Shown in pieces: positions 1 through 64,000 of a DNA stretch of 64,000 nucleotides. The stretch covers positions 1 through 64,000 of the forward strand of contig NZ_JAOBPO010000005.1 in the NCBI RefSeq assembly GCF_025574485.1, given 5' to 3'. The stretch comes from Kordiimonas aquimaris. Lineage in GTDB: Bacteria; Pseudomonadota; Alphaproteobacteria; Sphingomonadales; Kordiimonadaceae. Position 1 is the first letter of the stretch, and each line of letters opens with the position of its first letter. The notes under the pieces are model-generated. The model was not told the origin of the DNA and made no database searches. It saw nothing but the letters and a program-made list of their open reading frames with translations. The position numbers were made by a program, and so were the translations under genes.

Positions 1-30
1 TGAGATGCCCCTAGTTTGTTAGACACCTTG
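1..30. repeat. Left terminal inverted repeat of the IS3 element
   Basis: Pairs with 1208-1237. Both ends share TGAGATGCCCCTAG at the tip and TAGACACCTTG inside; the few bases between differ slightly. Confidence 0.92.
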
Positions 31-894
31 CGATTTCATTTTAGTTTGTTGTTCAAAATCGACGGGAGACAACAACCCGTTGTTACCATGCTTTCTTTTT
101 GGATTGTAAAACATTTCGATGTAATCGAAGACGTCTTGGCGAGCATCCTTGCGGGTTGCGTAGGTTTTGCGCCTGACGCGTTCGCGCTTTAACAGGTGGA
201 AAAAGCTCTCAGCAACAGCATTATCATGGCAGTTGCCGCGCCTGCTCATGCTGGCTTCCAAATTGTGAGCGCCGAGGAACTTCTGCCACTCATGGCCTGT
301 AAACTGGCTGCCCTGATCAGAATGAATGATCACCTTTTGCTTTGGTTTGCGACGCCAGACAGCCATCAGCAAGGCACTCAACACCAAATCCATCTGCATA
401 CGGGGTTGCATAGACCAACCCACCACGCGGCGGGAATAAAGATCAATGACAACGGCCAGATATAGCCACCCCTGATGCGTGCGAATATACGTAATGTCCG
501 TGACCCAGGCATGATCTGGCAGGGCCACTTTGAAGTCTTGCTGTAATCTGTTGGCTGCAACAATCGCAGGTTTGCCACCGTAAAAACCAGCTTTGCGCCG
601 GTAGCCTATTTGTGCTTTGACGCCCGCAATGCTTGCCAGTCGTGCCACACGGTTCGGGCAGCAGGTCTCACCGAGCGACCGCAGGTCGTCATGAAGTTTG
701 CGGTATCCATAAACACAACCACTCTCAAGCCAGGCTTGTTTGATGAGCCCGATAAGCCGGTTGTCATCTCTGGCCCGCTTACTGAGAGGCTTCTTGACCC
801 AGCCATAGAAACCACTGTGATGAACCTTCAGGACGCGGCACATCACCCGCACACGAAACACAGTTTGGTGCGCCTGAATGAAGGCGTACTTCAC
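19..894 (-). CDS. IS3-family transposase OrfB (DDE integrase core)
   Basis: Catalytic half of an IS3-type transposase, 291 aa. The N-terminal part has the HTH_21-like segment (Cys-Arg-Val-Leu near residue 20, then GFYGW). The retroviral-integrase fold follows. The catalytic acids are visible: Asp in WVTDITYI, Asp in IIHSDQGSQF, and Glu in NAVAESFF followed by the usual Lys-Arg. Translation starts at a GTG that overlaps the OrfA stop (TAGTG). In this family OrfB is normally made as an OrfAB fusion by a -1 frameshift, and the one-base junction suits coupling or frameshifting. Length is normal for the family. Confidence 0.93.
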   Translation of the reverse strand: MKYAFIQAHQTVFRVRVMCRVLKVHHSGFYGWVKKPLSKRARDDNRLIGLIKQAWLESGCVYGYRKLHDDLRSLGETCCPNRVARLASIAGVKAQIGYRRKAGFYGGKPAIVAANRLQQDFKVALPDHAWVTDITYIRTHQGWLYLAVVIDLYSRRVVGWSMQPRMQMDLVLSALLMAVWRRKPKQKVIIHSDQGSQFTGHEWQKFLGAHNLEASMSRRGNCHDNAVAESFFHLLKRERVRRKTYATRKDARQDVFDYIEMFYNPKRKHGNNGLLSPVDFEQQTKMKSQGV

Positions 895-1172
895 TACGCA
901 TCCCTTGCGAAGTACGCCGTTGCCTTTTTTAGGATATCTCTTTCTTCGGTGACTCGAAGCAACTCAGCTTTTAACCGCCTGATCTCAGCGCTGTCAGCAG
1001 CTTCCTGCTTGCGTTCCTTGCTTGGCTTTGAAAAAAGCTTCTTCCAATCATAAAGGGACTTTGTACAAACACCAAGCCGTTCAGCCACCTCTTTGACGCT
1101 GTACCCTCGGTCTGTGATCTGAGCGACCGCATCGCGCTTGAATTCTTCTGTATAACGAACACCTATCGGCAT
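894..1172 (-). CDS. IS3-family transposase OrfA
   Basis: 92-aa DNA-binding subunit of the IS3 transposase. It has the typical opening YTEEFKRDAV, a helix-turn-helix (VKEVAERLGVCTKSLYDWKK) and a C-terminal leucine-zipper-like helix (IRRLKAELLRVTEERDILKKA). It ends in the usual way just before OrfB. The start is about 36 bp inside the right terminal repeat, as expected for this IS type. Confidence 0.92.
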   Translation of the reverse strand: MPIGVRYTEEFKRDAVAQITDRGYSVKEVAERLGVCTKSLYDWKKLFSKPSKERKQEAADSAEIRRLKAELLRVTEERDILKKATAYFARDA

Positions 1173-1207
1173 AATCTATAAACTCCTTGCTTCCATTTTA
1201 TAATGAA

Positions 1208-1237
1208 CAAGGTGTCTACAAATCTAGGGGCATCTCA
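1208..1237. repeat. Right terminal inverted repeat of the IS3 element
   Basis: Reverse complement of the 1-30 repeat with a small mismatch block in the middle. Read leftwards, this end supplies the last codons (Met-Arg-Cys-Pro-stop) of the interrupted MazG-like gene. Confidence 0.92.
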
Positions 1238-2009
1238 TTTCTTTAATCATTCTTAACAACGAATAGTCGATTGTATCAATTCCAACGAGGAAGTTACGCT
1301 GCGATGCGTAGGTGAAAATTAGAGCTACTAGGCCTTCATCGATTACCTTTGCGCGGCCGCCATCTTCTACTTCATCGATACGAGCTTCGCGAGCAGACTT
1401 GATTACCTTTGCTTCTTTGAGCAGTTTTCTCATTACCGGAGACCACCCTAGGACCGCTACAAATGCCAGATGCATTGCATCATGAAACTTGTAACCATCA
1501 TCACTGTATGCATTGTCAGTGAGTGCAGCTCCAACATTTGTCTCTGGAGGTAACTCGTTTCCATTGATACGCATCTGAATTTTTTTATGGCCGTCAAGTT
1601 CGATTTCGCGAAATTCTATTTCAAAAGATTGAGGAAAGCGCCGGTCTTCGATTAGGTCGACGTCAAGTGCATCGATTGAGCAGGTATCGTTAAACCTTTC
1701 AAACGTCTTGTGAAGATTGTAATGGATAATTTCGCTTAATTTTAGATCAAACCTATCTGCGAAATTTGACACATACCAAATAATATCTCCAAGTTCTTCC
1801 TTAACTCGATCTCTGAACACCACGTATGCATCACCGTCTCTTAACCTTTTCTTGTATTCCGTAAGAAGGTCGCCCGCTTCACCAGCAAGGCCAAGTAGCG
1901 GAATAATGTCTTCCGTTAGCCCCTCAGCACTTTCTTTGCTGTAGGGAATTCTATTCGTGTCCCGGGCTTTTTGTTGATATTCATCGAACTCTAGTGTTTT
2001 ACGATCCAT
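1224..2009 (-). pseudogene. MazG-like nucleotide pyrophosphohydrolase, 3' end cut off by the IS3 element
   Basis: The preferred start is the ATG at 2009, because GGGAG lies upstream and it gives the same 11-bp overlap as the neighbouring genes; an in-frame ATG at 2132 is unlikely. The N-terminal third has MazG-type all-alpha NTP pyrophosphatase motifs: GLAGEAGDLLTEY and, 30 residues on, VKEELGDIIWYVS, which supply the metal-binding acidic residues. A longer C-terminal region (FHDAMHLAFVAVLGWSP, VEDGGRAKVIDEG) resembles what I know of longer MazG-domain proteins. The last four residues, Met-Arg-Cys-Pro, come from the IS end, so the native C-terminus is missing and may lie left of the window. 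The MazG catalytic part is intact, so partial activity is possible. MazG-family enzymes hydrolyse (d)NTPs to monophosphates. In this operon the substrate could be a normal or modified pyrimidine triphosphate; that is inference. Confidence 0.82.
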
Positions 2010-3036
2010 GGTGAGCTCCCGTTGCTCTGACGTTTTCGTTGATTCCCCATTTTGGTGGAAACCAAAACGAGACCAAGCTTTCATGCGGTGCAAACTTTTG
2101 TTTGATGCGCGTTCTATTAGATTTTCCCACAATGTGCGGGTGCGATACGCGCGAGTATTTACTTATTTCACAAAACAGATTTTGGCAGTCGATGTATTGT
2201 AATTTACGACCCCAAAGGTTTTTAAAGTCTATTCCAAGCCTCGCAAATTCATCGTCTTGAATATCACACATGAACTTGATTAATTCTGCCTCATTTAGAC
2301 CGCCGAGATCATAGAAACACTTGCTAATGCCGTCTAAAGCGCCAGGACCAGGGACAACAAATTCGGTTTCAGAAAAATCAACCACTTCACTGTAGTTAAT
2401 GTCAGTAATATACTGATACGCTAAGAAATCCCCAATTAATGGATACCCAAACAGAACATCAAAGCCTTCCTGCATCGAATTACACGACTTCAGTTTTTGA
2501 ACGATGCCGCTGGAGAACATTTTCTCCATAAGCATCAAGTGATTTTGGTGTTTTCGCTTGTTGCCAAACACATTACTGCCCGGATGCATAATGTAGGCTG
2601 CAGAATATATTTTCTGGCCCGCATCCATTGCGTGAGAAAGAACTTTATCATAGGCAGAGAAAGAGAAATTCGAGAGCGTAAGTTTTCCAAGTTGGTGTTC
2701 TAGATATTCCCATGTTTCAATTTTATTAAACAGTTTGAACAACAATATTCTAAAAACAATTTCATCATCCTCACTTGGTAAGTCTTCGCGGTAAATAACA
2801 TTGCTGATTAGAAATTGACTTGCTCTATCTGCGGCTCGGTATGTGTTAGTAAACTTATACTCTTGGAGAATTGGATCATCAGTCCAGCGGTAATTGGAGC
2901 GCTGTAGACGACGGAAAAGTATGTTCTGCCGTTCGGCAGCAAAATACCAATATGTGTCCAAAAGAGGGGTGGCTATAAGTGGTTTTAAATGTTCAAGCTT
3001 TTCGCTTGAATCGTGCAGTTTGAAGTTAAGTTCCAT
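1999..3036 (-). CDS. 5-hmdU DNA kinase / aGPT-pyrophosphorylase helical-domain family protein
   Basis: 345 aa. I recognise the family from its conserved blocks: YWYFAAERQNILFRRL, WTDDPILQEYKFTNTYRAADR, VFRILLFKLFNKIETWE, GYPLIGDFLAYQYITDINYS, FSETEFVVPGPGALDGI and CQNLFCEISKYSR near the end. The helical domain is somewhat reminiscent of HhH-GPD glycosylases. In phages, relatives take part in hypermodifying thymine in DNA (kinase or pyrophosphorylase acting on 5-hydroxymethyl-dU). Bacterial stand-alone members are usually called nucleotide kinase domain proteins. Here it lies between a ThyA-like and a MazG-like gene, with 11-bp overlaps on both sides, so the three products are probably made together. 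That it modifies pyrimidine bases or nucleotides is inferred from family and context; the exact reaction is unknown. Confidence 0.78.
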   Translation of the reverse strand: MELNFKLHDSSEKLEHLKPLIATPLLDTYWYFAAERQNILFRRLQRSNYRWTDDPILQEYKFTNTYRAADRASQFLISNVIYREDLPSEDDEIVFRILLFKLFNKIETWEYLEHQLGKLTLSNFSFSAYDKVLSHAMDAGQKIYSAAYIMHPGSNVFGNKRKHQNHLMLMEKMFSSGIVQKLKSCNSMQEGFDVLFGYPLIGDFLAYQYITDINYSEVVDFSETEFVVPGPGALDGISKCFYDLGGLNEAELIKFMCDIQDDEFARLGIDFKNLWGRKLQYIDCQNLFCEISKYSRVSHPHIVGKSNRTRIKQKFAPHESLVSFWFPPKWGINENVRATGAHHGS

Positions 3037-3835
3037 TAGGGACTTTCGATTTGATTAAATTTACAATGTCTCTGAGAGAGGACTTCGGAAACCGAGAATC
3101 TCCAATTTTTTCCACACCAACCATAATATTCAATTGCGCGAGCTGAAGACCCATCTCATCGGCCATAAATTTAGCCAGATGAGCAAGCCCAAGAAAGTTT
3201 CCATAAGCTTTTCTTACAACCTGTTGTGTCGCGTAATTGGCATTTACGACTAAGCCTTTATCAGTTGGACAAAAACTGATTTGTTGCATACATGGAAAAC
3301 TGGGAACTTGATCGTGAGTATGATCAATTCTTGGATTATGAATAGATGCCATCAGGTGAATTCGTGGTGGCCCTGCTTTGCCTCCGTTGGCTTTCTTATC
3401 GTTGTATCTATTTATGATGTATTCTAGCTGATTGGGAGAATTTTTATCATCGGCATCAAACATGACAAGGCGCTGAAAATATAGACCTTTTCGGTTCAAT
3501 CTATTTTTTCGAAAACTCACGAAGGAATATTTATACAGGTCATAAAATAGCTGCCGATCGCCCTGTGCTATTTTCCAAATACGTTGAGGGAAAATTGTAA
3601 AAGCGACAATGCCAATAGAAGTTTGTTCTTTTGCTTCTAGAAGTGCATCTATAGCTGATCGTATTTCTGGGTCTTCTTCAACACAATTATTGTCGTCAAA
3701 GCCGTCAATGCAAACTGTCACAGGACCTCTTTCTCCCCCTGAGGCAGCATACATTGCGCATAGCAAGTCGCCCCAAGCGTAAGAGAGGTTTTGACGATGT
3801 ATTGACGGTAAGGGTTCAGTGAGTTTAGCCATCAT
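3026..3835 (-). CDS. Thymidylate-synthase-like (dNMP methylase/hydroxymethylase superfamily) protein
   Basis: 269 aa, ThyA fold. The diagnostic region is residues 158-235: RIHLMASIHNPRIDHTHDQ, then PCMQQISF, where Cys182 aligns with the ThyA nucleophile that attacks C6 of dUMP, then YGNFLGLAHLAKFMADEMGL, matching the ThyA stretch DVFLGLPFN. The residue expected to be the dUMP-binding Asn of ThyA appears to be replaced here, so the substrate may not be plain dUMP. The N-terminal half contains VTVCIDGFDDNN and is diverged. A GAGG lies just before the start. It overlaps the metalloprotease gene upstream and the kinase-like gene downstream by 11 bp each. It could make hydroxymethyl-dUMP or another 5-substituted pyrimidine for its neighbours (inference). 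A cellular thymidylate synthase is less likely given the divergence and the cargo context. Confidence 0.75.
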   Translation of the reverse strand: MMAKLTEPLPSIHRQNLSYAWGDLLCAMYAASGGERGPVTVCIDGFDDNNCVEEDPEIRSAIDALLEAKEQTSIGIVAFTIFPQRIWKIAQGDRQLFYDLYKYSFVSFRKNRLNRKGLYFQRLVMFDADDKNSPNQLEYIINRYNDKKANGGKAGPPRIHLMASIHNPRIDHTHDQVPSFPCMQQISFCPTDKGLVVNANYATQQVVRKAYGNFLGLAHLAKFMADEMGLQLAQLNIMVGVEKIGDSRFPKSSLRDIVNLIKSKVPNGT

Positions 3836-4733
3836 TTACCTCGCTAAGATGCCTGTATTTTGCGAGCCCTACATAGCCATTACGCCTTGATTTTCTTGAT
3901 ATTCTCGCAAAAAATGCCTGACCAAGCGTGCCTCCTTCAACGCGCGCTATGCCTTGATTGAGCGCCTGATACGCAAAGCCGCCCGGAACTTTTAACTCAT
4001 CTGAAAACAGCGAGTCTGAAAAAATTAGGTTGTCCCGACTTACAATCCAGTCCCCGGTTTCCAAATCCAGTGTCTTGGCACAGCTATTTTGATCAACAAA
4101 AATGGCTGGGTCGGTTGAAGTAAATCCAAGCGCAATGTTTCTCAGCAATTGAGGTGTGGATTTTTTTAGGCTCTCGAACTGATTCTTCGAAATGACGGAT
4201 AAACCAAAAAAGAGGTGATACAATACCGTCGTGTATCCGACCTTAAAATCACTTGAGATCGCCCAAATATCCTGCGGAGTTAATGCGGGACTATTTTGCG
4301 TTCTAATGTTGAGAGCTTTCCGCATCCCCAGCGTTGGCATCAACAAATGCGATGCAAAACGATCGGCAAGAAACTCTTTTGGGTCATGAGAGCTTTTGAT
4401 CTCAGAAGTTGACTCGATCTCATGAATTGTCGAACCGTGTTCAAAAACATGATGCCCCAATTCATGCGCACAGGTCATATTTCTGCGCACCAACGGCCTG
4501 AGGTTTGAGATTAAAATTTTTGGCTTTGCCGCCCGGTTGTACATCCCATCCATATTAATATCTACGAATCTAACGCTCACGCCATGTTTATCACAAGCAT
4601 CATAGATACAAAGTGGTTCGATTTGGTCATAGCCAAGGTCAACGCGAGCTTTACTAGCTGCCCGCAAAGCAATATTGGCTAAAAGCCGAGTATCAAACGG
4701 TGGTTTCTGATATTTTTTCATCAATGCCGTCAT
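3825..4733 (-). CDS. ImmA/IrrE-family metallopeptidase
   Basis: 302 aa. Zinc motif HELGH at residues 90-94 (CAHELGHHVFEHG), followed by the family's downstream segment FLADRFASHLLMPTLGMRKAL with the third ligand region. A long C-terminal part (residues 170-300) has no domain I recognise. Proteases of this family cleave XRE-type repressors after a stress or infection signal, as ImmA cleaves ImmR and IrrE cleaves DdrO. The XRE gene lies 12 bp upstream in the same operon, so the pair probably forms a protease-triggered switch for the nucleotide-modification genes (inference). Its stop overlaps the ThyA-like gene by 11 bp. Confidence 0.87.
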   Translation of the reverse strand: MTALMKKYQKPPFDTRLLANIALRAASKARVDLGYDQIEPLCIYDACDKHGVSVRFVDINMDGMYNRAAKPKILISNLRPLVRRNMTCAHELGHHVFEHGSTIHEIESTSEIKSSHDPKEFLADRFASHLLMPTLGMRKALNIRTQNSPALTPQDIWAISSDFKVGYTTVLYHLFFGLSVISKNQFESLKKSTPQLLRNIALGFTSTDPAIFVDQNSCAKTLDLETGDWIVSRDNLIFSDSLFSDELKVPGGFAYQALNQGIARVEGGTLGQAFFARISRKSRRNGYVGLAKYRHLSEVNDG

Positions 4734-4745
4734 TCATACAATTTC

Positions 4746-5081
4746 CTATGTATCCCTCATAGAGGATATGAGGCGCAACAACTTTTCCAAATCATCTGGT
4801 TTAATTTTGGCAAGCTCCCTTGCAGCAAGTTGTATACGTGGGTCATTTGTTTCGAGTGTTTCGTTAATCTCACCCAGAAGCCATGCGCCACTTACCTCGT
4901 AGGCCTCTGCAAATGAATTGATCTCGTCAGCAGAAACTCGTCGTCTGCCAGATTCAATCTCACTAACGGTAGGCCGGTGTAGGCCAAGGATTTTGGCCAC
5001 TTGACCTTGTGAAAGACCAGCAAGTTTTCGGGCTTCCTTTAGTCTAGCCGAGATATCCGATTTCTGGTCTTTCAGTGTCAT
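4746..5081 (-). CDS. XRE-family transcriptional repressor
   Basis: 111 aa. Classic Cro/CI helix-turn-helix in residues 12-62 (ARLKEARKLAGLSQGQVAKILGL, then RPTVSEIESGRR). A short acidic, helical C-terminal tail probably serves dimerisation or protease recognition. Its start overlaps the stop of the small first gene (ATGA). It is the obvious candidate to bind the palindromes over the operon promoter at 5407-5440 and to be the substrate of the ImmA/IrrE-like protease encoded next. Confidence 0.9.
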   Translation of the reverse strand: MTLKDQKSDISARLKEARKLAGLSQGQVAKILGLHRPTVSEIESGRRRVSADEINSFAEAYEVSGAWLLGEINETLETNDPRIQLAARELAKIKPDDLEKLLRLISSMRDT

Positions 5082-5392
5082 GTCGTAAGGCCGTTAGTTT
5101 TAGAGTCATTATCATTTTCAACAACTACAGCCATAATTCTTTGAACGCACTCGTCCAGTGTGAGCTCTTCGTGTGTTTTCTCGTTATAAAATATATTCTC
5201 TTCGGCAGGAATCTGTTTACCTATGTATGCACTTATCATCGCCGAAGCTGTGGGCCATATCTCACTAGTGAAATTCTGAATATCCTTACCCGGCTTTGTA
5301 TCGCCTTTGATTTCTGGGCAGTCGTATCCACTTATCGCCTGAATTTCTGCGATTACATTCTTTACTGCAACGCTTAGGGCCTGTGGTTTCAT
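5078..5392 (-). CDS. Small protein of unknown function, first gene of the modification operon
   Basis: 104 aa, no recognised domain. It is acidic and probably alpha-helical, with a central segment ending FYNEKTHEELTLDECVQRIMAVV. The start is well supported by AGGAAGG about 8 nt upstream and by the promoter at 5419-5447. Overlap by ATGA with the XRE gene suggests coupled synthesis, perhaps as a partner of the repressor or an antitoxin-like component (speculative). Confidence 0.7.
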   Translation of the reverse strand: MKPQALSVAVKNVIAEIQAISGYDCPEIKGDTKPGKDIQNFTSEIWPTASAMISAYIGKQIPAEENIFYNEKTHEELTLDECVQRIMAVVVENDNDSKTNGLTT

Positions 5393-5406
5393 AGCAAATC
5401 CTTCCT

Positions 5407-5447
5407 CTTACATTACGTAAGATATTCTTACATTTGTAATTTGTCAA
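5407..5447 (-). promoter_or_regulatory. Promoter with two overlapping operator palindromes for the leftward operon
   Basis: Reading leftwards there is a perfect -35 TTGACA (plus-strand 5442-5447), a 17-bp spacer and a -10 TATCTT (5419-5424). Two inverted repeats overlap it: CTTAC-5nt-GTAAG at 5407-5421, covering the -10, and TTAC-4nt-GTAA at 5428-5439, in the spacer. They start 20 bp apart, about two helical turns, on the same face of the DNA. This is typical of repression by the XRE protein encoded in the operon. Confidence 0.8.
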
Positions 5448-5651
5448 GAGATGCATTTTTGTTCTGTAAAGGGGAGAGGAATGTCTGCTTTTGGCCGAAG
5501 GTTGCCCTCTCTATCCGGTCGGGCTGAATGACCGCAATGGGTCAGGAGAAGACGGTTCGACGGAACATCTGAAGGTCTGCTTTGCTGTGGGAAAGCTGTC
5601 CTTCACCTTTGGTGGTACTGCGGTGATTCAACTTGCATTGATAACAGAGAC
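5448..5651. other. Intergenic segment without a recognised gene
   Basis: No convincing ORF. A short stretch near 5480-5510 resembles the sequence found around dispersed intergenic repeats of alphaproteobacteria (ATGTCTGCTTTTGGCCGAAGG). I cannot confirm this without a search. Confidence 0.3.
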
Positions 5652-5790
5652 AGTATGATACTTTATTGTATTGATTAGAGCGAAAGCAGGTTAGCTGCGC
5701 TCTAATAGTATGACACTTTAACTGCCAACAATAATAACCAGCTTAGCACTACTGCGATTTACAGTCCGGCTTAGTATGAAACTTTATTGT
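5652..5790. promoter_or_regulatory. Three iterated palindromic operators upstream of the XRE gene at 5816
   Basis: The motif AGTATGANACTTTA occurs three times: 5652-5665 (followed by TTGT), 5707-5720 and 5773-5786 (followed by TTGT). The first contains the perfect palindrome AGTAT-G-ATACT; the others keep AGT...ACT. Copies start 55 and 66 bp apart and the last ends 25 bp before the gene start. The best reading is an autoregulatory operator array for the adjacent HTH protein. Confidence 0.65.
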
Positions 5791-5815
5791 GTGACTACAA
5801 TTAGACGGAGGGGCT

Positions 5816-6181
5816 ATGGGTAATTCCAAGCACCATACTGAAACCGGCAATGCGGACGCACCGCGCCGGCAAAGAATGGCGGATAACCATTATTTGAGGC
5901 TTCAGTGCGCCCAAAAAGGATGGGTACTCAAAGGTGCAATTAAATCTCTTGGTCTACGCGTATCGGACATTGCGAAAGAGATTGATGTGTCGCAGGGTCA
6001 TCTTTCAAAAATTCTCGATACCTACTGTGAGCTGGATATAACAACTTGTGAAATGTATTTGAAGAAAGTAGAAAGCGCCCTGGCGCTTCGCGGTGTGCGC
6101 ATGACCGATAGTGACGACCAGATTATCGTCGTTTATGAACGATCAGATTGGTCAATAGATTTCAAGATACCAACCGATTAG
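5816..6181 (+). CDS. XRE-like helix-turn-helix regulator
   Basis: 121 aa. The HTH is central (residues 45-75: LGLRVSDIAKEIDVSQGHLSKILD), preceded by a basic arm and followed by a helical tail and a short beta-rich end (DDQIIVVYERSDWSIDF). The start ATG has a strong Shine-Dalgarno ACGGAGGGG. Three AGTATGA palindromes upstream suggest autoregulation. The gene overlaps the convergent XRE gene by 20 bp at the 3' end. What it controls elsewhere is not evident; the transfer operon starting at 7021 is a possible target. Confidence 0.72.
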   Translation: MGNSKHHTETGNADAPRRQRMADNHYLRLQCAQKGWVLKGAIKSLGLRVSDIAKEIDVSQGHLSKILDTYCELDITTCEMYLKKVESALALRGVRMTDSDDQIIVVYERSDWSIDFKIPTD

Positions 6182-6419
6182 ACTTGGAAGTGCTTCCTGT
6201 GTTTTCGCGCATCAATTCGCCCCAAAATATTGCCATTGACGGCGGATCGGTGCCCATGGCACGGGCAATTTCGGCAAGCTCGCCATCTGTTGGCGGCTTG
6301 CCGTTTTCGATTTGGTTGTAGCGCACGGGCCCAAGACCAGAGGTCCAGCCCACGTATTTTTGTAGCAAGCCTTTACGCTCACGCATGGTTTTGATAGCGA
6401 TACAAAAAGAAGGTTCCAT
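6162..6419 (-). CDS. Small XRE-family regulator
   Basis: 85 aa, a single Cro/CI-type HTH: IAIKTMRERKGLLQKYVGWTSGLGPVRYNQIENGKPPTDGELAEIARAM, with the typical ENG turn and a short C-terminal tail. Convergent with the 5816-6181 gene and overlapping its end. No long sensor domain, so probably a Cro-like repressor. A G-poor start region leaves the exact start slightly uncertain. Confidence 0.75.
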   Translation of the reverse strand: MEPSFCIAIKTMRERKGLLQKYVGWTSGLGPVRYNQIENGKPPTDGELAEIARAMGTDPPSMAIFWGELMRENTGSTSKSNRLVS

Positions 6420-7020
6420 GTCCCGTCCCCCACCTTAGTCGTGCGAAAGACCTATTGCATTGCCTCGCTTCGACACTGGCAGAATTAGTTCCTATTAGTC
6501 AGGTGAAAAACCGACAAGCATCTTTTGTCTATCTTTACCCGAGCCCCCTTAAGTTTCGTTTATTATACCCTGAGTTGTATTAAATTCAACCATATTTTAC
6601 ATAGGAATGAATGGCGTAATTATGAAGTTTTGTTACGGCACTCAACATATCTCAAAAATCAGCTGATTCATGTGACCAGTTTTATGCGAGTTAAAAAAAT
6701 ATACATAATTGATGCATAAACAGAAATAATTTTGCCATGAATCCAATGTGAAGCAGCCGTAGAAAAATAGTGTCAATTCAATATTATAGGATTGGCGATA
6801 CAAAAAATTAAGAGGGTGGCATGCCACCCTCGTAATCGTTTTTCCTTTGAAATTTCGACATTCGGCGGAACCCTAATGGTGCGACCTGACGGGGGAAGCG
6901 GTCATGTGGTTTTGTCCTCGCTTCAAAAGCCACCGGCTTAAAAGTTTTTCTCCCAAACGGTGTTCATTGCCGCCGTGCGGCGTTTGATCGTTGTGTGCGA
7001 TCGCCATTGGAGAATGACCT
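6420..7020. other. 600-bp AT-rich intergenic region before the transfer operon
   Basis: No gene is supported. It holds the hairpin at 6812-6831 and, nearer the operon, short inverted repeats: GAAGCG/CGCTTC around 6895-6925 and GATCG-7nt-CGATC at 6986-7002. These may be a 5' leader or regulator sites for the transfer operon; I cannot assign a promoter with confidence. Confidence 0.4.
6801..6840. terminator. Perfect 20-bp palindrome with flanking T tracts, likely bidirectional terminator
   Basis: 6812-6831 is a perfect self-complementary palindrome (GAGGGTGGCA and its complement). Leftward it is followed by TTAATTTTTT, a good intrinsic terminator tail; rightward a TTTTT comes 8 nt after the stem. 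It would insulate the transfer operon from the regulator genes on its left. A protein-binding palindrome is an alternative. Confidence 0.55.
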
Positions 7021-7845
7021 ATGATTATCCACCGAATAGTAAAATCGGGCACCGTAGCAACCGCGTTGATGCTGAGCGCTTACGGCCTCCCATTGTGGGC
7101 TGAAGACGAAAACACTGCCCAAAGTACCGCCCAGAAGACCGAGCAGAAGATCAATCCTGGCATGGACCATATACAAGCCCAGGCCGAGCAGTTGCTCAAG
7201 TCGAGCTTCTCAAACTTTCAGTTCTATTCGATCAAACCGTCAGCTGTTGCCGGCCTCTATGAAATCGATACTGGCGGCAACATCGTCTATTATTCGCCGG
7301 ACGCCAGCGTTTTGATCTTCGGCGAAATGTATAATGATCGCGGCGAGAATCTGTCACAAGTCGCCGTCGCTGCCGCAGCCGCTGAACGGCTCAAGGATTT
7401 GGATTTGAGCGTCGCGCTCGAGTTCGGCCCAAAGGGCGCACCGCTGCTCACCGAATATTCCAATCCTCTCTGTGGTTGGTGCCAGCGCTTGCACGGCTGG
7501 TTCGACAATGAAGGGCGCGAGCTTGCTGTGCGCCGCCAGATCATTTTTGCCGTGGGGCATTCGCGCCAATCACAGGATCTGGCCGAGCATATTTTATGCT
7601 CCGACGATCCTGAGCGAGCATTTGCGGATGTGTATAACCGCAAAATCCCGGGGCGACTGCTGCGCTGCGAAGACGGCAATGCCCGTGTGCAACAGCATAT
7701 CCAGATTACGCAAGCGGCGGGCGTTTCTTCCACGCCAACCTTGTTCGCAGGCGGCGAACGCATCCAAGGCTTCGATGAGGTGAAAATCCGTGAGTATCTC
7801 CTCGCTGCAAGCTCTCAAGAAACCCCAACAGGAGAAGACCAATGA
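7021..7845 (+). CDS. DsbC-like periplasmic disulfide isomerase, first gene of the transfer operon
   Basis: 274 aa with an N-terminal signal peptide ending near LWA (residue 27). A DsbC-type dimerisation region follows, then a thioredoxin fold with active site Cys151-Gly-Trp-Cys154 (NPLCGWCQRLH) and the cis-Pro segment SSTPTLFAGG. It would shuffle disulfides in the many cysteine-rich Tra proteins made from the same operon, including TraU, TraN and TraH. In F the analogous role is played by TrbB. The start has GGAG about 9 nt upstream. It overlaps the pilin gene by ATGA. Confidence 0.9.
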   Translation: MIIHRIVKSGTVATALMLSAYGLPLWAEDENTAQSTAQKTEQKINPGMDHIQAQAEQLLKSSFSNFQFYSIKPSAVAGLYEIDTGGNIVYYSPDASVLIFGEMYNDRGENLSQVAVAAAAAERLKDLDLSVALEFGPKGAPLLTEYSNPLCGWCQRLHGWFDNEGRELAVRRQIIFAVGHSRQSQDLAEHILCSDDPERAFADVYNRKIPGRLLRCEDGNARVQQHIQITQAAGVSSTPTLFAGGERIQGFDEVKIREYLLAASSQETPTGEDQ

Positions 7846-8204
7846 GTATTTGGAGCAATCCGTTTCACACCGCGGTGTCAGAGCCGGCCAGCATCCGCGC
7901 AGGTGGCACCATTCTCAAAACCCTGGACCGTACCGCACTGATAATACTTTTGGTGGTCGCATCGGCGCCGGTGCTCGCTTTCACTGCGCCTACATCTGGT
8001 GATCTCGCGTTCGAGATTTACGACGTTATCGTCAACGACGGCATTGAAGGCCCCATCGGTGCGATGATCGCGGTCGCAAGCGTGGTCTTCGGCATCTTCG
8101 GCATTGCCAACCGTAACTGGTGGGCCATGGGCGGCGGTTTCGCTGGCACAACGGCGATGGTTGCAGGCGAAGACATCGTCACCACCGTTGGTTTTTTAAT
8201 CTAA
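7842..8204 (+). CDS. traA: Conjugative pilin, TraA/VirB2-like
   Basis: 120 aa. A long leader with a hydrophobic segment ends at a signal-peptidase-like site (VLAFTA, residues 45-50). The mature part, about 72 aa, has two further hydrophobic helices separated by a short turn (IGAMIAVASVVFGIFGIA, then NRNWW, then MGGGFAGTTAMVAGE), the usual arrangement for inner-membrane-stored pilins. Position directly before traL matches F-type operons. Sequence identity to F TraA is low, so the assignment rests on size, topology and place. Confidence 0.8.
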   Translation: MSIWSNPFHTAVSEPASIRAGGTILKTLDRTALIILLVVASAPVLAFTAPTSGDLAFEIYDVIVNDGIEGPIGAMIAVASVVFGIFGIANRNWWAMGGGFAGTTAMVAGEDIVTTVGFLI

Positions 8205-8230
8205 CACCCCCTGCACCTTGGAGAGGACAT

Positions 8231-8494
8231 ATGGAACGGATGCCGCAGTTTCTTCACAAACCAACGAAGTTCATTGGCCTTGAGGATCAAGAATTCGCTG
8301 TAGTTTTCCTGGCCTACGTCCTCTCACTTTTTTTCAAGGGATATTCATTTTTCTATTTTCTCGGCGCAGCGGCGCTCTTCGTTCCGTTCAAACGGTCCAA
8401 GCCACGCGGCTATATCGGGCATCTTTTTTACCGTGCTGGCTTCGGCAAACTGTGCGGATACCCGGTTGCTGTCGCGGAGAAATTCCGTGAATGA
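8231..8494 (+). CDS. traL: Type IV secretion protein TraL
   Basis: 87 aa (F TraL about 91). Inner-membrane protein needed for pilus assembly, VirB3-like. Opens with the TraL-type segment LHKPTKFIGLEDQEF, then one or two membrane stretches (VVFLAYVLSLFFKGYSFFYFLGAAALFV) and a basic end. The ATG at 8231 has GAGAGG upstream; the longer in-frame start overlaps the pilin gene and is rejected. Overlaps traE by 8 bp. Confidence 0.88.
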   Translation: MERMPQFLHKPTKFIGLEDQEFAVVFLAYVLSLFFKGYSFFYFLGAAALFVPFKRSKPRGYIGHLFYRAGFGKLCGYPVAVAEKFRE

Positions 8495-9146
8495 GCAAAC
8501 GCCATACAAAGCTTATGATCCAGTTGGGCAATCCAATGAAGTGCCGTATCCGCCTTTGGTTAAACGGTTTACCGACGCAACATCCAACATCTGGGCAGAA
8601 AACCGTGTTCTTCGCTTCCTGTCGGTCTGTGTGCTCGCCGCCTCGATTGTCCTCGGTTATCTGGTTTTAGCGGTAATGGATCAGCAAAAGACAATCGTTG
8701 TGCCGTTCGGGCAGGGTGTTGAGCATCTCTATCTTGTTGGTGACAAACCCTCTGAAGCCTATCTGGTTGCGATTTCGCGTAATGTTATCCAGCTCGTTGG
8801 CACATACACCACGAGCGGTATTGAGTTCCAACTGGATGAAGTGTTGAAACTTGTCCACCCCAAAATACATGCGGAAAAACGGCAGGCATTTCGCCGCGAG
8901 GTGAGCCGCCTCAAGGACTTCCGCGAAATCTCCTTCGCGACTTATATCCGCTACGACGAAGAGTTTGGGTTCGGAGACGGCGTAATCCAGATCCCGGTTC
9001 GCCGGGAACGGTTTGTCGGCAAAAGCAGGACAACAGACAGCGGCTTCTACCGTCTGGACTATCTGGTTGAAGAAGGTCGGTTCTGGCTCACAGACATCAA
9101 ATTCCAGCGCAAAGGGGAGGTCTCCAATGAGCAAGTTGTTAGTTAG
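8487..9146 (+). CDS. traE: Type IV secretion protein TraE
   Basis: 219 aa, VirB5/VirB8-like pilus assembly component. One N-terminal membrane anchor (LSVCVLAASIVLGYLVLAVM) is followed by a periplasmic domain with IVVPFG and SEAYLVAISRNVIQLVGTYTTSG. I chose the GTG at 8487 because GGAG precedes it and it overlaps the traL stop; the ATG at 8433 would lie deep in traL. Overlaps traK by 20 bp. Confidence 0.88.
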   Translation: MNEQTPYKAYDPVGQSNEVPYPPLVKRFTDATSNIWAENRVLRFLSVCVLAASIVLGYLVLAVMDQQKTIVVPFGQGVEHLYLVGDKPSEAYLVAISRNVIQLVGTYTTSGIEFQLDEVLKLVHPKIHAEKRQAFRREVSRLKDFREISFATYIRYDEEFGFGDGVIQIPVRRERFVGKSRTTDSGFYRLDYLVEEGRFWLTDIKFQRKGEVSNEQVVS

Positions 9147-9927
9147 GCATGCCCTCAAGTTGGCACTAGCATTCGGGCTATCAGCTGGCCCCGCAGCTGC
9201 AAGTTCGGCGCAAAGCCCACAGCAGGCCGATGCGCCGCAAACCAGTGCACCGCACCAAACGGTTCTTCCGGGTAACCCGACTGCAGTGGTTTTGTCGAAC
9301 CGTGATACAAACCGCATAGTTTGTGTCGCTGGCCAAATTGGCGGTTACCGTTTCTCGGAGGAGAAAGGGGCTATTGTTGATGGTAGCGGCAATGAGGCTT
9401 TCATCAAGTTTCAGATTGAGCGCTTCGGTGAAGATCAAAAATACGTCAATATTCGCTCTGAGTTTTATTTCCAGTGTGCAGGTGTCACCTACACGCTGCT
9501 TTCCGCCCCCGGCGACATCGCGGCGCAAACGGTCTATTTGGTGCCAGGCTCCGGGCAGGACGAGAAAGCCAATCGCATGACATTTAAAGCGCTTTCAGAA
9601 GAAGAGCGGGCGGTGACAATGACGCTCAGCATCTTGAAAGATGATATTCCCGTCTCCTTCACAACAAAACCATCAGCTGAGCCCTACAATCAGCATGTTC
9701 TGAAGCGCGTTGATGTGCGGCTGGTTAAGGAAGTCGCGGCTGTAGGCACCGGCTATAGCGCGCGCGAATATTTGCTGCGAGCAAGAAGCGACGTTGCTCT
9801 GGCTGAGCGCGATTTCCTCAAGCCTTTCTTCGGCGCTTCAATTTATGCAGTTACCTTAGACCGGCTCAATCTGAAAGCGGGCGAGGTAGGCCGGGTAGTA
9901 TTTGTCTACCGGGGGGAGCCGTCATGA
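9127..9927 (+). CDS. traK: Type IV secretion protein TraK
   Basis: 266 aa, VirB9-like secretin-type component of the outer-membrane core complex. Signal peptide in residues 1-26 (LALAFGLSAGPAAASSA), then beta-rich sequence typical of TraK (VVLSNRDTNRIVCVAGQIGG). ATG at 9127 has GGGGAGG 7 nt upstream. It overlaps traB by ATGA and should form the core with TraB and TraV. Confidence 0.9.
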   Translation: MSKLLVRHALKLALAFGLSAGPAAASSAQSPQQADAPQTSAPHQTVLPGNPTAVVLSNRDTNRIVCVAGQIGGYRFSEEKGAIVDGSGNEAFIKFQIERFGEDQKYVNIRSEFYFQCAGVTYTLLSAPGDIAAQTVYLVPGSGQDEKANRMTFKALSEEERAVTMTLSILKDDIPVSFTTKPSAEPYNQHVLKRVDVRLVKEVAAVGTGYSAREYLLRARSDVALAERDFLKPFFGASIYAVTLDRLNLKAGEVGRVVFVYRGEPS

Positions 9928-11123
9928 CGCTTGCCGACAATCTGAAAGAGAAATACGGCGTTCTGCCATCGAAGAAAAAACAGTGGCTGATTATGGGATC
10001 AATCATGGTTTTTGCCTTCCTCGTTTTTTGGTTTTCTGTCAACTCCGGCGACAAGCAAGATGCCTCCCAGGAACGCAGCGCCAAGACATCCGAATCGCTG
10101 ACGATCACGTCCGACCTGATGGAGGACACGCTGCGCGAGAGTGTGCGCGGCGAAACCGATGCCATCAACGCACGCATGGGTGATCTGGAGCGACTGGTTG
10201 GTGATTTGATCAAACGCCTGGACGAAACACACCAGCCGCCAGCCGCGAAAATGCCTGAAAAGAAAATACTGATAACTGAGAAGGATATTAAGCCAGCCAA
10301 TGAGCTTGAAGACCTGGCACGCCCCGAGGCACCCCGCTATCCACCTGCTATCGCCCCTTCGGGTAGCGGGGCTGCTACCAGCAACCCTGACCTGCAAGTC
10401 AACGTTATTCAGGTCATAGGCGGGATAGGCGGCCTAAAGCCTGTGCCAGCTGTTGAAAAAGTGGCCCCAAAGGCCAATCAAGTCTATTTGCCTGTCGGTT
10501 TGATGGAAGCTGTGGTGCTGACCGGGCTCGACGCGCTGGTAGGCAACCAGGCGCAATCAAACCCGGAGCCCATTCTTGCTCGCGTGCAGACGCCGGCCGT
10601 GCTGCCAAACGATGTGCGGGCCAATCTGAAGGGCTGTTTTGTCGTCGGCAACGGTATTGGCATTCTGGCGAAAGAGCGCGTGGATGTGCGAGCCGTCTCG
10701 CTGAGCTGTGTCGACGAGCGCAACCGGACCGTTATCGACCAGCCGATCAAGGGCTATTTTGTCGATACAGATGGCAAAAAGGGATTGTCAGGCAATGTTG
10801 TGACCCGCGACGGCGCGATCGTCGGTCAGGCGTTCGCTGCAGGACTACTTGAAGGGTTCGGCGGTGTCGCGGAAGCGTCTGCGGGAACCCAGACCATCTC
10901 GCCGCTCGGATCGACCCGCATTTTCGATACGCAGGAAGCCGTCGTTGCCGGTCTTGGCAAAGGCATTGGCAGTTCGGCAAATAGCCTCAAGGAATTTTAC
11001 CTCGATCTGGCAAAAACCATCACACCAGTGATCGAAGTGGGTACTGGCAAACGCGCCGTGCTCGTTATCCAAGAGGGTGTTTATCTGGAAATCAAGGAGG
11101 TTGATCATGTTGCGGGTAGCTAA
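9924..11123 (+). CDS. traB: Type IV secretion protein TraB
   Basis: 399 aa, VirB10-like scaffold spanning both membranes. An N-terminal cytoplasmic stub, one transmembrane helix (IMGSIMVFAFLVFWFSV, residues 27-43), a coiled-coil/Pro-rich linker (residues 60-150) and the C-terminal TraB/TrbI domain (VYLPVGLMEAVVLTGLDAL through AVLVIQEGVYLEIKEV). Somewhat shorter than F TraB (475 aa). The 3' end overlaps the traV start by 17 bp. Confidence 0.92.
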   Translation: MTLADNLKEKYGVLPSKKKQWLIMGSIMVFAFLVFWFSVNSGDKQDASQERSAKTSESLTITSDLMEDTLRESVRGETDAINARMGDLERLVGDLIKRLDETHQPPAAKMPEKKILITEKDIKPANELEDLARPEAPRYPPAIAPSGSGAATSNPDLQVNVIQVIGGIGGLKPVPAVEKVAPKANQVYLPVGLMEAVVLTGLDALVGNQAQSNPEPILARVQTPAVLPNDVRANLKGCFVVGNGIGILAKERVDVRAVSLSCVDERNRTVIDQPIKGYFVDTDGKKGLSGNVVTRDGAIVGQAFAAGLLEGFGGVAEASAGTQTISPLGSTRIFDTQEAVVAGLGKGIGSSANSLKEFYLDLAKTITPVIEVGTGKRAVLVIQEGVYLEIKEVDHVAGS

Positions 11124-11667
11124 GGTATGTTTCAAACGGTGTTTGATAGGCGCGAGCGCTCTGCCGCTATGCGCGTGCGCCTCGTTATTCTCGGCCTATG
11201 ACAGTGATTTTAGCTGCAAAAACAGCGACCACGGCGGCTGCGCGCACCCACTGGAGGCTTACGCGCAAGCACGCACGGAGGAAGCGCCTACATTCGCCGC
11301 TGCGCCGGGTTTGGCCGCAAGCGGCGGCGCAGACAAGCATCTGGAGCACGACAGCCATGATCTTGGCCGGGTGGCACAATCAAACGACTACCAATCATAC
11401 CAGGATGCCAGCTACAGGGAGCTGGGTGGGCTTATCGCTGCGCCGCAAACGCCTGTCCTTGCGTCAGCGAAGACCGTGCGCACGCTAATCCTCCCCTACA
11501 CTGACCCCAATTCGAGCGGACGCCTTTATATGCCGCGCTACGTCTATTCGGTTCTTGAGAATGCGCGTTTCGTCCTCGGCAATTATCTGCTGCAGCCCGG
11601 TAGCGGGCTTACACTGGAAGCCTTGTTTGGCTCTAAAGCAGCCAGCGACGCTGAAGCCCAGGAGTGA
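11107..11667 (+). CDS. traV: Outer-membrane lipoprotein TraV
   Basis: 186 aa, VirB7-like. Lipoprotein signal with cysteines in ASALPLCACASLFSAYDSDFSC near residue 20. The ATG at 11107 has a perfect AAGGAGG 8 nt upstream; the earlier in-frame start is inside traB. The conserved end region (VRTLILPYTDPNSSGRLYMPRYVYSVLE) matches TraV. Lipidation would anchor the TraK/TraB core in the outer membrane. Confidence 0.88.
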   Translation: MLRVAKVCFKRCLIGASALPLCACASLFSAYDSDFSCKNSDHGGCAHPLEAYAQARTEEAPTFAAAPGLAASGGADKHLEHDSHDLGRVAQSNDYQSYQDASYRELGGLIAAPQTPVLASAKTVRTLILPYTDPNSSGRLYMPRYVYSVLENARFVLGNYLLQPGSGLTLEALFGSKAASDAEAQE

Positions 11668-11671
11668 TCTG

Positions 11672-14230
11672 ATGTTTGAATTTCTATATGGCAGGCAAGG
11701 CGGCGATACTCAGAAGGGTTGGCGAGGCATGCTGGAGCGTGAGCCGCTCTCTGATTTTCTGCCATACCGAAGTTACAGCGAAACAGAACAGCTTTACAAT
11801 CTGACCGACGGCTCGGTTGGACACCTTTGGGAAATTCTGCCAGTAGCCTATGCAGGAGAACAAATTCTAGCCGCGGTTAAACGGCTTTTGAATATGGATA
11901 TGCCAGCGGATGCGCAGCTTCAGTTTATTCTCTATGGGGACCCCTATATCGATGATTATCTCGACAGCTACCAAAGCCTGAAGACGCGCAACCGCAAAGT
12001 CGTCCAGGATAATGTTGCAAGTTATGTCAAATTCTGGCGCGAGAACAGTGGAGGTGCGCGCCAGCTCCGCGGCATTCCACTAAGGAATTTCCGGGTGTTT
12101 ATTGCACTTAAGTCCGGCAGGGCGCTCGACCAGGATGTTGTTGCGTCGATCCGGGAATCGCTTGCTAAATTCGGCGTTCGATCAGTGCCAGCCGAGGGAC
12201 CGGACGGCCTTCTCGCAATTCTGCGAAGGCTTTTTAGCGATATGCGCGTGCGCAAAAACGGGACCTGCGAAGATGGCAAGCCGCTGAGAAAACAGATGTT
12301 GGGCGCGGGCGAGCCCTATATGTTCAAGGGTGCCTGTCCGAAGATTGGTGCGCAGTACGCCCGTTGCTTCACCCCGCAAGCGATACCAAAACAGGTATCT
12401 GCCGAAAAGATAAACCGGCTCTTTGGCGGCATTATGGGGATCATGGACGATACCCGGCAGATCACTGCGCCGTTTCTCTATTCGATGACCGTATTCTTCA
12501 AACCCACCAAAACCGATATTTTGACCAAAGCACATGTGACCGGCTTGCAGAAAGGCGGTGCCAAATTCTCAACTGATCTGGAACGGCGCACCGAGGAGTT
12601 TCAGTGGATCAGTGATGTTATCGAGAGCGGCGAGAAGGTTCTCAGGTTTGTCCCGATTATGTGGGTGTTTGGTTGGGACCAGGATCAGGTTCGTGAGGCG
12701 GTAAGCCGCGCCAAGGGCATGTGGAATGATCTAGGCTTTGCTGTTCAGGATGAAAGTTATCTAAACAAGCCGCTTTTTATCATGAGCCTGCCGTTCGGGT
12801 TTTACGACGAAGGCAACAACCTGCGAACCCTTGACCGGGACTTTATGGCGCCAGTATCGACGCTCGCGCATCTCATCCCGGTGCAGGGAGACTACCGCGG
12901 AGCAGGCAAGCCATCGATGATGCTGGTTGGCCGCAAGGGTCAGCTTGTCACCGTTGATCTGTTCGATCCCGGCAACAATAACCAGAATTTTCTGGTGTCT
13001 GCGGAATCAGGCGCGGGTAAATCCTTCTTTCTGAATTATCTGACCAACCAATATTACGCGCAGAACTCGAAAATTCGTATCATTGATATTGGCTACTCCT
13101 ACCAGAAAATGTGCTCGCTGATGGGTGGTCGATTTCTCGATATCGGCGCGGATGCCAAGCTTTGTATCAATCCTTTTGATTTCAAAGCCGGGGACAAAGA
13201 AGAACTGGACCTTGGTATTCAAACTGCGTCGGCCGCGCTTGGTCTTATGTGTTCCAGCGCGTCGGGACGCGATCTGGATGAGGAATCGCTCAATCTCCTT
13301 CGCTTAGCCAGCCGCTGGGTGATCGAGACCGGGCGCGGTGCCACCGGCGTTGATGCAGCGCGCGAATTTCTGGCCACCTTCCCGGATCAGATTGAAGCCT
13401 TCGACGAGGCAAAGGTCGCGTTTTTGATCGACCGGGCGCGGGCACTTGCGTTCAATCTCCAGCCCTTTTGCAGCGAAGGAGAGTATGGCAGCTACTTTAA
13501 CGGTAAAAGTACCTTTGACATCTCCAAGGATGATTTTGTCGTTGTTGAATTGGAACGCTTGCGCCAATTTCCCCAATTGTTCGGGGTGATTGTGCTGCAG
13601 GTGATGAATGCGGTAACACAAGACCTGTATCTGGGCGACAGGTCCGTGCCGAATTTCATTCTATTTGAAGAAGCGGCTGCCTTCCTGAAGGAAAATCTGG
13701 CCGGTGGCCGCGCCAAAAACTTTAAATCGGTGATCGAAGCCGGATACAGGCGGGCGCGCAAATATAACGGGGCCATTGGCACGGTCATCCAATCGGTGAT
13801 GGATCTTAAATCGTTCGGCGACGTCGGCGAGGTCATTTGGGATAACGCCGCCACCAAGTTTCTGCTTCAGGGCGAAACATACGGTCGCGCCGCCGCTGCA
13901 AAAGTTATCGACCATGAAGGGTTTGCCCTTGAGCTCTTGAAGTCGGTTACCAACAATAAACCTAACTATTCTGAGGTTTTTATAGATAGCCCGCATGGTA
14001 TTGGTATCGGGCGGCTTGTGGTCGACCCCCATACCTACTGGATGAACACATCTGCGGCAGATGAGGTGGCGCGCTACTCCAAGCTTGTCGCGGTTGGTCT
14101 CACGCCCGCTCAAGCCATTGAGGCCCTGGTGAACGGTACCGATCAAGCTCTATTGGCAAAACGATTAACACCCCCTGGAGCAACAAGGTCAGGGATAAAG
14201 AAATCAGAGGAAGTGAGGGCAGCCGAATGA
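11672..14230 (+). CDS. traC: Type IV secretion ATPase TraC
   Basis: 852 aa, VirB4-like ATPase energising pilus assembly at the inner membrane. Walker A AESGAGKS at residues 444-451; Walker B-like FILFEEAAAFL around residue 660. The N-terminal half is the TraC_F domain (LPYRSYSETEQLYNLTDGSVGHLWEI). The ATG at 11672 follows CAGGAG; the longer reading frame overlaps traV. Size close to F TraC (875 aa). Ends with an ATGA overlap to traW. Confidence 0.95.
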   Translation: MFEFLYGRQGGDTQKGWRGMLEREPLSDFLPYRSYSETEQLYNLTDGSVGHLWEILPVAYAGEQILAAVKRLLNMDMPADAQLQFILYGDPYIDDYLDSYQSLKTRNRKVVQDNVASYVKFWRENSGGARQLRGIPLRNFRVFIALKSGRALDQDVVASIRESLAKFGVRSVPAEGPDGLLAILRRLFSDMRVRKNGTCEDGKPLRKQMLGAGEPYMFKGACPKIGAQYARCFTPQAIPKQVSAEKINRLFGGIMGIMDDTRQITAPFLYSMTVFFKPTKTDILTKAHVTGLQKGGAKFSTDLERRTEEFQWISDVIESGEKVLRFVPIMWVFGWDQDQVREAVSRAKGMWNDLGFAVQDESYLNKPLFIMSLPFGFYDEGNNLRTLDRDFMAPVSTLAHLIPVQGDYRGAGKPSMMLVGRKGQLVTVDLFDPGNNNQNFLVSAESGAGKSFFLNYLTNQYYAQNSKIRIIDIGYSYQKMCSLMGGRFLDIGADAKLCINPFDFKAGDKEELDLGIQTASAALGLMCSSASGRDLDEESLNLLRLASRWVIETGRGATGVDAAREFLATFPDQIEAFDEAKVAFLIDRARALAFNLQPFCSEGEYGSYFNGKSTFDISKDDFVVVELERLRQFPQLFGVIVLQVMNAVTQDLYLGDRSVPNFILFEEAAAFLKENLAGGRAKNFKSVIEAGYRRARKYNGAIGTVIQSVMDLKSFGDVGEVIWDNAATKFLLQGETYGRAAAAKVIDHEGFALELLKSVTNNKPNYSEVFIDSPHGIGIGRLVVDPHTYWMNTSAADEVARYSKLVAVGLTPAQAIEALVNGTDQALLAKRLTPPGATRSGIKKSEEVRAAE

Positions 14231-14892
14231 TGGCCGTGCTCTTGATATCAGCCAGTATCTTCCCGGCGGCAGTTGATAGGCCCTGGTCCATGTCGCTGAC
14301 GGATGGTCGCCAAGTCGACCGGACTGTGATCGGGCAGACATATCCGATTGTCGAACCTGACGCTCTGGCAGAGATTGAGGCACGCATCGCAAAGACCAAA
14401 TTTGACCCCAAGATTTTCGGCAAGGAACATGAATGGTCAGCGCTTCAGTCTGCAATTTTGCCCGACACTGACACATATGAACGCCGGGTGGTCGTACCTT
14501 TCTTCGCGCTTAGTTTTGATATTCCCGACCAAGACGGCGGCGTGCTTTATCCAGCCGGTTATACTTTTAACCCGCTCGAGTATCTAAAGCTGCCATCGCG
14601 TCTGATTATTGTCGCCGAAGATCAGATCCAGTGGGCGCTCACAACAGCTGAAACCGCTGACATGATTATTTTGTCAGGCGGCAATGCACTTGAAGCCACA
14701 AGGGAGTATGGACGGCCTATTTTCAAGCTCGAGGACCGGGTGCGCGAGCGCCTTGACCTGCGCTTTGTTCCGTCAATTGTCGAGCAGGAGAAAACATACT
14801 TCATTGTTGAGGAAATACCGTTTCCCTCCCGTGCCAGTGAAATGAAAGGCGAAGAGACCCCAGCCGGGCCTTCGGAAGGAAGTGATGATTAG
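14227..14892 (+). CDS. traW: Type IV secretion protein TraW
   Basis: 221 aa, periplasmic pilus assembly protein (F TraW 210 aa). A short N-terminal export signal (MMAVLLISASIFPAA) is followed by TraW hallmarks: GQTYPIVEPDALAEIEARIAK and YPAGYTFNPLEYLKLPSRLIIV. It ends with the FKLEDRVRERLDLRFVPSIV segment. No separate trbI is seen between traC and traW. Overlaps traU by 11 bp. Confidence 0.92.
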   Translation: MMAVLLISASIFPAAVDRPWSMSLTDGRQVDRTVIGQTYPIVEPDALAEIEARIAKTKFDPKIFGKEHEWSALQSAILPDTDTYERRVVVPFFALSFDIPDQDGGVLYPAGYTFNPLEYLKLPSRLIIVAEDQIQWALTTAETADMIILSGGNALEATREYGRPIFKLEDRVRERLDLRFVPSIVEQEKTYFIVEEIPFPSRASEMKGEETPAGPSEGSDD

Positions 14893-15862
14893 AAAGCTTG
14901 TTATCATTGGATTTCTGACTTTTGTGGGAACGGTATCAGCAGTAGAACCGGCAACAGCGTCGCCGTGCGATCAGGGTTTTATCAATCCACTCACCAGCGT
15001 GCACTGGCCGTGTATTTTTCCGGTTCAAATCGCGGGTATCAGCATTGGGTCCAAATCGCCGCTGGACGCTGATAATCCGCGCTCGCCCATCTGCTTTTGC
15101 CCCAGTTCGTTTGGTATTCCGCTGCCCGGCATTCGGGTTAATTTTTGGGCTCCCAATCGTTGGATCGATACAGTGGAAAACCCCGGGTGTATGATGCCGC
15201 TCGGCGTTGATATTTTGGCAGAAAACGGCCGGTTACACGGCAGCACACGAAACACACACCGGCAGGGAACCACCTTCGCGCAGACCCATGTTTATATCGC
15301 GCCCGTATGGGCGATGCTGGGACTGTTTCAGGATATTCCCTGCTTGGAGACACGCGGCTTCGATGTGGCGCTAATTTCCGAAGTGTTACCCACTTACCAA
15401 AACGAAGTGCTTGGCTCAATCATCAACCCGGAAGCGGTTCTGTTTGGCAATCCTGCCGCGTTGTTGGCCTGTGTTGCAGATGCCGGAGTTAGCCACACAG
15501 GCGGTACTATTGATGCTCTCTTTTGGTGCATGGGCGGGTGGGGCCTGACCTACCCGCTCGGCGGACGGTCTTCGAGCGCTGATCATGTGGAAGCAAACGC
15601 CGCCATAGCCGCCAAACAGATATTTACCGCAGGAAGGCTCGGGCTTGCCCGCGAAAGCATGAGGAATGGGTGCGGCGAGCGCTTAGCGCCGATCTGGACC
15701 AAGTCGCTCTATAAAATGCAGGAGATGCGCCCGGTCAAACAATCAAGCTGCGTGAACATTGGGCGTACGGGTCTCTTGTGGAGCAGTCTCAAACATCCCG
15801 TTACCCAAGATAATTACGCTTGGCAGGTTTTTGAAAAGGTATTTTGCTGTGTCACCCCGTAA
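14882..15862 (+). CDS. traU: Type IV secretion protein TraU
   Basis: 326 aa (F TraU 330), exported, cysteine-rich protein acting in mating-pair stabilisation and DNA transfer. Signal peptide ends near ATA-SPC. Conserved TraU blocks: DQGFINPLTSVHWPCIFPVQIAG, PICFCPSSFGIPLPGIRVNFWAP, FWCMGGWGLTYPL and the C-terminal QSSCVNIGRTGLLW. About 15 cysteines fit the DsbC-like gene in the operon. Two ATGs (14882, 14885) are possible starts. Confidence 0.95.
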   Translation: MMIRKLVIIGFLTFVGTVSAVEPATASPCDQGFINPLTSVHWPCIFPVQIAGISIGSKSPLDADNPRSPICFCPSSFGIPLPGIRVNFWAPNRWIDTVENPGCMMPLGVDILAENGRLHGSTRNTHRQGTTFAQTHVYIAPVWAMLGLFQDIPCLETRGFDVALISEVLPTYQNEVLGSIINPEAVLFGNPAALLACVADAGVSHTGGTIDALFWCMGGWGLTYPLGGRSSSADHVEANAAIAAKQIFTAGRLGLARESMRNGCGERLAPIWTKSLYKMQEMRPVKQSSCVNIGRTGLLWSSLKHPVTQDNYAWQVFEKVFCCVTP

Positions 15863-17861
15863 CATACTTGCAGTAACGCCGGCTTTTGCATTGGCCTTTG
15901 GATTGATCTTTGTTAGTGCCTGTATTTTGTCTGCCCATACTTTATCTGCCCATACTTCATCTGCACAGGACAGCGATGCTCAAAAGGATGCAGCCCAGCA
16001 AAGCTATGATGCAATCAAAGCACTGTTCGGCGACAAGCAAGCTTTTGAGCGGAACTTTACCGCCCCGCTGACCAGTGGCAGTCGCTTTACTACGCTCGAC
16101 GGCAAAACCAGTTTCAATCAACGGCTGTCCTGTCCGGCGTCAAACAGTTATCTTGAGCTATTTTACGGTATTGGCAGCGGCGGTGATTTATCACCGATCA
16201 GCGTCCAGCAGGATACCAACTTTGACGGTCGCTATGATTGGAGTGTGGCCTTTAGCAACCCGGTCGCAGGCGTATGCGCAAACGGCATCATCACCTGCAA
16301 TGCGGGCACATTTGATAATTGTGCCTCCTATCGCTGGTCTGCGGATGTAAGCACGCGGCTTGGTCTCACTGAGGTTGGTCTTGCCGAGTTGGCCGGATGT
16401 TACTGCGTCAATGATAGCTGCGGCGGCAATCTGGCTTTCTCCAACCGGTCAACCATCCTTGATGATCTGGCTGGTGGTATGGCGGGAGCCTTGATGGAGC
16501 GTGATCCGCGCTATGCGGTCAGCACGGTGAGCCGAGAGGATTTTCTCATCAAGCTTGCAGGCCAGGATGCGAGCGCCTGCGCGCCGGAACCGGATGCAGC
16601 GCAGCACGAGTATTTCGACACGCCCACGCGCCTTTCAAGTGATGCGTTCGCTGCAAGTTCCAGCGATACTATCTTTGGGCTCGTCTCAAACATACCTTCG
16701 GGTGAGGGTGTCCTACTAACCCGGAATGACTGTCAAATTGAACGGCAAGTGACGCTTGAGGAGGTTTTGCCAGCAGACATTATCAACCGTGTGACCGCGT
16801 CAACCGAATACGGTGAAGGCACCTGCGCCGGCGATCCCGATTGTTTCGAGTTTGCACTCGGTGATGACACCGACAACCATCTGGTCAAAAAAGGCTGCAA
16901 CATATTCACCCGCGAGATTATCTGGAGCGTCGGCGAAGTAGAGCGAATTAGCGAAGCTGTGCTTACCTCGGCAACCTATGAAGACCAAATCCATATCAGC
17001 CTGAACGGTACGACGATTTTTTCAACGGGTGGCTTTAACGGCGTGTCGGACCCGAGCCAATGTCAGATTGATGATCAGGAAACAACCCAGGTCAATCGAA
17101 GCTTCCGCCATGCGCTCAGGGACGGCACCAACCGAATGCTACTCAAAATAGCCGTTCAAAAGCGCGGTAGCGGCCAAGTCCGTGGCCGCATACGCTACCG
17201 CCCCGGCTGTGAATTGGTGGAAACGCTCGACAATACATGTGCCTCTCATGCTTCCAACCAAGATTGCAGGTTGGTGGATGAAACTGTCGACGGTGTGCGT
17301 ACCTGGTTAAAGGGAGGCCGTACCGGCGTGACCCCGATCGCGCAAACCCGCACACTTTACGGTGCTAAATGCACACAAACCTTCAGCCGCGACTGGTATC
17401 AGCGTGACCGGACTTATGAGTGTGAGGCATCCGGTGCTGGCGCGCGCGGTTTTGATTTTGCTCGTTCGGCCCATATTTATTCAAATTCTGCCATAGACCA
17501 GTTTTCAGATCTGCGGCCAGGTGGTGATGGAATGCTGCAGAATTATACCGGCAACTATAGTTTTGATGCTGAATACGGTATCGAAGCTTGCGAGAAAATA
17601 TGCAAAGTCAGCATCGATGAAACTGACACTGAAGTGTCATCGAGCGGCGTCGCAGGCGCGCTCCTGAAAAATCCAATTACAAAAAAATATACCTATCATT
17701 CTTGTGCAGGGAATGTCTGCCCGGTTGGTCCGGGCGAAACCATCGTGAACGATTGTGGTTGTCTCAATGAATTCAACGACGCGGTCACGGTCATGCAAAC
17801 CTTTCGGTTAGCGGGACAGGACCTGACATGTACCAGCGGCACACGACAAGCCTTACAGTAG
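15849..17861 (+). CDS. Large exported cysteine-rich transfer protein, probable N-terminal half of a split TraN
   Basis: 670 aa from the GTG at 15849, which overlaps the traU stop and puts a signal sequence at the N-terminus (FALAFGLIFVSACILS; VSAC resembles a lipobox). A short repeat SAHTLSAHTSSAQ follows. The body has paired cysteines and a segment near residues 370-450 (REIIWSVGEVERISEAV to RSFRHALRDGTNRMLLKI) that looks like a carbohydrate-binding-type beta sandwich; this is tentative. The position between traU and trbC is that of traN. The hallmark TraN C-terminus is missing here and found in the next gene, so I infer a two-gene TraN. Its role would be recipient contact at the outer membrane. 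Confidence 0.68.
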   Translation: MSPRNILAVTPAFALAFGLIFVSACILSAHTLSAHTSSAQDSDAQKDAAQQSYDAIKALFGDKQAFERNFTAPLTSGSRFTTLDGKTSFNQRLSCPASNSYLELFYGIGSGGDLSPISVQQDTNFDGRYDWSVAFSNPVAGVCANGIITCNAGTFDNCASYRWSADVSTRLGLTEVGLAELAGCYCVNDSCGGNLAFSNRSTILDDLAGGMAGALMERDPRYAVSTVSREDFLIKLAGQDASACAPEPDAAQHEYFDTPTRLSSDAFAASSSDTIFGLVSNIPSGEGVLLTRNDCQIERQVTLEEVLPADIINRVTASTEYGEGTCAGDPDCFEFALGDDTDNHLVKKGCNIFTREIIWSVGEVERISEAVLTSATYEDQIHISLNGTTIFSTGGFNGVSDPSQCQIDDQETTQVNRSFRHALRDGTNRMLLKIAVQKRGSGQVRGRIRYRPGCELVETLDNTCASHASNQDCRLVDETVDGVRTWLKGGRTGVTPIAQTRTLYGAKCTQTFSRDWYQRDRTYECEASGAGARGFDFARSAHIYSNSAIDQFSDLRPGGDGMLQNYTGNYSFDAEYGIEACEKICKVSIDETDTEVSSSGVAGALLKNPITKKYTYHSCAGNVCPVGPGETIVNDCGCLNEFNDAVTVMQTFRLAGQDLTCTSGTRQALQ

Positions 17862-19915
17862 CCATATTCCTATTTGGTGCTGTTGCTGTATTTAGCCCGA
17901 GCAATGGCCAAGATCTGACCGCATTGCAGGGGCGCACCTTTTGCGGCATCGACCGCAACGGCGACGGGGACTATGACGGCGAGGGAGAAATCGCAGACTG
18001 CGATAACGGCGTGTGTCCGCTGAGCGCCGCTGAATGTGTTACAAACCGTGTGCGCCAGGTCTGCGACGCGGATAAGACGCAGACCAGCTGCGCACCTGAC
18101 GAGGTCATCAATGAATGTGAACCCGATACGGTTGTTCGCCGCTGCGACCCAGATACAGAGCGCCGTATCTGTGAGCCTGATACATCGCGCCGGGAGTGTA
18201 CGCCGGGCCAGCCGTACGAAGAGTGCGACCCTGATAGGTCCCGCCGTGAGTGTGAGCCCGATACAACAACGCGTGTTTGCCAGCCTGCGGAAACTCACCG
18301 AGTGTGTGATCCTGATCGGACCAGGAGGGTTTGCGATCCAAATACCACAAGACGGGTTTGCGATCCCGCGACGACAAGGCGCCAGTGCGCCCCAGATACA
18401 ACGCGCCGCGAGTGCGATCCCGCAACAACAGCGCGTATCTGCGACCCCGCCACAACGACCAGAGTTTGCGATCCGGCGACCAACCGCCGGGTATGCGATG
18501 CAGACACAATCCGGCGGGTCTGTACCACTGTGCGTAAGCCGGGTTGCACCGGCAGAAATACGCGCGCATGCACCGAATGTACAACAGAGACTGTCCCGGG
18601 TGCTTGTCGCACTATCAGTGTGCCGGGGGCATGCCGCAATGTCACAGTGCCCGGTACCTGCAGGAATGTTACCACCCCGGGGAGTTGCCGCGACGTTCGG
18701 GTTCCAGGGGCCTGTCAAAATGTGACCGTTCCCGGTGCGTGCCGCACTGTGACGGTGCAAGGTGAGTGTCGCCAAGTCACAGAGCGGGGCCAGTGCCGAA
18801 ACGTTGAGGTGCCTGGGGTATGTGAAGATATCGTGACGGCGGGCGCATGCCGCACGGTCACCGTGCCCGGCGACTGTAGAACAATTAATCCGCCGCCAGT
18901 GTGCAGGGACGTCACCGTTCCTGGTGCTTGCCGCAGCGAAGTGGTTCCCGGCGACTGCCGCGATGAGCGGGTGCTGGGCGAATGCTCGCAGCGTGTGGTA
19001 CCGGGAGAGTGCGTGCAAATCACTGTGCCGGGCCAGTGCCGCGATGAACCACTAGCGGACTCTTGCCCATTGGAAGGCGTTGATGAATGCTTCCTGGGGG
19101 GTGACGGTGTTAGTAGGTGTTCTGATACACTATGTGTCAACACAGCTGACGCGCCTATCGAAGAGTTGCAGCGGGAGCGTGTGGCTTACGTCAACGACGG
19201 TACAATTGATGCGAGCGGCGAATGCCTCAACGATGTGCAGGTTTTCACCGGACGGGGCATGGACTGCCAGCGGCCCGGGTTGCTCACGCTGTTTAAGAAC
19301 TGCTGCAAAAATCGCGGCGAAATACTTACCGATAGCTCCGGCGGACTGGGCGCTGCAGCCACGGTATCGACAGTTACTGCGGTGTTTTCCGGGGCCAGTG
19401 CGGCTGTGAGCGCTCTTGCCAGCGGCGCAACAGCGGCAAGTGCGGCGAGCGCAGGGACGGCGGCACTAGCGGCGGCTGGCGGTCCCGCCATCATTGGAGC
19501 CGGTGTGTATCTGCTGTTTACCGAATTGCTTGGCTTCGGCTGTGATCAGCAGGACTTTGAGGCAGCACTCCTGGATGGTTCCGGCATGTGTCATTTTGTC
19601 GGCACATACTGTGTCGCCCGCATCCCCTTCATTGGGTGCATTCAAAAGGCCCGCTCCTTTTGCTGTTTCAACTCCAAGCTTGGGCGGATCATTCACCAGC
19701 AGGGCCGCGAACAGCTTAAAAACTTCGATGGATTCGGTGAGCCAAAAATGCCCGAGTGTCGCGGTTTTACTCCAGCTGAATTCCAGGCGCTCAACTTCTC
19801 CGATATGGACCTCAGCGAATATTACGACGAATTGGCCGCGCGCTCGGAGGCCCAGCTCAAAGACACTTTTGAACAAGGTCTGGATGCCTTCATTCAAGCG
19901 GGGAAAGACCAATGA
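17828..19915 (+). CDS. traN: TraN-like mating-pair stabilisation protein with two blocks of 9-residue cysteine repeats
   Basis: 695 aa. Signal peptide at residues 8-27. Residues 79-232 have 18 cysteines, and residues 251-413 have 19, each spaced exactly nine residues apart. The first block follows RRVCDPATT, the second VPGACRNVT. An Ala-rich hydrophobic stretch (residues 510-565) follows. The C-terminal third carries the conserved TraN core: NCCKNRGEIL, FVGTYCVARIPFIGCIQKARSFCCFNSKLGRIIHQQGREQL and PECRGFTPAEFQALNFSDMDLSEYYDEL. TraN in F contacts recipient outer-membrane proteins. The start overlaps the previous gene by 34 bp. The repeat block looks like an added cysteine-ladder stalk absent from F TraN. 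Confidence 0.87.
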   Translation: MYQRHTTSLTVAIFLFGAVAVFSPSNGQDLTALQGRTFCGIDRNGDGDYDGEGEIADCDNGVCPLSAAECVTNRVRQVCDADKTQTSCAPDEVINECEPDTVVRRCDPDTERRICEPDTSRRECTPGQPYEECDPDRSRRECEPDTTTRVCQPAETHRVCDPDRTRRVCDPNTTRRVCDPATTRRQCAPDTTRRECDPATTARICDPATTTRVCDPATNRRVCDADTIRRVCTTVRKPGCTGRNTRACTECTTETVPGACRTISVPGACRNVTVPGTCRNVTTPGSCRDVRVPGACQNVTVPGACRTVTVQGECRQVTERGQCRNVEVPGVCEDIVTAGACRTVTVPGDCRTINPPPVCRDVTVPGACRSEVVPGDCRDERVLGECSQRVVPGECVQITVPGQCRDEPLADSCPLEGVDECFLGGDGVSRCSDTLCVNTADAPIEELQRERVAYVNDGTIDASGECLNDVQVFTGRGMDCQRPGLLTLFKNCCKNRGEILTDSSGGLGAAATVSTVTAVFSGASAAVSALASGATAASAASAGTAALAAAGGPAIIGAGVYLLFTELLGFGCDQQDFEAALLDGSGMCHFVGTYCVARIPFIGCIQKARSFCCFNSKLGRIIHQQGREQLKNFDGFGEPKMPECRGFTPAEFQALNFSDMDLSEYYDELAARSEAQLKDTFEQGLDAFIQAGKDQ
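18062..19066 (+). repeat. 27-bp-period coding repeats encoding a nine-residue cysteine ladder
   Basis: Cys codons recur every 27 bp at residues 79, 88, 97 and so on to 232, and again 251, 260 and so on to 413, with phase reset by one residue between blocks. Repeats are degenerate at DNA level but keep register without a single indel inside each block, which implies selection on spacing. The repeat also creates long antisense open frames that are not genes. Confidence 0.93.
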
Positions 19916-20685
19916 GGAGAGCTGGAAATATAAGGTTTCGGCTGGCTAGCCGGTTTGTTGTTGGCTTGTTCATTCTCTGGTGGGGAGCGGGCAGCACGCT
20001 TTACGGCCAAAGCGAGAGCGAAGACACGCCTCCAACTAAAATTCAGGAAACATCTGAGGAGATTGAAAAGCGCGCCAAGGCAGTTGCCGACGCGCTCCGC
20101 GACAAAGGCATGGTGGACCTAACCAAACAAATGGGCTCTCGAGTTCGGGGAGCCCTCGGTATTACCGGCAGCGAGGCGGGAAGGGAAAAAGAAACTAACT
20201 TTTCTAATGAAAGGTCCGAAGGTTCTTTTCGAGCAATCCTCTTCGCCTCGCAGTCGGTACCCCTTGGGGTGCTTCGAGCATACGCGGCCCAGCTTGAGAA
20301 ATCAAACGGCGTTATGGTGTTCAGAGGCATACCGGGGGGTATTGCCAAAATTCAGCCGATTGTTGAACTGACCCATAAAATCATTGTCAAAGACCCTGGA
20401 TGTAACGGTCAGGACTGCGACGTATACGGTATCGGCGTCATCATCGACCCGCTGATGTTCAGGGCAAACGGTGTCGAGCGCGTTCCGGCTGTAACCACCG
20501 TTGACAGCGATCCCTTTGCCGCTTACTGCGAGCGACCGGACGAGGAAGCGGCAGCAGCGCTCGGCAGCTTCGTTACATACGGCGACGCACATCTTTCAGG
20601 CCATTTTCAAGCCCTCGTCGCGCTCGGTGATCGCCGGGCGCTCTCACTGTTGAAAACCCTTCAAAACACAGGAGAGGTCCGATGA
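19912..20685 (+). CDS. trbC: Type-F pilus assembly protein TrbC
   Basis: 257 aa, periplasmic. Signal-like N-terminus (FVVGLFILWWGAGSTLYG), a charged helical linker, then the TrbC domain: FRAILFASQSVPLGVLRAYAAQLEKS, GVMVFRGIPGG, and VPAVTTVDSDPFAAYCERP. In F, TrbC works with TraW and the two are sometimes fused; here they are separated by three genes. Overlaps its neighbours on both sides by ATGA. Confidence 0.92.
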   Translation: MRRAGNIRFRLASRFVVGLFILWWGAGSTLYGQSESEDTPPTKIQETSEEIEKRAKAVADALRDKGMVDLTKQMGSRVRGALGITGSEAGREKETNFSNERSEGSFRAILFASQSVPLGVLRAYAAQLEKSNGVMVFRGIPGGIAKIQPIVELTHKIIVKDPGCNGQDCDVYGIGVIIDPLMFRANGVERVPAVTTVDSDPFAAYCERPDEEAAAALGSFVTYGDAHLSGHFQALVALGDRRALSLLKTLQNTGEVR

Positions 20686-21185
20686 TCAGCTTTATCTGGT
20701 TCAATAGTATCAAGCTCGCACGTGATTGGCGGCGATCACTTCTTGTCCTGGCACTTGCACTTCTCTGGTTCGACGTTGTCGGTGAAGTCGCCGGGCGCTA
20801 CGCGTTTAATATGACCGCCTCGGTTGACGGTAAAATCTTTAAAATGCGGCCTGATCTTGCGGTTGAGAAACAAGCAACGGTGATGTTCAAGCGAGATGAT
20901 CCCCTGCTGCCGGCTGGCGTCAATCATATGACCAAGCATGTGCTTTGTTTTTCAGGGGACATTCTAAAACGTGACGGCCTCGACTTCTACTGTAACGGTG
21001 AGAAGATCACGCGCGCCAAAAGGGCGACCAAAACGGGCGACCCCCTGCGTGTTTTTGACTGGTCTGAAGGTCAGGTTCCTGAAGGCGTCTTTTTCGCGGG
21101 CACGCGCCATCCAGATGGCTATGACAGTCGTTACTATGGCTTCGTTCCCCTTGGCAGCGCGGTCATAGTGGAAAAAGTGTTATGA
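20682..21185 (+). CDS. Conjugative S26-family signal peptidase (TrhF/TraF type)
   Basis: 167 aa with one N-terminal membrane helix (LLVLALALLWFDVVGE). S26 features: NMTASVDGKIF with a probable nucleophile Ser47, MTKHVLCFSGD with a probable general base Lys85, and the box near the end PEGVFFAGTRHPDGYDSRYYGFVP. The family's usual Ser-x-Pro-x-Gly is here Ser-Val-Asp-Gly, which is unusual. Such peptidases process or cyclise conjugative pilins. Overlaps trbC and traF by ATGA. Confidence 0.88.
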   Translation: MISFIWFNSIKLARDWRRSLLVLALALLWFDVVGEVAGRYAFNMTASVDGKIFKMRPDLAVEKQATVMFKRDDPLLPAGVNHMTKHVLCFSGDILKRDGLDFYCNGEKITRAKRATKTGDPLRVFDWSEGQVPEGVFFAGTRHPDGYDSRYYGFVPLGSAVIVEKVL

Positions 21186-22039
21186 GCGCGCGTTCATGGG
21201 TAAAACGGACCGTCAACCTGATGGTCGTTACTTTCACGCTCTTTTGGTGCGTGGTCTCTGGCGCATTTGGGCAGCAATCAAGTGAGAAACGCGGGTGGAA
21301 TTGGTACCAGGACCCACCAAAGGAAGCTGAGGAGATTAACCCCGATTTTGCTTATGAGCCCGAGCTGCCAACATTTGAGACGCTCACTCGAATGACCCCA
21401 AAAGCGGTCGGTGAGTTGATGGAAGCGCAGCTTTCCTTTGCCATTGTCAGCGAAGAGGTCGGCGAAGTCGCACAGTATTTCACCCTCCTTGATTTTGTCC
21501 GCCGCCGATCACGCACATTCACCGCGCTCACGGGTGTTGCCCTGCTCAAGAACCCGGTCCTGAATGCCCGCACCAGCTACCCAATCACAAACGCGGGCAG
21601 GACAGTACGAAGCCGCGAACGCAAGGCGGAAAAAGATACCCGTCTTCAGGCGGAGCGCGGCGAGTTTGCTCTGGTGATGTTCTCGTCTGATGGGTGCGGA
21701 TTTTGCAGTGTTCAGTGGGGCGTATTGCAGGCCTTTCAGGACCGCACCGGCTGGAACGTTACCAAAGTGGATGTTGCAGATTACCCCGAACGTGCAGCCC
21801 GGTTCAATGTGACCGGTACGCCGATGACCATTTTGATCCGCAAAAACAGCCGAGAGTGGTTTCCGGTATCGGCAGGTGCGGTCAGTTTGCCCGAAGTGAG
21901 CGATAACGCCTACCGCGCGATCCGCGTCCTGAAGGGCGAAATCAGTGTCCAGCAATTCCTGAACAGTGAGAGCGATGACGGCGGTTTTTTCGATACCCGC
22001 AGCGCCGCTTTCGAAAACCACCTCGATCTGAACAAGTAA
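21182..22039 (+). CDS. traF: Type IV secretion protein TraF, thioredoxin-like
   Basis: 285 aa, periplasmic pilus assembly protein. Signal peptide (residues 10-31), then the TraF start RGWNWYQDPP, a helical region, and a C-terminal thioredoxin fold with Cys172-Gly-Phe-Cys175 (SSDGCGFCSVQWG) and cis-Pro NVTGTPMTIL. F-plasmid TraF lacks the CXXC pair, so this version probably retains redox activity and could pair with the DsbC-like protein at 7021. Confidence 0.93.
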   Translation: MSARSWVKRTVNLMVVTFTLFWCVVSGAFGQQSSEKRGWNWYQDPPKEAEEINPDFAYEPELPTFETLTRMTPKAVGELMEAQLSFAIVSEEVGEVAQYFTLLDFVRRRSRTFTALTGVALLKNPVLNARTSYPITNAGRTVRSRERKAEKDTRLQAERGEFALVMFSSDGCGFCSVQWGVLQAFQDRTGWNVTKVDVADYPERAARFNVTGTPMTILIRKNSREWFPVSAGAVSLPEVSDNAYRAIRVLKGEISVQQFLNSESDDGGFFDTRSAAFENHLDLNK

Positions 22040-22053
22040 TGAAGGAGCGACCG

Positions 22054-23466
22054 ATGAAACAATCTTTTTTGAAGATACCTGCGTACCTCTGTATTTTGGT
22101 CTATTTGGGTTCTTTCAGTCTGTCCGCCACTGCCCAGGATTGGACCAAGGATTGGTTCGATTCCATGACCCACAGCGGACCTTCGTCCTTTTCGGGTCAG
22201 CGCCGCGGCTATATCCAGGGTGGTCAGTTCAATGGCCGGTTCAGGCTCGCGACAGACAATCCCTTTTCTGTCTCTCCGCCGCGCGTGCGGGCAGGCTGCG
22301 GCGGTATTGATTTGTTTGCGGGCGGACTTAGTTTTTTAGACCCCGAGTATCTTGTGGAAAAGTTTGAAAATATTTTGCAAGCCGCACCGGCGCTTGCCTT
22401 TTCAATGGCGCTTAAAGCGCACTGCGAAACATGCGAAGATGTGATGAGTAAGCTGGAGGCAACGTCATCATTTCTGAATTCGATTCAGGTCAATGATTGC
22501 AGGATGGCCAATCAGGTAGCAAAGCTCGTAACGGGCGATAATCCCGATTTTGTCTCGAACGTGCTTGAGGAGGCAACGGGGTCTCGGAGCCTGGAAGAAG
22601 CGGTCGAAAAACACTACCACGGCGCACAGCAATCGATCCGCGATAATGATAACCAGGTGCCTGTTGATCTGCACGATGAGGTGGCGGCTTGTCCTGCTGC
22701 CGTCAGGGAATTGTTTGCTGACGGGTCAGTGATTGATCACGCTGCTGAGCGTGTTGGCATGCTGGATATGGCGCCGATCGTCCGGGCATATATCGGTGAT
22801 ATTCTCATCAGTTGGCCTTCAAGCGAGAACGCCCCCACCATCCGCAGCATTGATCGTTGTCCGCGCGTTGATCGTTTCTCATCCTATGATTTTCTGACAG
22901 GTGAAGTTGAGGGCAGGCCAGCAAACGGCGGCCCCTGTAGCCGGGCAACAGCTGTGTCGGTTATTTCCATGGTGCGCCAGAACATGCTCGATATTGGCGC
23001 AGGGGTCAAAAGCAAACGCGCTTTCACCGCCGATGAGGTTAATTTTATCAACCAGTCGGCGCAGCCTGTTTGGGAAATTGTCAGAAACGGTGTTCTCAAT
23101 GGCTCCCTTGATCAGGCCGTGGGCGCTTACGAGTTTCCGATCGCATCCTCGCTTGCCTACCGGGTCTTTGATGATCTGCTGACCAACATTGATTTCCTGA
23201 TTTCCAAGGCAGCATCTGATGCAGCGACACCAGGTATCAGACCGGCAACTGGCGGTGAGACCATCTGCAATTTGGCGATCTACGGGGCTGCGCGCGCCAA
23301 GCTTGGCAGACTGCGCGAAGATCTGGTTGTTGCGCGGCGCGGCGCTTTTGAAGCCTACCAAGTTACCGTTCAGCAACAACATGCAATCTCTGCGCAAGCG
23401 GCACTTTTTAAGGCTGACCGGGCCACCACTGCAAAAGACTTTGTTAAGGCGCAGAGTGATGGTTGA
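22054..23466 (+). CDS. traH: Type IV secretion protein TraH
   Basis: 470 aa (F TraH 458). Signal peptide ends near SATA-QDW. Conserved TraH blocks: GQRRGYIQGGQFNGRF, RVRAGCGGIDLFAGGLSFL, and HCETCEDVMSKLEATSSFLNSIQVNDC, with several cysteine pairs. ATG at 22054 is preceded by AAGGAG; the frame opens 15 bp earlier at an unsupported start. Acts with TraF and TraG in pilus extension. Confidence 0.95.
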   Translation: MKQSFLKIPAYLCILVYLGSFSLSATAQDWTKDWFDSMTHSGPSSFSGQRRGYIQGGQFNGRFRLATDNPFSVSPPRVRAGCGGIDLFAGGLSFLDPEYLVEKFENILQAAPALAFSMALKAHCETCEDVMSKLEATSSFLNSIQVNDCRMANQVAKLVTGDNPDFVSNVLEEATGSRSLEEAVEKHYHGAQQSIRDNDNQVPVDLHDEVAACPAAVRELFADGSVIDHAAERVGMLDMAPIVRAYIGDILISWPSSENAPTIRSIDRCPRVDRFSSYDFLTGEVEGRPANGGPCSRATAVSVISMVRQNMLDIGAGVKSKRAFTADEVNFINQSAQPVWEIVRNGVLNGSLDQAVGAYEFPIASSLAYRVFDDLLTNIDFLISKAASDAATPGIRPATGGETICNLAIYGAARAKLGRLREDLVVARRGAFEAYQVTVQQQHAISAQAALFKADRATTAKDFVKAQSDG

Positions 23467-26400
23467 GCAAGCTGGGCCGCGGAGCTTTGAATGCCTGTCA
23501 AAGGAGAGAAAAGCACCTCAAAAGGAAGTGGTTTTTTCACTTATTGGCGGGCTAAACCGCGAACGACGCAAGGGCGAGAGGGCGGTCCTTGAGGCAGCGC
23601 GCGCGTTGAAACACCTGACATTTGCGGGTGGGTTGGCTTTCGGTGCACCCAGTGCCGCCAATGCTCTGGAAATGGAATATATCACTTTCAATGGCTTCAC
23701 GCAGGTCGTCACGGCGTTCCGGTATATTGGATTTTTCTTCTCCAATAGCGATTATGGCGCGCTGGTCTATATTGCTGCTGTCGTCGGATTTGCGGCTGCT
23801 GCGGTAATGGCATCGGTGAGAGGCTACCGCGAAGAAGGCACTTTCAAAAACTGGCTCTTTATGTTCGGGATTGGTGTCGGAATTTACACAGCTTTTATCA
23901 CACCGAAAGGCACGATACACGTTTATGACAGGACATTGAACGCCTACGAACCGGTCACGGGTGTACCTGACGGCATTGTACTTCTTGCTGGCCTCACCAA
24001 TCTGGCTGAACAGGTTGCGGTTGATATTGCCAATGCATCCAGTCCCATGCCATACGAAAACACAGCGGGCGGTATCGTGTTTCAACTGGTGCGCAATACA
24101 TACCGGGCCGATCAGCCGCTCGACGATGAATATCTCTGGGAAAACATCAAAAACTATTATCTTGAGTGCGGGCAGGTAGCAGCAGCATTGCCTGGATCAG
24201 GTTTCAATCTAAACGCGGTCAATCGTACTTCAATCGACCTTCTGGCGACCTTCGCGAACGCAAAATCCAACGCTGTTGAGTTTCCTTACCGCAGCGAAGC
24301 CGACCCGCAAGGGACACTGACCACATGTACTGACGCCTATGCAAATATTCAAACGGCACTTACTGATCCCGCCACCTATAGTTCTCTCGTCGCCTCGCTT
24401 TGTGGCAGCGTTGGTTTTGACACAAGTAATGCGGCGCAGGCTGCCCAGTGCAATATGGTCCTTGACCAGATTATCCCCACTGTTTTTGGGCAGGCGGGTG
24501 ACAGGTTGGTCTATCTTCGCTCTGCGGCGCTGGCGCTCGCTATGCAAGACGCAGCAGCCGATGAAAACCCCGAACGGGCGATAGCACAGGAAGCGAACCG
24601 GGCTGCCGTCACGCAAGGCTTAGGTCTGTTGGGGTTCGCCCAGGAATACGGCCAGTCAATCAGAGCCGGCTTTTTGGCGGCTTCAATGGCGACCTTGCCG
24701 ATTACAATATTGTTTCTTGTGACCCCGCTGCGTTGGCGGGCACTCTCGCTCTCGGTTGGTTTTTTTGTCTTTGTTTCCATATGGGGAATTACGGACATTG
24801 GCCTTCAGGTGATGATTGAAAGCGTTGCCCGTGATGCTTTTGAAGAAGTGCGCCGAAACAACCTCGCCTTCAATGCCTTCATTCTTGCGCCGCCAGCGTC
24901 GGTTAAGGCACTGACGGTGTTTGGCTCAAGTCGTTTGATCTCTATCAGTCTTGCCAGCATTGCTGTTGTTGCTATCTTCCGCTTTTCCGGTGCCAGTTTC
25001 GCACAGCTTACCAGTTCGTTTGCGCGGCAAGGTGAAGCCATTGGCTCTGAGGCAGCCGAGAGCCGTCTCAATCCGACGCGGCTGGCAGGTGATACCCAGT
25101 CGAGAGCCCAGGCTGCGGGTGCTTTGAGCGGCCTTGGTGCAACGGGCCCAAGCGGGTTTTCCGGGATCGCCCAGCAATCAACAGGACAGTGGCTTCAGAA
25201 TCTTTCCCGACACCGGGCATTTTCTGGAGCTGGTGCAGATGCGGGCGTTAGCGGCGCGGATATATACCGGTTTGCCGGAGCAACAGCAGGCGGTGAAGCG
25301 GCGGGGCGCGTGAGCGGTCTCGGGGAGCGAACTGGTTTTTCCGAAGCAGGATTGGCGACCGGTGCGCATGATGCCGCTGCAACAGGGGCAGAACGCGGTT
25401 TTTTGGATGCACAAACCTTTGAGACAAGCGCCCAATCGTTAGCTAAAGACCTCGACGTTGATGCGGGTACTGCGAAGGAATTGATCGCAGGATACGGTAA
25501 TCAGCTTGCAGCTGGACGTGCCGCTGGCACGGGTGGTGATTTGAGCAGGACCTTCGGTGCCGCCCGGCAAGAGGAAAGTCAGCGCCTCGGCGGAGCAGAG
25601 GGTATCCGCGATGCAGCGACAAGGGCAGGGCTGTCGCCCGAGCAGATATCCCGGGCGGGCTCGTTTCTGGATACGCTCTATAGTTCGGGCGATACGCGGT
25701 TTGCCGGGAATGCCAGCGAAGGGGATTTTGATAATCTCACGCTTGGCGGGGAGCTTAGGCGCGAGCGGGCGTCCGGTGAGGCAGCAGGTGTTCGGGACGC
25801 AAGTGCCTATACCGGTAAGAGCCCTCAGGACCTGTCGTTGCAAGCAGCTCGCATCGACGCTGGAGGCAGGCTTATTGAGAATGAACGGCTTGCAGACTTT
25901 GCTGATGCCCACGGCATTAGTGTTTCAGATATTCAGAACGCGCGCGGCGCTAATTTGGAAACAGCCGTCAATGACCGGACGCTTGAGGCGTTTGGACAGT
26001 ATTTGTCGCCGGACCAAACAGATATCGCACGGCCAGGCTCATCGCTTGCTTTTACTTATGATCCGCTCACCAATGAAGTGGGCAGAGTGGATGTGCGATC
26101 AGGCCGTAGCGGCTCGCAGGATGACAGTGTGCATGTATCAGATGGCCTCCGGGTGGATGCGCGGCAAGGCACCGAAGGCGGTCAAACGATCTTCCGTTAT
26201 GCTGACCTTGCACAAGCGGGCAATAATAGCGGAACCGCGAGCTTTGGACGATTGCTTGAGAAGCATCAACAAGAGGGCTCGACGGAAACCTTCCTTGATA
26301 GCGTAGCGCAGCAATCGTCGAACTATCTGTCTGGAATTTCCGGTAAGCAGGTGAGCTACTATTCTTCAGATTCAGAGACTGGAACCAATGAGCTCTATGC

Positions 26401-26803
26401 TGGAGTGAAAGCTGGCGGCGGATTCAAGTTTTTTGGCCTTGTGGATGTCAGTGGCGAGGCTGGTGCTAGGAGTTCTCTTTCGGAATCTGATGTGGATACA
26501 AGTCAAAGTGTAAATAGCTATGATTATTGGAATGATGAAGTCCGGGATGTCTGGGATGAAACAATTGGTAATAAAGATTTTGAAGGTGATCGTGTCGATC
26601 AAGTCGGCGCTTTCCTGTCTGGCGTGTCCGATCTGCGCGGTCAGGCGCACGAAATCAAGGATTGGGTCAAGGAGCAGGGTGCCGACGATCATCAAGTCAG
26701 AGGACAGAAGGCTGCAGAACAGGTGGAAGAAAAACCTTCAGGCGCGAATGCAATGCCTAAGGGGTATTATGATAGTCGTTGGAGCGGATACCGACGCCAC
26801 TGA
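23459..26803 (+). CDS. traG: Mating-pair stabilisation / pilus assembly protein TraG
   Basis: 1114 aa (F TraG 938). The N-terminal half is an inner-membrane domain with several helices: YGALVYIAAVVGFAAAAVMA, NWLFMFGIGVGIYTAFI, ATLPITILFLVTPLRWRALSLSVGFFVFVSIWG. The HVYDRTLNAYEPVTGVPDGI loop is typical of TraG. The C-terminal half is a long Gly/Ala-rich hydrophilic periplasmic region rich in GxxDAATR-like helices. In F this part governs mating-pair stability and contacts the exclusion protein TraS. The start at 23459 overlaps traH by 8 bp; the reading frame extends far upstream inside traH but without support. Last gene of the operon. Confidence 0.93.
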   Translation: MVEQAGPRSFECLSKERKAPQKEVVFSLIGGLNRERRKGERAVLEAARALKHLTFAGGLAFGAPSAANALEMEYITFNGFTQVVTAFRYIGFFFSNSDYGALVYIAAVVGFAAAAVMASVRGYREEGTFKNWLFMFGIGVGIYTAFITPKGTIHVYDRTLNAYEPVTGVPDGIVLLAGLTNLAEQVAVDIANASSPMPYENTAGGIVFQLVRNTYRADQPLDDEYLWENIKNYYLECGQVAAALPGSGFNLNAVNRTSIDLLATFANAKSNAVEFPYRSEADPQGTLTTCTDAYANIQTALTDPATYSSLVASLCGSVGFDTSNAAQAAQCNMVLDQIIPTVFGQAGDRLVYLRSAALALAMQDAAADENPERAIAQEANRAAVTQGLGLLGFAQEYGQSIRAGFLAASMATLPITILFLVTPLRWRALSLSVGFFVFVSIWGITDIGLQVMIESVARDAFEEVRRNNLAFNAFILAPPASVKALTVFGSSRLISISLASIAVVAIFRFSGASFAQLTSSFARQGEAIGSEAAESRLNPTRLAGDTQSRAQAAGALSGLGATGPSGFSGIAQQSTGQWLQNLSRHRAFSGAGADAGVSGADIYRFAGATAGGEAAGRVSGLGERTGFSEAGLATGAHDAAATGAERGFLDAQTFETSAQSLAKDLDVDAGTAKELIAGYGNQLAAGRAAGTGGDLSRTFGAARQEESQRLGGAEGIRDAATRAGLSPEQISRAGSFLDTLYSSGDTRFAGNASEGDFDNLTLGGELRRERASGEAAGVRDASAYTGKSPQDLSLQAARIDAGGRLIENERLADFADAHGISVSDIQNARGANLETAVNDRTLEAFGQYLSPDQTDIARPGSSLAFTYDPLTNEVGRVDVRSGRSGSQDDSVHVSDGLRVDARQGTEGGQTIFRYADLAQAGNNSGTASFGRLLEKHQQEGSTETFLDSVAQQSSNYLSGISGKQVSYYSSDSETGTNELYAGVKAGGGFKFFGLVDVSGEAGARSSLSESDVDTSQSVNSYDYWNDEVRDVWDETIGNKDFEGDRVDQVGAFLSGVSDLRGQAHEIKDWVKEQGADDHQVRGQKAAEQVEEKPSGANAMPKGYYDSRWSGYRRH

Positions 26804-26806
26804 GGG

Positions 26807-27106
26807 CTATTCGTCGCGGGTTCGCTCGCGCAAATCGGTAAGCTTTCTGTGAATGCGGTTTGCCCACCAGCTACCGATTGTAAAACCGATAGCGAGTAAA
26901 GCGAATACCATAATGGCTCCGAAGGAGGTTTTGCCTTGCCATTTAAATGGCATTTGTACATCAGTAAATGTATAGGCGATAAAGACTACCCAGAGAGCGA
27001 CGGCAATCACGCCAAGAATATAGCGTTGAATGCCGTAAGCCAGTTGACCTTCTTCGGTTGTGATCTGTGCCAAGCCTTCGACATAGCTTTGATTTTGACG
27101 TGCCAT
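26807..27106 (-). CDS. Small inner-membrane protein facing traG, possible entry-exclusion protein
   Basis: 99 aa with two clear transmembrane helices (ILGVIAVALWVVFIAYTF and FGAIMVFALLAIGFTIGSWWA), a positively charged end, and GGAGAAGAG before the start. Convergent with traG, only 3 bp between stops. In F-like elements the entry-exclusion gene traS lies next to traG, so an exclusion role is conceivable, but there is no recognisable similarity and the orientation is opposite. Treat as an unknown membrane protein. Confidence 0.65.
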   Translation of the reverse strand: MARQNQSYVEGLAQITTEEGQLAYGIQRYILGVIAVALWVVFIAYTFTDVQMPFKWQGKTSFGAIMVFALLAIGFTIGSWWANRIHRKLTDLRERTRDE

Positions 27107-27664
27107 TACTCTTCTCCGATTTCAGTTGATAGTAGCATAATCTATCGGAAATTAATAGGTTGGGGTTGATGCCAACTTCGACTCTTACTTCAGTACAAGT
27201 GGCTTTCCAAAGGTCTTCAGTGCAAGTTTTAGACCGAATGGTTTTAATAATATTGGCTTACTGTTCTGCCCGAATGGGCGAAGAGTTAAGCTATACCCGC
27301 CAACAGTTTTCGACCGTTGGTAGCGTATGAAACAATAAGCGACCGAATGGCGAAACAACATGAATGTCAGCCAACTCAAGGAGCCAGTGGGCTTCGACCG
27401 CAACTGAAATGTATTAAAAACTATACTACACAGTTGCTGTTGGTCGCCTGGTCGCCGTATGCATATTTCATAGTGCTCATATGTTTTCTTTTTGAGTGTC
27501 CCTCCGATTGGAAGTGCAACCCTGGCGGCACATAATAGGATGATCTTTGCAAGTTTGGGTTGATATGGTAATGGTTGAGCATCTAATCTTAAAAGCACGT
27601 TCTGCTGAACATCACATGAACAAATGTATTGAGTTTCCCCTTACCTAAAAGAGAGGTAGCCATC
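27107..27664. other. AT-rich intergenic region, no gene seen
   Basis: Transition from transfer genes to AT-rich cargo. The motif CCGAATGG occurs near 27233, 27270 and 27342, and the CTTCAGT(G/A)CAAG-type phrase recurs near 27187-27220. An antisense frame of 137 codons here has no family features. The left part must contain the promoter of the small membrane protein. Confidence 0.4.
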
Positions 27665-28552
27665 ATGTCTTTTAATGAATCTATAATTTATTTAGCCTTT
27701 ATTTGCGTCTTTTTGACTGCGCCGTCTTCTGCTCAGGATATCAGTGACACCAAAAAAGCTGTGATAATTCAAGAGCACACGCTCGATGGCATGCCAGACT
27801 GTAATGTAGATAACCTCTATTACCGCACGGCTTATATCTTATGCTTTAATCCTGAGCGAAAAGTGCCAAATTGGACAGCCTACAAAGTAGTTGCCGATTT
27901 TCGAAATACTCCGAAAAGAGAGGGGCGACTGTCACGCTTTAGAAATGACCCTGACATTGACGGTGAAGCGAAAGACGCGGACTATAAAGGATATTTCAAC
28001 TCTAGGGGATATGCGCGCGGCCACTACACACCATATGGAGTGCTAGGCGGCGATAGAGATCATGATGGAGAGTTGCCAAACTTGGAAGCATCGTTGTCTG
28101 ATCCTGATGATGAAAAAACAGTATTTGAGGGTAACTACATGAGTAATATTGCCCCACAGCATCATAATGGCTTCAATGGGTCCCCTGGTATGTGGTGGAA
28201 ATTGGAAAGATGGTTACAGGATAAGATCATAACCGCTGACAATGAAACGGCTCATGTAATAGCGGGTGCCATATTTGGGCCGGGGGATGTTGAGAAAATT
28301 GGACCTAATAAAGACATCCATGTACCACCAATGTTCTACAAAATTATTGTTATTAATAAGAAGGCAAACAAGCCCCAAAGAACACTAGCATTTTTATTTC
28401 CACACCATCGGAAGGCTCATCAGGGCATACACAATTATCTAACGTCTATTGATGTTGTTGAGGCGATGACTGGTATAGATTTCTTTAAAGACACTGTCGT
28501 TGATGAAGATATAGACACTCTTGAGACTTGGCAGGAGCATTTTCAAGATTGA
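27665..28552 (+). CDS. Secreted DNA/RNA non-specific endonuclease (NUC family)
   Basis: 295 aa with a signal peptide (AFICVFLTAPSSAQ, cleavage about residue 24). The beta-beta-alpha-metal active site is recognisable: GYARGHYTPYG, where His120 aligns with the catalytic His of the usual DRGH motif (Asp replaced by Ala), and EGNYMSNIAPQHHNGFNGSPG with the metal-binding Asn. Later VIAGAIFG and IHVPPMFYKIIV match the family. GAGAGG precedes the ATG at 27665. It would degrade nucleic acids in the periplasm or outside the cell. No immunity gene is obvious unless the next gene contributes. Confidence 0.88.
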   Translation: MSFNESIIYLAFICVFLTAPSSAQDISDTKKAVIIQEHTLDGMPDCNVDNLYYRTAYILCFNPERKVPNWTAYKVVADFRNTPKREGRLSRFRNDPDIDGEAKDADYKGYFNSRGYARGHYTPYGVLGGDRDHDGELPNLEASLSDPDDEKTVFEGNYMSNIAPQHHNGFNGSPGMWWKLERWLQDKIITADNETAHVIAGAIFGPGDVEKIGPNKDIHVPPMFYKIIVINKKANKPQRTLAFLFPHHRKAHQGIHNYLTSIDVVEAMTGIDFFKDTVVDEDIDTLETWQEHFQD

Positions 28553-28576
28553 TATTCAAATTTGGGAGCGGCTTGT

Positions 28577-29746
28577 ATGTCAAAAAATATAGTAATCTGC
28601 TGTGACGGTACGGGAAACGAAATTGAGATAAATCTATCGAATGTGCTTAAACTTTATAGGTGTCTAAAAAAGACTGATGAACAAGTAGTTTATTATGACA
28701 CAGGCATCGGTACCGTTAGTCAAAGCGATGATTGGGGGCAGCGCTGGAATAAAATCAAATCAGTTTTTGGACTGATGACGGGTAGAGGCATGAACCAAAA
28801 CGTATTAGACGCCTATACGTTTTTGGTCAAAAACTACAAAAAAGGTGATCATATTTATTTATTTGGGTTCAGCCGTGGCGCTCATACAGTAAGAGTACTA
28901 GCTGGGTTTTTAAGAGTTGTCGGATTGCTAAGTTCTAATCAAGAAAATTTATTTGAATATGCGTTAACGAGCTACAAAAAAGTCCTTGGTAGCAATGATG
29001 AAGCTATCGGCTGGCGAGTGAATAAAATTGCTGAAGGCAATTATGTGCCGATTAAATTTATCGGCGTTTGGGATACGGTTAGTTCGGTTTTAGTCCCCCG
29101 AGAAGATCAAATATTACCAACCATGCAGAAGCTTGCCCATACTGGCAGTAATGAGCTTGTAGAGGTATTCAGGCACGCCATTTCTATTGATGAGCGAAGA
29201 AGGATGTTTAGAGTTGATAGATGGAAAGAAGGCCAACTATACAAAAGCAATCCTTTTATGAATGACGACCACGTAAATACTGTTTCACAAAATTCAAAAC
29301 AAGTATGGTTTGCGGGTGTTCATTCAGATATAGGAGGTGGGTACCCGGAAGATGAGAGCGGAATAGCGAAATTCTCATTAAAGTGGATGATGGATGAAGC
29401 TAAAGATCACGGATTGCTCATTAAAACTCAAATGTACAATCACTTGGCTCACGGTAAACTCCGCAAGGGCGGAAACCAAAACTATGTGTCACCAGATCAT
29501 AAGGCCGACATTCACAATTCTCTAACGTTTGGTTGGTGGCCATTGGAGTTAATGCCGAAGCTTGATGTTTTGAAAGAATGGCCGAAGCGTTGGGCAATTG
29601 TGTTATGGGCGTTTTATTTTCCTCGGGCAGAACCCCGTTTGATTAAGAATGGGGAGCTTATTCATCAATCTGTAATTGACCGAATAAAAGATGTAGATGA
29701 TTACAATCCTGAGAATATACCTAAAAGCTATAATATAGAACCATAA
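28577..29746 (+). CDS. DUF2235-domain alpha/beta hydrolase (Tle1-like phospholipase family)
   Basis: 389 aa from the ATG at 28577 (GGGAG upstream). DUF2235 signatures: NIVICCDGTGNE at the N-terminus, VYYDTGIGT, the nucleophile elbow LFGFSRGAHTVRVLAG, FIGVWDTVSSV, FRHAISIDERRRMFR and QVWFAGVHSDIGGGYPE, giving the Ser/Asp/His triad regions. Related proteins include type VI phospholipase effectors and housekeeping hydrolases. It lies 24 bp after the nuclease gene, so the two are probably cotranscribed. No signal peptide. Function in this pair is unknown. Confidence 0.87.
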   Translation: MSKNIVICCDGTGNEIEINLSNVLKLYRCLKKTDEQVVYYDTGIGTVSQSDDWGQRWNKIKSVFGLMTGRGMNQNVLDAYTFLVKNYKKGDHIYLFGFSRGAHTVRVLAGFLRVVGLLSSNQENLFEYALTSYKKVLGSNDEAIGWRVNKIAEGNYVPIKFIGVWDTVSSVLVPREDQILPTMQKLAHTGSNELVEVFRHAISIDERRRMFRVDRWKEGQLYKSNPFMNDDHVNTVSQNSKQVWFAGVHSDIGGGYPEDESGIAKFSLKWMMDEAKDHGLLIKTQMYNHLAHGKLRKGGNQNYVSPDHKADIHNSLTFGWWPLELMPKLDVLKEWPKRWAIVLWAFYFPRAEPRLIKNGELIHQSVIDRIKDVDDYNPENIPKSYNIEP

Positions 29747-29761
29747 AAGTGGGGCACTTTT
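29745..29761 (+). terminator. Intrinsic terminator after the DUF2235 gene
   Basis: AAAAGTG-GGG-CACTTTT stem-loop (7-bp stem, 3-nt loop) begins in the stop codon and ends in a T tract. Short but well placed to end the nuclease-hydrolase transcript. Confidence 0.6.
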
Positions 29762-30018
29762 CTATTCCATAGGAGTCTTATGCTTTTCAAATGTATGTAC
29801 CACCGATGTTTGTTGATATCGGAATATTCGGTGATGGTTCCGAGGACTTCCGTGTTTTTTCAGTCATGAATAGTCGCGGGCCTAAGGGCGTTGATAAGAT
29901 GAGATGACGTATTCAAAATCTGAACTAAAGATTTTTGATAAATGAAATTCCGCCTCATTAGTTTTTTACTCATACAGTTTTGCCTGTTATCGCTTCCGCC
30001 TCTGTAACTTCTTACGCT
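29762..30018. other. Short AT-rich spacer with a possible nuclease-gene remnant
   Basis: The only coding-like stretch is 29791-29907 on the + strand (38 codons). It begins MYVPPMFVDIGIFGDG, similar in pattern to the VPPMFYKIIVI segment of the NUC nuclease at 27665-28552. It may be a degraded fragment of a second nuclease gene. Nothing else is seen. Confidence 0.3.
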
Positions 30019-30298
30019 CTATGGTGAGACTATGACTCTAAATTTAGCTTGTGTGGTTTTAACAAGGAACAGCTCGGTGGTTCCTAGTAGTTTCAATATA
30101 TTATCACTTACTGTCTGAGCTGACCCACCCGGTTGGACTATCAATACTTCAAATTCTAACTTTGACTTACGAGCCTTTTCTTTGAAAAAGGACAGTAATT
30201 TCATATCCCCTTTAAGGAATCGAGAAGCGCCTTCTCTAGCCCATGTCTCATGTCTTCGTTTCAAATCAAAATACAGAGTGTGCATGCCCCCATGCTTT
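30019..30298 (-). pseudogene. 3' fragment of the SF2 helicase gene interrupted by the composite transposon
   Basis: The frame reads KHGG, then MHTLYFDLKRRHETWAREG and FEVLIVQPGGSAQTVSDNILKLLGTTELFLVKTT, about 90 aa. The first codons (AAG CAT GG) repeat the last native codons of the 38842-41890 fragment, because CATGCTTT is the 8-bp target duplication. Removing 30299-38841 and one copy of the repeat joins both parts in the same frame and restores a protein of about 1106 aa. The IVQPG and TTELFL segments are typical of the C-termini of large restriction-type helicases. Confidence 0.85.
30291..30298. repeat. Target site duplication CATGCTTT, left copy
   Basis: Identical to 38842-38849. Eight bp is the duplication length known for IS66-family elements. 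It abuts the left IS66 terminus exactly. Confidence 0.9.
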
Positions 30299-30401
30299 GT
30301 TAGCGCCCGGTGATACCCACATACCCAAGCCCTTCCTCTTCACGTAAAGATATCTCAGCAAAGCCGGCACGGTGTCTGCTTGGATATGGGGTATATGATT
30401 T

Positions 30402-30785
30402 ATGGCAGGCAAGAAGCGTCGTGGTAAATGGAGTGAGGCATTCAGGCGTCGTATAGTTGCTGAGGCTGAAGCGTCTGATGAACCCATGTCGGATATAGCG
30501 CGGCGTCACGGTTTGAACCCGAAGCGTTTATATAGCTGGCGGCAAAAGTTTCTCAAGGATCAAGAGACGGCAAAAACTGGCAAGGAAGTCTGCCTGTTAC
30601 CGGTTGAGGTTAAAGCAGCTCTGGATGAAACACCCGTCAATACCAGCGATCCCGCATCAGTAGGTATCCTTGAGATAGATTTTCCATGCGTATCAAAGCT
30701 GCGGTGCGGCGGCACTATTAATCCAGCCTTCCTCACTGTTGCACTCGCTGAACTGAAGCCCGCTACATCGAGCAGCAATATATGA
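30402..30785 (+). CDS. tnpA: IS66 accessory protein TnpA
   Basis: 127 aa, small HTH protein: WSEAFRRRIVAEAEASDEPMSDIARRHGLNPKRLYSWRQKF, the usual IS66 TnpA N-terminus, then a variable tail. Required with TnpB and TnpC for efficient IS66 transposition. The stop overlaps tnpB by ATGA. Confidence 0.92.
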   Translation: MAGKKRRGKWSEAFRRRIVAEAEASDEPMSDIARRHGLNPKRLYSWRQKFLKDQETAKTGKEVCLLPVEVKAALDETPVNTSDPASVGILEIDFPCVSKLRCGGTINPAFLTVALAELKPATSSSNI

Positions 30786-31129
30786 TCCCGGTTCCCTCAA
30801 ATACAAAGATATGGCTGGCTGCGGGTGTTACGGATATGCGCAAAGGATTTGGCGGCCTGAGCATGCTGGTGCAACAGGCTTTGGAGGAAGACCCTTTCTC
30901 TGGCCACTTGTTTATCTTCCGTGGCATGCGCGGTGATTTGTGTAAAATCATCTGGTGGGACAATCAGGGAGCGTGCCTGTTCTCCAAACGGCTTGAGCGT
31001 GGCCGGTTTGTCTGGCCCCGCGCAGAAGACGGCAAGATTACGCTGCGTGCTTCCCAGCTTTCGATGCTGCTTGAAGGTATTGATTGGCGGATTCAGAAGA
31101 AAACCTGGAAGCCGCTGAAAGCCGGCTGA
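30782..31129 (+). CDS. tnpB: IS66 accessory protein TnpB
   Basis: 115 aa, the IS66 Orf2 family (unrelated to the RNA-guided TnpB of IS200/IS605). It has the conserved IPVPSNTKIWLAAGVTDMRKGFGGLSMLVQQ, the FIFRGMRGDLCKIIWWDNQGACLFSKRLERGRFVWP core and the Trp-rich end. Full length. Confidence 0.93.
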   Translation: MIPVPSNTKIWLAAGVTDMRKGFGGLSMLVQQALEEDPFSGHLFIFRGMRGDLCKIIWWDNQGACLFSKRLERGRFVWPRAEDGKITLRASQLSMLLEGIDWRIQKKTWKPLKAG

Positions 31130-31208
31130 ATGAGCAGCTAAACTTTGTTGGTTTCATGTCATATTTTCTGCCCGTTCTTTGACATTGTACATAGCTTTCA
31201 GGCAGTTG

Positions 31209-32753
31209 ATGAGCTATAAAATGGCCATGATTGAAGCGCCCTTTTCCATGCCCAAAACCCTTGCAGCATCAAACACCTTGGTGCTTGAGCAGCACTATGT
31301 AATCGAGAAGTTGCGGCTGCAGATTGCGGGCTTGCGCAGGGCGAAGTTTGGCTCTTCGTCTGAGGCAATCGACAGTATCGTCGACCAGATGGAGCTAACG
31401 CTGGAAGACCTGATCACTGAGCAAGCGGCCATCCTGCAAAATGATCCTGATGTTGATAAAAGCATCAATGACACTGAAGCAAAGCAGAAGCCGGTTCGCA
31501 AGCCTTTGCCTGAACACCTGCCACGAGATGTCACAGAGCACCTGCCAAACGGCGGCATGTGTGACTGCTGCGGGAAAGCACTCCATAAGATTGGTGAAGA
31601 TATCACCGAGGTGCTGGATTATGTACCTGCAAGCTTCCGGGTGAAACACCATGTACGGCCAAAAATGGCGTGTAGAGCCTGTGATACCATTAAGCAGGCA
31701 CCAGCCATTAGCTTACCAATTGAGAAAGGCAAACCCGGCCCCGGTCTTTTAGCTAACGTGCTTGTATCAAAATACGCGGATCATTTGCCACTGTATCGGC
31801 AATCCGGTATTTATGCCCGCGAAGGTGTTGACCTGAGCCGCAACACAATGGCTGACTGGGTTGGCCGCAGCATGGAGCTTGTACGCCCGCTTGTGGACGC
31901 CATTGGCAAGCATGTAATGGCAGGCCCTACCATTCACACCGACGATACCCCGGTGCCCGTGCAAGCACCGGGAACAGGCAAAACCAAAACCGGCAGAATA
32001 TGGACTTATCTGCGCGACGAGCGCGATTGGCAAGGTGTTGCTGCTCCTGCGGCATATTACCGTTATTCTCCCGATAGAAAAGGCGCGCGGCCGCAGGATC
32101 ACCTCAAGGATTATGAAGGCTTTCTGCATGCGGACGGTTATGCAGGGTACGAGAAGCTATACGGCAGCGGCAAAATTACAGAAGTTGCTTGCCTCGCGCA
32201 TGTCAGACGCAAATTCTTCGACCTGCACAAAGCAAACGGATCACTGATTGCCAAGGAAGCACTGGAACGCATTGCTGCCCTGTATGGTATTGAGAAACAG
32301 ATCAGGCAACAACCGCCCGACCTCAAACGACAGGTCCGACACAGAAAGGCCAAAGCTCTGTTTGAAGACCTGCAAGCTTGGTTACCCCAGCAGCTCAACA
32401 AGATACCCGCCAAATCCGCTCTGGCCGGGGCCATTCGCTATGCCATCACCAGACTGAAGCGGCTGGAGGTCTATCTCACGGACGGTCGTCTTGCGATAGA
32501 CAATAATCCGGCGGAACGGTGCATGCGATCTATAGCTCTGGGCCGGAAGAATTTCCTGTTCTACGGCTCTGACAAAGGCGGTGAGCGGGCCGCCGCTGCT
32601 TATACACTGCTGGAAACTGCAAAGCTCAACGGTATCAACCCGCAGGCCTATTTGACTTGGGTGTTCGACACCATTGCAGAGCACCCGGTCAATCGTATTG
32701 ATGAACTGTTGCCCTGGAACTTCACTGAAGCCGAGCTGGAAGAAGCCGCTTAA
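31209..32753 (+). CDS. tnpC: IS66 transposase TnpC
   Basis: About 514 aa; the frame opens at 31179 and starts at 31209 or 31221 are both possible. An N-terminal helix (VLEQHYVIEKLRLQIAGLRRAKFG) is the leucine-zipper region. A zinc-binding Cys cluster (MCDCCGKAL) follows, then the DDE nuclease: HTDDTPV, HADGYAGY and, near the end, DNNPAERCMRSIALGRKNFLF. The C-terminal IS66 domain ([16 protein letters not shown]) is intact. Confidence 0.93.
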   Translation: MSYKMAMIEAPFSMPKTLAASNTLVLEQHYVIEKLRLQIAGLRRAKFGSSSEAIDSIVDQMELTLEDLITEQAAILQNDPDVDKSINDTEAKQKPVRKPLPEHLPRDVTEHLPNGGMCDCCGKALHKIGEDITEVLDYVPASFRVKHHVRPKMACRACDTIKQAPAISLPIEKGKPGPGLLANVLVSKYADHLPLYRQSGIYAREGVDLSRNTMADWVGRSMELVRPLVDAIGKHVMAGPTIHTDDTPVPVQAPGTGKTKTGRIWTYLRDERDWQGVAAPAAYYRYSPDRKGARPQDHLKDYEGFLHADGYAGYEKLYGSGKITEVACLAHVRRKFFDLHKANGSLIAKEALERIAALYGIEKQIRQQPPDLKRQVRHRKAKALFEDLQAWLPQQLNKIPAKSALAGAIRYAITRLKRLEVYLTDGRLAIDNNPAERCMRSIALGRKNFLFYGSDKGGERAAAAYTLLETAKLNGINPQAYLTWVFDTIAEHPVNRIDELLPWNFTEAELEEAA

Positions 32754-32823
32754 ACAGACTCCGTCTGGCGCTTACGCTTAACCTCGGAATGAATGGCGAA
32801 AGTTCATGAAGGAGACAGTTCAG

Positions 32824-35800
32824 TCACCTACGCCAATTTTTTTTGCCAGCGAAATACATACGTACTTTGTCCACGGCCTTGTCGGCATCGGTGATGATTC
32901 CGTAAGCGGCAGGGATCACAAACAGGGTGAGGATTGTCGAGGAAGACAACCCACCCATAATAATGAAGCCCATACTGTTGCGCCATTCAGCACCGTCCGA
33001 GGTGGCGAACGCAATTGGCATCATGCCAAACACCGCAGACAGGGCCGTCATCAATACGGGCCTTAGCCGCTCCGGTCCAGCAAGTTTGATGGCTTCAAGC
33101 CGTGTCAAGCCGTCTGCACGTAATTGGTTTGCCCGGTCAACCAGAAGAATACCGTTTTTCATCACAATCCCCATCAGGGCGATTAGGCCAATCTGGGAAA
33201 AAAGTGATATTTCCAAATCCGCGAGATAAAGACCGGCGAAAGCACCTGAAAAACACAGTGGCGCCGTCAACATAACGATAACGGGTTGACCAAAGCTGTC
33301 GAACTGAACGGCAAGAACCATGTATAGCGCGATGATTGCTAAAATGAACGCAAAGCTGATTGCCTCGACGGTTTCCGCAAGGCGGCGGGCTTCTCCCTCA
33401 ACAATAAGTGTCATGCCATCTGGTAAAGGTGTTTCCAGCATCACCTGTGCAAAGGCATCGGATGCTGTGCCCAGTGAAACGCCGCCAGCCGGGTTTGCGA
33501 AAAGGGAAATTTTACGCCCGCGGTCAACGCGGTCAATTTGAGACGGGCCGGTCCCCGTTTCAAAGGTAAGCAAAACACCAGCATCCAGCAGGTCACCCGC
33601 AGCCCCGCGAAACTGCATCAATTGTAGGTCACCAGGCTCGTCGCGGTGATCCGCGCGCAGTCTGGCCCGCACGTCATACCTGCGCCCTCCTGCTTCGAAC
33701 GTGCCCACGTCCGCACCACCAATCATCAATTGACTATCCTGTGCGATAGCGCGCGCACTGATACCCAGTTCTCCAGACATGCGCCGGTTGAGCCGCAGTT
33801 TCAACTCCGGTTTTCCAGCTTCATAGCTGGTGCGCACATCAGCGAACAAAGGGGAGACTTTCATTTTCTCAACCAGCGTATTCGCATAGGTATTTGTCTG
33901 CTCAAGCACTGGCCCTTGAATAACATATTCCATCTTACTGCTCGATACCCCGCCACCTGAAACCCACGGCACCTCGGACACCGACGTTTTCAGGGCAGAT
34001 GGCATAGCGCTCGCAATCGCCTTTCGTGCATCGGACATCAGGGTAAGTTGGGTGAGTTCGCGGCTTTGTTTGGAGGTCAGCGCGACATAGAAATCAAGCA
34101 GGTTGATTTTTTGCTGCGCGCCCCCGCCAGCGGTAATCAGCACATACGTTACCTCATCGACGGCATGAAGAGCCTCATTGAGCGTGTTTGCGGCTCGCTT
34201 CACTTCTTCAATGCCAATACCAAGCGGCAGTTCGACCTGCCCGAGGAATTCGGAACGGTCGGCTAGAGGAGAAAACCCGGTTGGTATTTGTTGGGCGATC
34301 AATATACCGCCAGCAAACGATAAAAACGCAATAACCATGACAATATAGCGGAAGCGAATAGCTTTTTTGAGAGCGGATGCGTAAGCCCGGACAAGCCATT
34401 CATGAAACCGCTCGATAGGATGCAGCAGACCGCCGCCAACCGAGGCTTTCGCCATAAACCGGGAAGCGAGCATGGGTGTGAGGGTAAGCGCCACCAAAAG
34501 TGAAACCGAAACGGAAAACACAATCGCGAGCCCATATTGCATGAAAAACCGCCCCACGATCCCGGACATGAAGGCGATAGGCAGAAAAACAGCGAGCGTC
34601 GCTGCAGTGCCCGCCATAACCGCAAGCCAAACCTTCCTGGTGCCCCCGGAGGCGGCCTCGTGCGGCTCCAATCCCTTGTCCAGTTCTTTCTGAATAGATT
34701 CAACCACAACAATTGCGTCATCTACCAAGAGACCAATCGCAACCGTCAATGCCAGCAATGTCAGAGTATTCAACGTGAAATCTGAGACATACAGCGCAAA
34801 GAATGTTGCGATAAGCGATGTTGGAATGGCGAGGGCCACGATCAGCGTTGCTTTTAGATTGAGCACAAAGAAGAATGTAACCGCCACCACTAGCAGGATG
34901 GCGATAACCAGGTCTTTCTGCACGTCTTCGATTGAGGACTCGATAAAACGGGATACGTCCCTTGAAACTTCGATTGACATGCCGTCGGGGAGCCGCTCAG
35001 TGCTCTGAGTGATATAGTCTTTGACAAGATTGGCGACAGAAACGGTGTTTTTACCGGATTGGCGGCGTAGTTCAACGGCAATACTCGGACGGCCATTCAG
35101 AAACGCGACACTTCTCTCATCTTCCAGCCCGTCCTCAATTGTTGCTATATCCCCCAACTTCACTGGTCTTGTGCCGGTACGGAAGGAGACAACTAAATCA
35201 GCAAATTCTTTGGTCGTGCTGGCCTCTGCGTCAGTTTTTACGATATATTCGCGCTCGCCTCCCCCTACCTCCAGCCTGCCGCCGGGCAGTTCTACATGCT
35301 CTTGGGTCAGCGCATTTCTGATGTCGGAAGAGGTAACGCCAAAGGCGCGCATGCGGTAAAGATCAAGCCAGATTCGCATTTCCCGCAAGCGGCCTCCGAG
35401 GATTTTGGCGGAACCAACACCAGGCAGCCGTTCCAGATCGGCAACAATTTTCTCGTCAACGTAGGTTGTTAAAGCGCCGACATCGGCGTCGCCAGAGATA
35501 ATCAGTGTCATGATAGGGGCGGCATCGGGATCAACTTTTTCAACAATCGGTGCGTTTGCATCCGACGGTAAGTCAGAAACGGCGCGCGCGATTTTATCCC
35601 TTACGTCTTCCGACTTTTCGCTTATATCTTCATCAAGCTCAAACTCAAGTACGACCTGCGAAACGCCTTCCGTGCTGGTCGAGCGCACCTGGCGCAGCCC
35701 TGAAATTGTACTAACATATTCCTCGATGACATCGGTAACTTCGCTCTCAATCGTGTCTGGTGATGCCCCTTCAAGGGTTGTGGTTACAGAAATGTAGGGA

Positions 35801-35925
35801 AACTCCACATCCGGAAACAGATCAACGCCGAGCCGGGGCAAGGAAAGCCAGCCCAAAACAACAAGCGCACCGATCAGCATAACGGCGAGCACAGGCCTTT
35901 TAATTGAAACATCGGAAAGGCTCAT
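32824..35925 (-). CDS. RND multidrug efflux transporter (HAE1 family)
   Basis: 1033 aa, proton-driven inner-membrane pump. Twelve-helix AcrB/MexB-like plan: N-terminal helix (VLAVMLIGALVVLGWLSLPRLGVDLFPDVEFPYISV), a periplasmic porter domain, central helices with the proton-relay pair in VAIGLLVDDAIVVVESI (about residue 400), a second porter domain and the C-terminal helices (LIALMGIVMKNGILLVDRAN). Full length. Overlaps the membrane-fusion gene by one base (TAATG). No outer-membrane channel gene is in the cassette, so it would borrow a chromosomal TolC-type protein. Substrates cannot be read from sequence. Confidence 0.95.
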   Translation of the reverse strand: MSLSDVSIKRPVLAVMLIGALVVLGWLSLPRLGVDLFPDVEFPYISVTTTLEGASPDTIESEVTDVIEEYVSTISGLRQVRSTSTEGVSQVVLEFELDEDISEKSEDVRDKIARAVSDLPSDANAPIVEKVDPDAAPIMTLIISGDADVGALTTYVDEKIVADLERLPGVGSAKILGGRLREMRIWLDLYRMRAFGVTSSDIRNALTQEHVELPGGRLEVGGGEREYIVKTDAEASTTKEFADLVVSFRTGTRPVKLGDIATIEDGLEDERSVAFLNGRPSIAVELRRQSGKNTVSVANLVKDYITQSTERLPDGMSIEVSRDVSRFIESSIEDVQKDLVIAILLVVAVTFFFVLNLKATLIVALAIPTSLIATFFALYVSDFTLNTLTLLALTVAIGLLVDDAIVVVESIQKELDKGLEPHEAASGGTRKVWLAVMAGTAATLAVFLPIAFMSGIVGRFFMQYGLAIVFSVSVSLLVALTLTPMLASRFMAKASVGGGLLHPIERFHEWLVRAYASALKKAIRFRYIVMVIAFLSFAGGILIAQQIPTGFSPLADRSEFLGQVELPLGIGIEEVKRAANTLNEALHAVDEVTYVLITAGGGAQQKINLLDFYVALTSKQSRELTQLTLMSDARKAIASAMPSALKTSVSEVPWVSGGGVSSSKMEYVIQGPVLEQTNTYANTLVEKMKVSPLFADVRTSYEAGKPELKLRLNRRMSGELGISARAIAQDSQLMIGGADVGTFEAGGRRYDVRARLRADHRDEPGDLQLMQFRGAAGDLLDAGVLLTFETGTGPSQIDRVDRGRKISLFANPAGGVSLGTASDAFAQVMLETPLPDGMTLIVEGEARRLAETVEAISFAFILAIIALYMVLAVQFDSFGQPVIVMLTAPLCFSGAFAGLYLADLEISLFSQIGLIALMGIVMKNGILLVDRANQLRADGLTRLEAIKLAGPERLRPVLMTALSAVFGMMPIAFATSDGAEWRNSMGFIIMGGLSSSTILTLFVIPAAYGIITDADKAVDKVRMYFAGKKNWRR

Positions 35926-36785
35926 TACTGGCTCACCTGTTCCGCCGCATAAATACGAGCAACTACCGTTTGGCCGTCTTTGATGGCGAGGCCGTCATTG
36001 ATGACAGCTACCCGAACCTCAAGCATATTGGAGCTCACGTGGGCCTGATGGTTGATAACGGCAATCTCACCTGTAAATCTCTGATCTAGGCCGTCGATGG
36101 AAAGCAATGTTTTCTGGCCCAGTTCAATGCGCGCGGTCTGGCTGACGGGTACAAATAAAATAGCTACCATAATCCCGGCTTCCTGAAGCTCTACAACGCC
36201 GCCGTTGCCAGAGAAGGCCTGTACCGTCTTGAAAACGCCTTCGTCCGCCACTTTTTTTGTAATCACGCCGTCGTAAGGAGCTCGAATGATGGTGTCGGAC
36301 AATATTTGCTCTGCATTATCCAGATCAGTCTGGGCAAGCGCTTGCTCGGCCAACGCGACATCAAGGCTGGCTCTAGCTTCTTCGAGCGCACTTTCACTCA
36401 CGTTTTTGTCTTTAAAAAGCTCTGATACGCGGTCAAAACGTTTGTTTTGCAGCACGACACGAGCTCGCGCCAGGTCCAGTGCGGCTTTTGCCTTTCGAAC
36501 CGCAATATCATAGTCGACCGGCCTGATCCTGAACAGGGCTTGGCCCTTTGTAACAATGTCGCCGACCTTCACAAAGGTTTGCTCCAACACACCGGGCACA
36601 ACCGGGCCAAGCATACTTGTACGCCTGGATTTCATGACGCCGGTCGCGACGATTACTTCTTCGCTCTGCACAGAGTTAAAGGCGTCATGAGCTTGGCTCG
36701 CTACGGCAGTTGTGCGACCATAAGGCAATATAATAAAGGCCCCGGAGATCAGCAAAGCAAGCGCTAGTCGGGAAAAGGGGTGCAT
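35925..36785 (-). CDS. RND efflux membrane-fusion (periplasmic adaptor) protein
   Basis: 286 aa, shorter than most adaptors (350-400). Signal sequence (LALALLISGAFIILPYG), the lipoyl half-motifs (PGVLEQTFVKVGDIVTKGQALFRI and IRAPYDGVITKKVADEG) enclosing an alpha-helical hairpin (residues 95-165), and a beta-barrel domain. The usual C-terminal membrane-proximal domain is short. Cotranscribed with the pump and divergent from the MarR gene. Confidence 0.92.
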   Translation of the reverse strand: MHPFSRLALALLISGAFIILPYGRTTAVASQAHDAFNSVQSEEVIVATGVMKSRRTSMLGPVVPGVLEQTFVKVGDIVTKGQALFRIRPVDYDIAVRKAKAALDLARARVVLQNKRFDRVSELFKDKNVSESALEEARASLDVALAEQALAQTDLDNAEQILSDTIIRAPYDGVITKKVADEGVFKTVQAFSGNGGVVELQEAGIMVAILFVPVSQTARIELGQKTLLSIDGLDQRFTGEIAVINHQAHVSSNMLEVRVAVINDGLAIKDGQTVVARIYAAEQVSQ

Positions 36786-36825
36786 TGGCTGTCGTTCCTG
36801 ATATGTGTTTATTTAGTTAAAAGAC

Positions 36826-36848
36826 TATAATACTGTTTCCATGGATAC
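36826..36848. promoter_or_regulatory. Divergent promoter region with a MarR-type operator
   Basis: A consensus -10 TATAAT at 36826-36831 faces the MarR gene and is followed by GTTTCCATGGATAC (36835-36848), one base away from the perfect palindrome GTTTCCATGGAAAC found at 38275-38288. The site lies between the divergent pump operon and regulator gene, so binding could control both. Confidence 0.7.
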
Positions 36849-36874
36849 AACATGTTTAATGATATAGATTGATT

Positions 36875-37315
36875 ATGGAAAATTATGACAGAAATTTGGG
36901 CTTCCTTATCCAGGATGTCGCCCGTTTGATGAAATGTGCTTTTGACCGCCGTATCAAAGATGCTGGGTTGACACCCGCACAATGGTTTGCGCTGGCGAGC
37001 CTGCGCCGGTGTGATGGATTGACCCAGCAGCAGCTGGCTGATCAGATGGACATGGCACGTGCGCCGCTTTCAAAAATGCTGTCGCGGCTTGAAAAAGGTA
37101 ATTGGGTGCAACGCTTGCCTGACGCCACCGACAAGCGGGCGAACCGAATTTATCTGACAGACAAAATTCAGCATATCCTGCCGACATTACAGAACGAAGC
37201 AGAGGATTTATTCGCCTATATTTGGGGTGACTTGGCGGAAGAAAAAAGAGAAGGGATCATTGATTTTCTGGCAGACGCCAAAAAGCGGCTATTGAGCGAA
37301 GTTGAGCAGGGTTAA
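36875..37315 (+). CDS. MarR-family transcriptional regulator
   Basis: 146 aa from the ATG at 36875 (a TTG two codons earlier is possible). Winged-HTH: AQWFALASLRRCDGLTQQQLADQMDMARAPLSKMLSRLEKGNWVQRLPDATDKRANRIYLTDK, with dimerisation helices at both ends. The Asp-Arg wing segment is intact. It most likely represses the divergent efflux operon and the thioesterase gene through the two GTTTCCATGG palindromes and responds to a pump substrate. Confidence 0.92.
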   Translation: MENYDRNLGFLIQDVARLMKCAFDRRIKDAGLTPAQWFALASLRRCDGLTQQQLADQMDMARAPLSKMLSRLEKGNWVQRLPDATDKRANRIYLTDKIQHILPTLQNEAEDLFAYIWGDLAEEKREGIIDFLADAKKRLLSEVEQG

Positions 37316-37333
37316 ACAGGGCCGAATCGGGTC

Positions 37334-38221
37334 TCAATTGCTCGCCTTGAACAAAAATGTAGCTCTGGCCGACGGTTTGTCGGGACTTTCCTGCCATGCG
37401 TGCGCATCAACTATAATAATATTTTTCCCGTCGCGTATGATCGAGGCAGATGCATAAGTGTCCCGCGCTCCGGTCGGACGCATGAACTGCACTTTTAGCG
37501 ACAGAGGATCAGCAAGTTCCTTGGCGTTTTTATTAATCGCAAGAGTGCCTACCGCAGCTGTTTCCATCAGGCTTGTCAAGATGCCACCATGGACGGTACG
37601 AGCGTAAGGGTCGCCGATATGGCTGTCGTTGAATTCAAGGGCGAAAACAGCATTACCGTTGAAAGTGTATCGCTCAGGGTTGAGCCAGCGGGCAAAAGGA
37701 ACATTGGACTTCAGCTTTTCGAAGCCAGGGCACAGCTCTGCCTGCGGCAATTCCCATGGCTGCGGTATATACTGCGACGAACCTCGCTCTCCTTGCGGTC
37801 TTAGAGGGTTTTTAATGATGAACTTGGCGGCGACTTTGGTGATTTGATAACCATCTCGTGCATCGCTGATACAGCCGCTGACAAAGGCAATATTGTCTTT
37901 GATGTCGTGGCAATTTGCCTCGCAGATTAAATCTGCCCCTTTGCCGGCAGGCTCCAGATAATCTACAGCAAGATCGATGGTTGCAATCGGTCTGGTTTCT
38001 TGCAACCGGCCATAGACGGCCATGCCAAGAAGTGTATCCAGCGTGATGACCGACCATCCTTTGGCCAGTCCCTTGTCCGCTCCGTCAGTGAAGCTCTCTT
38101 GATAGGGAAGGCATGCACGCACTTGTGCACCGCCTGCGTTAACATCACGAAGTTTTAGCAGAGAAAACAAGGGATGGGAGTTATCTTTAAAGGATCGTTC
38201 AACCTGACCTGACTTCGTCAT
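37334..38221 (-). CDS. Double-hotdog acyl-CoA thioesterase-like protein
   Basis: 295 aa, two hotdog folds in tandem. The C-terminal one is clearest: YARTVHGGILTSLMETAAVGTLAIN followed by LKVQFMRPTGARDTYASASIIRDGKNIIIVDAHAW, the PaaI-like pattern. The N-terminal one has GLAKGWSVITLDTLLGMAVYGRL and TIDLAVDYLEPA. It probably hydrolyses an acyl- or aryl-CoA. It faces the MarR gene and has its own palindromic operator upstream, suggesting it detoxifies the same compound that the pump exports (inference). Confidence 0.83.
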   Translation of the reverse strand: MTKSGQVERSFKDNSHPLFSLLKLRDVNAGGAQVRACLPYQESFTDGADKGLAKGWSVITLDTLLGMAVYGRLQETRPIATIDLAVDYLEPAGKGADLICEANCHDIKDNIAFVSGCISDARDGYQITKVAAKFIIKNPLRPQGERGSSQYIPQPWELPQAELCPGFEKLKSNVPFARWLNPERYTFNGNAVFALEFNDSHIGDPYARTVHGGILTSLMETAAVGTLAINKNAKELADPLSLKVQFMRPTGARDTYASASIIRDGKNIIIVDAHAWQESPDKPSARATFLFKASN

Positions 38222-38267
38222 TTATACCTCGATATTGGAAAATAAGCCTCATGAGTTGACCTTATCA

Positions 38268-38288
38268 ATTATATGTTTCCATGGAAAC
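38268..38288 (-). promoter_or_regulatory. Thioesterase promoter with a perfect MarR-type palindrome
   Basis: GTTTCCATGGAAAC at 38275-38288 is a perfect 14-bp palindrome. A -10 TATAAT (plus-strand ATTATA, 38268-38273) lies immediately beside it towards the gene at 38221, so bound protein would block RNA polymerase. It is the same site as at 36835-36848. Confidence 0.75.
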
Positions 38289-38491
38289 AATTATTTGTTA
38301 TGCTACCCAGCTAGTGATCGGGCGACGAGAAAATCCCGTTTTCTCTTCTGTATGCAGGTTAACTTTACATCAGCCGCATTCGCTTCAACGTAAGCGCCCG
38401 GTGATCTCCACCTTCCGTAGCTTATCCTGCCATATTATATGAATGACTGGTAGCGGGCTTAGTGTCCGCTTAAATTAAGTGGACACTTATT

Positions 38492-38563
38492 ATGGCTAAA
38501 GGCAAGGTACCGCGTCGACGGTATGCGGACGATTTCAAACGCCGGATTGTGGTTGAAGCGTAA
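38492..38563 (+). pseudogene. Truncated transposase N-terminus
   Basis: 23 codons encoding MAKGKVPRRRYADDFKRRI and a few more residues, the opening of a TnpA/OrfA-like HTH protein. It is cut off where the inner IS66-type end begins. Confidence 0.6.
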
Positions 38564-38610
38564 ACGCCCGGCGAACCCCACCTATCTCGATTGATTTGAG
38601 CTGGTTATAA

Positions 38611-38820
38611 GTGTGTCTAGGTGTTCGCATCGGTTCAGACAAAGGCGGTGAGCGGGCCGCTGCTGCATACACGCTTCTGGAAACAGCCAAACTGAACGGT
38701 ATTAATCCTCAAGCTTACCTAACTTGGGTGTTAGACACCATTGCGGACCACCCCATCAACCGTATCCATGAGCTGCTGCCTTGGAACTTCTATAAAACCG
38801 AGCTGGAAGAAGCTGCATAA
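38611..38820 (+). pseudogene. C-terminal fragment of an IS66 transposase
   Basis: From residue 9 on, the 69-codon frame matches the last 60 residues of the TnpC at 31209-32753 ([19 protein letters not shown], then LLPWNF, ending ELEEAA) with scattered substitutions. It is the right part of another IS66 copy whose remaining genes have been deleted. Confidence 0.88.
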
Positions 38821-38841
38821 GGGGATTGGGCGGACGGTTAC

Positions 38842-38849
38842 CATGCTTT
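38842..38849. repeat. Target site duplication CATGCTTT, right copy
   Basis: Matches 30291-30298 and abuts the right outer terminus (reverse complement GTAACCGTCCGCC). Both copies sit in the same codon frame of the interrupted helicase. Confidence 0.9.
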
Positions 38850-41800
38850 ACTGATATACTCTTCTGAGCCTGACCACAGACAGTATAGAAGTTACCAATA
38901 TCGTTTGAGACCCGCCCTCCGCTTGCCCCTTTGCAGTGCACCAAACACAGCCTGATTGTCTCGTTGTCAATATTTTTAAGAGCGACTAAATCAGCCGCTT
39001 CACCACAACCATCATCGTTAAACACAAAATCATACTCATCTTGAATATGTTCAAATGTTTTGTACTGAATAGTGTTGGTATCATTGGCTTTATGCATAGA
39101 CTCATGATTAAGCGGAATAGTACCCCAATCCCAAGTTTCCAACCGATCTTTTGAAAACATACCGGCATCCAATCGAGTTGGAATATGAAAGCAATTATAT
39201 GAGAGCGTGCCATCGACATATCTGATGATGAAAGGATCGCTCAATAGGTGTTCTTCTATTCTCACTAGTGGGCCATTCGACTTCTTAAAACAAATTTCTG
39301 GACCTGAAATTTTTGAGTATTGATACCCTCCAGCGAACTTATCAGATATCTGAAATAGATATTCTGACGAATAATCATCGCTGGAAATTTGAATTGTGAG
39401 CGAACCATCTTCCGCTACATCGGATATTCCAAGGTCTATCAAAAAAAGCGGCACTTCGTTATCGTCAAAATGAATGAATTGCTTGTCATTATATTGTATT
39501 TGAGCCTGCTCACCCCATTGAACGGAGATTGGAATTGATGTGTGAGGTTTTGTAAGTTTTTCTGGCCTGAGAAAATCGCGAGTTATGTTAGCGTCGATCT
39601 CCTCTTCATTTGATACTTTTAACCATGTTTTGGAACACCAAATCAGCCATTCCGCAATTGAGCCAGATGTCTGTTGCCAGACTTTACCTTTTCTTTGAGT
39701 GCCTCCCCAAAGAACACGTTCACCATCTTCGTAACCCAGACATGCTATATTGTTTAATGCAGATTCAGCCTTTTCGATGCTCGCTAGACCGTCAGTGACG
39801 TTTGGGCCGAAATAAGAAGTAAAACTGATAGCACCTACCGTTGATGAACCCAGATTTTTGACCAGTGGTAGTTCAACGTTATTTAAGATATTGAATATAG
39901 CTGGCCCACTCAATAATTCCGTATTTTCATTTGTGATTTCCTGAGCCATTTTTTCAATTCGCAGCCCGTTATAATCACTGGAGTACATAAAGAGTGCATT
40001 TTGATCCTTGTCCCAATGTGCCAATATTAGATCATAGGCTGTGTCAAAAAGGTTTTGGTAATTACCCCATCGAACAGTGCTTGATCTATGGACAACAGCA
40101 ACAAGCATATTGTCTTCTTCACTTATTGAATACCACTTTTCAACACCTTTAGGTAACACCCTCTCGTAATTTAAAGGCGACCAACTTTCACATGAAGTCT
40201 TATATATTTGTGTTGAAAGTGCAGGGCGTAAGTTCCACAACGAAAGTTGAGAGTGAAGGGTACCGTTTTCTTTGAGGCCCGTAACAACGTCTTGCAAATG
40301 TAATTCGCCATCAATTCTATCTTCACTGAGCCGCTTAATGATTACGTCCCAATCAGCACCTTCTGCATATAGGTTTGCCAGTTTTCGCTCTGTTTCTTGA
40401 TCTGCTATATTTGCAACAACAGTGGCTTCTCCCACCTCCCCAACTGCGCCTTTTCGAGTAAATCTGCCTATAAATTGCAAAGTTATAGCAAGTGATTTGT
40501 GGGTGTCGTGAAGGGCAGCTATCTTTAGGTTTGCTAGATCAAATCCTTCCCCCAGCATATCAACACAAACAATAATACGTGCGCCATCATCACCACGATC
40601 TAGCAACTGATTAAGTGAGGCCCTATTCAGCATATTTCGGCCTGACCCTGAATAAACAACTTGAGGCTTAAGATCGGGCGCAAGTTCTCTGTATATAGCA
40701 ACAATCTTTTCTGCGCGTTCTGTGGTCTTCGTGCGGGCCATGAGAAGATGATCAAGCCCAAGCGCTTCCCTATCTCTTCGTAGGGCAGCGATAGCCTCAA
40801 TGGCTATTTTCCGATCTCTCTCATCCTCGCCCCCAAACTCTTCAACTGTTCTGAGGTTTATCGGCCGATAGTAACCAGCCTTTTGAGCATCACTGAGTTT
40901 AAAATTAAAAATAATCTTCCCGTCTACTCGCTTGTTGTCCCTTCTGAATGGTGTAGCCGTGAATTGAGTGATGCGTTTAAAGTTAAATTGCTCGCGGATA
41001 GCAGACCACTGGGGAGCAGATACATGATGGGCCTCATCAACAACTAAATCAGTGCAATGTGATAGCAGATATTCCACGGCTGCATCATTAGATACTCGTA
41101 AGGTATTGGGCAATGTAACAATTACATTAGAGCCTTCTAAAATTTCTCGGGCTTCGGCAACTGTATGAATGCCCTTTGTTAGGCGTGTTACATACGGCCG
41201 TGCAATTTCTGTTGGAACTACTCCTGCATTTGGTAATACACCAAGCGTCGCGAACTTTTGTGCTATTTGAGCTCTTAAGGCATCAGTTGGTACAATTACT
41301 AAGCTCTTTGGTAGCTGCCGATATATCAGCATAGCCAACATAGTCTCTGTTTTTCCAGTTCCAGTGGGTAATACAACAGTAGCTGGCTCGAATTTTTCTC
41401 CAACTGAGAAATGTGCCGATATTGCATGTAAAGCACCGATCTGCGGGGTACGTAAACCTGGTAAACCACTACCTTCATCTTCGAGATTAAATGAAAATTT
41501 GTTTTGCCAAGAATTGAGAACTTTTTCCGGAGTTGACGCATACTCTTCGAGGACGCCTAAATTATCCCATGAAAACTTTGTTGTATCAGCAATATCATCC
41601 GGGCAGTCAATTGTCGGGCCATTTAAAACTGGGAGAGACGCAATAAGTCGCCGAGCTCTTTTTTTTCGGAGTAAAAGGTCATTAAATGGAGCCCCCATTG
41701 TAGTTTTAATAAGATAATAGCCTGTAAGTTGAGAGTCAAAAATCAGAACAGACTGCCTAGTGGCTAAGAACGCTTTTTGAACTATTGTGTTTTCGCCGAC

Positions 41801-41890
41801 CCGGCGCCGTTTTTCGGGAAGAGAAGGGATAATGATCTCTCCACGCCATATGGGGAACATGCTCATTGAATTATTCCCTCCTGCCACCAT
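38842..41890 (-). pseudogene. SF2 DEAD/DEAH-box helicase gene, 5' part, interrupted by the composite transposon
   Basis: About 1016 native codons. Helicase motifs: Walker A LPTGTGKT at residues 174-181, DEAH in TDLVVDEAHHVS, motif III-like TQFTATPFRRD, and motif VI LQFIGRFTRKG; a large C-terminal region follows with no domain I can name. The open frame runs into the IS66 remnant and ends at 38756, adding foreign residues. In-frame starts at 41890, 41866 and 41860 are possible. Restored with 30019-30298 the protein would be about 1106 aa. Helicases of this layout occur in defence and restriction islands; the role here is inferred only from that and from the divergent nuclease/helicase gene. 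It may still yield a truncated product with both RecA lobes. Confidence 0.85.
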
Positions 41891-42093
41891 AAATGCGGAT
41901 TAATTATTCAGTTCTGATACAAAAAGAACATATCATCTATTCATGGTTGTACAAGAAACAACTAGTCTTCTTAAAATGACAGTCCAGTGTTCTCCATGCA
42001 CTGACGTAGGCACACCTAACATCGCGGATGACACTTGTTCCCGATTTAGCCGATATCTTAATTTTCTAATAGGTTGCGTACTGAAGGGGCAAA

Positions 42094-42144
42094 ATGGATA
42101 CAAGTTATTTTAGTTTCTTTGAAAACTTTGGGATGTTATTTTGA
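42094..42144 (+). CDS. 16-residue leader ORF in front of the nuclease/helicase gene
   Basis: ATG preceded by GAAGGGG at a good distance, encoding MDTSYFSFFENFGMLF, and stopping 3 bp before the ATG at 42148. The large gene itself has only a weak ribosome site, so translation of this short frame may couple to it. Too short to prove as coding. Confidence 0.4.
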   Translation: MDTSYFSFFENFGMLF

Positions 42145-42147
42145 GAT

Positions 42148-45100
42148 ATGATTAAAGTTGGCGAGAATTTTCATCTTAGCGCGACAGACCTTGTTGCTAA
42201 TTTGAATTGTCGACGGTTGACTGATCTTAGTATTGAGGTAGCCGAGGGCAATCGTGAGCAACCTAGGATTTGGGATCCCATGTTGGATTCACTTTGGGAA
42301 CGTGGGACAAGACATGAAGAGAGTTACATTAAACATCTTGAAAGCCAAGGCTTAGACGTAGTCCCAATAGAAGGCGTTGATGTAACCTCGGACGCAATCG
42401 CTGCCACTGTTGCGGCAATGGAGGCGGGGAAAGATGTAATTGTCCAAGCTGCTTTGGAAAACGAGGTATGGCGTGGCCGTATTGATGTTCTCCGCAAAGT
42501 TGATGCCGTTAGTAACCTTGGCTACTGGTCTTATGAAGTAATTGACACGAAGCTAGCGCGAACGACCAAGGGCGGAACGGTTCTTCAACTTTCACTATAT
42601 TCTGAACTCATCGAAGCTGTTCAGGGCGTTGCGCCTGAATATATGCATGTCGTAACACCGTGGAGTGACTTTGAGCCAGAAGCCTATCGTCTTTCTGATT
42701 ACGCAGCTTTTTATCGCCGCTCAAAAGCCGCTCTATTAGAAAAGATAGCAGAAACAGATGCAGAGCTTAATTATCCCGATCCGGTGGATCATTGTTCGAT
42801 CTGCAAATGGCGAAATGCTTGTGATACGAAGCGCCGTGCAGATGATCATTTGAGTCTTGTTGCCAATATCTCAAAATTACAAATTGAGGAGCTCAAAAGA
42901 CAGGGTGTGACGACGGCGACAGGCCTTTCAGAAATGCCTCTTCCCATGCAATGGAGGCCGGAGCGTGGGTCAGCTTCGACCTATGAACGTATTAGGGAAC
43001 AGGCTCGCATTCAAATAGAAGCTCGAAACAGCGGCGAACGTAAATTTGAGGTACTGCCTCACGAAGCAGGTTTCGGGTTGGCAAGACTTCCAGAACCATC
43101 GGACGGGGACATATTTTTGGACTTGGAGGGGGATTCTTTCGTTGGTGAACACGGATTGGAATATCTATTTGGCTACATTTTTAAAAAGGAAGTTGGGAAT
43201 TATGAATATGCCGGGGAATGGGCTTTAAACCGCACGGAAGAAAAACAGAAGTACGATGATTTCATCGATTTTGTAATGGAACGATGGGTGCAATATCCCG
43301 ACCTCCACATTTATCACTACGGGGGTTATGAGCCGGGGGCAATGAAACGCCTCATGGGGCGTTACGCCTCCCGAGAAGACGAACTTGATAGACTGCTGAG
43401 AGGCCTAGTCTTCGTAGATCTCTATGGTGTTGTTAGACAAAGCATAAGAGCGAGTGTCGAAAGTTATTCAATTAAAAAACTCGAACCGTTCTACGGCTTT
43501 GAGCGTGACGCTGACTTAGTAGACGCAAATCTAGCACTTACTCGACTACAAACATCTCTTGAATTGAATGAACTAGATGAAATTTTTGAATCAGATCGGG
43601 TCGTTGTAGAGAAATACAATCAGGATGATTGCAATTCAACAATTTACCTGAGGGACTGGCTAGAAGATATAAGAACACATTTGATTTCAGACGGGGCGAA
43701 TGTTGAGCGACCAGAGCCCGGAGACGGAACGCCCACTGAATCCGTCGCTGAATGGCTTGAACGCATTCAACCTCTTATGGATGCTTTGGTGGAGGGGCTT
43801 AGTCCTGATATTGAAGAACGAAATGATGCAGAAAACGCAAGATGGCTTCTCGCAAATTTATTGGAATGGCACCGCCGCGAAGAAAAGGGTGCTGCGTGGG
43901 AATATTTCCGTTTAAAGGATTTGTCTGACGAAGAACTTTTCGACGAAAAAGCTGGGCTGTCGGGATTAGTGTTTCAGGACACAGTCGGGGGTACTGCAAA
44001 ATGTCCTATTCATCGTTATAATTTCCCAACACAAGATGCCGACCTACGACCAGGCAAAAGCCTGTTCAACGTCGGCGGAGACAAGCTTGGAACTATCGAT
44101 GATATATCATGTGAGCAGCTATGTATTGACATAAAGAAACGGGGCGATAGGGCTGAATTTCACCCAAAAGCCATTTATACTCATGACCGTGTCTCGTCTA
44201 AGCCTATGCAAGAATCTCTTATCCGATTGGCTGAGCATGTCATTGAGCAGGGGATCGAAGGGACAGGCCAATTTCAAGCAGCACGAGATGCCCTCCTCAA
44301 TCTGACACCTAGAATTAACGACGGACTGCCAATTCAGGGTGAGATGGAGGAAGCATTTGAAGCAGCGAAACGCGTCGCGCCACTTATAAATTCTGGTATA
44401 TTTCCAATTCAAGGTCCTCCCGGAACGGGTAAGACGTTCACGGGGAGTCACATGATTTGCGAATTAGTGGATCAAGGAAAGAAAGTGGGCGTCGTTGCTA
44501 ATAGCCACACAGTTATCCGCAATCTACTCAATGGTGTCATCGAAGCTTCTGACGATACTGGCATTGAGATTCAATGTATTCAAAAACCAAAAACGAGGGA
44601 AGACAACTCGCATAAATTAAGAAAAACAACGACTCCTGCAGGCGTGTTTTCAGCTCTCAATTCCGATTGTGATGTAGCCGGTGGAACTGCGTGGCTGTGG
44701 TCTCTCCCCGACGCTTTTGAGTCTGTAGACGTATTATTTGTTGATGAAGCAGCGCAAATGTCACTTGCGAACGTTTTAGCAGTTTCTCAAGCAGCTCAAA
44801 CAGTTGTTCTTCTTGGTGACCCGCAACAACTCGACCAACCCATGCAGGGTAGCCACCCCGATGGTACGGGCTGTTCAGCTTTGGAACATATACTTCGCAG
44901 CGAAGAAACCATTTCACCAAACCAAGGACTGTTCTTAGAAAAAACGTGGCGTCTGCCACCCTCAATTAGCGCCTACACTTCTGAACTCTTTTACGATAGC
45001 AAATTGACATCCATAGACGGATTGGAGATTCAAGTTGTCAATTCTGAAGGCGACATTTCAGGGTCTGGTTTGAGATATTTCCCCGTTGAACATGAAGGCA

Positions 45101-45540
45101 ATCAAAGCTCATCACCTGAGGAAGCGACAAAAGTTGCTGAAATTGTCAACGCTATACTGTCCAATGATTCGACTTGGGTTTATCGTGATGGCGAAGAAAA
45201 AGAAATAAGGCTTGAGGATATTCTCATTATCGCGCCCTACAATGCTCAAGTCTTTGAAATTCAAAAACTGCTACCTGATGCCCGCGTCGGGACTGTCGAT
45301 AAATTTCAGGGTCAGCAAGCACCCATAGCCATCTATTCTCTAACAACTTCTTCGCATGCCGACGCTCCAAGGGGCATGGAGTTTCTATATAGTCCAAACC
45401 GTTTAAATGTAGCTACGTCTCGCGCACAGTGCATTTCAATTATTGTAGGTAGTCCCAAAGTTTTTGAGGCTGACTGTAAAACACCGCGACATATGAAGCT
45501 TGCCAATGCATTTTGTCGTTATCTGGAATTGGCTGACTAA
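42148..45540 (+). CDS. TM0106-type RecB-like nuclease fused to an SF1 (DNA2/NAM7-like) helicase
   Basis: 1130 aa. N-terminal PD-(D/E)XK nuclease: GRIDVLRKV, YEVIDTKLARTTK, QLSLYSELI, closed by a Cys cluster CSICKWRNACDTK that probably holds an Fe-S site. Middle RNase H/DnaQ-like fold with DIFLDLEGDSF (about residue 320) and YNQDDCNSTIYLRDWL. C-terminal SF1B helicase: Walker A IQGPPGTGKT (about 755), VLFVDEAAQMS (about 862), LLGDPQQL, and the end motifs VGTVDKFQGQQAPI and NVATSRA. Likely a DNA repair or defence enzyme that unwinds and cuts DNA. It is divergent from the broken SF2 helicase, with which it may have formed a two-gene system. Confidence 0.88.
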   Translation: MIKVGENFHLSATDLVANLNCRRLTDLSIEVAEGNREQPRIWDPMLDSLWERGTRHEESYIKHLESQGLDVVPIEGVDVTSDAIAATVAAMEAGKDVIVQAALENEVWRGRIDVLRKVDAVSNLGYWSYEVIDTKLARTTKGGTVLQLSLYSELIEAVQGVAPEYMHVVTPWSDFEPEAYRLSDYAAFYRRSKAALLEKIAETDAELNYPDPVDHCSICKWRNACDTKRRADDHLSLVANISKLQIEELKRQGVTTATGLSEMPLPMQWRPERGSASTYERIREQARIQIEARNSGERKFEVLPHEAGFGLARLPEPSDGDIFLDLEGDSFVGEHGLEYLFGYIFKKEVGNYEYAGEWALNRTEEKQKYDDFIDFVMERWVQYPDLHIYHYGGYEPGAMKRLMGRYASREDELDRLLRGLVFVDLYGVVRQSIRASVESYSIKKLEPFYGFERDADLVDANLALTRLQTSLELNELDEIFESDRVVVEKYNQDDCNSTIYLRDWLEDIRTHLISDGANVERPEPGDGTPTESVAEWLERIQPLMDALVEGLSPDIEERNDAENARWLLANLLEWHRREEKGAAWEYFRLKDLSDEELFDEKAGLSGLVFQDTVGGTAKCPIHRYNFPTQDADLRPGKSLFNVGGDKLGTIDDISCEQLCIDIKKRGDRAEFHPKAIYTHDRVSSKPMQESLIRLAEHVIEQGIEGTGQFQAARDALLNLTPRINDGLPIQGEMEEAFEAAKRVAPLINSGIFPIQGPPGTGKTFTGSHMICELVDQGKKVGVVANSHTVIRNLLNGVIEASDDTGIEIQCIQKPKTREDNSHKLRKTTTPAGVFSALNSDCDVAGGTAWLWSLPDAFESVDVLFVDEAAQMSLANVLAVSQAAQTVVLLGDPQQLDQPMQGSHPDGTGCSALEHILRSEETISPNQGLFLEKTWRLPPSISAYTSELFYDSKLTSIDGLEIQVVNSEGDISGSGLRYFPVEHEGNQSSSPEEATKVAEIVNAILSNDSTWVYRDGEEKEIRLEDILIIAPYNAQVFEIQKLLPDARVGTVDKFQGQQAPIAIYSLTTSSHADAPRGMEFLYSPNRLNVATSRAQCISIIVGSPKVFEADCKTPRHMKLANAFCRYLELAD

Positions 45541-45755
45541 TCAAATTTTTTAAGTCTTATGTTCAGTCCAGTGTCAGCTTTTGCCTCCCTTCCAGTCATA
45601 GCAATTTGGAAACGTGTTGGCCGTTTCTGGCGAAGAACAATCCGTATGATTTGGCCTTGGAACTTCCGCTTTGGGTCGACTGCATCAGTGGTGCCACGTA
45701 CCTCGAACGCCTGCTTCAGGGAATATTTGCCACCGTCATTCAGATCAGATCTTGA
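45537..45755 (-). pseudogene. Degraded 3' fragment of an unknown gene
   Basis: A leftward open frame of about 72 codons without a start, closed upstream by a TGA. It reads SDLNDGGKYSLKQAFEVRG, then DAVDPKRKFQGQIIRI and RFQIAMTGREAKADTGLNI. Its composition looks like real protein, unlike the overlapping rightward 75-codon frame. The stop overlaps the end of the nuclease/helicase gene. I do not recognise the family. Confidence 0.45.
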
Positions 45756-45791
45756 TCACTATACATTAGAGTTAATATCAGGCTGACGCGC

Positions 45792-46226
45792 TTAACTCGA
45801 TCTAGGCTGGCCTAGCAGTTCAATAATCGTCATCATTTTTTTCCGAACAAAAGTACCCTGGATTCCATAATATACACTGACTAACTCTTGTGTTTCTTCC
45901 AGATCGTAGAGTGATGAGTCCGCCCCCATTGGTTCTTGCAGATGATTTGCAGCGCCTTCAAAAAAGTAAGAAACGGGAACGTCGAGCGCGTTTGCCACCC
46001 GCAACAACCTGCTTGAGCCTATCCTGTTTGTGCCGCGTTCATATTTTTGGATTTGCTGAAACGTAACACCAACTATGTCGCCAAGTGAAGACTGGGACAT
46101 GCTGAGCATTTTGCGCCTTTCGCGGACCCGTAGCCCGACGTGAATATCGATAGGGTCGGGACTAGTTCTTGTTTCGCCCTGAATATTATTATTTTTCTGA
46201 TGTCCTTTGGTGCCCGCCAACCTCAA
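45792..46226 (-). CDS. XRE-family regulator, 144 aa
   Basis: HTH at residues 29-85 (VGLRVRERRKMLSMSQSSLGDIVGVTFQQIQKYERGTNRIGSSRLLRVANAL, then VPVSYFFEG). This variant, with TFQQIQKYERG, is common in alphaproteobacteria. The C-terminal helix (EETQELVSVYYGI, then KKMMTIIELL) is probably for dimerisation. Divergent from the XRE gene at 46351 and sharing its control region. Confidence 0.9.
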   Translation of the reverse strand: MRLAGTKGHQKNNNIQGETRTSPDPIDIHVGLRVRERRKMLSMSQSSLGDIVGVTFQQIQKYERGTNRIGSSRLLRVANALDVPVSYFFEGAANHLQEPMGADSSLYDLEETQELVSVYYGIQGTFVRKKMMTIIELLGQPRSS

Positions 46227-46281
46227 CTCCTCTATTGATTATACGGCAACCGGCGAAGTTATATGTGTAAATCGGCAATAA

Positions 46282-46305
46282 ACCGAATAATATATTATAA
46301 TCGGT
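46282..46305. promoter_or_regulatory. Palindromic operator between two divergent XRE genes
   Basis: ACCGA at 46282-46286 and TCGGT at 46301-46305 enclose the AT-rich inner palindrome ATAATATATTAT. It lies in the 124-bp spacer between the divergent regulators. A further ATCGGCAATAAACCGA-type half site overlaps its left side. A likely shared switch region. Confidence 0.6.
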
Positions 46306-46350
46306 ATTAATCCTATGTAAAGAGATTGCGAATACCAGTACAAATCTCTC

Positions 46351-46683
46351 ATGGATTTGAAATCTAAAATTGGTAGTCGGATCAAAGTATTGCGAACCGG
46401 GCGCAAGCTTACGCAAGAGCAACTGGCGCAGACTATGGACCGCTCGCATGATACTATTTCCGAACTTGAACGCGGTCTCACAGGCGCGGCGCTCGATATG
46501 CTGGAAGAGCTTTGTGCGAAGCTGGACTATCCTGTTTCCGAGCTTTTTGACGATGTGGACGGTGATGACCGATCACCCGAGGCCCATGCGCTTATCTTCG
46601 AAATCGTTACCATGTTGAAGAAGCTCCCGCCGCGCGAAGTCAAGCGGATGCGCGATCAAATCAAACTTGCGACCGAAGATTAG
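46351..46683 (+). CDS. XRE-family regulator, 110 aa
   Basis: HTH in residues 6-60: IGSRIKVLRTGRKLTQEQLAQTMDRSHDTISELERG, with a short helical end (EAHALIFEIVTMLKKLPPREVKRM). Divergent from the 144-aa XRE gene. Together they form a Cro/CI-like pair that could control the adjacent transfer-processing operon or the cargo (inference). Confidence 0.9.
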   Translation: MDLKSKIGSRIKVLRTGRKLTQEQLAQTMDRSHDTISELERGLTGAALDMLEELCAKLDYPVSELFDDVDGDDRSPEAHALIFEIVTMLKKLPPREVKRMRDQIKLATED

Positions 46684-46691
46684 ACATAATT

Positions 46692-47393
46692 TCAATGCCA
46701 TTCAGATTGCTCTAAGGGCGTGGTGCCACTGTCTGGTTCGATAAGGCAGGGGCTGACCCTGATTTTGTGCTGATTTCCCCGATGGGTGATGCCAACCGTC
46801 ACTGACTTCCTGTTTTTTTTGATCACTCGCCCGGCGAGAATATGACTGGCAGTTCGGGCAAGAATGCGCTCGCCGATCCTCCTCTGAATGAGGTTGCGTG
46901 TTGTGTCTTCAAAGGCGAGGGATAGGCCTGCAGTTTGACATTGTTTTTGGAATTCGTCTAAAAGCGCGCCTGCATGGCCGCCGCTGTGAATGCGGTCAAG
47001 AATGGCATAAAACACGTCGTCATGTTGCTGGCCGGGCGCGCGGCGCCCCAATACGGACTGAACAAAGTGCCCAAACTCATGACAAAGGGTGTGTACCATC
47101 AATTCTGCGGGGCGGGTACGATGGGTAAAATACCCTCTTTGCTTGATTTCATCGTAGCTGATCCAACTGCTCGCACTGCGCGCACTGTGCATAGCCTCAG
47201 CAACGCACTGGGTGCCAATCGTAATGCTATGGGCAACGCCGCGCACGCTGTGGCACGTCCGCCGCCCGCGCCCTACACGGAAGTATAGGTTTGCGCCGGG
47301 CACGAGTTGCTGGGCCCATTTTACCCGTGGTTGCCAAAGATAGGCGTCGCCGAGCTTGCACAGAATAAAAGCAGCACGCTCGGCTCTATCCAT
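46692..47393 (-). CDS. SprT-like zinc metallopeptidase
   Basis: 234 aa from the ATG at 47393; the longer frame would lie inside the upstream gene. Zinc motif in LMVHTLCHEFGHFVQSVLG (HEFGH), about 130 residues from the start. A C-terminal basic beta-rich tail (HILAGRVIKKNRKSVTVGITHRG) may bind nucleic acid. It is the last gene of the leftward TraD/TraI operon and overlaps the preceding gene by 8 bp. Substrate unknown; a role in handling DNA-bound proteins during transfer is speculative. Confidence 0.72.
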   Translation of the reverse strand: MDRAERAAFILCKLGDAYLWQPRVKWAQQLVPGANLYFRVGRGRRTCHSVRGVAHSITIGTQCVAEAMHSARSASSWISYDEIKQRGYFTHRTRPAELMVHTLCHEFGHFVQSVLGRRAPGQQHDDVFYAILDRIHSGGHAGALLDEFQKQCQTAGLSLAFEDTTRNLIQRRIGERILARTASHILAGRVIKKNRKSVTVGITHRGNQHKIRVSPCLIEPDSGTTPLEQSEWH

Positions 47394-48288
47394 CTGACGG
47401 GCCTTGGCACGCCAGCTCAGGCATTGCATATACCACGTCAAGTGACCCCGACGAGGTGAGACTTGCAATGATGGTATCATCGCCCGGCCTGTCAATGCAG
47501 CCGGTAACGGTAAGACCGTCTTTCCACTCATTGCCACTTTCATCGTCGCCCCGGTCCGTGCGCAGCATATTATAGCGCTGCAAGCCAAGCTGAAGATAAT
47601 GGTTGGCAACGCCGGTTGTTGGCTGGTCGCGGCCACTGCCGGCACTGAATACGGCAAAATGCGGCGAAACGGTCTCAAGAAAACAGTGGGAAAGCAAGGG
47701 TGTGCCACCTGAATTTGGCACAAGCATTAGGTCTGAATTCAGATCGTGCGCCGTATCTGCGTCGTAGACGTGCCCGGACTGCGCGCAGTCAGCATTGATG
47801 TCAGATGCGCCGTCACTGGCATTGTTGCTGGCGAACAAAAGGCTCAAATGAGCGAAGGAGAGTTTGCTGATAAAACCTGCACCTCGATCATGCAATTTAG
47901 CGAGCGGCAAGATGAGAAGCCGCGTGTTCCCGAATAGCATCAGTTCTTCTTCAACCTTCCTTTCAGTGACACTTTTCATATCGACCACACGGCTAAGACT
48001 AAAGGCTTTATCCCAGGCCTCACTATTGCCCGTGTGCCCGGACAGGTTCACCAGAAGAGGGTTGCTCAATTGGCCCTCAAGCGCCGTCAGGCTTTTGAAG
48101 CATAGCCCTTTGGGGTCAAGCGTATCGGTGAAGATAACGCTGACGCTCGGCGTCTCAGCCAGCGCGCAAATATCATTGCCAACGTCAAAAAAAGTTACTT
48201 GTGCGCCGTCTTCGGACGCGAGCGCCAGATTTGTAACGTTGCTCAGGCAAAGGGTGGCAACGAAGATGGTTTTGAGCATGGGTGACAT
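47386..48288 (-). CDS. Exported protein of unknown function, weakly ComEC/metallo-beta-lactamase-like
   Basis: 300 aa with a signal peptide (TIFVATLCLSNVTNLALASED). The opening QVTFFDVGNDICALAETPSVSVIFTD follows the pattern of the ComEC-type beta-lactamase domain, and a later VNLSGHTGNSEAWDKAF sits where the metal site would be, but the HXHXDH ligands are absent. If related, it is a catalytically dead version. AGGAGAT precedes the ATG at 48288. Confidence 0.55.
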   Translation of the reverse strand: MSPMLKTIFVATLCLSNVTNLALASEDGAQVTFFDVGNDICALAETPSVSVIFTDTLDPKGLCFKSLTALEGQLSNPLLVNLSGHTGNSEAWDKAFSLSRVVDMKSVTERKVEEELMLFGNTRLLILPLAKLHDRGAGFISKLSFAHLSLLFASNNASDGASDINADCAQSGHVYDADTAHDLNSDLMLVPNSGGTPLLSHCFLETVSPHFAVFSAGSGRDQPTTGVANHYLQLGLQRYNMLRTDRGDDESGNEWKDGLTVTGCIDRPGDDTIIASLTSSGSLDVVYAMPELACQGPSDG

Positions 48289-48298
48289 GGACTATCTC

Positions 48299-48865
48299 CT
48301 ATTGGGGGTTGATGAGAGAAACAGGGCAACGGTTCACATGGCCGCAGCCCCGACAAATGAGCGGCGACGTGGCAGGACGCGGGCGCGCGGTGCCGAGGGT
48401 CAGTGCACGGTGATGTTGTAGATGGTCGCGGTAGGCCCGTTCGCTCAAAAGCGGCACTTTGATATAGATGGCTTTCCGGCCTTGCGGGATGCGCAGGAAG
48501 CCGTATGAGGCGATACTGCGCGCTCTGGTTTCAGGGTGATTTTTTAGCAGAAACGCATAACCGGTAAGCTGGAGCCGGTCTGAGTAATAATAGCGAATAA
48601 CCTCACGGGTTTTGGTGTCTGCGACAATGAGTTGACCGCCCTCGCGTGCCCATACCTGATCGACCCGACCAAAGAGTTCAAACGGGCGATCAATCACCAA
48701 CAGCCGTTCGCTATAGAGGAGTGCTGCTCGTTCAAGCTGGCAAGGCAGTTCGTCCATTATGGTTTGCAGCCGCCCCAGGCGGATTTGATGGGTGGCAACG
48801 ATAAGCACTGCTATAACTAGAACAGTCAGAAGATAGCCGCTGACGCTTGAAAGGTTACCGATCAT
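48299..48865 (-). CDS. Membrane-anchored Cas4/RecB-like PD-(D/E)XK nuclease
   Basis: 188 aa from the ATG at 48865 (GGGAGG upstream). An N-terminal transmembrane helix (YLLTVLVIAVLIVATHQI) is followed by a nuclease core: GRVDQVW (Asp69), LIVADTKTR (Asp83, Lys85) and the QLTGY helix (Gln99, Tyr103). C-terminal CRGCGHVNRC plus Cys42 give four cysteines, as in Fe-S Cas4 proteins. No CRISPR genes are nearby. It is in the relaxase operon, so a role in processing transferred DNA at the membrane is plausible. Confidence 0.8.
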   Translation of the reverse strand: MIGNLSSVSGYLLTVLVIAVLIVATHQIRLGRLQTIMDELPCQLERAALLYSERLLVIDRPFELFGRVDQVWAREGGQLIVADTKTREVIRYYYSDRLQLTGYAFLLKNHPETRARSIASYGFLRIPQGRKAIYIKVPLLSERAYRDHLQHHRALTLGTARPRPATSPLICRGCGHVNRCPVSLINPQ

Positions 48866-49292
48866 CAGCGACCTCCCTTGGTCTGCGCTCGATCCACTTG
48901 ACGGCAATATTCAGACCCGCCCGCAGCAGGGCTGCCAAACGCGGACAGCGGCTGAGCGCCGGGACCAGGATGGGGCTGACCCGGTAATAGAGGGTGCATA
49001 AGCAGCGCCCCGCTCGATAGGGGAGGAGATGTTGGTCTCTAAACCCGCGCAAACACCGGGTTTCATGGGTATTGGGCCCGTAAAGCGTGCTGGCAATGAA
49101 ACAACGTGGATCGCTTATCCGCCGCACTTGTTGGTCAAATTGGCTGTGGGCTCTGATACCTCTCTTTGCTTTTGCCTGAAGACGCGCACTTCGCGCTTTA
49201 CCATACCGCCGGTCAAGGATGACTTGTTGCTCGCAGATACCGAGCCCGGCCACTTCAGTGACAGAGATACATTTTTTACTCTTGCCGCTCAC
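48855..49292 (-). CDS. CFI-box protein of the relaxase operon
   Basis: 145 aa. The N-terminal part (ISVTEVAGLGICEQQVILDRRYG) resembles the start of Cas4-like nucleases. The C-terminal part is a CFI-box-like module: CFIASTLYGPNTHETRCLRGFRD, YYRVSPILV, ending in a membrane-like helix. The starts and stops overlap traI (4 bp) and the Cas4-like gene (11 bp). It may be a split nuclease partner of the next gene (inference). Confidence 0.65.
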   Translation of the reverse strand: MSGKSKKCISVTEVAGLGICEQQVILDRRYGKARSARLQAKAKRGIRAHSQFDQQVRRISDPRCFIASTLYGPNTHETRCLRGFRDQHLLPYRAGRCLCTLYYRVSPILVPALSRCPRLAALLRAGLNIAVKWIERRPREVADDR

Positions 49293-52195
49293 CGTGACGC
49301 CTCTCTTCCCATATCCTTGACAATATCTCGGGCAATATCTTTGGCGGTTTCAGCCGCGCTGGTTTGGCCTGCTTGTTTTTGAGATTCGCTTTGTGCGGCG
49401 TGTAGATGGGCCGCCGCCGCGATCCGTGGATCACGCTCGTAAGCCTCCTGGTCGCGTCGCCGGTCGTCGCGCCAATCAAGAATATTGAGCACTTTGGCGC
49501 GCAGGTTTTCAGGTAGGCGGTCAGCGAGCAACTCGATGGTTGACGGCGTGCGGTGTTTCTCAGCGTCCTGCAAGTTCGGGGTGACGCCGCGTCCTTCCAA
49601 AGCGGATGTTTTGCCGCCCGGGTTCATTTGTACCGCCCGCTGAAACTTCTCCCGGTCTTCAGTGAAAATCTTCACAGATCGCTGCGCGCGGGTGAGCGCA
49701 ACATAGAGGGCTGTCTGGGTGATTTCACCCGCTTTTTTGGTATTGGCAATGACCCAGTTAACCGGTGTGGTTTTGCCTTGCTGCTTGTAGACGGTCAGGG
49801 CGTAGCCATGATCCCAATAAGGATGTTTTGCCAGATCCAGGTTACGCTTTACGCCGTGGTCGAAGGCGATGGTTGCCCGCTTGCCTTTAAGGCCCTCAAC
49901 GGTGCCAGTGTGGCCATTTTTGATATCCTGTTCGCCTGTGAGATTTTGCCGCCATTGAATTTTGTCACCGATAGCAAGCCTGCGCTCCTGCACATCATAA
50001 AGGGTCAAGCCGTCTTTGCGGGTCCTCGCAGGGTTAAATGCCAGTTGCACCTTCGAGCCAGCGGCGCGCAGGAAGACCGACTGCTTGGTGGTTCTTTCCA
50101 CATGCCACCGACTGTCTCGCTCAACGCCGAGCGCTTTGTTGCCCCTATGGAAAACCAGCGCATCGCCTTTTTTATAGTAGTCGGGATAGCGCAGTTGGTG
50201 CGGTGTCAGTGCTTTTGATGATAAAATATGGAAGTCGTTTTCCGCCTTGCCTATCACGCCCTCAGCTTGCAGGCGATGGCGTATCTCACTGTTGAGCGCA
50301 ATCCGGCTTGCGTTATCGAGAGCGGCTATCTGTATAGTGTCTCGGTTTTTGTGACCTATCCAGCGGTCGGCGACTTTTGCAACCAACTCGTCGGCACCGT
50401 ATGAAACAAGGCGCCTGCCAAGAATGGTAAAGGCAGCCCGCATGTTGCCGCTGCGAACGGCGTCTACAAGGTTGCGCATATTGGTGTTTTTTTGCCGGAA
50501 GCTTTTCATGATGAAAGGACCGCGCAGGCCCTGTTGGACCATCAGGGCGAACGGTTTGCCCTGATTAATCGCTTCTGCCTGCCGGGTGTCGCCGATCATA
50601 ATCACACGGCTTTTCCTCTCTCGGGCAATGTCCATCAGGCGGCTTGCCTGGCGCGTGCTGGTCATGGACGATTCGTCGACAAACAGGAGCGAGTTTCGGG
50701 AGACGTGATGGCCGCCGGTTTGCAGAAAACCGGTCAGGGTTTGCGCTCTAATGTCTGCACTGCGCCCCAAGTCAATGGCGGCGGTTGATGTGGGCGCAAG
50801 TGCCAGATGGTCGCGGCTCGGCGTTGCGGCGACGATAGTTTTGACCAGATGGGATTTGCCAGCGCCTGCGACACCGACCACCGAGACAATTCGGTCGCGG
50901 GTCCTCAGCACATAACTGGCCGCTTTTGCCTGTTCGCCGGTGAGTGAATGGGATTTTAGAATATTTGCTATTTTATCTGGGCTGGCAAGGGGGCGAACCC
51001 GGGCTCTGTGTTCGAGCAATTGCTCTGCCAGGCGCAGTTCCCAGCCCACCGACCGGTCGATTGTCCGACCGTGATACAATCGTCTGCCGCCGGTTTGCAG
51101 CGCGGTCCTATGATAGGTTTCCGCGCCGGCTGTGGCCACCAATGCTTTTTCAATGTCATCCTTGGTCACCTCGCCGACGCTGACCTTGAGGGCTTCCAAG
51201 AGGAGGTGGCCGTGTTCAAAGACGGCTTCTCGGTTCGAGAGATGATAGAGACCGTGCCGCATGGCCTCAACGGCTTGCTTTGGATCCGGTTTGTGCGGTG
51301 ATGCTTGCTCGCGCGCGTGGTCCATCAGCTGATAAAGATTTTGCATATGCGGACCGGCGCGTTCGCCCAAATCCTCAATGACCTGCTGGTGGTTAGTGAT
51401 CTCTTTGTCCGGGCGGGTAAGAAGTGTCGCGAGGGCATAGTCGGCCGCAGACGCCCAGCCATTTTCTTTGGCATAGTCTTCGATTTGCTGCCGGCGCTGC
51501 GAGAAGATACTCAATAGCTCGTCAGGCAGCCCCTTGATATCAAAGAGGCCGGTGTCGGCGGCGGTCTTAATTTCATACCCCAGTCCTTTGACGCTTGCCG
51601 CAAGCGCACTCCGGTAAATCTGCCCCGCCGCCATCTTCATGCGAAACAGCGGGTAGCTGTCGAGCGCGTACCAGGCGTCGCGTTCCTTGTCGTAGGTCAT
51701 GTTGGCAACTGGGCAGTGGGTGTGTAGATGTGGGTCGAGTGACCGGGAGAAAAATTCGGTGAACTCTGCCGCCACAAAGTTACCGGTGGCGCGGTGTTCA
51801 AGTGTCCCGTCTTCAGCCCGCACGCGCACATGCGCATAGCTTTCCATAAAACCGAGGGCGTCCCCGACTGCTTCCATATGGGCTGTGACAAGCCGACTGT
51901 CAGCACCGAGTGCTGCCAGAATGCTGACAGTTTTGGGGGCATTGAAGGTCAGGTCCCAACCGGGATGATGATTGGCGGTTGTCTCGCGCCATCCGGCCCG
52001 ATGCCCGCTCGGCAGGTTGCCCTCAAGTATTACCTTAAAATCATTGGAGTCGACTTTGCCTTCAAGGCCGAGTGCGGCAGCACCTGAGCCTGCCCATACG
52101 CTGGGCTCGTCTCCGCCTTTGGTGTAATAATCGCCTTTGACATAATAGCGGGTAGCAACGGTCGGCGAGGCTTTGATGGGGCTCATGGATAGCAT
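49289..52195 (-). CDS. traI: MobF-family conjugative relaxase/helicase TraI (TrwC-like)
   Basis: 968 aa, close to TrwC (966) and much shorter than F TraI (1756). N-terminal relaxase: catalytic tyrosine candidates Tyr17/Tyr18 in ATRYYVKGDYY, and the three-histidine metal site SLDPHLHTHCPVANMT (His156, 158, 160). SF1B helicase: Walker A VVGVAGAGKSHLVKT (about residue 445), LLFVDESSMTS, and the RecD2-type end YALTVYKQQGKT and YVALTRAQ. It would nick oriT, stay covalently attached to the 5' end and unwind the strand for TraD. An alternative ATG is at 52186. Confidence 0.95.
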   Translation of the reverse strand: MLSMSPIKASPTVATRYYVKGDYYTKGGDEPSVWAGSGAAALGLEGKVDSNDFKVILEGNLPSGHRAGWRETTANHHPGWDLTFNAPKTVSILAALGADSRLVTAHMEAVGDALGFMESYAHVRVRAEDGTLEHRATGNFVAAEFTEFFSRSLDPHLHTHCPVANMTYDKERDAWYALDSYPLFRMKMAAGQIYRSALAASVKGLGYEIKTAADTGLFDIKGLPDELLSIFSQRRQQIEDYAKENGWASAADYALATLLTRPDKEITNHQQVIEDLGERAGPHMQNLYQLMDHAREQASPHKPDPKQAVEAMRHGLYHLSNREAVFEHGHLLLEALKVSVGEVTKDDIEKALVATAGAETYHRTALQTGGRRLYHGRTIDRSVGWELRLAEQLLEHRARVRPLASPDKIANILKSHSLTGEQAKAASYVLRTRDRIVSVVGVAGAGKSHLVKTIVAATPSRDHLALAPTSTAAIDLGRSADIRAQTLTGFLQTGGHHVSRNSLLFVDESSMTSTRQASRLMDIARERKSRVIMIGDTRQAEAINQGKPFALMVQQGLRGPFIMKSFRQKNTNMRNLVDAVRSGNMRAAFTILGRRLVSYGADELVAKVADRWIGHKNRDTIQIAALDNASRIALNSEIRHRLQAEGVIGKAENDFHILSSKALTPHQLRYPDYYKKGDALVFHRGNKALGVERDSRWHVERTTKQSVFLRAAGSKVQLAFNPARTRKDGLTLYDVQERRLAIGDKIQWRQNLTGEQDIKNGHTGTVEGLKGKRATIAFDHGVKRNLDLAKHPYWDHGYALTVYKQQGKTTPVNWVIANTKKAGEITQTALYVALTRAQRSVKIFTEDREKFQRAVQMNPGGKTSALEGRGVTPNLQDAEKHRTPSTIELLADRLPENLRAKVLNILDWRDDRRRDQEAYERDPRIAAAAHLHAAQSESQKQAGQTSAAETAKDIARDIVKDMGREASR

Positions 52196-52198
52196 TGC

Positions 52199-54316
52199 TT
52201 AGGACCCTTCGCATTCTGGAAGCCCGCCTTTACCGGCTTTTGTGGGTTGGGCGCTGGAGGATTGGGGGGTGGTTGGTTTTGCCGTCGGATCAAAAATCTG
52301 TTCAAATTCGATTTTGTTGTTTCCGTTGGCAGACGACCGACTTAATCGGTCTGAGGCTGCATGGCTTTTTGAGCGGCCTTTTTTCTGGCCCTTTTGCTGG
52401 TTTTGGCGTCGGCGCAGATGTTGTTTTTGCGGTTTTTTACCGGAGCCCCCTTCAAGCGCTAACTCTCCGCTGGATACTGCCGGACCTTGTGGTTGTCGCG
52501 GGGCGGCTTGATGACTGCTTTGCTGGCCATTGGACACATCGGTAAGCGGCACAATAGTGTCAGTCGGGAAACGCTCAGCGGTCTGTTCGATGACCAGTTG
52601 CTGCGACACATGAGGGATATAGGCAGCCGCGATTTCGGGGCGGGGTTTATAGCTGAGCTGGATCGGGACTGTTGGCAAGCCTGAACCCATTGACAGGAAA
52701 TATTGGAACTTCTCCAATGCACGGATTTCGCTCGCTAATACCAGCGGCCTGAGGGTGCGGTTGATGTTGGCGGTTCGTCCGTCGCGGAGCTGGGTCACAC
52801 CGTAAGAGATGCCTTCATTGGTTTCCGCCACTTCGGTTTTACCCAGTGCCCGTTCAGCCCATTCTGCTGTCTCCACATCGTTGGCCCGGAAAATACAGTG
52901 GATAGCGCAGCCACCTGAGAGCGCTGCCGCTGTTCGGTCATCATAAATCTTCTCAAGGATAGGTTTCGACTGATAGCCGATCAGGCCGCAGCCACCGTAT
53001 TTGGGCGCATGGGTGAGGGCTTTGGCGAGCGAGGGAACCGCCTGCATCGAGGTCAGTTCATCAACGGCGTACCATATGCGCCGATCGAGATTTTCGGGCA
53101 AGGACAAGATCGCCGAAACCGCAATGTCGACCCATAAGCTAATCAGGGGGCGCACTGTGTCAATGTGCGCCTCGTTGGTAGAAATAAACAGCCAGCTATC
53201 ATCACTTTCACCGGCAACCCACTCGCGGATCGAGAAGGGCGTACCGCTGGTGCGCAAGTAATTGAAGGCTTTCAGGTAGGTTGCCAGATGGGACATGATC
53301 GAGGCTGCGGTTTTATCCTGGCCGAATGCACTGGTGGCCTCGGTGCCCGCGAGGAACTTCGCTACTTCATTGGCGTTTTGTTGCAGACCCCAGAAGAGAA
53401 GGTCGCTTAAATTGGGATTGTCGACCAGGGCGGCAATCTTGCGGGCGAGGGCGACATAAACTGTACGGGCTGCTTTCGGCCAAAAGTCTTCCATCGACTT
53501 ATCGTCCGGGATCAAGCTTACCGCCTGTTGCTCAAAATGGGCGGGCTCGTACGCATCATACCAGGGGCGCCACTCTGCAGATCGTTCATCCATCGGGTTG
53601 AGGATGGTGTCGATCCCCTCGCGGTAAAAGTGCCGCGTGAACAGACCGCCGTAATCATAGACAATAGCGCGCTGACCTGCGGCCCGGACTTCCTCGAGGA
53701 TGGCGCTGATCTGAACAGACTTGCCGGTACGCGGTGCCCCGATCATGGCGATATTGGTGGGTTCCATCTCGGCAGGAAGCCGGATACCGCCCAGCGAAAC
53801 CGTGCCGCGCTTGCCGACTTTCTTAAGTGCTTTGGCAAGATCACCGGTGGTCCCGAGCTGAGCGCCGCGTACATGAAAGTCGCGGCCCTGACGGCGGCCA
53901 TTCAGGTAAAAGAACAAGAGTACCAACAGAAGAATGAGCGAGCTCAAAGCTGAGCCGACCTTGACTCCAACCAGGCTCGCCTGGCCCGCCTTCAACCACA
54001 CCTTCTTTGCCATGGTTGAACGTAGATATTTGCCAGTGTAAAGCTTGTAGGTCTTGCCGTTTTTGTCGACAAAGTCGATAGCGCTTTCGGGGCCAAAGAA
54101 AGCGGCTTTAGCGCCTGCGGTGACCCAGCGCTGCATCACATAGCGGTCATGCTCGGACGTTTTGTTGTAGACTTGCCAGCCAGCGAGCAGTGCGACAATG
54201 ATCAGCCCGGCGATAACGGTTTGCTTCAGGCTTTGCAGCATCATTTGCCATTCGTGGATTGTGGTTTGCGCACCGCGTATGAAGGTGGACAGGGGGGTGT
54301 TGAAGAAGTTCGCCAT
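52199..54316 (-). CDS. traD: Type IV coupling protein TraD
   Basis: 705 aa from the ATG at 54316. Two membrane helices (TVIAGLIIVALLAGWQV, and VGSALSSLILLLVLLFFYL), then the VirD4/TraD ATPase: Walker A GAPRTGKS at about residue 193-200 and Walker B in RRIWYAVDELTSM. A long disordered, basic, Gln-rich tail (last 110 residues) probably recruits substrates. It links the relaxosome to the secretion channel. It overlaps the RHH gene by one base (TGATG), and traI starts 3 bp after its stop. Confidence 0.94.
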   Translation of the reverse strand: MANFFNTPLSTFIRGAQTTIHEWQMMLQSLKQTVIAGLIIVALLAGWQVYNKTSEHDRYVMQRWVTAGAKAAFFGPESAIDFVDKNGKTYKLYTGKYLRSTMAKKVWLKAGQASLVGVKVGSALSSLILLLVLLFFYLNGRRQGRDFHVRGAQLGTTGDLAKALKKVGKRGTVSLGGIRLPAEMEPTNIAMIGAPRTGKSVQISAILEEVRAAGQRAIVYDYGGLFTRHFYREGIDTILNPMDERSAEWRPWYDAYEPAHFEQQAVSLIPDDKSMEDFWPKAARTVYVALARKIAALVDNPNLSDLLFWGLQQNANEVAKFLAGTEATSAFGQDKTAASIMSHLATYLKAFNYLRTSGTPFSIREWVAGESDDSWLFISTNEAHIDTVRPLISLWVDIAVSAILSLPENLDRRIWYAVDELTSMQAVPSLAKALTHAPKYGGCGLIGYQSKPILEKIYDDRTAAALSGGCAIHCIFRANDVETAEWAERALGKTEVAETNEGISYGVTQLRDGRTANINRTLRPLVLASEIRALEKFQYFLSMGSGLPTVPIQLSYKPRPEIAAAYIPHVSQQLVIEQTAERFPTDTIVPLTDVSNGQQSSHQAAPRQPQGPAVSSGELALEGGSGKKPQKQHLRRRQNQQKGQKKGRSKSHAASDRLSRSSANGNNKIEFEQIFDPTAKPTTPQSSSAQPTKAGKGGLPECEGS

Positions 54317-54636
54317 CACACGCTCCCGTCAAATTGTCTGTCGGCAGACGGAATGCGGGAGGCCAGATAGGCATCGGTGCGCTCTAGGAGAATGTCGGTT
54401 GTGTCCTTATCGACGCCTTCAGCGAGGAAGCGGATCAGGACGAGGGCGCGGGTAACGTCTTCAAAATTGGCTTGAATGAGAGGCAGGAGATTGCTGTCAG
54501 CATCCTCAACACCGTCGAAGTAACGGTTGATAAGCGAGCGAGCAAGCGCTGATGGGTTTGTGTTCTGTGCCTCGGCAAGTGCGGTGAGCCTGTCGCGGGT
54601 TTCTGTGGACACTTTGACAGAAAGCGGCACTAACAT
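54316..54636 (-). CDS. Ribbon-helix-helix accessory protein of the relaxosome
   Basis: 106 aa. N-terminal RHH pattern LVPLSVKVSTETRDRLTALAEAQNTNPSALARSLINRYF, then a helical oligomerisation tail. Position at the head of the traD-traI operon, next to the CGGTAT repeats, is that of TrwA/TraY-type oriT-binding proteins that also repress the operon. The family link is structural; sequence identity is not evident. Confidence 0.8.
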   Translation of the reverse strand: MLVPLSVKVSTETRDRLTALAEAQNTNPSALARSLINRYFDGVEDADSNLLPLIQANFEDVTRALVLIRFLAEGVDKDTTDILLERTDAYLASRIPSADRQFDGSV

Positions 54637-54880
54637 GATTATCCTTCTTTCGAAGGTCCATGCCGTTCTTTTCGAGCAAGATCATTAAAACACAACCAAT
54701 ACATGAGTTCAAACTTTTTGTTCTCGGTATTCCACATACCGCTATTAGGGCATTGAAGACATTGGATTCTTTTTGATTTCGGTATTCCAAGAGTGCCCGG
54801 TATACTGAACATAGATTCTTAACGTCATATAACTCTATGAAACATATAGCTAAAAAAGAACGCAGTTTGTGCATCAGGTG
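54637..54880. promoter_or_regulatory. Candidate oriT / relaxosome protein binding region
   Basis: CGGTAT half-sites occur at 54725-54730 (with an inverted ATACCG at 54736-54741, 5-nt loop), 54780-54785 and 54798-54803. The first two share the longer phrase CGGTATTCCA. The region is AT-rich, non-coding, and lies just upstream of the RHH-traD-traI operon. Such sites could serve as oriT with its accessory-protein boxes, as the operon's operator, or both. The nick site cannot be read. Confidence 0.55.
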
Positions 54881-55002
54881 TGTTCACTTTTTTCGCAGGC
54901 GGCTCGGCGCTTGCGCTACCTGCTCACAAAAGGGCGGTGTTCACACTATGTACATCTAATCTTCTATACCGTGTATTGCGCAAAACAGAGAAAGGAATAA
55001 CC

Positions 55003-55221
55003 GTGCCGCGCAATCGCACCCAAAGTCTCATCATTCCCCTTGAAAAACACTGCAAACCAGTCGCCGACATTGTTTCCCGCAAAGAGGCGCAAACTAATTC
55101 GGTTGGTGCGCGGTTTGTTGCCAAACTCGGGGATAATTTGGCCCCGAAAGATGCGGTCACGGTCACTGATTTTATGGCCCTGCACAGGCCGGAAAAATCT
55201 ATCTCGACGCTCTTCCGCTAG
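55003..55221 (+). CDS. Small conserved-looking protein of unknown function
   Basis: 72 aa from the GTG at 55003, with AAAGGAA upstream. Reads VPRNRTQSLIIPLEKHCKPVADI, then FVAKLGDNLAPKDAVTVTDFMALHRP. Neutral, soluble, no motif recognised. It lies between the oriT-like region and the GntR-type gene, 7 bp before the latter, so the two are probably cotranscribed. Confidence 0.5.
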   Translation: MPRNRTQSLIIPLEKHCKPVADIVSRKEAQTNSVGARFVAKLGDNLAPKDAVTVTDFMALHRPEKSISTLFR

Positions 55222-55228
55222 CGCACGA

Positions 55229-55867
55229 ATGGGTAGCGGTCAAGACCAGAAAAAGCACCTTGTCGAGGCTATTATTGCCGATATTGATAAGGGCATCTTC
55301 AAGCCCGGAGAACAGCTGTCCCAGCGCCGCCTTCACGCCCTTTATGGCTGCGGTCGCTGGGTGGCGATGAAGGTTCTTGAAGAACTGGAAGCAAGCGGCT
55401 GGCTCGACTTGGCGGAAGACGGCACCCGCACGATTGCTGAGACGAGCGCAGGTACGTTGATGCAGGCTGTGGAACTGCGGGCACTGCTTGAAGTGTATGC
55501 GGTGAAGAAGCTGGTTCCGATGATTACAGCGCCTTTCCTCAAGCGTCTGCACACGCTCAATCATCAGATGTGGCAGGCCTGTCTCGACGGCGAATACGAC
55601 CATGTGGCACGGCTCAACCGGGAGTTCCACCAATGTATGGTCGAGTCCGTCGACGAGGGGCCCTTGTCGCGGCAGTTGGGCCAGCTTTACCAGCTTAAAG
55701 GCTTCTATGATGTGGCCAACTTTAGCCATGAGGAACAGGTTTTCAAATCATACGGCGAGCATGCCGCCATCATCGATGCCTTGGAGACTGGTGACCTCAC
55801 TCGCTTGTGCTATCTGGTCCGCCTTCATGTGATCGATAACGCAGAAGATTGGTTCGGTAAGGCGTAG
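55229..55867 (+). CDS. GntR-family regulator (FCD type)
   Basis: 212 aa from the ATG at 55229. N-terminal winged helix (HLVEAIIADIDKGIFKPGEQLSQRRLHALYG, then GRWVAMKVLEELEASGWL), with LSQRRL in place of the common LSE-LA. A C-terminal FCD-like helical ligand domain contains LNREFHQCMVESV and YGEHAAIIDALETGD (with His residues for metal). Ligand unknown. It may control the transfer or maintenance genes. Confidence 0.85.
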   Translation: MGSGQDQKKHLVEAIIADIDKGIFKPGEQLSQRRLHALYGCGRWVAMKVLEELEASGWLDLAEDGTRTIAETSAGTLMQAVELRALLEVYAVKKLVPMITAPFLKRLHTLNHQMWQACLDGEYDHVARLNREFHQCMVESVDEGPLSRQLGQLYQLKGFYDVANFSHEEQVFKSYGEHAAIIDALETGDLTRLCYLVRLHVIDNAEDWFGKA

Positions 55868-55869
55868 GC

Positions 55870-56271
55870 TCAGTCGCGGGAAGTGGTGATGATCAGCACT
55901 GACATCGGCAGAAACACAAGTGCAGCAATCAGCGCGATAATACGGGACAGGTCAAGCGCCAGCCCCAAGCCCAGATAGCCGATAACCGACAGGGCGATAT
56001 AGCCAAAACCATTGAGCAAAAGTGCGCCCAACAGGATAAGCACGGACTTGGTGCGGCTATATTGGCTCAAGCGCACCAACACGGCGTCAAAGCCCGCGCG
56101 GGCAAGTGAACGACCGTAAACGACCGCGCCGATGACGATAGCAACCACGCCGCCGATCACCGACCACTCAGCTGCTCGGATCGCCACCACAATCAAAACC
56201 CCAGCGATAAACAAAAGGCCGCCGCTTTTGATGCAGGTTTTAATCGATGTCAGGTAAAAGCGTTCCATCAT
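55870..56271 (-). CDS. Small integral membrane protein
   Basis: 133 aa with three to four transmembrane helices (GGLLFIAGVLIVVAIRAA, VIGGVVAIVIGAVVYG, VLILLGALLLNGFGYIALSVIGYLGLGLAL, LIAALVFLPMSVLII). No family recognised. Convergent with the GntR-type gene, 2 bp apart. Could belong to the transfer or exclusion apparatus, but nothing in the sequence shows this. Confidence 0.65.
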   Translation of the reverse strand: MMERFYLTSIKTCIKSGGLLFIAGVLIVVAIRAAEWSVIGGVVAIVIGAVVYGRSLARAGFDAVLVRLSQYSRTKSVLILLGALLLNGFGYIALSVIGYLGLGLALDLSRIIALIAALVFLPMSVLIITTSRD

Positions 56272-56373
56272 GCCCTTATACTATATTATGCGCAGAGAGG
56301 CGATAGGGGGCCTTGTCTCTTGGGATTAATGCCCCGGCACCGGAGTGCCGAGGCTAGGGCTTTTATACCGGAT

Positions 56374-56694
56374 TTAGTCTGCCGGATTCCAAATCACCGC
56401 GAAGACATCAGGATCATCTTGACCAGCGGCCTGACCCAAGTTTGCATAAAGCTTGCGCTGACCAAACTCGGGGGCGGCAAACGAGAGCGAAACACCCTCT
56501 TTGCCGGAGCGTTCACCTTTCCTGATCCAGCCTGCACCGATTTCAGCGCGGCCCGCAAACACGCGGTAATCAGGTTGAGTGTCGTGGCTTTTGTCGCTGT
56601 TTGGCACAACTTCAATATCGGCCTCAATTGACAGGGTTTTGAGTTGGCCTTTGTAGCCGTTTCCCTGACGTTTCACATATCCAATAGCAGTCAT
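56374..56694 (-). CDS. DUF736-family protein
   Basis: 106 aa, full-length DUF736: AIGYVKRQGNGYKGQLKTLSIEADIEVVPN, DYRVFAGRAEIGAGWIRK and RKLYANLGQAAG. The family is widespread on alphaproteobacterial plasmids and ICEs, often next to transfer genes; its function is unknown. A large stem-loop (56773-56824) lies in its upstream region. Confidence 0.93.
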   Translation of the reverse strand: MTAIGYVKRQGNGYKGQLKTLSIEADIEVVPNSDKSHDTQPDYRVFAGRAEIGAGWIRKGERSGKEGVSLSFAAPEFGQRKLYANLGQAAGQDDPDVFAVIWNPAD

Positions 56695-57264
56695 CGTTCA
56701 TCTCCTTATTGTTGCCCGGAGGGCCAATCCCTCGGCGCAAGCCTGACCGATTACAGAGGGTTGCGGGCTGAACAGCGCCCTGAACGCCTTACGCGGAAAA
56801 AAGACACAAATGTTCAGGGCGCTGCTTGACCCCGAGGCGGGATTATTTTGATGCGCGAGGAACCTCTTTAGAGGTGGGGAAAATAACCACGGCGACGGGT
56901 TTTGGCCCGTGTTCGTCAGTGATAGGTCATCAAGGCGGGGCAGAGGGATTGGTACTGTGGGCTAAATATTAGATCGGATGAATTGACTGTGTTTGGACCT
57001 GTGCTACCCATCACAGCGGCTGCGACAAAGCCATGCCATAGCGTACCGTGTGCATGAAGGCCCACCAATTGAAAACAAAGCCAACGCCCGGAACAATCGA
57101 CCTTGGTACCGGCCATATTGTTGGTGTGCTGATGATTGCAGGTTGTTGAACGGGCCATGTATGAAATAGGCAGAGGCGTGTTACGGAGGCCAAAACTGAC
57201 CCCTAGTGACTAGTGGTCGATATAGTGGGGGCGGGCATTTCTTCGGCGCGGTATGTTCTTATCT
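56695..57264. other. Non-coding region with a large stem-loop
   Basis: No ORF with family features. Antisense frames of 60 and 80 codons exist at 57011-57193 and 56916-57158, but neither is convincing. The stem-loop at 56773-56824 and a CTAGTGACTAGTGG palindrome near 57202 stand out. It may hold a leader RNA for DUF736 or a replication/transfer site. Confidence 0.4.
56773..56824. repeat. Perfect 13-bp inverted repeat with a 26-nt loop
   Basis: CAGCGCCCTGAAC at 56773-56785 pairs fully with GTTCAGGGCGCTG at 56812-56824. There is no T tract next to it, so it is not a simple terminator. It lies 78-130 bp upstream of the DUF736 start, in its presumed leader. Confidence 0.75.
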
Positions 57265-57531
57265 TTAGCTGTATGGTCTGGATAAAGCTCTACGAACCAT
57301 ATCTGGTTCACGGGCTATCACTCTAAGATACGCTTTCGCGGCACCGTCCGGTTCTGCGCGATTTTGCTCCCAATCCCGCAACGTACCGATGGCTATATGA
57401 AACTGGGCTGCAAATTCATGTTGATTAAGCTTTAATGCTCTGCGGATTATTTTAGCCTGCGGCGTTCTTTTCATCCGTTGTAAATCATCATTACTTAATG
57501 GCATATTATCAAGATCACTTGTTTTGTTCAT
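57265..57531 (-). CDS. XRE-type antitoxin paired with BrnT
   Basis: 88 aa. HTH in TPQAKIIRRALKLNQHEFAAQFHIAIGTLRDWEQNRAEPDGAAKAYLRVI, the HigA/XRE antitoxin pattern. Overlaps the toxin gene by 17 bp on its 5' side. In BrnTA systems the antitoxin is often an RHH-type BrnA; an HTH partner is a known but less common alternative. Confidence 0.82.
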   Translation of the reverse strand: MNKTSDLDNMPLSNDDLQRMKRTPQAKIIRRALKLNQHEFAAQFHIAIGTLRDWEQNRAEPDGAAKAYLRVIAREPDMVRRALSRPYS

Positions 57532-57799
57532 GGTAAAATCGCCGTTCGTTAGCTTCTGCTCTTCGAGCAGATATTATTCGATTTTTGTCGTTCCGTTCTG
57601 TATAGACAACAACGAGTAAAGTGACCGCTGCCATCCCAATAAGGATATAACGATCCTCGTTATAATTCTCCCTATCATCCAAGAGTTCAATTGCAAACGG
57701 ATCACTAAATACCGAAAGGGCTTGTTCAAAAGTAACGCCATGCTTTTCAGCATTTGACGTGGCTTTCTCATCATCCCATTCAAAGTGTTCATCTATCAT
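57515..57799 (-). CDS. brnT: BrnT-family toxin
   Basis: 94 aa, RelE-fold ribonuclease toxin. Family motifs: FEWDDEKATSNAEKHGVTFEQALSVFSDP, then RYILIG, VVYTERNDKNRIISARRAEANERRFYHE. The catalytic Arg/Glu positions in RIISARRA are present. It is the first gene of a leftward toxin-antitoxin pair, likely stabilising the element. Confidence 0.92.
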   Translation of the reverse strand: MIDEHFEWDDEKATSNAEKHGVTFEQALSVFSDPFAIELLDDRENYNEDRYILIGMAAVTLLVVVYTERNDKNRIISARRAEANERRFYHEQNK

Positions 57800-57995
57800 G
57801 ATATACGGGATACCCGTAGTTTGTCAAGAAATCCAGATTAATAGCCATATTAACTGTCAGAGTAATAGAAAGCCTACCCACAAATGCTAATGGTACGCTA
57901 CTTCAAAACCTCATCATTGTTGAGCATTCGCCCGCCGTCTAAGTCGAAAAGATACTATGAGGCGATTTTTTGGACCGCCTCACGCGGTTTTTTGC

Positions 57996-59723
57996 TCACC
58001 TGTCGTTAAAGTGTTTCTTCACTTGTTCCCAGCCCTCCTGGATGCCGATACCACCGTTTTTGGTGTAGCTTTTAAACGGGAACTGCAGGAAGCGCGGCAA
58101 CCACGGGCTGACCTGTTTGCGACCCTGTCGGCCTTCTAGGAAATCGCCGATGATCGCTTTTTGCGCTTTGGCAGTTGACGAGACATTACCGTCTGCTGCG
58201 GCCTTGCCGCCAACCTCGCGCAAGATTGCATTGACAGTTGCTTTCTCGCGGATCAGGTCAAAGAATGGTTGTTCGGGCTTCCAGTATTTGCTCATATCGA
58301 CGGATAGATGATTGCCGACGGCTTCGACCACCGGCGAGTTGGCAGCGAGAGTTTCTGCCATGGCGAAGGCCATGATCTTCATCACGGCACTGTCAGAGAG
58401 CGTCAGTAGATGCGCGAGGATTTGGGTGGTGGCAATGGCATCCGGCGTGCGGCTGATCAGCGTGTGCTGGTGCTCGGGCAGCTTGATCATTTTCAGGACG
58501 GTCTTGCGCCGGTCAGCAAAGGCTTTGCGTGCAGTGGCGTTTTTCAGAGAAGCGGCGATAGCATCATTTTTCGGGCGGGGTGCATCGGCCTCGGCGCGCC
58601 ATTTGTCGGTGCCGATGATCATATGGGCAACTGTGACCCGGAGCGCCAGTTTGGGCGCGGCTGTCAGTTCGACTTGCACCGCAGCGTGCCGGTGCAGGGC
58701 AAGATAATTTTGCATCACTTGGCTGATCTCCGGCCGCAGGGGTTTCGCTGCAACGCTGCCGTCGATGGTCGCTTTGGCTCTGAGCCGGGCTTTGGCCTCC
58801 TTCTCGGTAATATAGCCTTCGTAGGCTTTGACCGCACCCGACTGCGCCACAGCAATATAGACATGGCCGCCGTCATGCTTGCTGGTCGCCACATGCTCCC
58901 AGTCATAGAAGCTTTTGCCCAGATCCAAAACATGCACTTCTTGCCAACCATTTTTCTTGTATTTGGCACCCAGTGCAGCAATAGCTTGATTTTGCAGCGT
59001 CCAGAACTGGTCGCTATCGGAGAAATATTCATCGTCGCCGAACAGGTTGCTGACCCGCGTACCTTGGTATTTGTTGAGGTCAAAGAGCGCCACGCCCACG
59101 TCAATTTCCTTGCCGCCAAAGAGCCAGCTTCTGAGCCGCATACCTGTTGGGGTAAAGCTTTCTTTGTCGTTAAAAAGCTTGATCCAGTCGCGCTGTTGTT
59201 TGGTCGAGGCCATTGTCAAAGACTTGATGCTTTCATTGTCGATTTTCTCAAGCCTGTAGGCCCTCCGTATGGCGGGGATGAGACTGCCGAGCGCAAGGCG
59301 GCGTTTGACGGTGAGCGCGGTGACGCCGAAGGTGTCAGCGATGTCTTCTACTGTCCGGCCTTGCTTTTTGAGGGCGGCGAAGGCTTCATACTGGGTCATC
59401 GGGTCAGGGTCGAGCCGGGCGCAGTTTTCCAGAATGGAAATCTCCAGCGCGGCGGCGTCATCGCCGCTTTCCATCACCGCGCAGGGCAGGGGTTCGATCT
59501 GCCCGGATTCCTCGGCGATAATTTTGGCAGCGGTCATCCGGCGCTGACCAGCGACCACTTCATAGTTTTCGGGGTCGGTGCCTGCGCGAACAATTAAGGG
59601 CACAATCACCCCGCGTGCGCGGATGCTGGGCAGGATGTCGCTGACATCGGGGGTTTTGCCGGTGTGGCGCATGTTAACGGCGCAGGGTGTGAGCTGTTCC
59701 AGTTTAATATGCTCTAAGTGCAT
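57996..59723 (-). CDS. ParB/RepB/Spo0J-like partition family protein
   Basis: 575 aa from the ATG at 59723 with AAAGGAGAG upstream; the longer frame lacks support. N-terminal ParB nuclease-fold domain (LEQLTPCAVNMRHTG, VVAGQRRMTAAKII), and an HTH (MTQYEAFAALKKQGRTVEDIADTFGVTALTVKRRLALG). A long C-terminal region (residues 200-575) matches the plasmid ParB-like group found next to ArdC and DUF2958. No parA is in the window, so it may act as a regulator or accessory factor and not in segregation. Confidence 0.9.
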   Translation of the reverse strand: MHLEHIKLEQLTPCAVNMRHTGKTPDVSDILPSIRARGVIVPLIVRAGTDPENYEVVAGQRRMTAAKIIAEESGQIEPLPCAVMESGDDAAALEISILENCARLDPDPMTQYEAFAALKKQGRTVEDIADTFGVTALTVKRRLALGSLIPAIRRAYRLEKIDNESIKSLTMASTKQQRDWIKLFNDKESFTPTGMRLRSWLFGGKEIDVGVALFDLNKYQGTRVSNLFGDDEYFSDSDQFWTLQNQAIAALGAKYKKNGWQEVHVLDLGKSFYDWEHVATSKHDGGHVYIAVAQSGAVKAYEGYITEKEAKARLRAKATIDGSVAAKPLRPEISQVMQNYLALHRHAAVQVELTAAPKLALRVTVAHMIIGTDKWRAEADAPRPKNDAIAASLKNATARKAFADRRKTVLKMIKLPEHQHTLISRTPDAIATTQILAHLLTLSDSAVMKIMAFAMAETLAANSPVVEAVGNHLSVDMSKYWKPEQPFFDLIREKATVNAILREVGGKAAADGNVSSTAKAQKAIIGDFLEGRQGRKQVSPWLPRFLQFPFKSYTKNGGIGIQEGWEQVKKHFNDR

Positions 59724-59775
59724 GGTGTCTCTCCTTTTGGTGTTTGGGGGTCGTCTGGGTCTTGTTTGAGGGTGG

Positions 59776-59833
59776 CCCCGCCTGTTTTGCACGGCGGGGA
59801 AGGTGGGGCCGGTTTCGCCGGGGCGGCGAAACC
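59776..59833. repeat. Two strong stem-loops between the DUF2958 and ParB-like genes
   Basis: CCCCGCC (59776-59782) pairs with GGCGGGG (59793-59799), and GGTTTCGCC (59811-59819) with GGCGAAACC (59825-59833). They fill the 111-bp spacer, just after the DUF2958 stop in the direction of transcription. Likely an attenuator or RNA-stability element; no T tract follows. Confidence 0.6.
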
Positions 59834-59834
59834 T

Positions 59835-60272
59835 TCAGCGGTGTCCGCTCTTTGAGCGTTTTTCGCGCTCGAGCGCGGCATGGGCTTGCGCCAACACTGG
59901 CGCATCGAAGATCACGGCCCCATGGAGGCGGGCCGCGTGGGCGTAAACCGAGATCGGATAGCTGGCGGTGAAATGGATATCGCGCTCGATACCGAGCCTG
60001 CCGCCTGCGACCCGGATACTCTCAAGCTCGCTCACGCTCACGTAACCAAGTTCGGGCATGCCCAGACCGAGATCACACAGGCCAAAGAGAATGTCGCGGT
60101 TGTGGGCCACCATTTCGCTGACCAGCCAAGTGGCAGGACCGGTTGGGTCGAAGAATTTTACCACCGGGATCGGGTCATGCGCGGCTCTGTTGGCTTGGTC
60201 TTCGTCCAACCTTTCGCCTTTGCGCCAATTGGCGATCAGTCTGGCCTCCAGTTCTTGGGGTATGAGTTTCAT
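59835..60272 (-). CDS. DUF2958-family protein
   Basis: 145 aa from the ATG at 60272. Typical features: MKLIPQELEARLIANWRKG, PVVKFFDPTGPATWLVSEM, LFGLCDLGLGMPELGYVSVSELESIR and RDIHFTASYPISVYA. Common in alphaproteobacterial plasmid backbones beside ArdC; function unknown. 16 bp after the small gene at 60289. Confidence 0.93.
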   Translation of the reverse strand: MKLIPQELEARLIANWRKGERLDEDQANRAAHDPIPVVKFFDPTGPATWLVSEMVAHNRDILFGLCDLGLGMPELGYVSVSELESIRVAGGRLGIERDIHFTASYPISVYAHAARLHGAVIFDAPVLAQAHAALEREKRSKSGHR

Positions 60273-60288
60273 CGGGTGTTCCTTATCC

Positions 60289-60495
60289 TTAAAAAAGTGC
60301 CAACTGGTTTCTGGCGTCCTCATTAAAGAGGCCAATGTTGAGCGGTTTTTGCTGGCGGCGCGCCCTGAGAGGACCGCTAGCCAACACTTGCAGGCGCTGA
60401 CGCTGCGAGATCGGTTTGAGGATCGGCATGAGCGCCTGTTCTCCCTGTTCGGTTTGCTCGTAAGCCATGGTATTTTTTGGGATTTGTTTGCTCAT
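60289..60495 (-). CDS. Small backbone protein of unknown function
   Basis: 68 aa (MSKQIPKNTMAYEQTEQGEQ, ending EDARNQLALF), basic and Gln-rich, no domain. Overlaps the ardC stop by ATGA and precedes DUF2958 by 16 bp, so it is part of the ardC operon. The tight spacing is the main evidence that it is real. Confidence 0.6.
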   Translation of the reverse strand: MSKQIPKNTMAYEQTEQGEQALMPILKPISQRQRLQVLASGPLRARRQQKPLNIGLFNEDARNQLALF

Positions 60496-61487
60496 GCTAA
60501 CCTTCTCTCCGGGCCGCTTTCTGGGTCGTTTTTCGGGCCAGCCTCCCCGTGAAATGCAAGGATATAATCAGCGGCTTTGGAGGCTTTGCTGGCGGCGCGA
60601 AAAATGGCTTTATCGTCTGCGCGCAGGACCTCAAGCCACGCGCCGATATAATCGGTATGGCGCACGGTTGGGACAATGCCGAGGGTCGCGCAGACAAAGG
60701 CGCTGGTCATTTCGGCAACCAGTTCCTCGCGGGCATAAAGTTTATTGCCTTTGCTGGTCTCCATTGGCCGGTCAAGCCGGTGCTTGGCCCCGGTCCAGTG
60801 GCCCAATTCGTGAAAACAGGTGCGGTAATAGTCGATTTGGGCATGGAAAAGCGGCTGCGGCGGCACTTGGATATAGTCCTTTCCCGGCACGTAAAAGGCA
60901 CGGTTACCGCCAATGCGAAAATCTGCGCCGGTTGCCTTGATCAGCTTTTCAGCAATAGGCTGTTGCTCGCATTGGGGCAGGTCGGGCGCTTGGGTATGGA
61001 GGTCGCGGGGCAGGCCGTCGCATTGATCGATATTGAAAACCCGGTAGCGCTTGAGGAACGGGATGCGCTGTGGGTCGCGGTTTTCTTCTCTTGCAGCTTT
61101 TCGTTCACCCTTGGGGGTGAAGCTGTCGGCATAGACAATGGATGTTGATGTCTGGCCCTTGCGCACATTGCCGCCGAGCGTTTGGGCTTGCTTGTACGTG
61201 AGCCAGCTTTGTGCCGCGAAATCGCGCTCGATCACTTTTCCCCAAAGCAGCAAAATATTGATGCCGCTATAGGTCTTTCCCGTTTGGGCATTGACCGGCA
61301 AGCCCACGCATGCCCCGTGCGGGGTGCTTGACCACGGTTGAACCCACGGCACCCGTCCGGCTTCCAGTTCAGCGATAATCCGGCCCGTCACCTCTTGGTA
61401 AACAGTTAGCTTGGGGTTGCCCGCTTGACCAGCATCTGGCCCGTTTTGCTCTTTCTGGTATTGCTGTTTCCTGTTTACCTTTGGCAT
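60492..61487 (-). CDS. ardC: ArdC-like antirestriction protein
   Basis: 331 aa. N-terminal ssDNA-binding domain (VYQEVTGRIIAELEAGRVPWVQPW, PVNAQTGKTYSGINILLLW, WLTYKQAQTLGGNVRKGQ). C-terminal metallopeptidase domain with YYRTCFHELGHWTGAKHRLDR (HELGH at 226-230) and AREELVAEMTSAFVC. It coats incoming single-stranded plasmid DNA and protects it from restriction. GGAGG precedes the start. The first gene of the leftward maintenance operon. Confidence 0.94.
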   Translation of the reverse strand: MPKVNRKQQYQKEQNGPDAGQAGNPKLTVYQEVTGRIIAELEAGRVPWVQPWSSTPHGACVGLPVNAQTGKTYSGINILLLWGKVIERDFAAQSWLTYKQAQTLGGNVRKGQTSTSIVYADSFTPKGERKAAREENRDPQRIPFLKRYRVFNIDQCDGLPRDLHTQAPDLPQCEQQPIAEKLIKATGADFRIGGNRAFYVPGKDYIQVPPQPLFHAQIDYYRTCFHELGHWTGAKHRLDRPMETSKGNKLYAREELVAEMTSAFVCATLGIVPTVRHTDYIGAWLEVLRADDKAIFRAASKASKAADYILAFHGEAGPKNDPESGPERRLA

Positions 61488-61939
61488 AGCCTAACCCTCC
61501 GTCCAAAAAAACCGCCGTTCTTTCCCCCTGCGGAGGGGGCTTCTTGAAACCTCCTCGGAGGGGCAAGCATGAGGAACTGCTGCAATTGTCTGGGTTACGG
61601 GTTAGCGTTTTATCGAACCTTGTCGGCCCTTGACGGTTGCTGGAGGGCCGCTTGCCCCTACAAGGGAGGTGAAGCCCGCTCCGCCGTGGGAAAGACCAAA
61701 AAAGAGACATCGCAGGCACTGCGATGACCGCCAGGGGTCGTCTTATTGTCATTTGAGGCTAGTCCGGGGCGTTGCGGGGTGTCCCCGCTGGAAAGGGGTA
61801 GCGAAGACAGCGTATTTGCGCTGGCTGAGGTCAGGGGAAAGGCTTTTCCCCTATTGGGAAAATTTTATGAAAGAGTTCTGAATGAGGCGTCTTTTGTCGG
61901 CTGAGGTGACGAGAAAATTCAACCCTATTTTGGTTCCAG
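61488..61939. other. Non-coding junction between the maintenance operon and the mercury segment
   Basis: Several stem-loops: CCCCCT-GCGG-AGGGGG (61524-61539), CCTCC-TC-GGAGG (61550-61561) in the presumed ardC leader, and AGGGGAAA-GGCT-TTTCCCCT (61833-61852). The last sits close to where the ArsR frame loses its N-terminal part, so it may mark the boundary of the inserted mer segment. Frames here are not convincing genes. Confidence 0.5.
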
Positions 61940-62188
61940 ATGACGATGCCCTTACCGCAGTTTATGGCTGCGGGTGCGATTGCGACGGAATTGGGCGTGC
62001 CACAAAATACGCTTTCCACCCATCTTAGTATACTTTCCAACGCCGGGCTTATCGCATCAATACGCGAAGGTCGCAGCCTAATATATTCTGTACGCCTTGA
62101 GGAAACCAAAGGCTTCATTGGCTATCTGGTGAATGATTGTTGTGACGGCCACCCTGAAATTTGTTCGATCTCAATGACAAAGAATTAA
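61940..62188 (+). pseudogene. ArsR-family metal-sensing repressor, N-terminus missing
   Basis: 82 codons from the first ATG. It carries the recognition helices (AAGAIATELGVPQNTLSTHLSIL) and the C-terminal metal-binding motif with vicinal cysteines (NDCCDGHPEIC), but lacks the first one or two helices (about 20-25 residues) of a normal ArsR. The frame is closed by a TGA at 61907-61909, so no alternative start exists nearby. Fusion to the backbone probably removed the 5' end. Convergent with the gene at 62185, overlapping by 4 bp. Confidence 0.75.
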
Positions 62189-62727
62189 CTAAATCGTGCC
62201 GCCTCCCAGCGGTCAATAGGTTGGAGTGGTCCAACCGGACAGTGATGTTCTTTGGTGGAAGTACCCGTTACGAGCGAATATAGGTGATGAAACGCCCGCA
62301 TCTCACAGCCGGGAGTCGCGATTATTGCCGACAGAACGAACGCTAGACCAAGGTGCGTGTATAGATATAGCTCCCACCAGTGAATTGTCTTTGCCAATAA
62401 CTCTGTCCCGACTGAGCCGGACTGCACATATCCAATCGCCGCGATGCCCGTAAGGAATAAAAAGCTTATTATCGCAGGCCATTTTTTCCATGCGCGGGAA
62501 AAGCCGATGTTGATAACATAGCTGATCAAAAACAAGCTTGGTAGAATACCGTTCCACACGAGCGGCCTAATGGAACCAGCTTCGGTTATGAAATCATCCT
62601 GCAGCTGCCAAAGCCCGTAAACATACGAGAGGCAAAGCAACCCCAATCCAAGCCTGACAAGACGCCCAATCGGTCCCGGCTTGGCCAGGCTTCCTTGCTT
62701 TTCAAGTTTCAAGTCAGTGGTCGCCAT
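62185..62727 (-). CDS. Integral membrane protein of the mercury segment
   Basis: 180 aa with about four transmembrane helices (LVRLGLGLLCLSYVYGLW, WNGILPSLFLISYVINIGFS, WPAIISFLFLTGIAAIGYV, WELYLYTHLGLAFVLSAIIA) and Cys residues in TPGCEMRAF and EHHCPVGPLQPIDRWEA at the C-terminus. It starts 43 bp downstream of merA in the same direction, so is probably cotranscribed. Not MerT, MerC or MerF by pattern. A role in Hg(II) uptake or handling is inferred from place and cysteines only. Confidence 0.72.
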   Translation of the reverse strand: MATTDLKLEKQGSLAKPGPIGRLVRLGLGLLCLSYVYGLWQLQDDFITEAGSIRPLVWNGILPSLFLISYVINIGFSRAWKKWPAIISFLFLTGIAAIGYVQSGSVGTELLAKTIHWWELYLYTHLGLAFVLSAIIATPGCEMRAFHHLYSLVTGTSTKEHHCPVGPLQPIDRWEAARFS

Positions 62728-62770
62728 CAGTTTCTCCTCGGTTTGAGGTTTTATAATCTGGGTTCAGCTT

Positions 62771-64000
62771 TTATCCGGCGCAGCAAGACAGTGTGCTGAC
62801 ATCCTTATCAAAGGTTTGTGCGGCCAGTTTGAGACCTTCAACACCCGTGAGGTACGGGAATACGGTTTGCCCCAGCTCTGTTGCGGTCATATTGGCTTTA
62901 AGGGCGATCACAGCGGTTTGAATTAACTCGCCGCCTTCCGGAGCTAAAACATGCGCTCCCAGCAGTTTGTCTGTTTCCTTGTCAGCTACCAGCTTGATTA
63001 AACCACGCGTATCCCGCGCCGCTAGATAGCGCGGTACATGGTCAAGCGTGATGACGCTTGTTTTCACACTGTAACCTTGCTCGTTCGCTTGAGATTCCGT
63101 TAGGCCTACGCTGCCGACTTGAGGATCGGTAAAAACAACCGATGGCATGGTGGTGTTATTATAAGGCTGTGTGTCACCGCCTGTTGCATTCTGGCCGGCG
63201 AGCTTTGCTCCGTAGGCTGCCATATAAACAAACATATCCGTGCCCGTGACATCACCAGCGGCATAAATATTGGGATTGGTCGAGCGCATCAACGTGTCAA
63301 CCTCGATGCCGCTATTCTTGGCAAGTGAAACGCCCGCTTCTTCAAGTCCGAGACCTGCTGTGTTTGGCTTGCGCCCGGCGGCAAGTAAAACCCTGTCTGC
63401 TTCCAATACGCGGAGTTGGCCCTGGCGTTCGAAGTAAAGCCTTATCCCGTCGCCGTGTTGTTCAATTGCTCGGTAGCCAATGCCTGAACAAACCTTAATA
63501 CCCTCAGCTTCCAGATAGGTTTGTAAAGCTTGGCTAATCTCGGGTTCCATATCTGGCACCAAACGACTGCGGCAGCATAAAGTAACTTTAACGCCGGCGC
63601 GGGCAAACATTTGACCAAGCTCGCAACCGATAACGCCGCCGCCAATGATGATCATGGAACTCGGGAGGGTTTCAAGGTCGAGGGCGGACGTACTGTCAAG
63701 ATGATCAACCGTCTCAATGCCGGGGATCGGAGGCACCATGTTTGAGGAGCCCGTGGCAATGATAATTTTGTCAGGCGTGTAGAGCTTTCCTTCGATTATA
63801 ACGCGGTCTTTGCTAAGCTGCGCACGCCCTTCTATATAATGCACATCCGGATAGGCGGGCAGAACGTCAATATATTTGGCTTGGCGTAACTCTTCCACAA
63901 GCTGCTGCTTGTGGGCGACAACGGCCTGCCAATCGAGCACTTTAGCCTTGGACGTGATGCCATTAAACCGTGCGGCATGAGAGGCCTGATACAGTGCTTC
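62771..64000 (-). CDS. merA: Mercuric reductase MerA, 5' part outside the window
   Basis: About 410 C-terminal residues; the frame is open to the right edge. Flavin disulfide reductase: IIIGGGVIGCELGQMFARAGVKVTL (NAD(P)H-binding), LLAAGRKPNT, NIYAAGDVTGTDMFVYMAAYGA and the dimerisation domain (TMPSVVFTDPQVGSVGLTE, YLAARDTRGLIKLV). It ends in LSCCAG, the vicinal cysteine pair that accepts Hg(II). The redox-active CVNVGC and any MerP-like domain lie beyond the window. Reduces Hg(II) to volatile Hg(0) in the cytoplasm. Confidence 0.96.
   Translation of the reverse strand, partial: EALYQASHAARFNGITSKAKVLDWQAVVAHKQQLVEELRQAKYIDVLPAYPDVHYIEGRAQLSKDRVIIEGKLYTPDKIIIATGSSNMVPPIPGIETVDHLDSTSALDLETLPSSMIIIGGGVIGCELGQMFARAGVKVTLCCRSRLVPDMEPEISQALQTYLEAEGIKVCSGIGYRAIEQHGDGIRLYFERQGQLRVLEADRVLLAAGRKPNTAGLGLEEAGVSLAKNSGIEVDTLMRSTNPNIYAAGDVTGTDMFVYMAAYGAKLAGQNATGGDTQPYNNTTMPSVVFTDPQVGSVGLTESQANEQGYSVKTSVITLDHVPRYLAARDTRGLIKLVADKETDKLLGAHVLAPEGGELIQTAVIALKANMTATELGQTVFPYLTGVEGLKLAAQTFDKDVSTLSCCAG

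Follow-up and report, generated by a model that had tools for sequence, protein, structure and literature searches.

Near the start of the window, by which is meant the whole 64,000-nucleotide stretch of Kordiimonas aquimaris DNA that was analysed, six open reading frames are found on the minus strand (Table 1). These are the six genes of the initial annotation, in the order first described and with identities that are borne out by profile matches, although the gene set needs amending in two respects: mazG is broken by an insertion sequence (IS), and the first gene, previously listed as unknown, appears to encode an acyl-carrier-protein (ACP)-like product. The reading frame containing mazG spans 1224–2132 from a TTG start, and its MazG part has a first ATG at 2009. 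From the coordinates, the first gene and the XRE gene overlap by 4 bp, the ImmA and ThyA-like, ThyA-like and HMUDK, and HMUDK and MazG genes (MazG counted from 2009) overlap by 11 bp each, and 12 bp separate the XRE and ImmA genes. F-type conjugation genes adjoin the operon, in keeping with the earlier suggestion that it is carried with conjugation functions, and it looks like cargo of an integrated conjugative element.

Table 1. Features of the operon and its surroundings, in window coordinates.
Feature	Coordinates	Strand	Evidence or remark
Acyl-carrier-protein-like protein, 104 aa	5078..5392	-	Phosphopantetheine site predicted at serine 43
XRE-family repressor	4746..5081	-	HTH_31/HTH_3 2e-15; PADLOC capH 2e-14
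ImmA/IrrE-type metalloprotease (M78), HExxH at residues 90–94	3825..4733	-	PF06114 (Peptidase_M78) 4e-12; PADLOC capP 2.4e-15
ThyA-superfamily enzyme, 269 aa	3026..3835	-	Presumed nucleophile C182; N213
HMUDK_hel (5-hmdU DNA kinase helical domain) protein	1999..3036	-	PF18723 6e-108
MazG + MazG_C nucleotide pyrophosphohydrolase gene, interrupted by the IS near its 3′ end	1224..2009	-	PF18722 9e-44
IS with two transposase ORFs, inserted in mazG	1..1237		rve and HTH_Tnp_1 domains; copy on contig C11
Presumed XRE operator, palindrome GTAAGAnnnTCTTAC, at the -10 region	5417..5431		Exact match
TTGACA, -35-like hexamer in the presumed promoter of the operon	5442..5447	-	Sequence

The mazG frame terminates within the IS, and the match to MazG_C (PF18722) in the window covers profile positions 5–139 of 190. 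The missing end (profile positions 138–185) was found at the end of contig C11, followed by a copy of the IS that is identical over 1237 nt, with TTT on both outer sides of the IS. Approximately the last 50 residues of MazG are removed by the insertion and, because mazG is cut in this way, the copy of the operon in this genome is probably impaired and may be inactive.

A conserved cassette

The comparison set consisted of the best 80 of 237 loci found through the ThyA-like protein, some of them near-identical; the presence of the ThyA-like gene in 80/80 is by construction. The XRE and HMUDK genes were each found in 79 of these loci, the ACP-like and ImmA genes in 78, and mazG and a holo-ACP synthase gene (acpS) in 66. 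In 43 of the 80 the ACP, XRE, ImmA, ThyA-like, HMUDK and MazG genes are codirectional with acpS on the opposite strand, a shared layout beyond chance co-occurrence. The comparison shows a conserved cassette, ACP–XRE–ImmA–ThyA-like–HMUDK(–Tmk)–MazG–AcpS, behind a conserved palindrome and often accompanied by a dCTP-deaminase-like gene. The co-occurrence of the enzyme genes in other genomes, including their linkage to XRE and ImmA, is thus confirmed, but the unit is larger than first described, taking in AcpS, the operator, dCTP-deaminase-like and thymidylate-kinase-like partners and a second variant. In this variant, which has a C1 peptidase, the order small gene–XRE–ImmA is kept with different genes downstream; its ImmA gave 16 plasmid matches, and L016 and six more were examined. 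Cassettes are found on plasmids and appear to be spread over many bacterial phyla, and a haloarchaeon seems to carry a related form that includes a PPTase-family gene of its own. The cassette of locus L066 contains a Lys/Orn-monooxygenase-like gene, and a similar sequence occurs in L091.

The carrier protein and its partners

The product of the first gene has a predicted carrier-type (four-helix) fold. A phosphopantetheine-type serine is present in 85 of 86 alignment rows, with a gap in the remaining row, and is preceded by aspartate in 68 rows and by threonine, as in the window protein, in 9. Counted without gaps, the distance from this serine to the Ile-Pro pair is that of E. coli AcpP. Homologues are annotated as ACP in Allocoleopsis and three Streptomyces and as hypothetical proteins in Rhizobium, Nostoc and S. 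fredii. The acpS gene of this genome lies beside the split end of the operon (C11:854132-854428; PF01648 2.9e-9). The PP-binding profile PF00550 did not match the window protein; among 57 relatives it matched one at an E limit of 0.1. The small gene is read as ACP-like on the basis of its invariant serine, the linkage to AcpS, the fold ranking and the ACP-annotated homologues, and on the same grounds the view that it is just any helical protein was rejected. Its product is predicted to be an acyl-carrier-protein-like protein with phosphopantetheine attached at S43. A profile for the gene (A4) matched 2/289 and 3/398 sampled genomes, its own genome being included in both samples; given this rarity and a single match in each of four cassette-bearing genomes, the possibility that it detects housekeeping ACPs was rejected.

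A carrier protein so placed could serve either the enzymes or the regulator. In the latter case the protein would be part of a sensor whose acylation or phosphopantetheine state informs XRE and ImmA, leaving the enzymes only as an effector that depletes dNTPs. The gap between the ACP and XRE genes is ≤120 bp in 76/78 loci, the order of the first three genes persists in the second variant despite other genes downstream, and in one locus, L129, ACP and XRE are kept without the other cassette genes in the 13 kb fetched, all of which favour the sensor. As ThyA was the route by which the 80 loci were gathered, the presence of ThyA in nearly all cassettes does not count against the sensor. Partial distance correlation was calculated over 48 non-redundant loci of the 54 with all seven genes, a set from which loci lacking MazG or AcpS are excluded. 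The positive control, XRE with ImmA, gave 0.37 [0.18, 0.50]. For the ACP the value was 0.44 [0.24, 0.58] with ThyA, 0.21 [0.03, 0.32] with ImmA, which would again suit a sensor, and 0.08 [-0.13, 0.25] with XRE. The ACP covaries more strongly with ThyA than with XRE in 99.4% of bootstraps, and judged by these sequence distances ThyA is its best covariation partner. This argues against the sensor, which we consider rather unlikely.

The switch and its presumed operator

Two features expected of an XRE/ImmA switch are found here, a repressor gene adjoining an HExxH protease gene and a conserved palindrome at the promoter. The protease residues H90, E91 and H94 are present in 85/85 alignment rows. 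The palindrome GTAAGAnnnTCTTAC occurs exactly at this operon and nowhere else as an exact site in the 3.81-Mb genome. Upstream of the ACP gene in relatives it is exact in 56 of 77, within one mismatch, the one level at which background was measured, in 72 and within two mismatches in 74; of the 78 loci one was omitted as it had too little upstream sequence. An exact TTGAC lies approximately 3–22 nt 5′ of the operator in 49/74 operator-bearing relatives compared with 1/74 shuffled stretches, a looser count used because the strict promoter rule (16–18 bp spacing, ≤2 mismatches in TTGACA) fitted only 41 loci. The cassette is apparently under protease control through XRE and ImmA. Such a pair, encoded on plasmids and here beside conjugation genes together with nucleotide enzymes that are potentially toxic, might also suggest a toxin–antitoxin-like addiction module by which the element is retained; with six to eight genes making up a whole pathway, many for such a module, and no obvious antitoxin apart from the repressor, this would seem very improbable.

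The nucleotide enzymes

The fold of the ThyA-like protein is of the thymidylate-synthase type, nearest to those of the CMP 5-hydroxymethylase MilA, which belongs to mildiomycin synthesis, and the phage dCMP hydroxylase AfhB, at 14–16% identity. No Pfam family was matched at E up to 1, nor any PDB sequence at E up to 1 with the window protein as sole query, and the match to the thymidylate synthase model TIGR03283 (1.4e-9) falls under the cut-off of the model. The TS-type fold bears out the initial assignment. The presumed nucleophile, the invariant cysteine C182, is present in 88/88 rows and aligns with a cysteine of MilA. Position 202 is alanine in 83/88 rows and arginine in 3; MilA has arginine there, presumably the (d)NMP phosphate-site arginine of the ThyA motif, which the window protein lacks. 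N213 aligns with an aspartate of MilA and, being an asparagine of the uracil type by the thymidylate synthase literature, points to a uracil substrate.

The HMUDK protein matches the helical domain PF18723 at 361 bits against a curated cut-off of 25. The window protein has no thymidylate-kinase domain, though one is fused in some relatives, as in L020 (Thymidylate_kin PF02223, 7e-15). PF18723 is present in 7/289 genomes of the class sample, own genome included, and HMUDK therefore serves other systems too. A blastn search of 20,395 E. coli records with the HMUDK gene of one relative, a weak test at the DNA level, found none. Relatives occur in 454 phage records, and some phages with such relatives have hypermodified thymine, which raises the idea that the element modifies its own DNA in the same manner, for self-protection or self-recognition. 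We give this little credence: the ThyA-like protein was unmatched in 50,697 phage records (E 1e-3), with two relatives in viral contigs from a pattern-based search, and repression by an XRE switch would be odd for a modification that is constantly needed.

Genomic neighbourhood

In the fetched flanks a dCTP-deaminase-like gene was found at 24/80 loci and a Tmk-like gene at 16/80, compared with 0/17 control stretches in both cases, the controls totalling 0.24 Mb against 1.17 Mb for the loci. No dCTP-deaminase-like gene was present in the 13.9 kb fetched around the acpS of this genome. The PADLOC test covered 76 of the 80 loci, after dropping two without ACP and two without flanking ORFs. There were 280 flanking ORFs, and the scan covered 148 of them, belonging to 41 loci. 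These 148 ORFs matched 274 PADLOC models at 1e-10, compared with 7 models for 138 control ORFs (of 172; 34 were left out). AbiEii heads the flank matches listed with 10 ORFs, while the mads_3 model was matched by three ORFs in each set. Among the matches listed, DCD and AbiEii are absent from the 25 largest Pfam families of the control ORFs. AbiE, ThsB and type IIG genes are among the cassette neighbours, AbiE and dCTP deaminase being frequent.

These neighbours bear on whether the genes instead form a nucleoside natural-product or antimetabolite cluster, exporting a mildiomycin-like pyrimidine compound and using the ACP to carry an amino-acyl or acyl group. The likeness to MilA and the monooxygenase-like gene of L066, with the similar sequence in L091, would agree with this. 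Conserved genes for an acyltransferase, a ligase or an exporter were not seen in the core, however, and a conflict system accords better with the XRE/ImmA pair, the rarity of the cassette and the neighbouring AbiE, ThsB and type IIG genes, making such a cluster highly unlikely.

Proposed mechanism

The reading that we favour, to which we would give somewhat less than an even chance, is of an XRE/ImmA-switched system that makes a C5-modified uracil nucleotide, with the ACP as carrier for ThyA, and that is possibly or probably directed against phages. XRE would repress the operon at the palindrome until a signal led ImmA to cleave it. AcpS would convert the carrier protein to the holo form, and dUMP would be supplied by MazG and, where present, the dCTP deaminase. 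The ThyA-like enzyme would use C182 to activate the uracil ring and, partnered by the holo-ACP as carrier, would place at C5 something other than a simple methyl group. The Tmk or HMUDK kinases would phosphorylate the modified product, and phage or plasmid replication would be stopped by the modified nucleotide or by loss of normal dNTPs. The second variant would have a uracil-DNA glycosylase to attack the modified nucleotide once in DNA. A more specific and doubtful proposal is that the activated C5 intermediate of the uracil nucleotide reacts with a phosphopantetheine-borne group, either the thiol of the arm or its cargo, such that the nucleotide is assembled on the ACP, or passed on by it, and serves as an inducible immune antimetabolite.

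Carrier proteins armed with phosphopantetheine are familiar from the making of fatty acids, polyketides and peptides. A carrier protein that is dedicated, along with its activating enzyme, to a nucleotide-modifying cassette with a protease switch and a spread over many phyla would, if true, be new chemistry in nucleotide metabolism, a probable addition to phage defence and a source of unknown modified nucleotides. The cassette points to a possible, unstudied bacterial route to a modified nucleotide, perhaps used against phages, and in its serine, cysteine and palindrome it offers firm handles for experiment.

Comparison with known systems

Nucleotide-centric conflict systems are reportedly the subject of work by Burroughs and colleagues from 2015. 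In the parts of PMC13092281 (2026) consulted, 5-hydroxymethyluracil kinase and thymidylate synthase are among the newly validated E. coli defence domains, dNMP kinase appears in the legend of the figure showing them, aGPT-Pplase, MazG and MazG-C are listed as predicted, unvalidated defence domains, and several such domains are said to have been predicted as defensive by Burroughs et al (2015). By domain name, these DefensePredictor systems share ThyA-, HMUDK- and MazG-type domains with the cassette. The cassette differs in its ACP and AcpS, words for acyl, ACP, phosphopantetheine or carrier protein not occurring in the portion of that text consulted; likewise acyl carrier, MazG and ACP terms were not found in the portion of PMC10853773 consulted. 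No description of the ACP/AcpS linkage was found in the literature searched, a scope outside which Burroughs et al (2015) falls. The claim in the initial annotation that no system with this exact gene set had been described is uncontradicted by that literature, though related domains do figure in the defence lists of PMC13092281, as far as consulted.

CBASS likewise combines an ImmA-type protease, CapP, with an XRE repressor, CapH, the PADLOC models that match the pair here (Table 1), but no CD-NTase model is among the PADLOC matches of the six window proteins and the operon is not classed as CBASS. Anti-phage systems with dCTP deaminase exist, and a gene of this type is shared by 24 of the 80 loci; here it would be one optional step. 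Compared with MilA, the ThyA-like protein has asparagine in place of aspartate and alanine in place of arginine, and is encoded alongside a carrier protein.

Organisation and conservation of the operon

Six closely packed genes run along the minus strand of the window from 5392 to 1224. In library scans the first, encoding an acyl-carrier-protein-like protein (ACP), matched families that are unrelated or uncharacterised, and these only weakly, and the ThyA-like protein had no Pfam match, its sole library match being a sub-threshold one to TIGR03283 (1.4e-9). A species-genome collection scanned with a ThyA alignment yielded 237 relatives, the best 80 of which were taken as loci; by their titles these come from alpha-, beta- and gammaproteobacteria, cyanobacteria, Acidobacteria, Planctomycetota, Chloroflexi, Opitutaceae and others. 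Annotated with HMMs, these loci show XRE and HMUDK in 79 each, ACP and ImmA in 78 each, and MazG and holo-ACP synthase (AcpS) in 66 each, with the complete gene order, AcpS lying on the opposite strand, in 43. The initial annotation had described the six-gene operon correctly but understated it, and the co-occurrence of its enzyme genes and their linkage to XRE and ImmA, suggested there as a check, are found in relatives. AcpS is not universal in the cassette, because 11 of the 14 loci that lack it still have at least 2 kb of sequence remaining. With the ACP profile as the starting point in two genome samples, three genomes besides that of the window had a match; in two, both already among the 80 loci, the ACP-to-MazG genes are present, whereas the third carries just ACP and XRE.

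Positions of features in the window, on contig C11 of the same genome (region L143 was fetched there) and in other fetched loci (L numbers)
Feature	Location	Strand	Match or setting
IS	window 1-1237		rve and HTH_Tnp_1 transposase ORFs; end falls inside mazG
XRE repressor	window, operon	minus	library scan match
M78/ImmA-type protease	window, operon	minus	library scan match
HMUDK_hel	window, operon	minus	PF18723, 6e-108
MazG with MazG_C	window, operon	minus	PF18722
GTAAGAnnnTCTTAC site	window 5417-5431		5' of ACP gene
Second small XRE-type regulator gene	window 6162-6419		upstream of operon
T6SS Tle1-like phospholipase domain protein	window 28562-29746		PF09994, 2.5e-80; among conjugation genes
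Large AcrB-family RND transporter	window 32824-35925		PF00873, 1.7e-259; near transfer genes
Holo-ACP synthase gene	C11:854132-854428		beyond mazG end
Missing end of MazG_C	C11:854509-854652
tRNA-Gln, then DUF6538 protein	L143 8971-10565		weak integrase N-terminal match; near other end of split operon
Lys/Orn-monooxygenase-like gene	L066 9216-10580		PF13434; between ThyA and HMUDK
Sequence similar to the L066 gene	L091 3527-4888		between ThyA and HMUDK
HMUDK and MazG	L004 114-3225		Gloeothece plasmid; gene annotated CBASS phospholipase immediately 5', TIR genes following
HMUDK with radical SAM	L008 4844-7934		Parabacteroides; TIR-domain protein, unknown protein
HMUDK with thymidylate synthase and O-methyltransferase	L018 1668-7071		Sinorhizobium chiapasense; TIR-domain protein, unknown protein
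HMUDK	L007 5306-10676; L015 5324-11236		sphingomonad plasmids

Additional genes and a second variant

In 11 of the 80 loci HMUDK carries a fused thymidylate-kinase-like domain (PF02223, 7e-15 in L020); in five more this domain stands separate, sometimes at some distance and in one case as a weak match. A dCTP-deaminase-like gene is present in 24/80 loci versus 0/17 controls, which were smaller; L022 and L026 have it along with a protein without Pfam match at the position expected of MazG. Five plasmids (L104-L108; domains verified in L105) carry a second variant, small gene-XRE-ImmA-C1 peptidase-ThyA-like, with a uracil-DNA glycosylase gene on the facing strand and, in four, MazG. In Haloarcula marina a single stretch holds dTMP kinase, HMUDK, phosphopantetheinyl transferase, small gene, XRE, ImmA, C1 peptidase and ThyA-like genes. 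The small proteins of these five plasmids, L016 and Haloarcula all have a DS motif (7/7); an AcpS match was found in L104 and L016, and neither AcpS nor a phosphopantetheinyl transferase was found in the other four loci. The thymidylate-kinase-like, dCTP-deaminase-like and uracil-DNA glycosylase genes point to a uracil-nucleotide pathway. The exonuclease-type gene and dnaE that adjoin HMUDK on the sphingomonad plasmids suggest a tie to a plasmid-borne polymerase.

The presumed carrier protein and proposed regulation

Across 48 loci, partial correlation of the pairwise distances linked ACP to ThyA (0.44 [0.24, 0.58]), weakly to ImmA (0.21 [0.03, 0.32]) and not to XRE (0.08 [-0.13, 0.25]), the expected partners XRE and ImmA giving 0.37. 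This indirect evidence favours ACP as a putative partner of ThyA over a part in the sensor.

Of 77 loci, 56 have an exact copy of the palindrome GTAAGAnnnTCTTAC 5' of the ACP gene, 72 a copy with at most one mismatch and 74 one with at most two; elsewhere, over 1.13 Mb, four sites have at most one mismatch. It was not found upstream in Streptomyces or second-variant loci. No other exact site occurs in the genome of the window, where one-mismatch sites are no more frequent than for a control pattern; the window site follows a TTGACA and itself occupies the expected -10 position. We infer repression by XRE and cleavage by the ImmA-type protease.

Genomic setting

On C11 an identical copy of window 1-1237, 1237 nt long, comes next after the mazG end, and TTT stands at the outer side of both copies; a single IS insertion where the assembly broke is the simplest reading of the split gene. 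Two further ACPS-family matches occur in the genome besides the adjacent acpS. Farther out lie the DUF6538 protein, whose integrase N-terminal match is sub-threshold, and tRNA-Gln, a possible attachment site, adjoined by a GHMP-kinase gene and other chromosomal-looking genes. F-type conjugation genes (TraC, TraN, TrbC, TraH, TraG and a TraD-type coupling protein) flank the other side. Judging from this layout as a whole, an integrated conjugative element probably carries the operon as cargo close to its integrase end; the initial annotation had likewise proposed cargo on a conjugative element.

Defence context and comparison with known systems

Among the best 25 of 274 PADLOC models, AbiEii models matched up to 10 of 148 flanking ORFs and others matched AbiEi, type IIG, ThsB and LmuB proteins. 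The models reaching 1e-10 numbered 274 for these ORFs versus 7 for 138 control ORFs, a comparison that gives direction and not size, the controls being arbitrary stretches of the window's class, unmatched by phylum, and the models redundant. Our tentative reading, to which we give slightly less than even credence, is an inducible uracil-nucleotide-modifying system with the carrier protein as ThyA's partner; its role is probably defensive. Neither a carrier protein with its synthase nor a palindrome was found for such a cassette in the literature searched, and an ACP term is absent from the portion of PMC13092281 searched. That portion names thymidylate synthase and 5-hydroxymethyluracil kinase among E. 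coli domains whose part in defence is newly validated, with MazG, MazG-C and aGPT-Pplase among the predicted ones (PMC13092281). The XRE and ImmA proteins resemble CapH and CapP.
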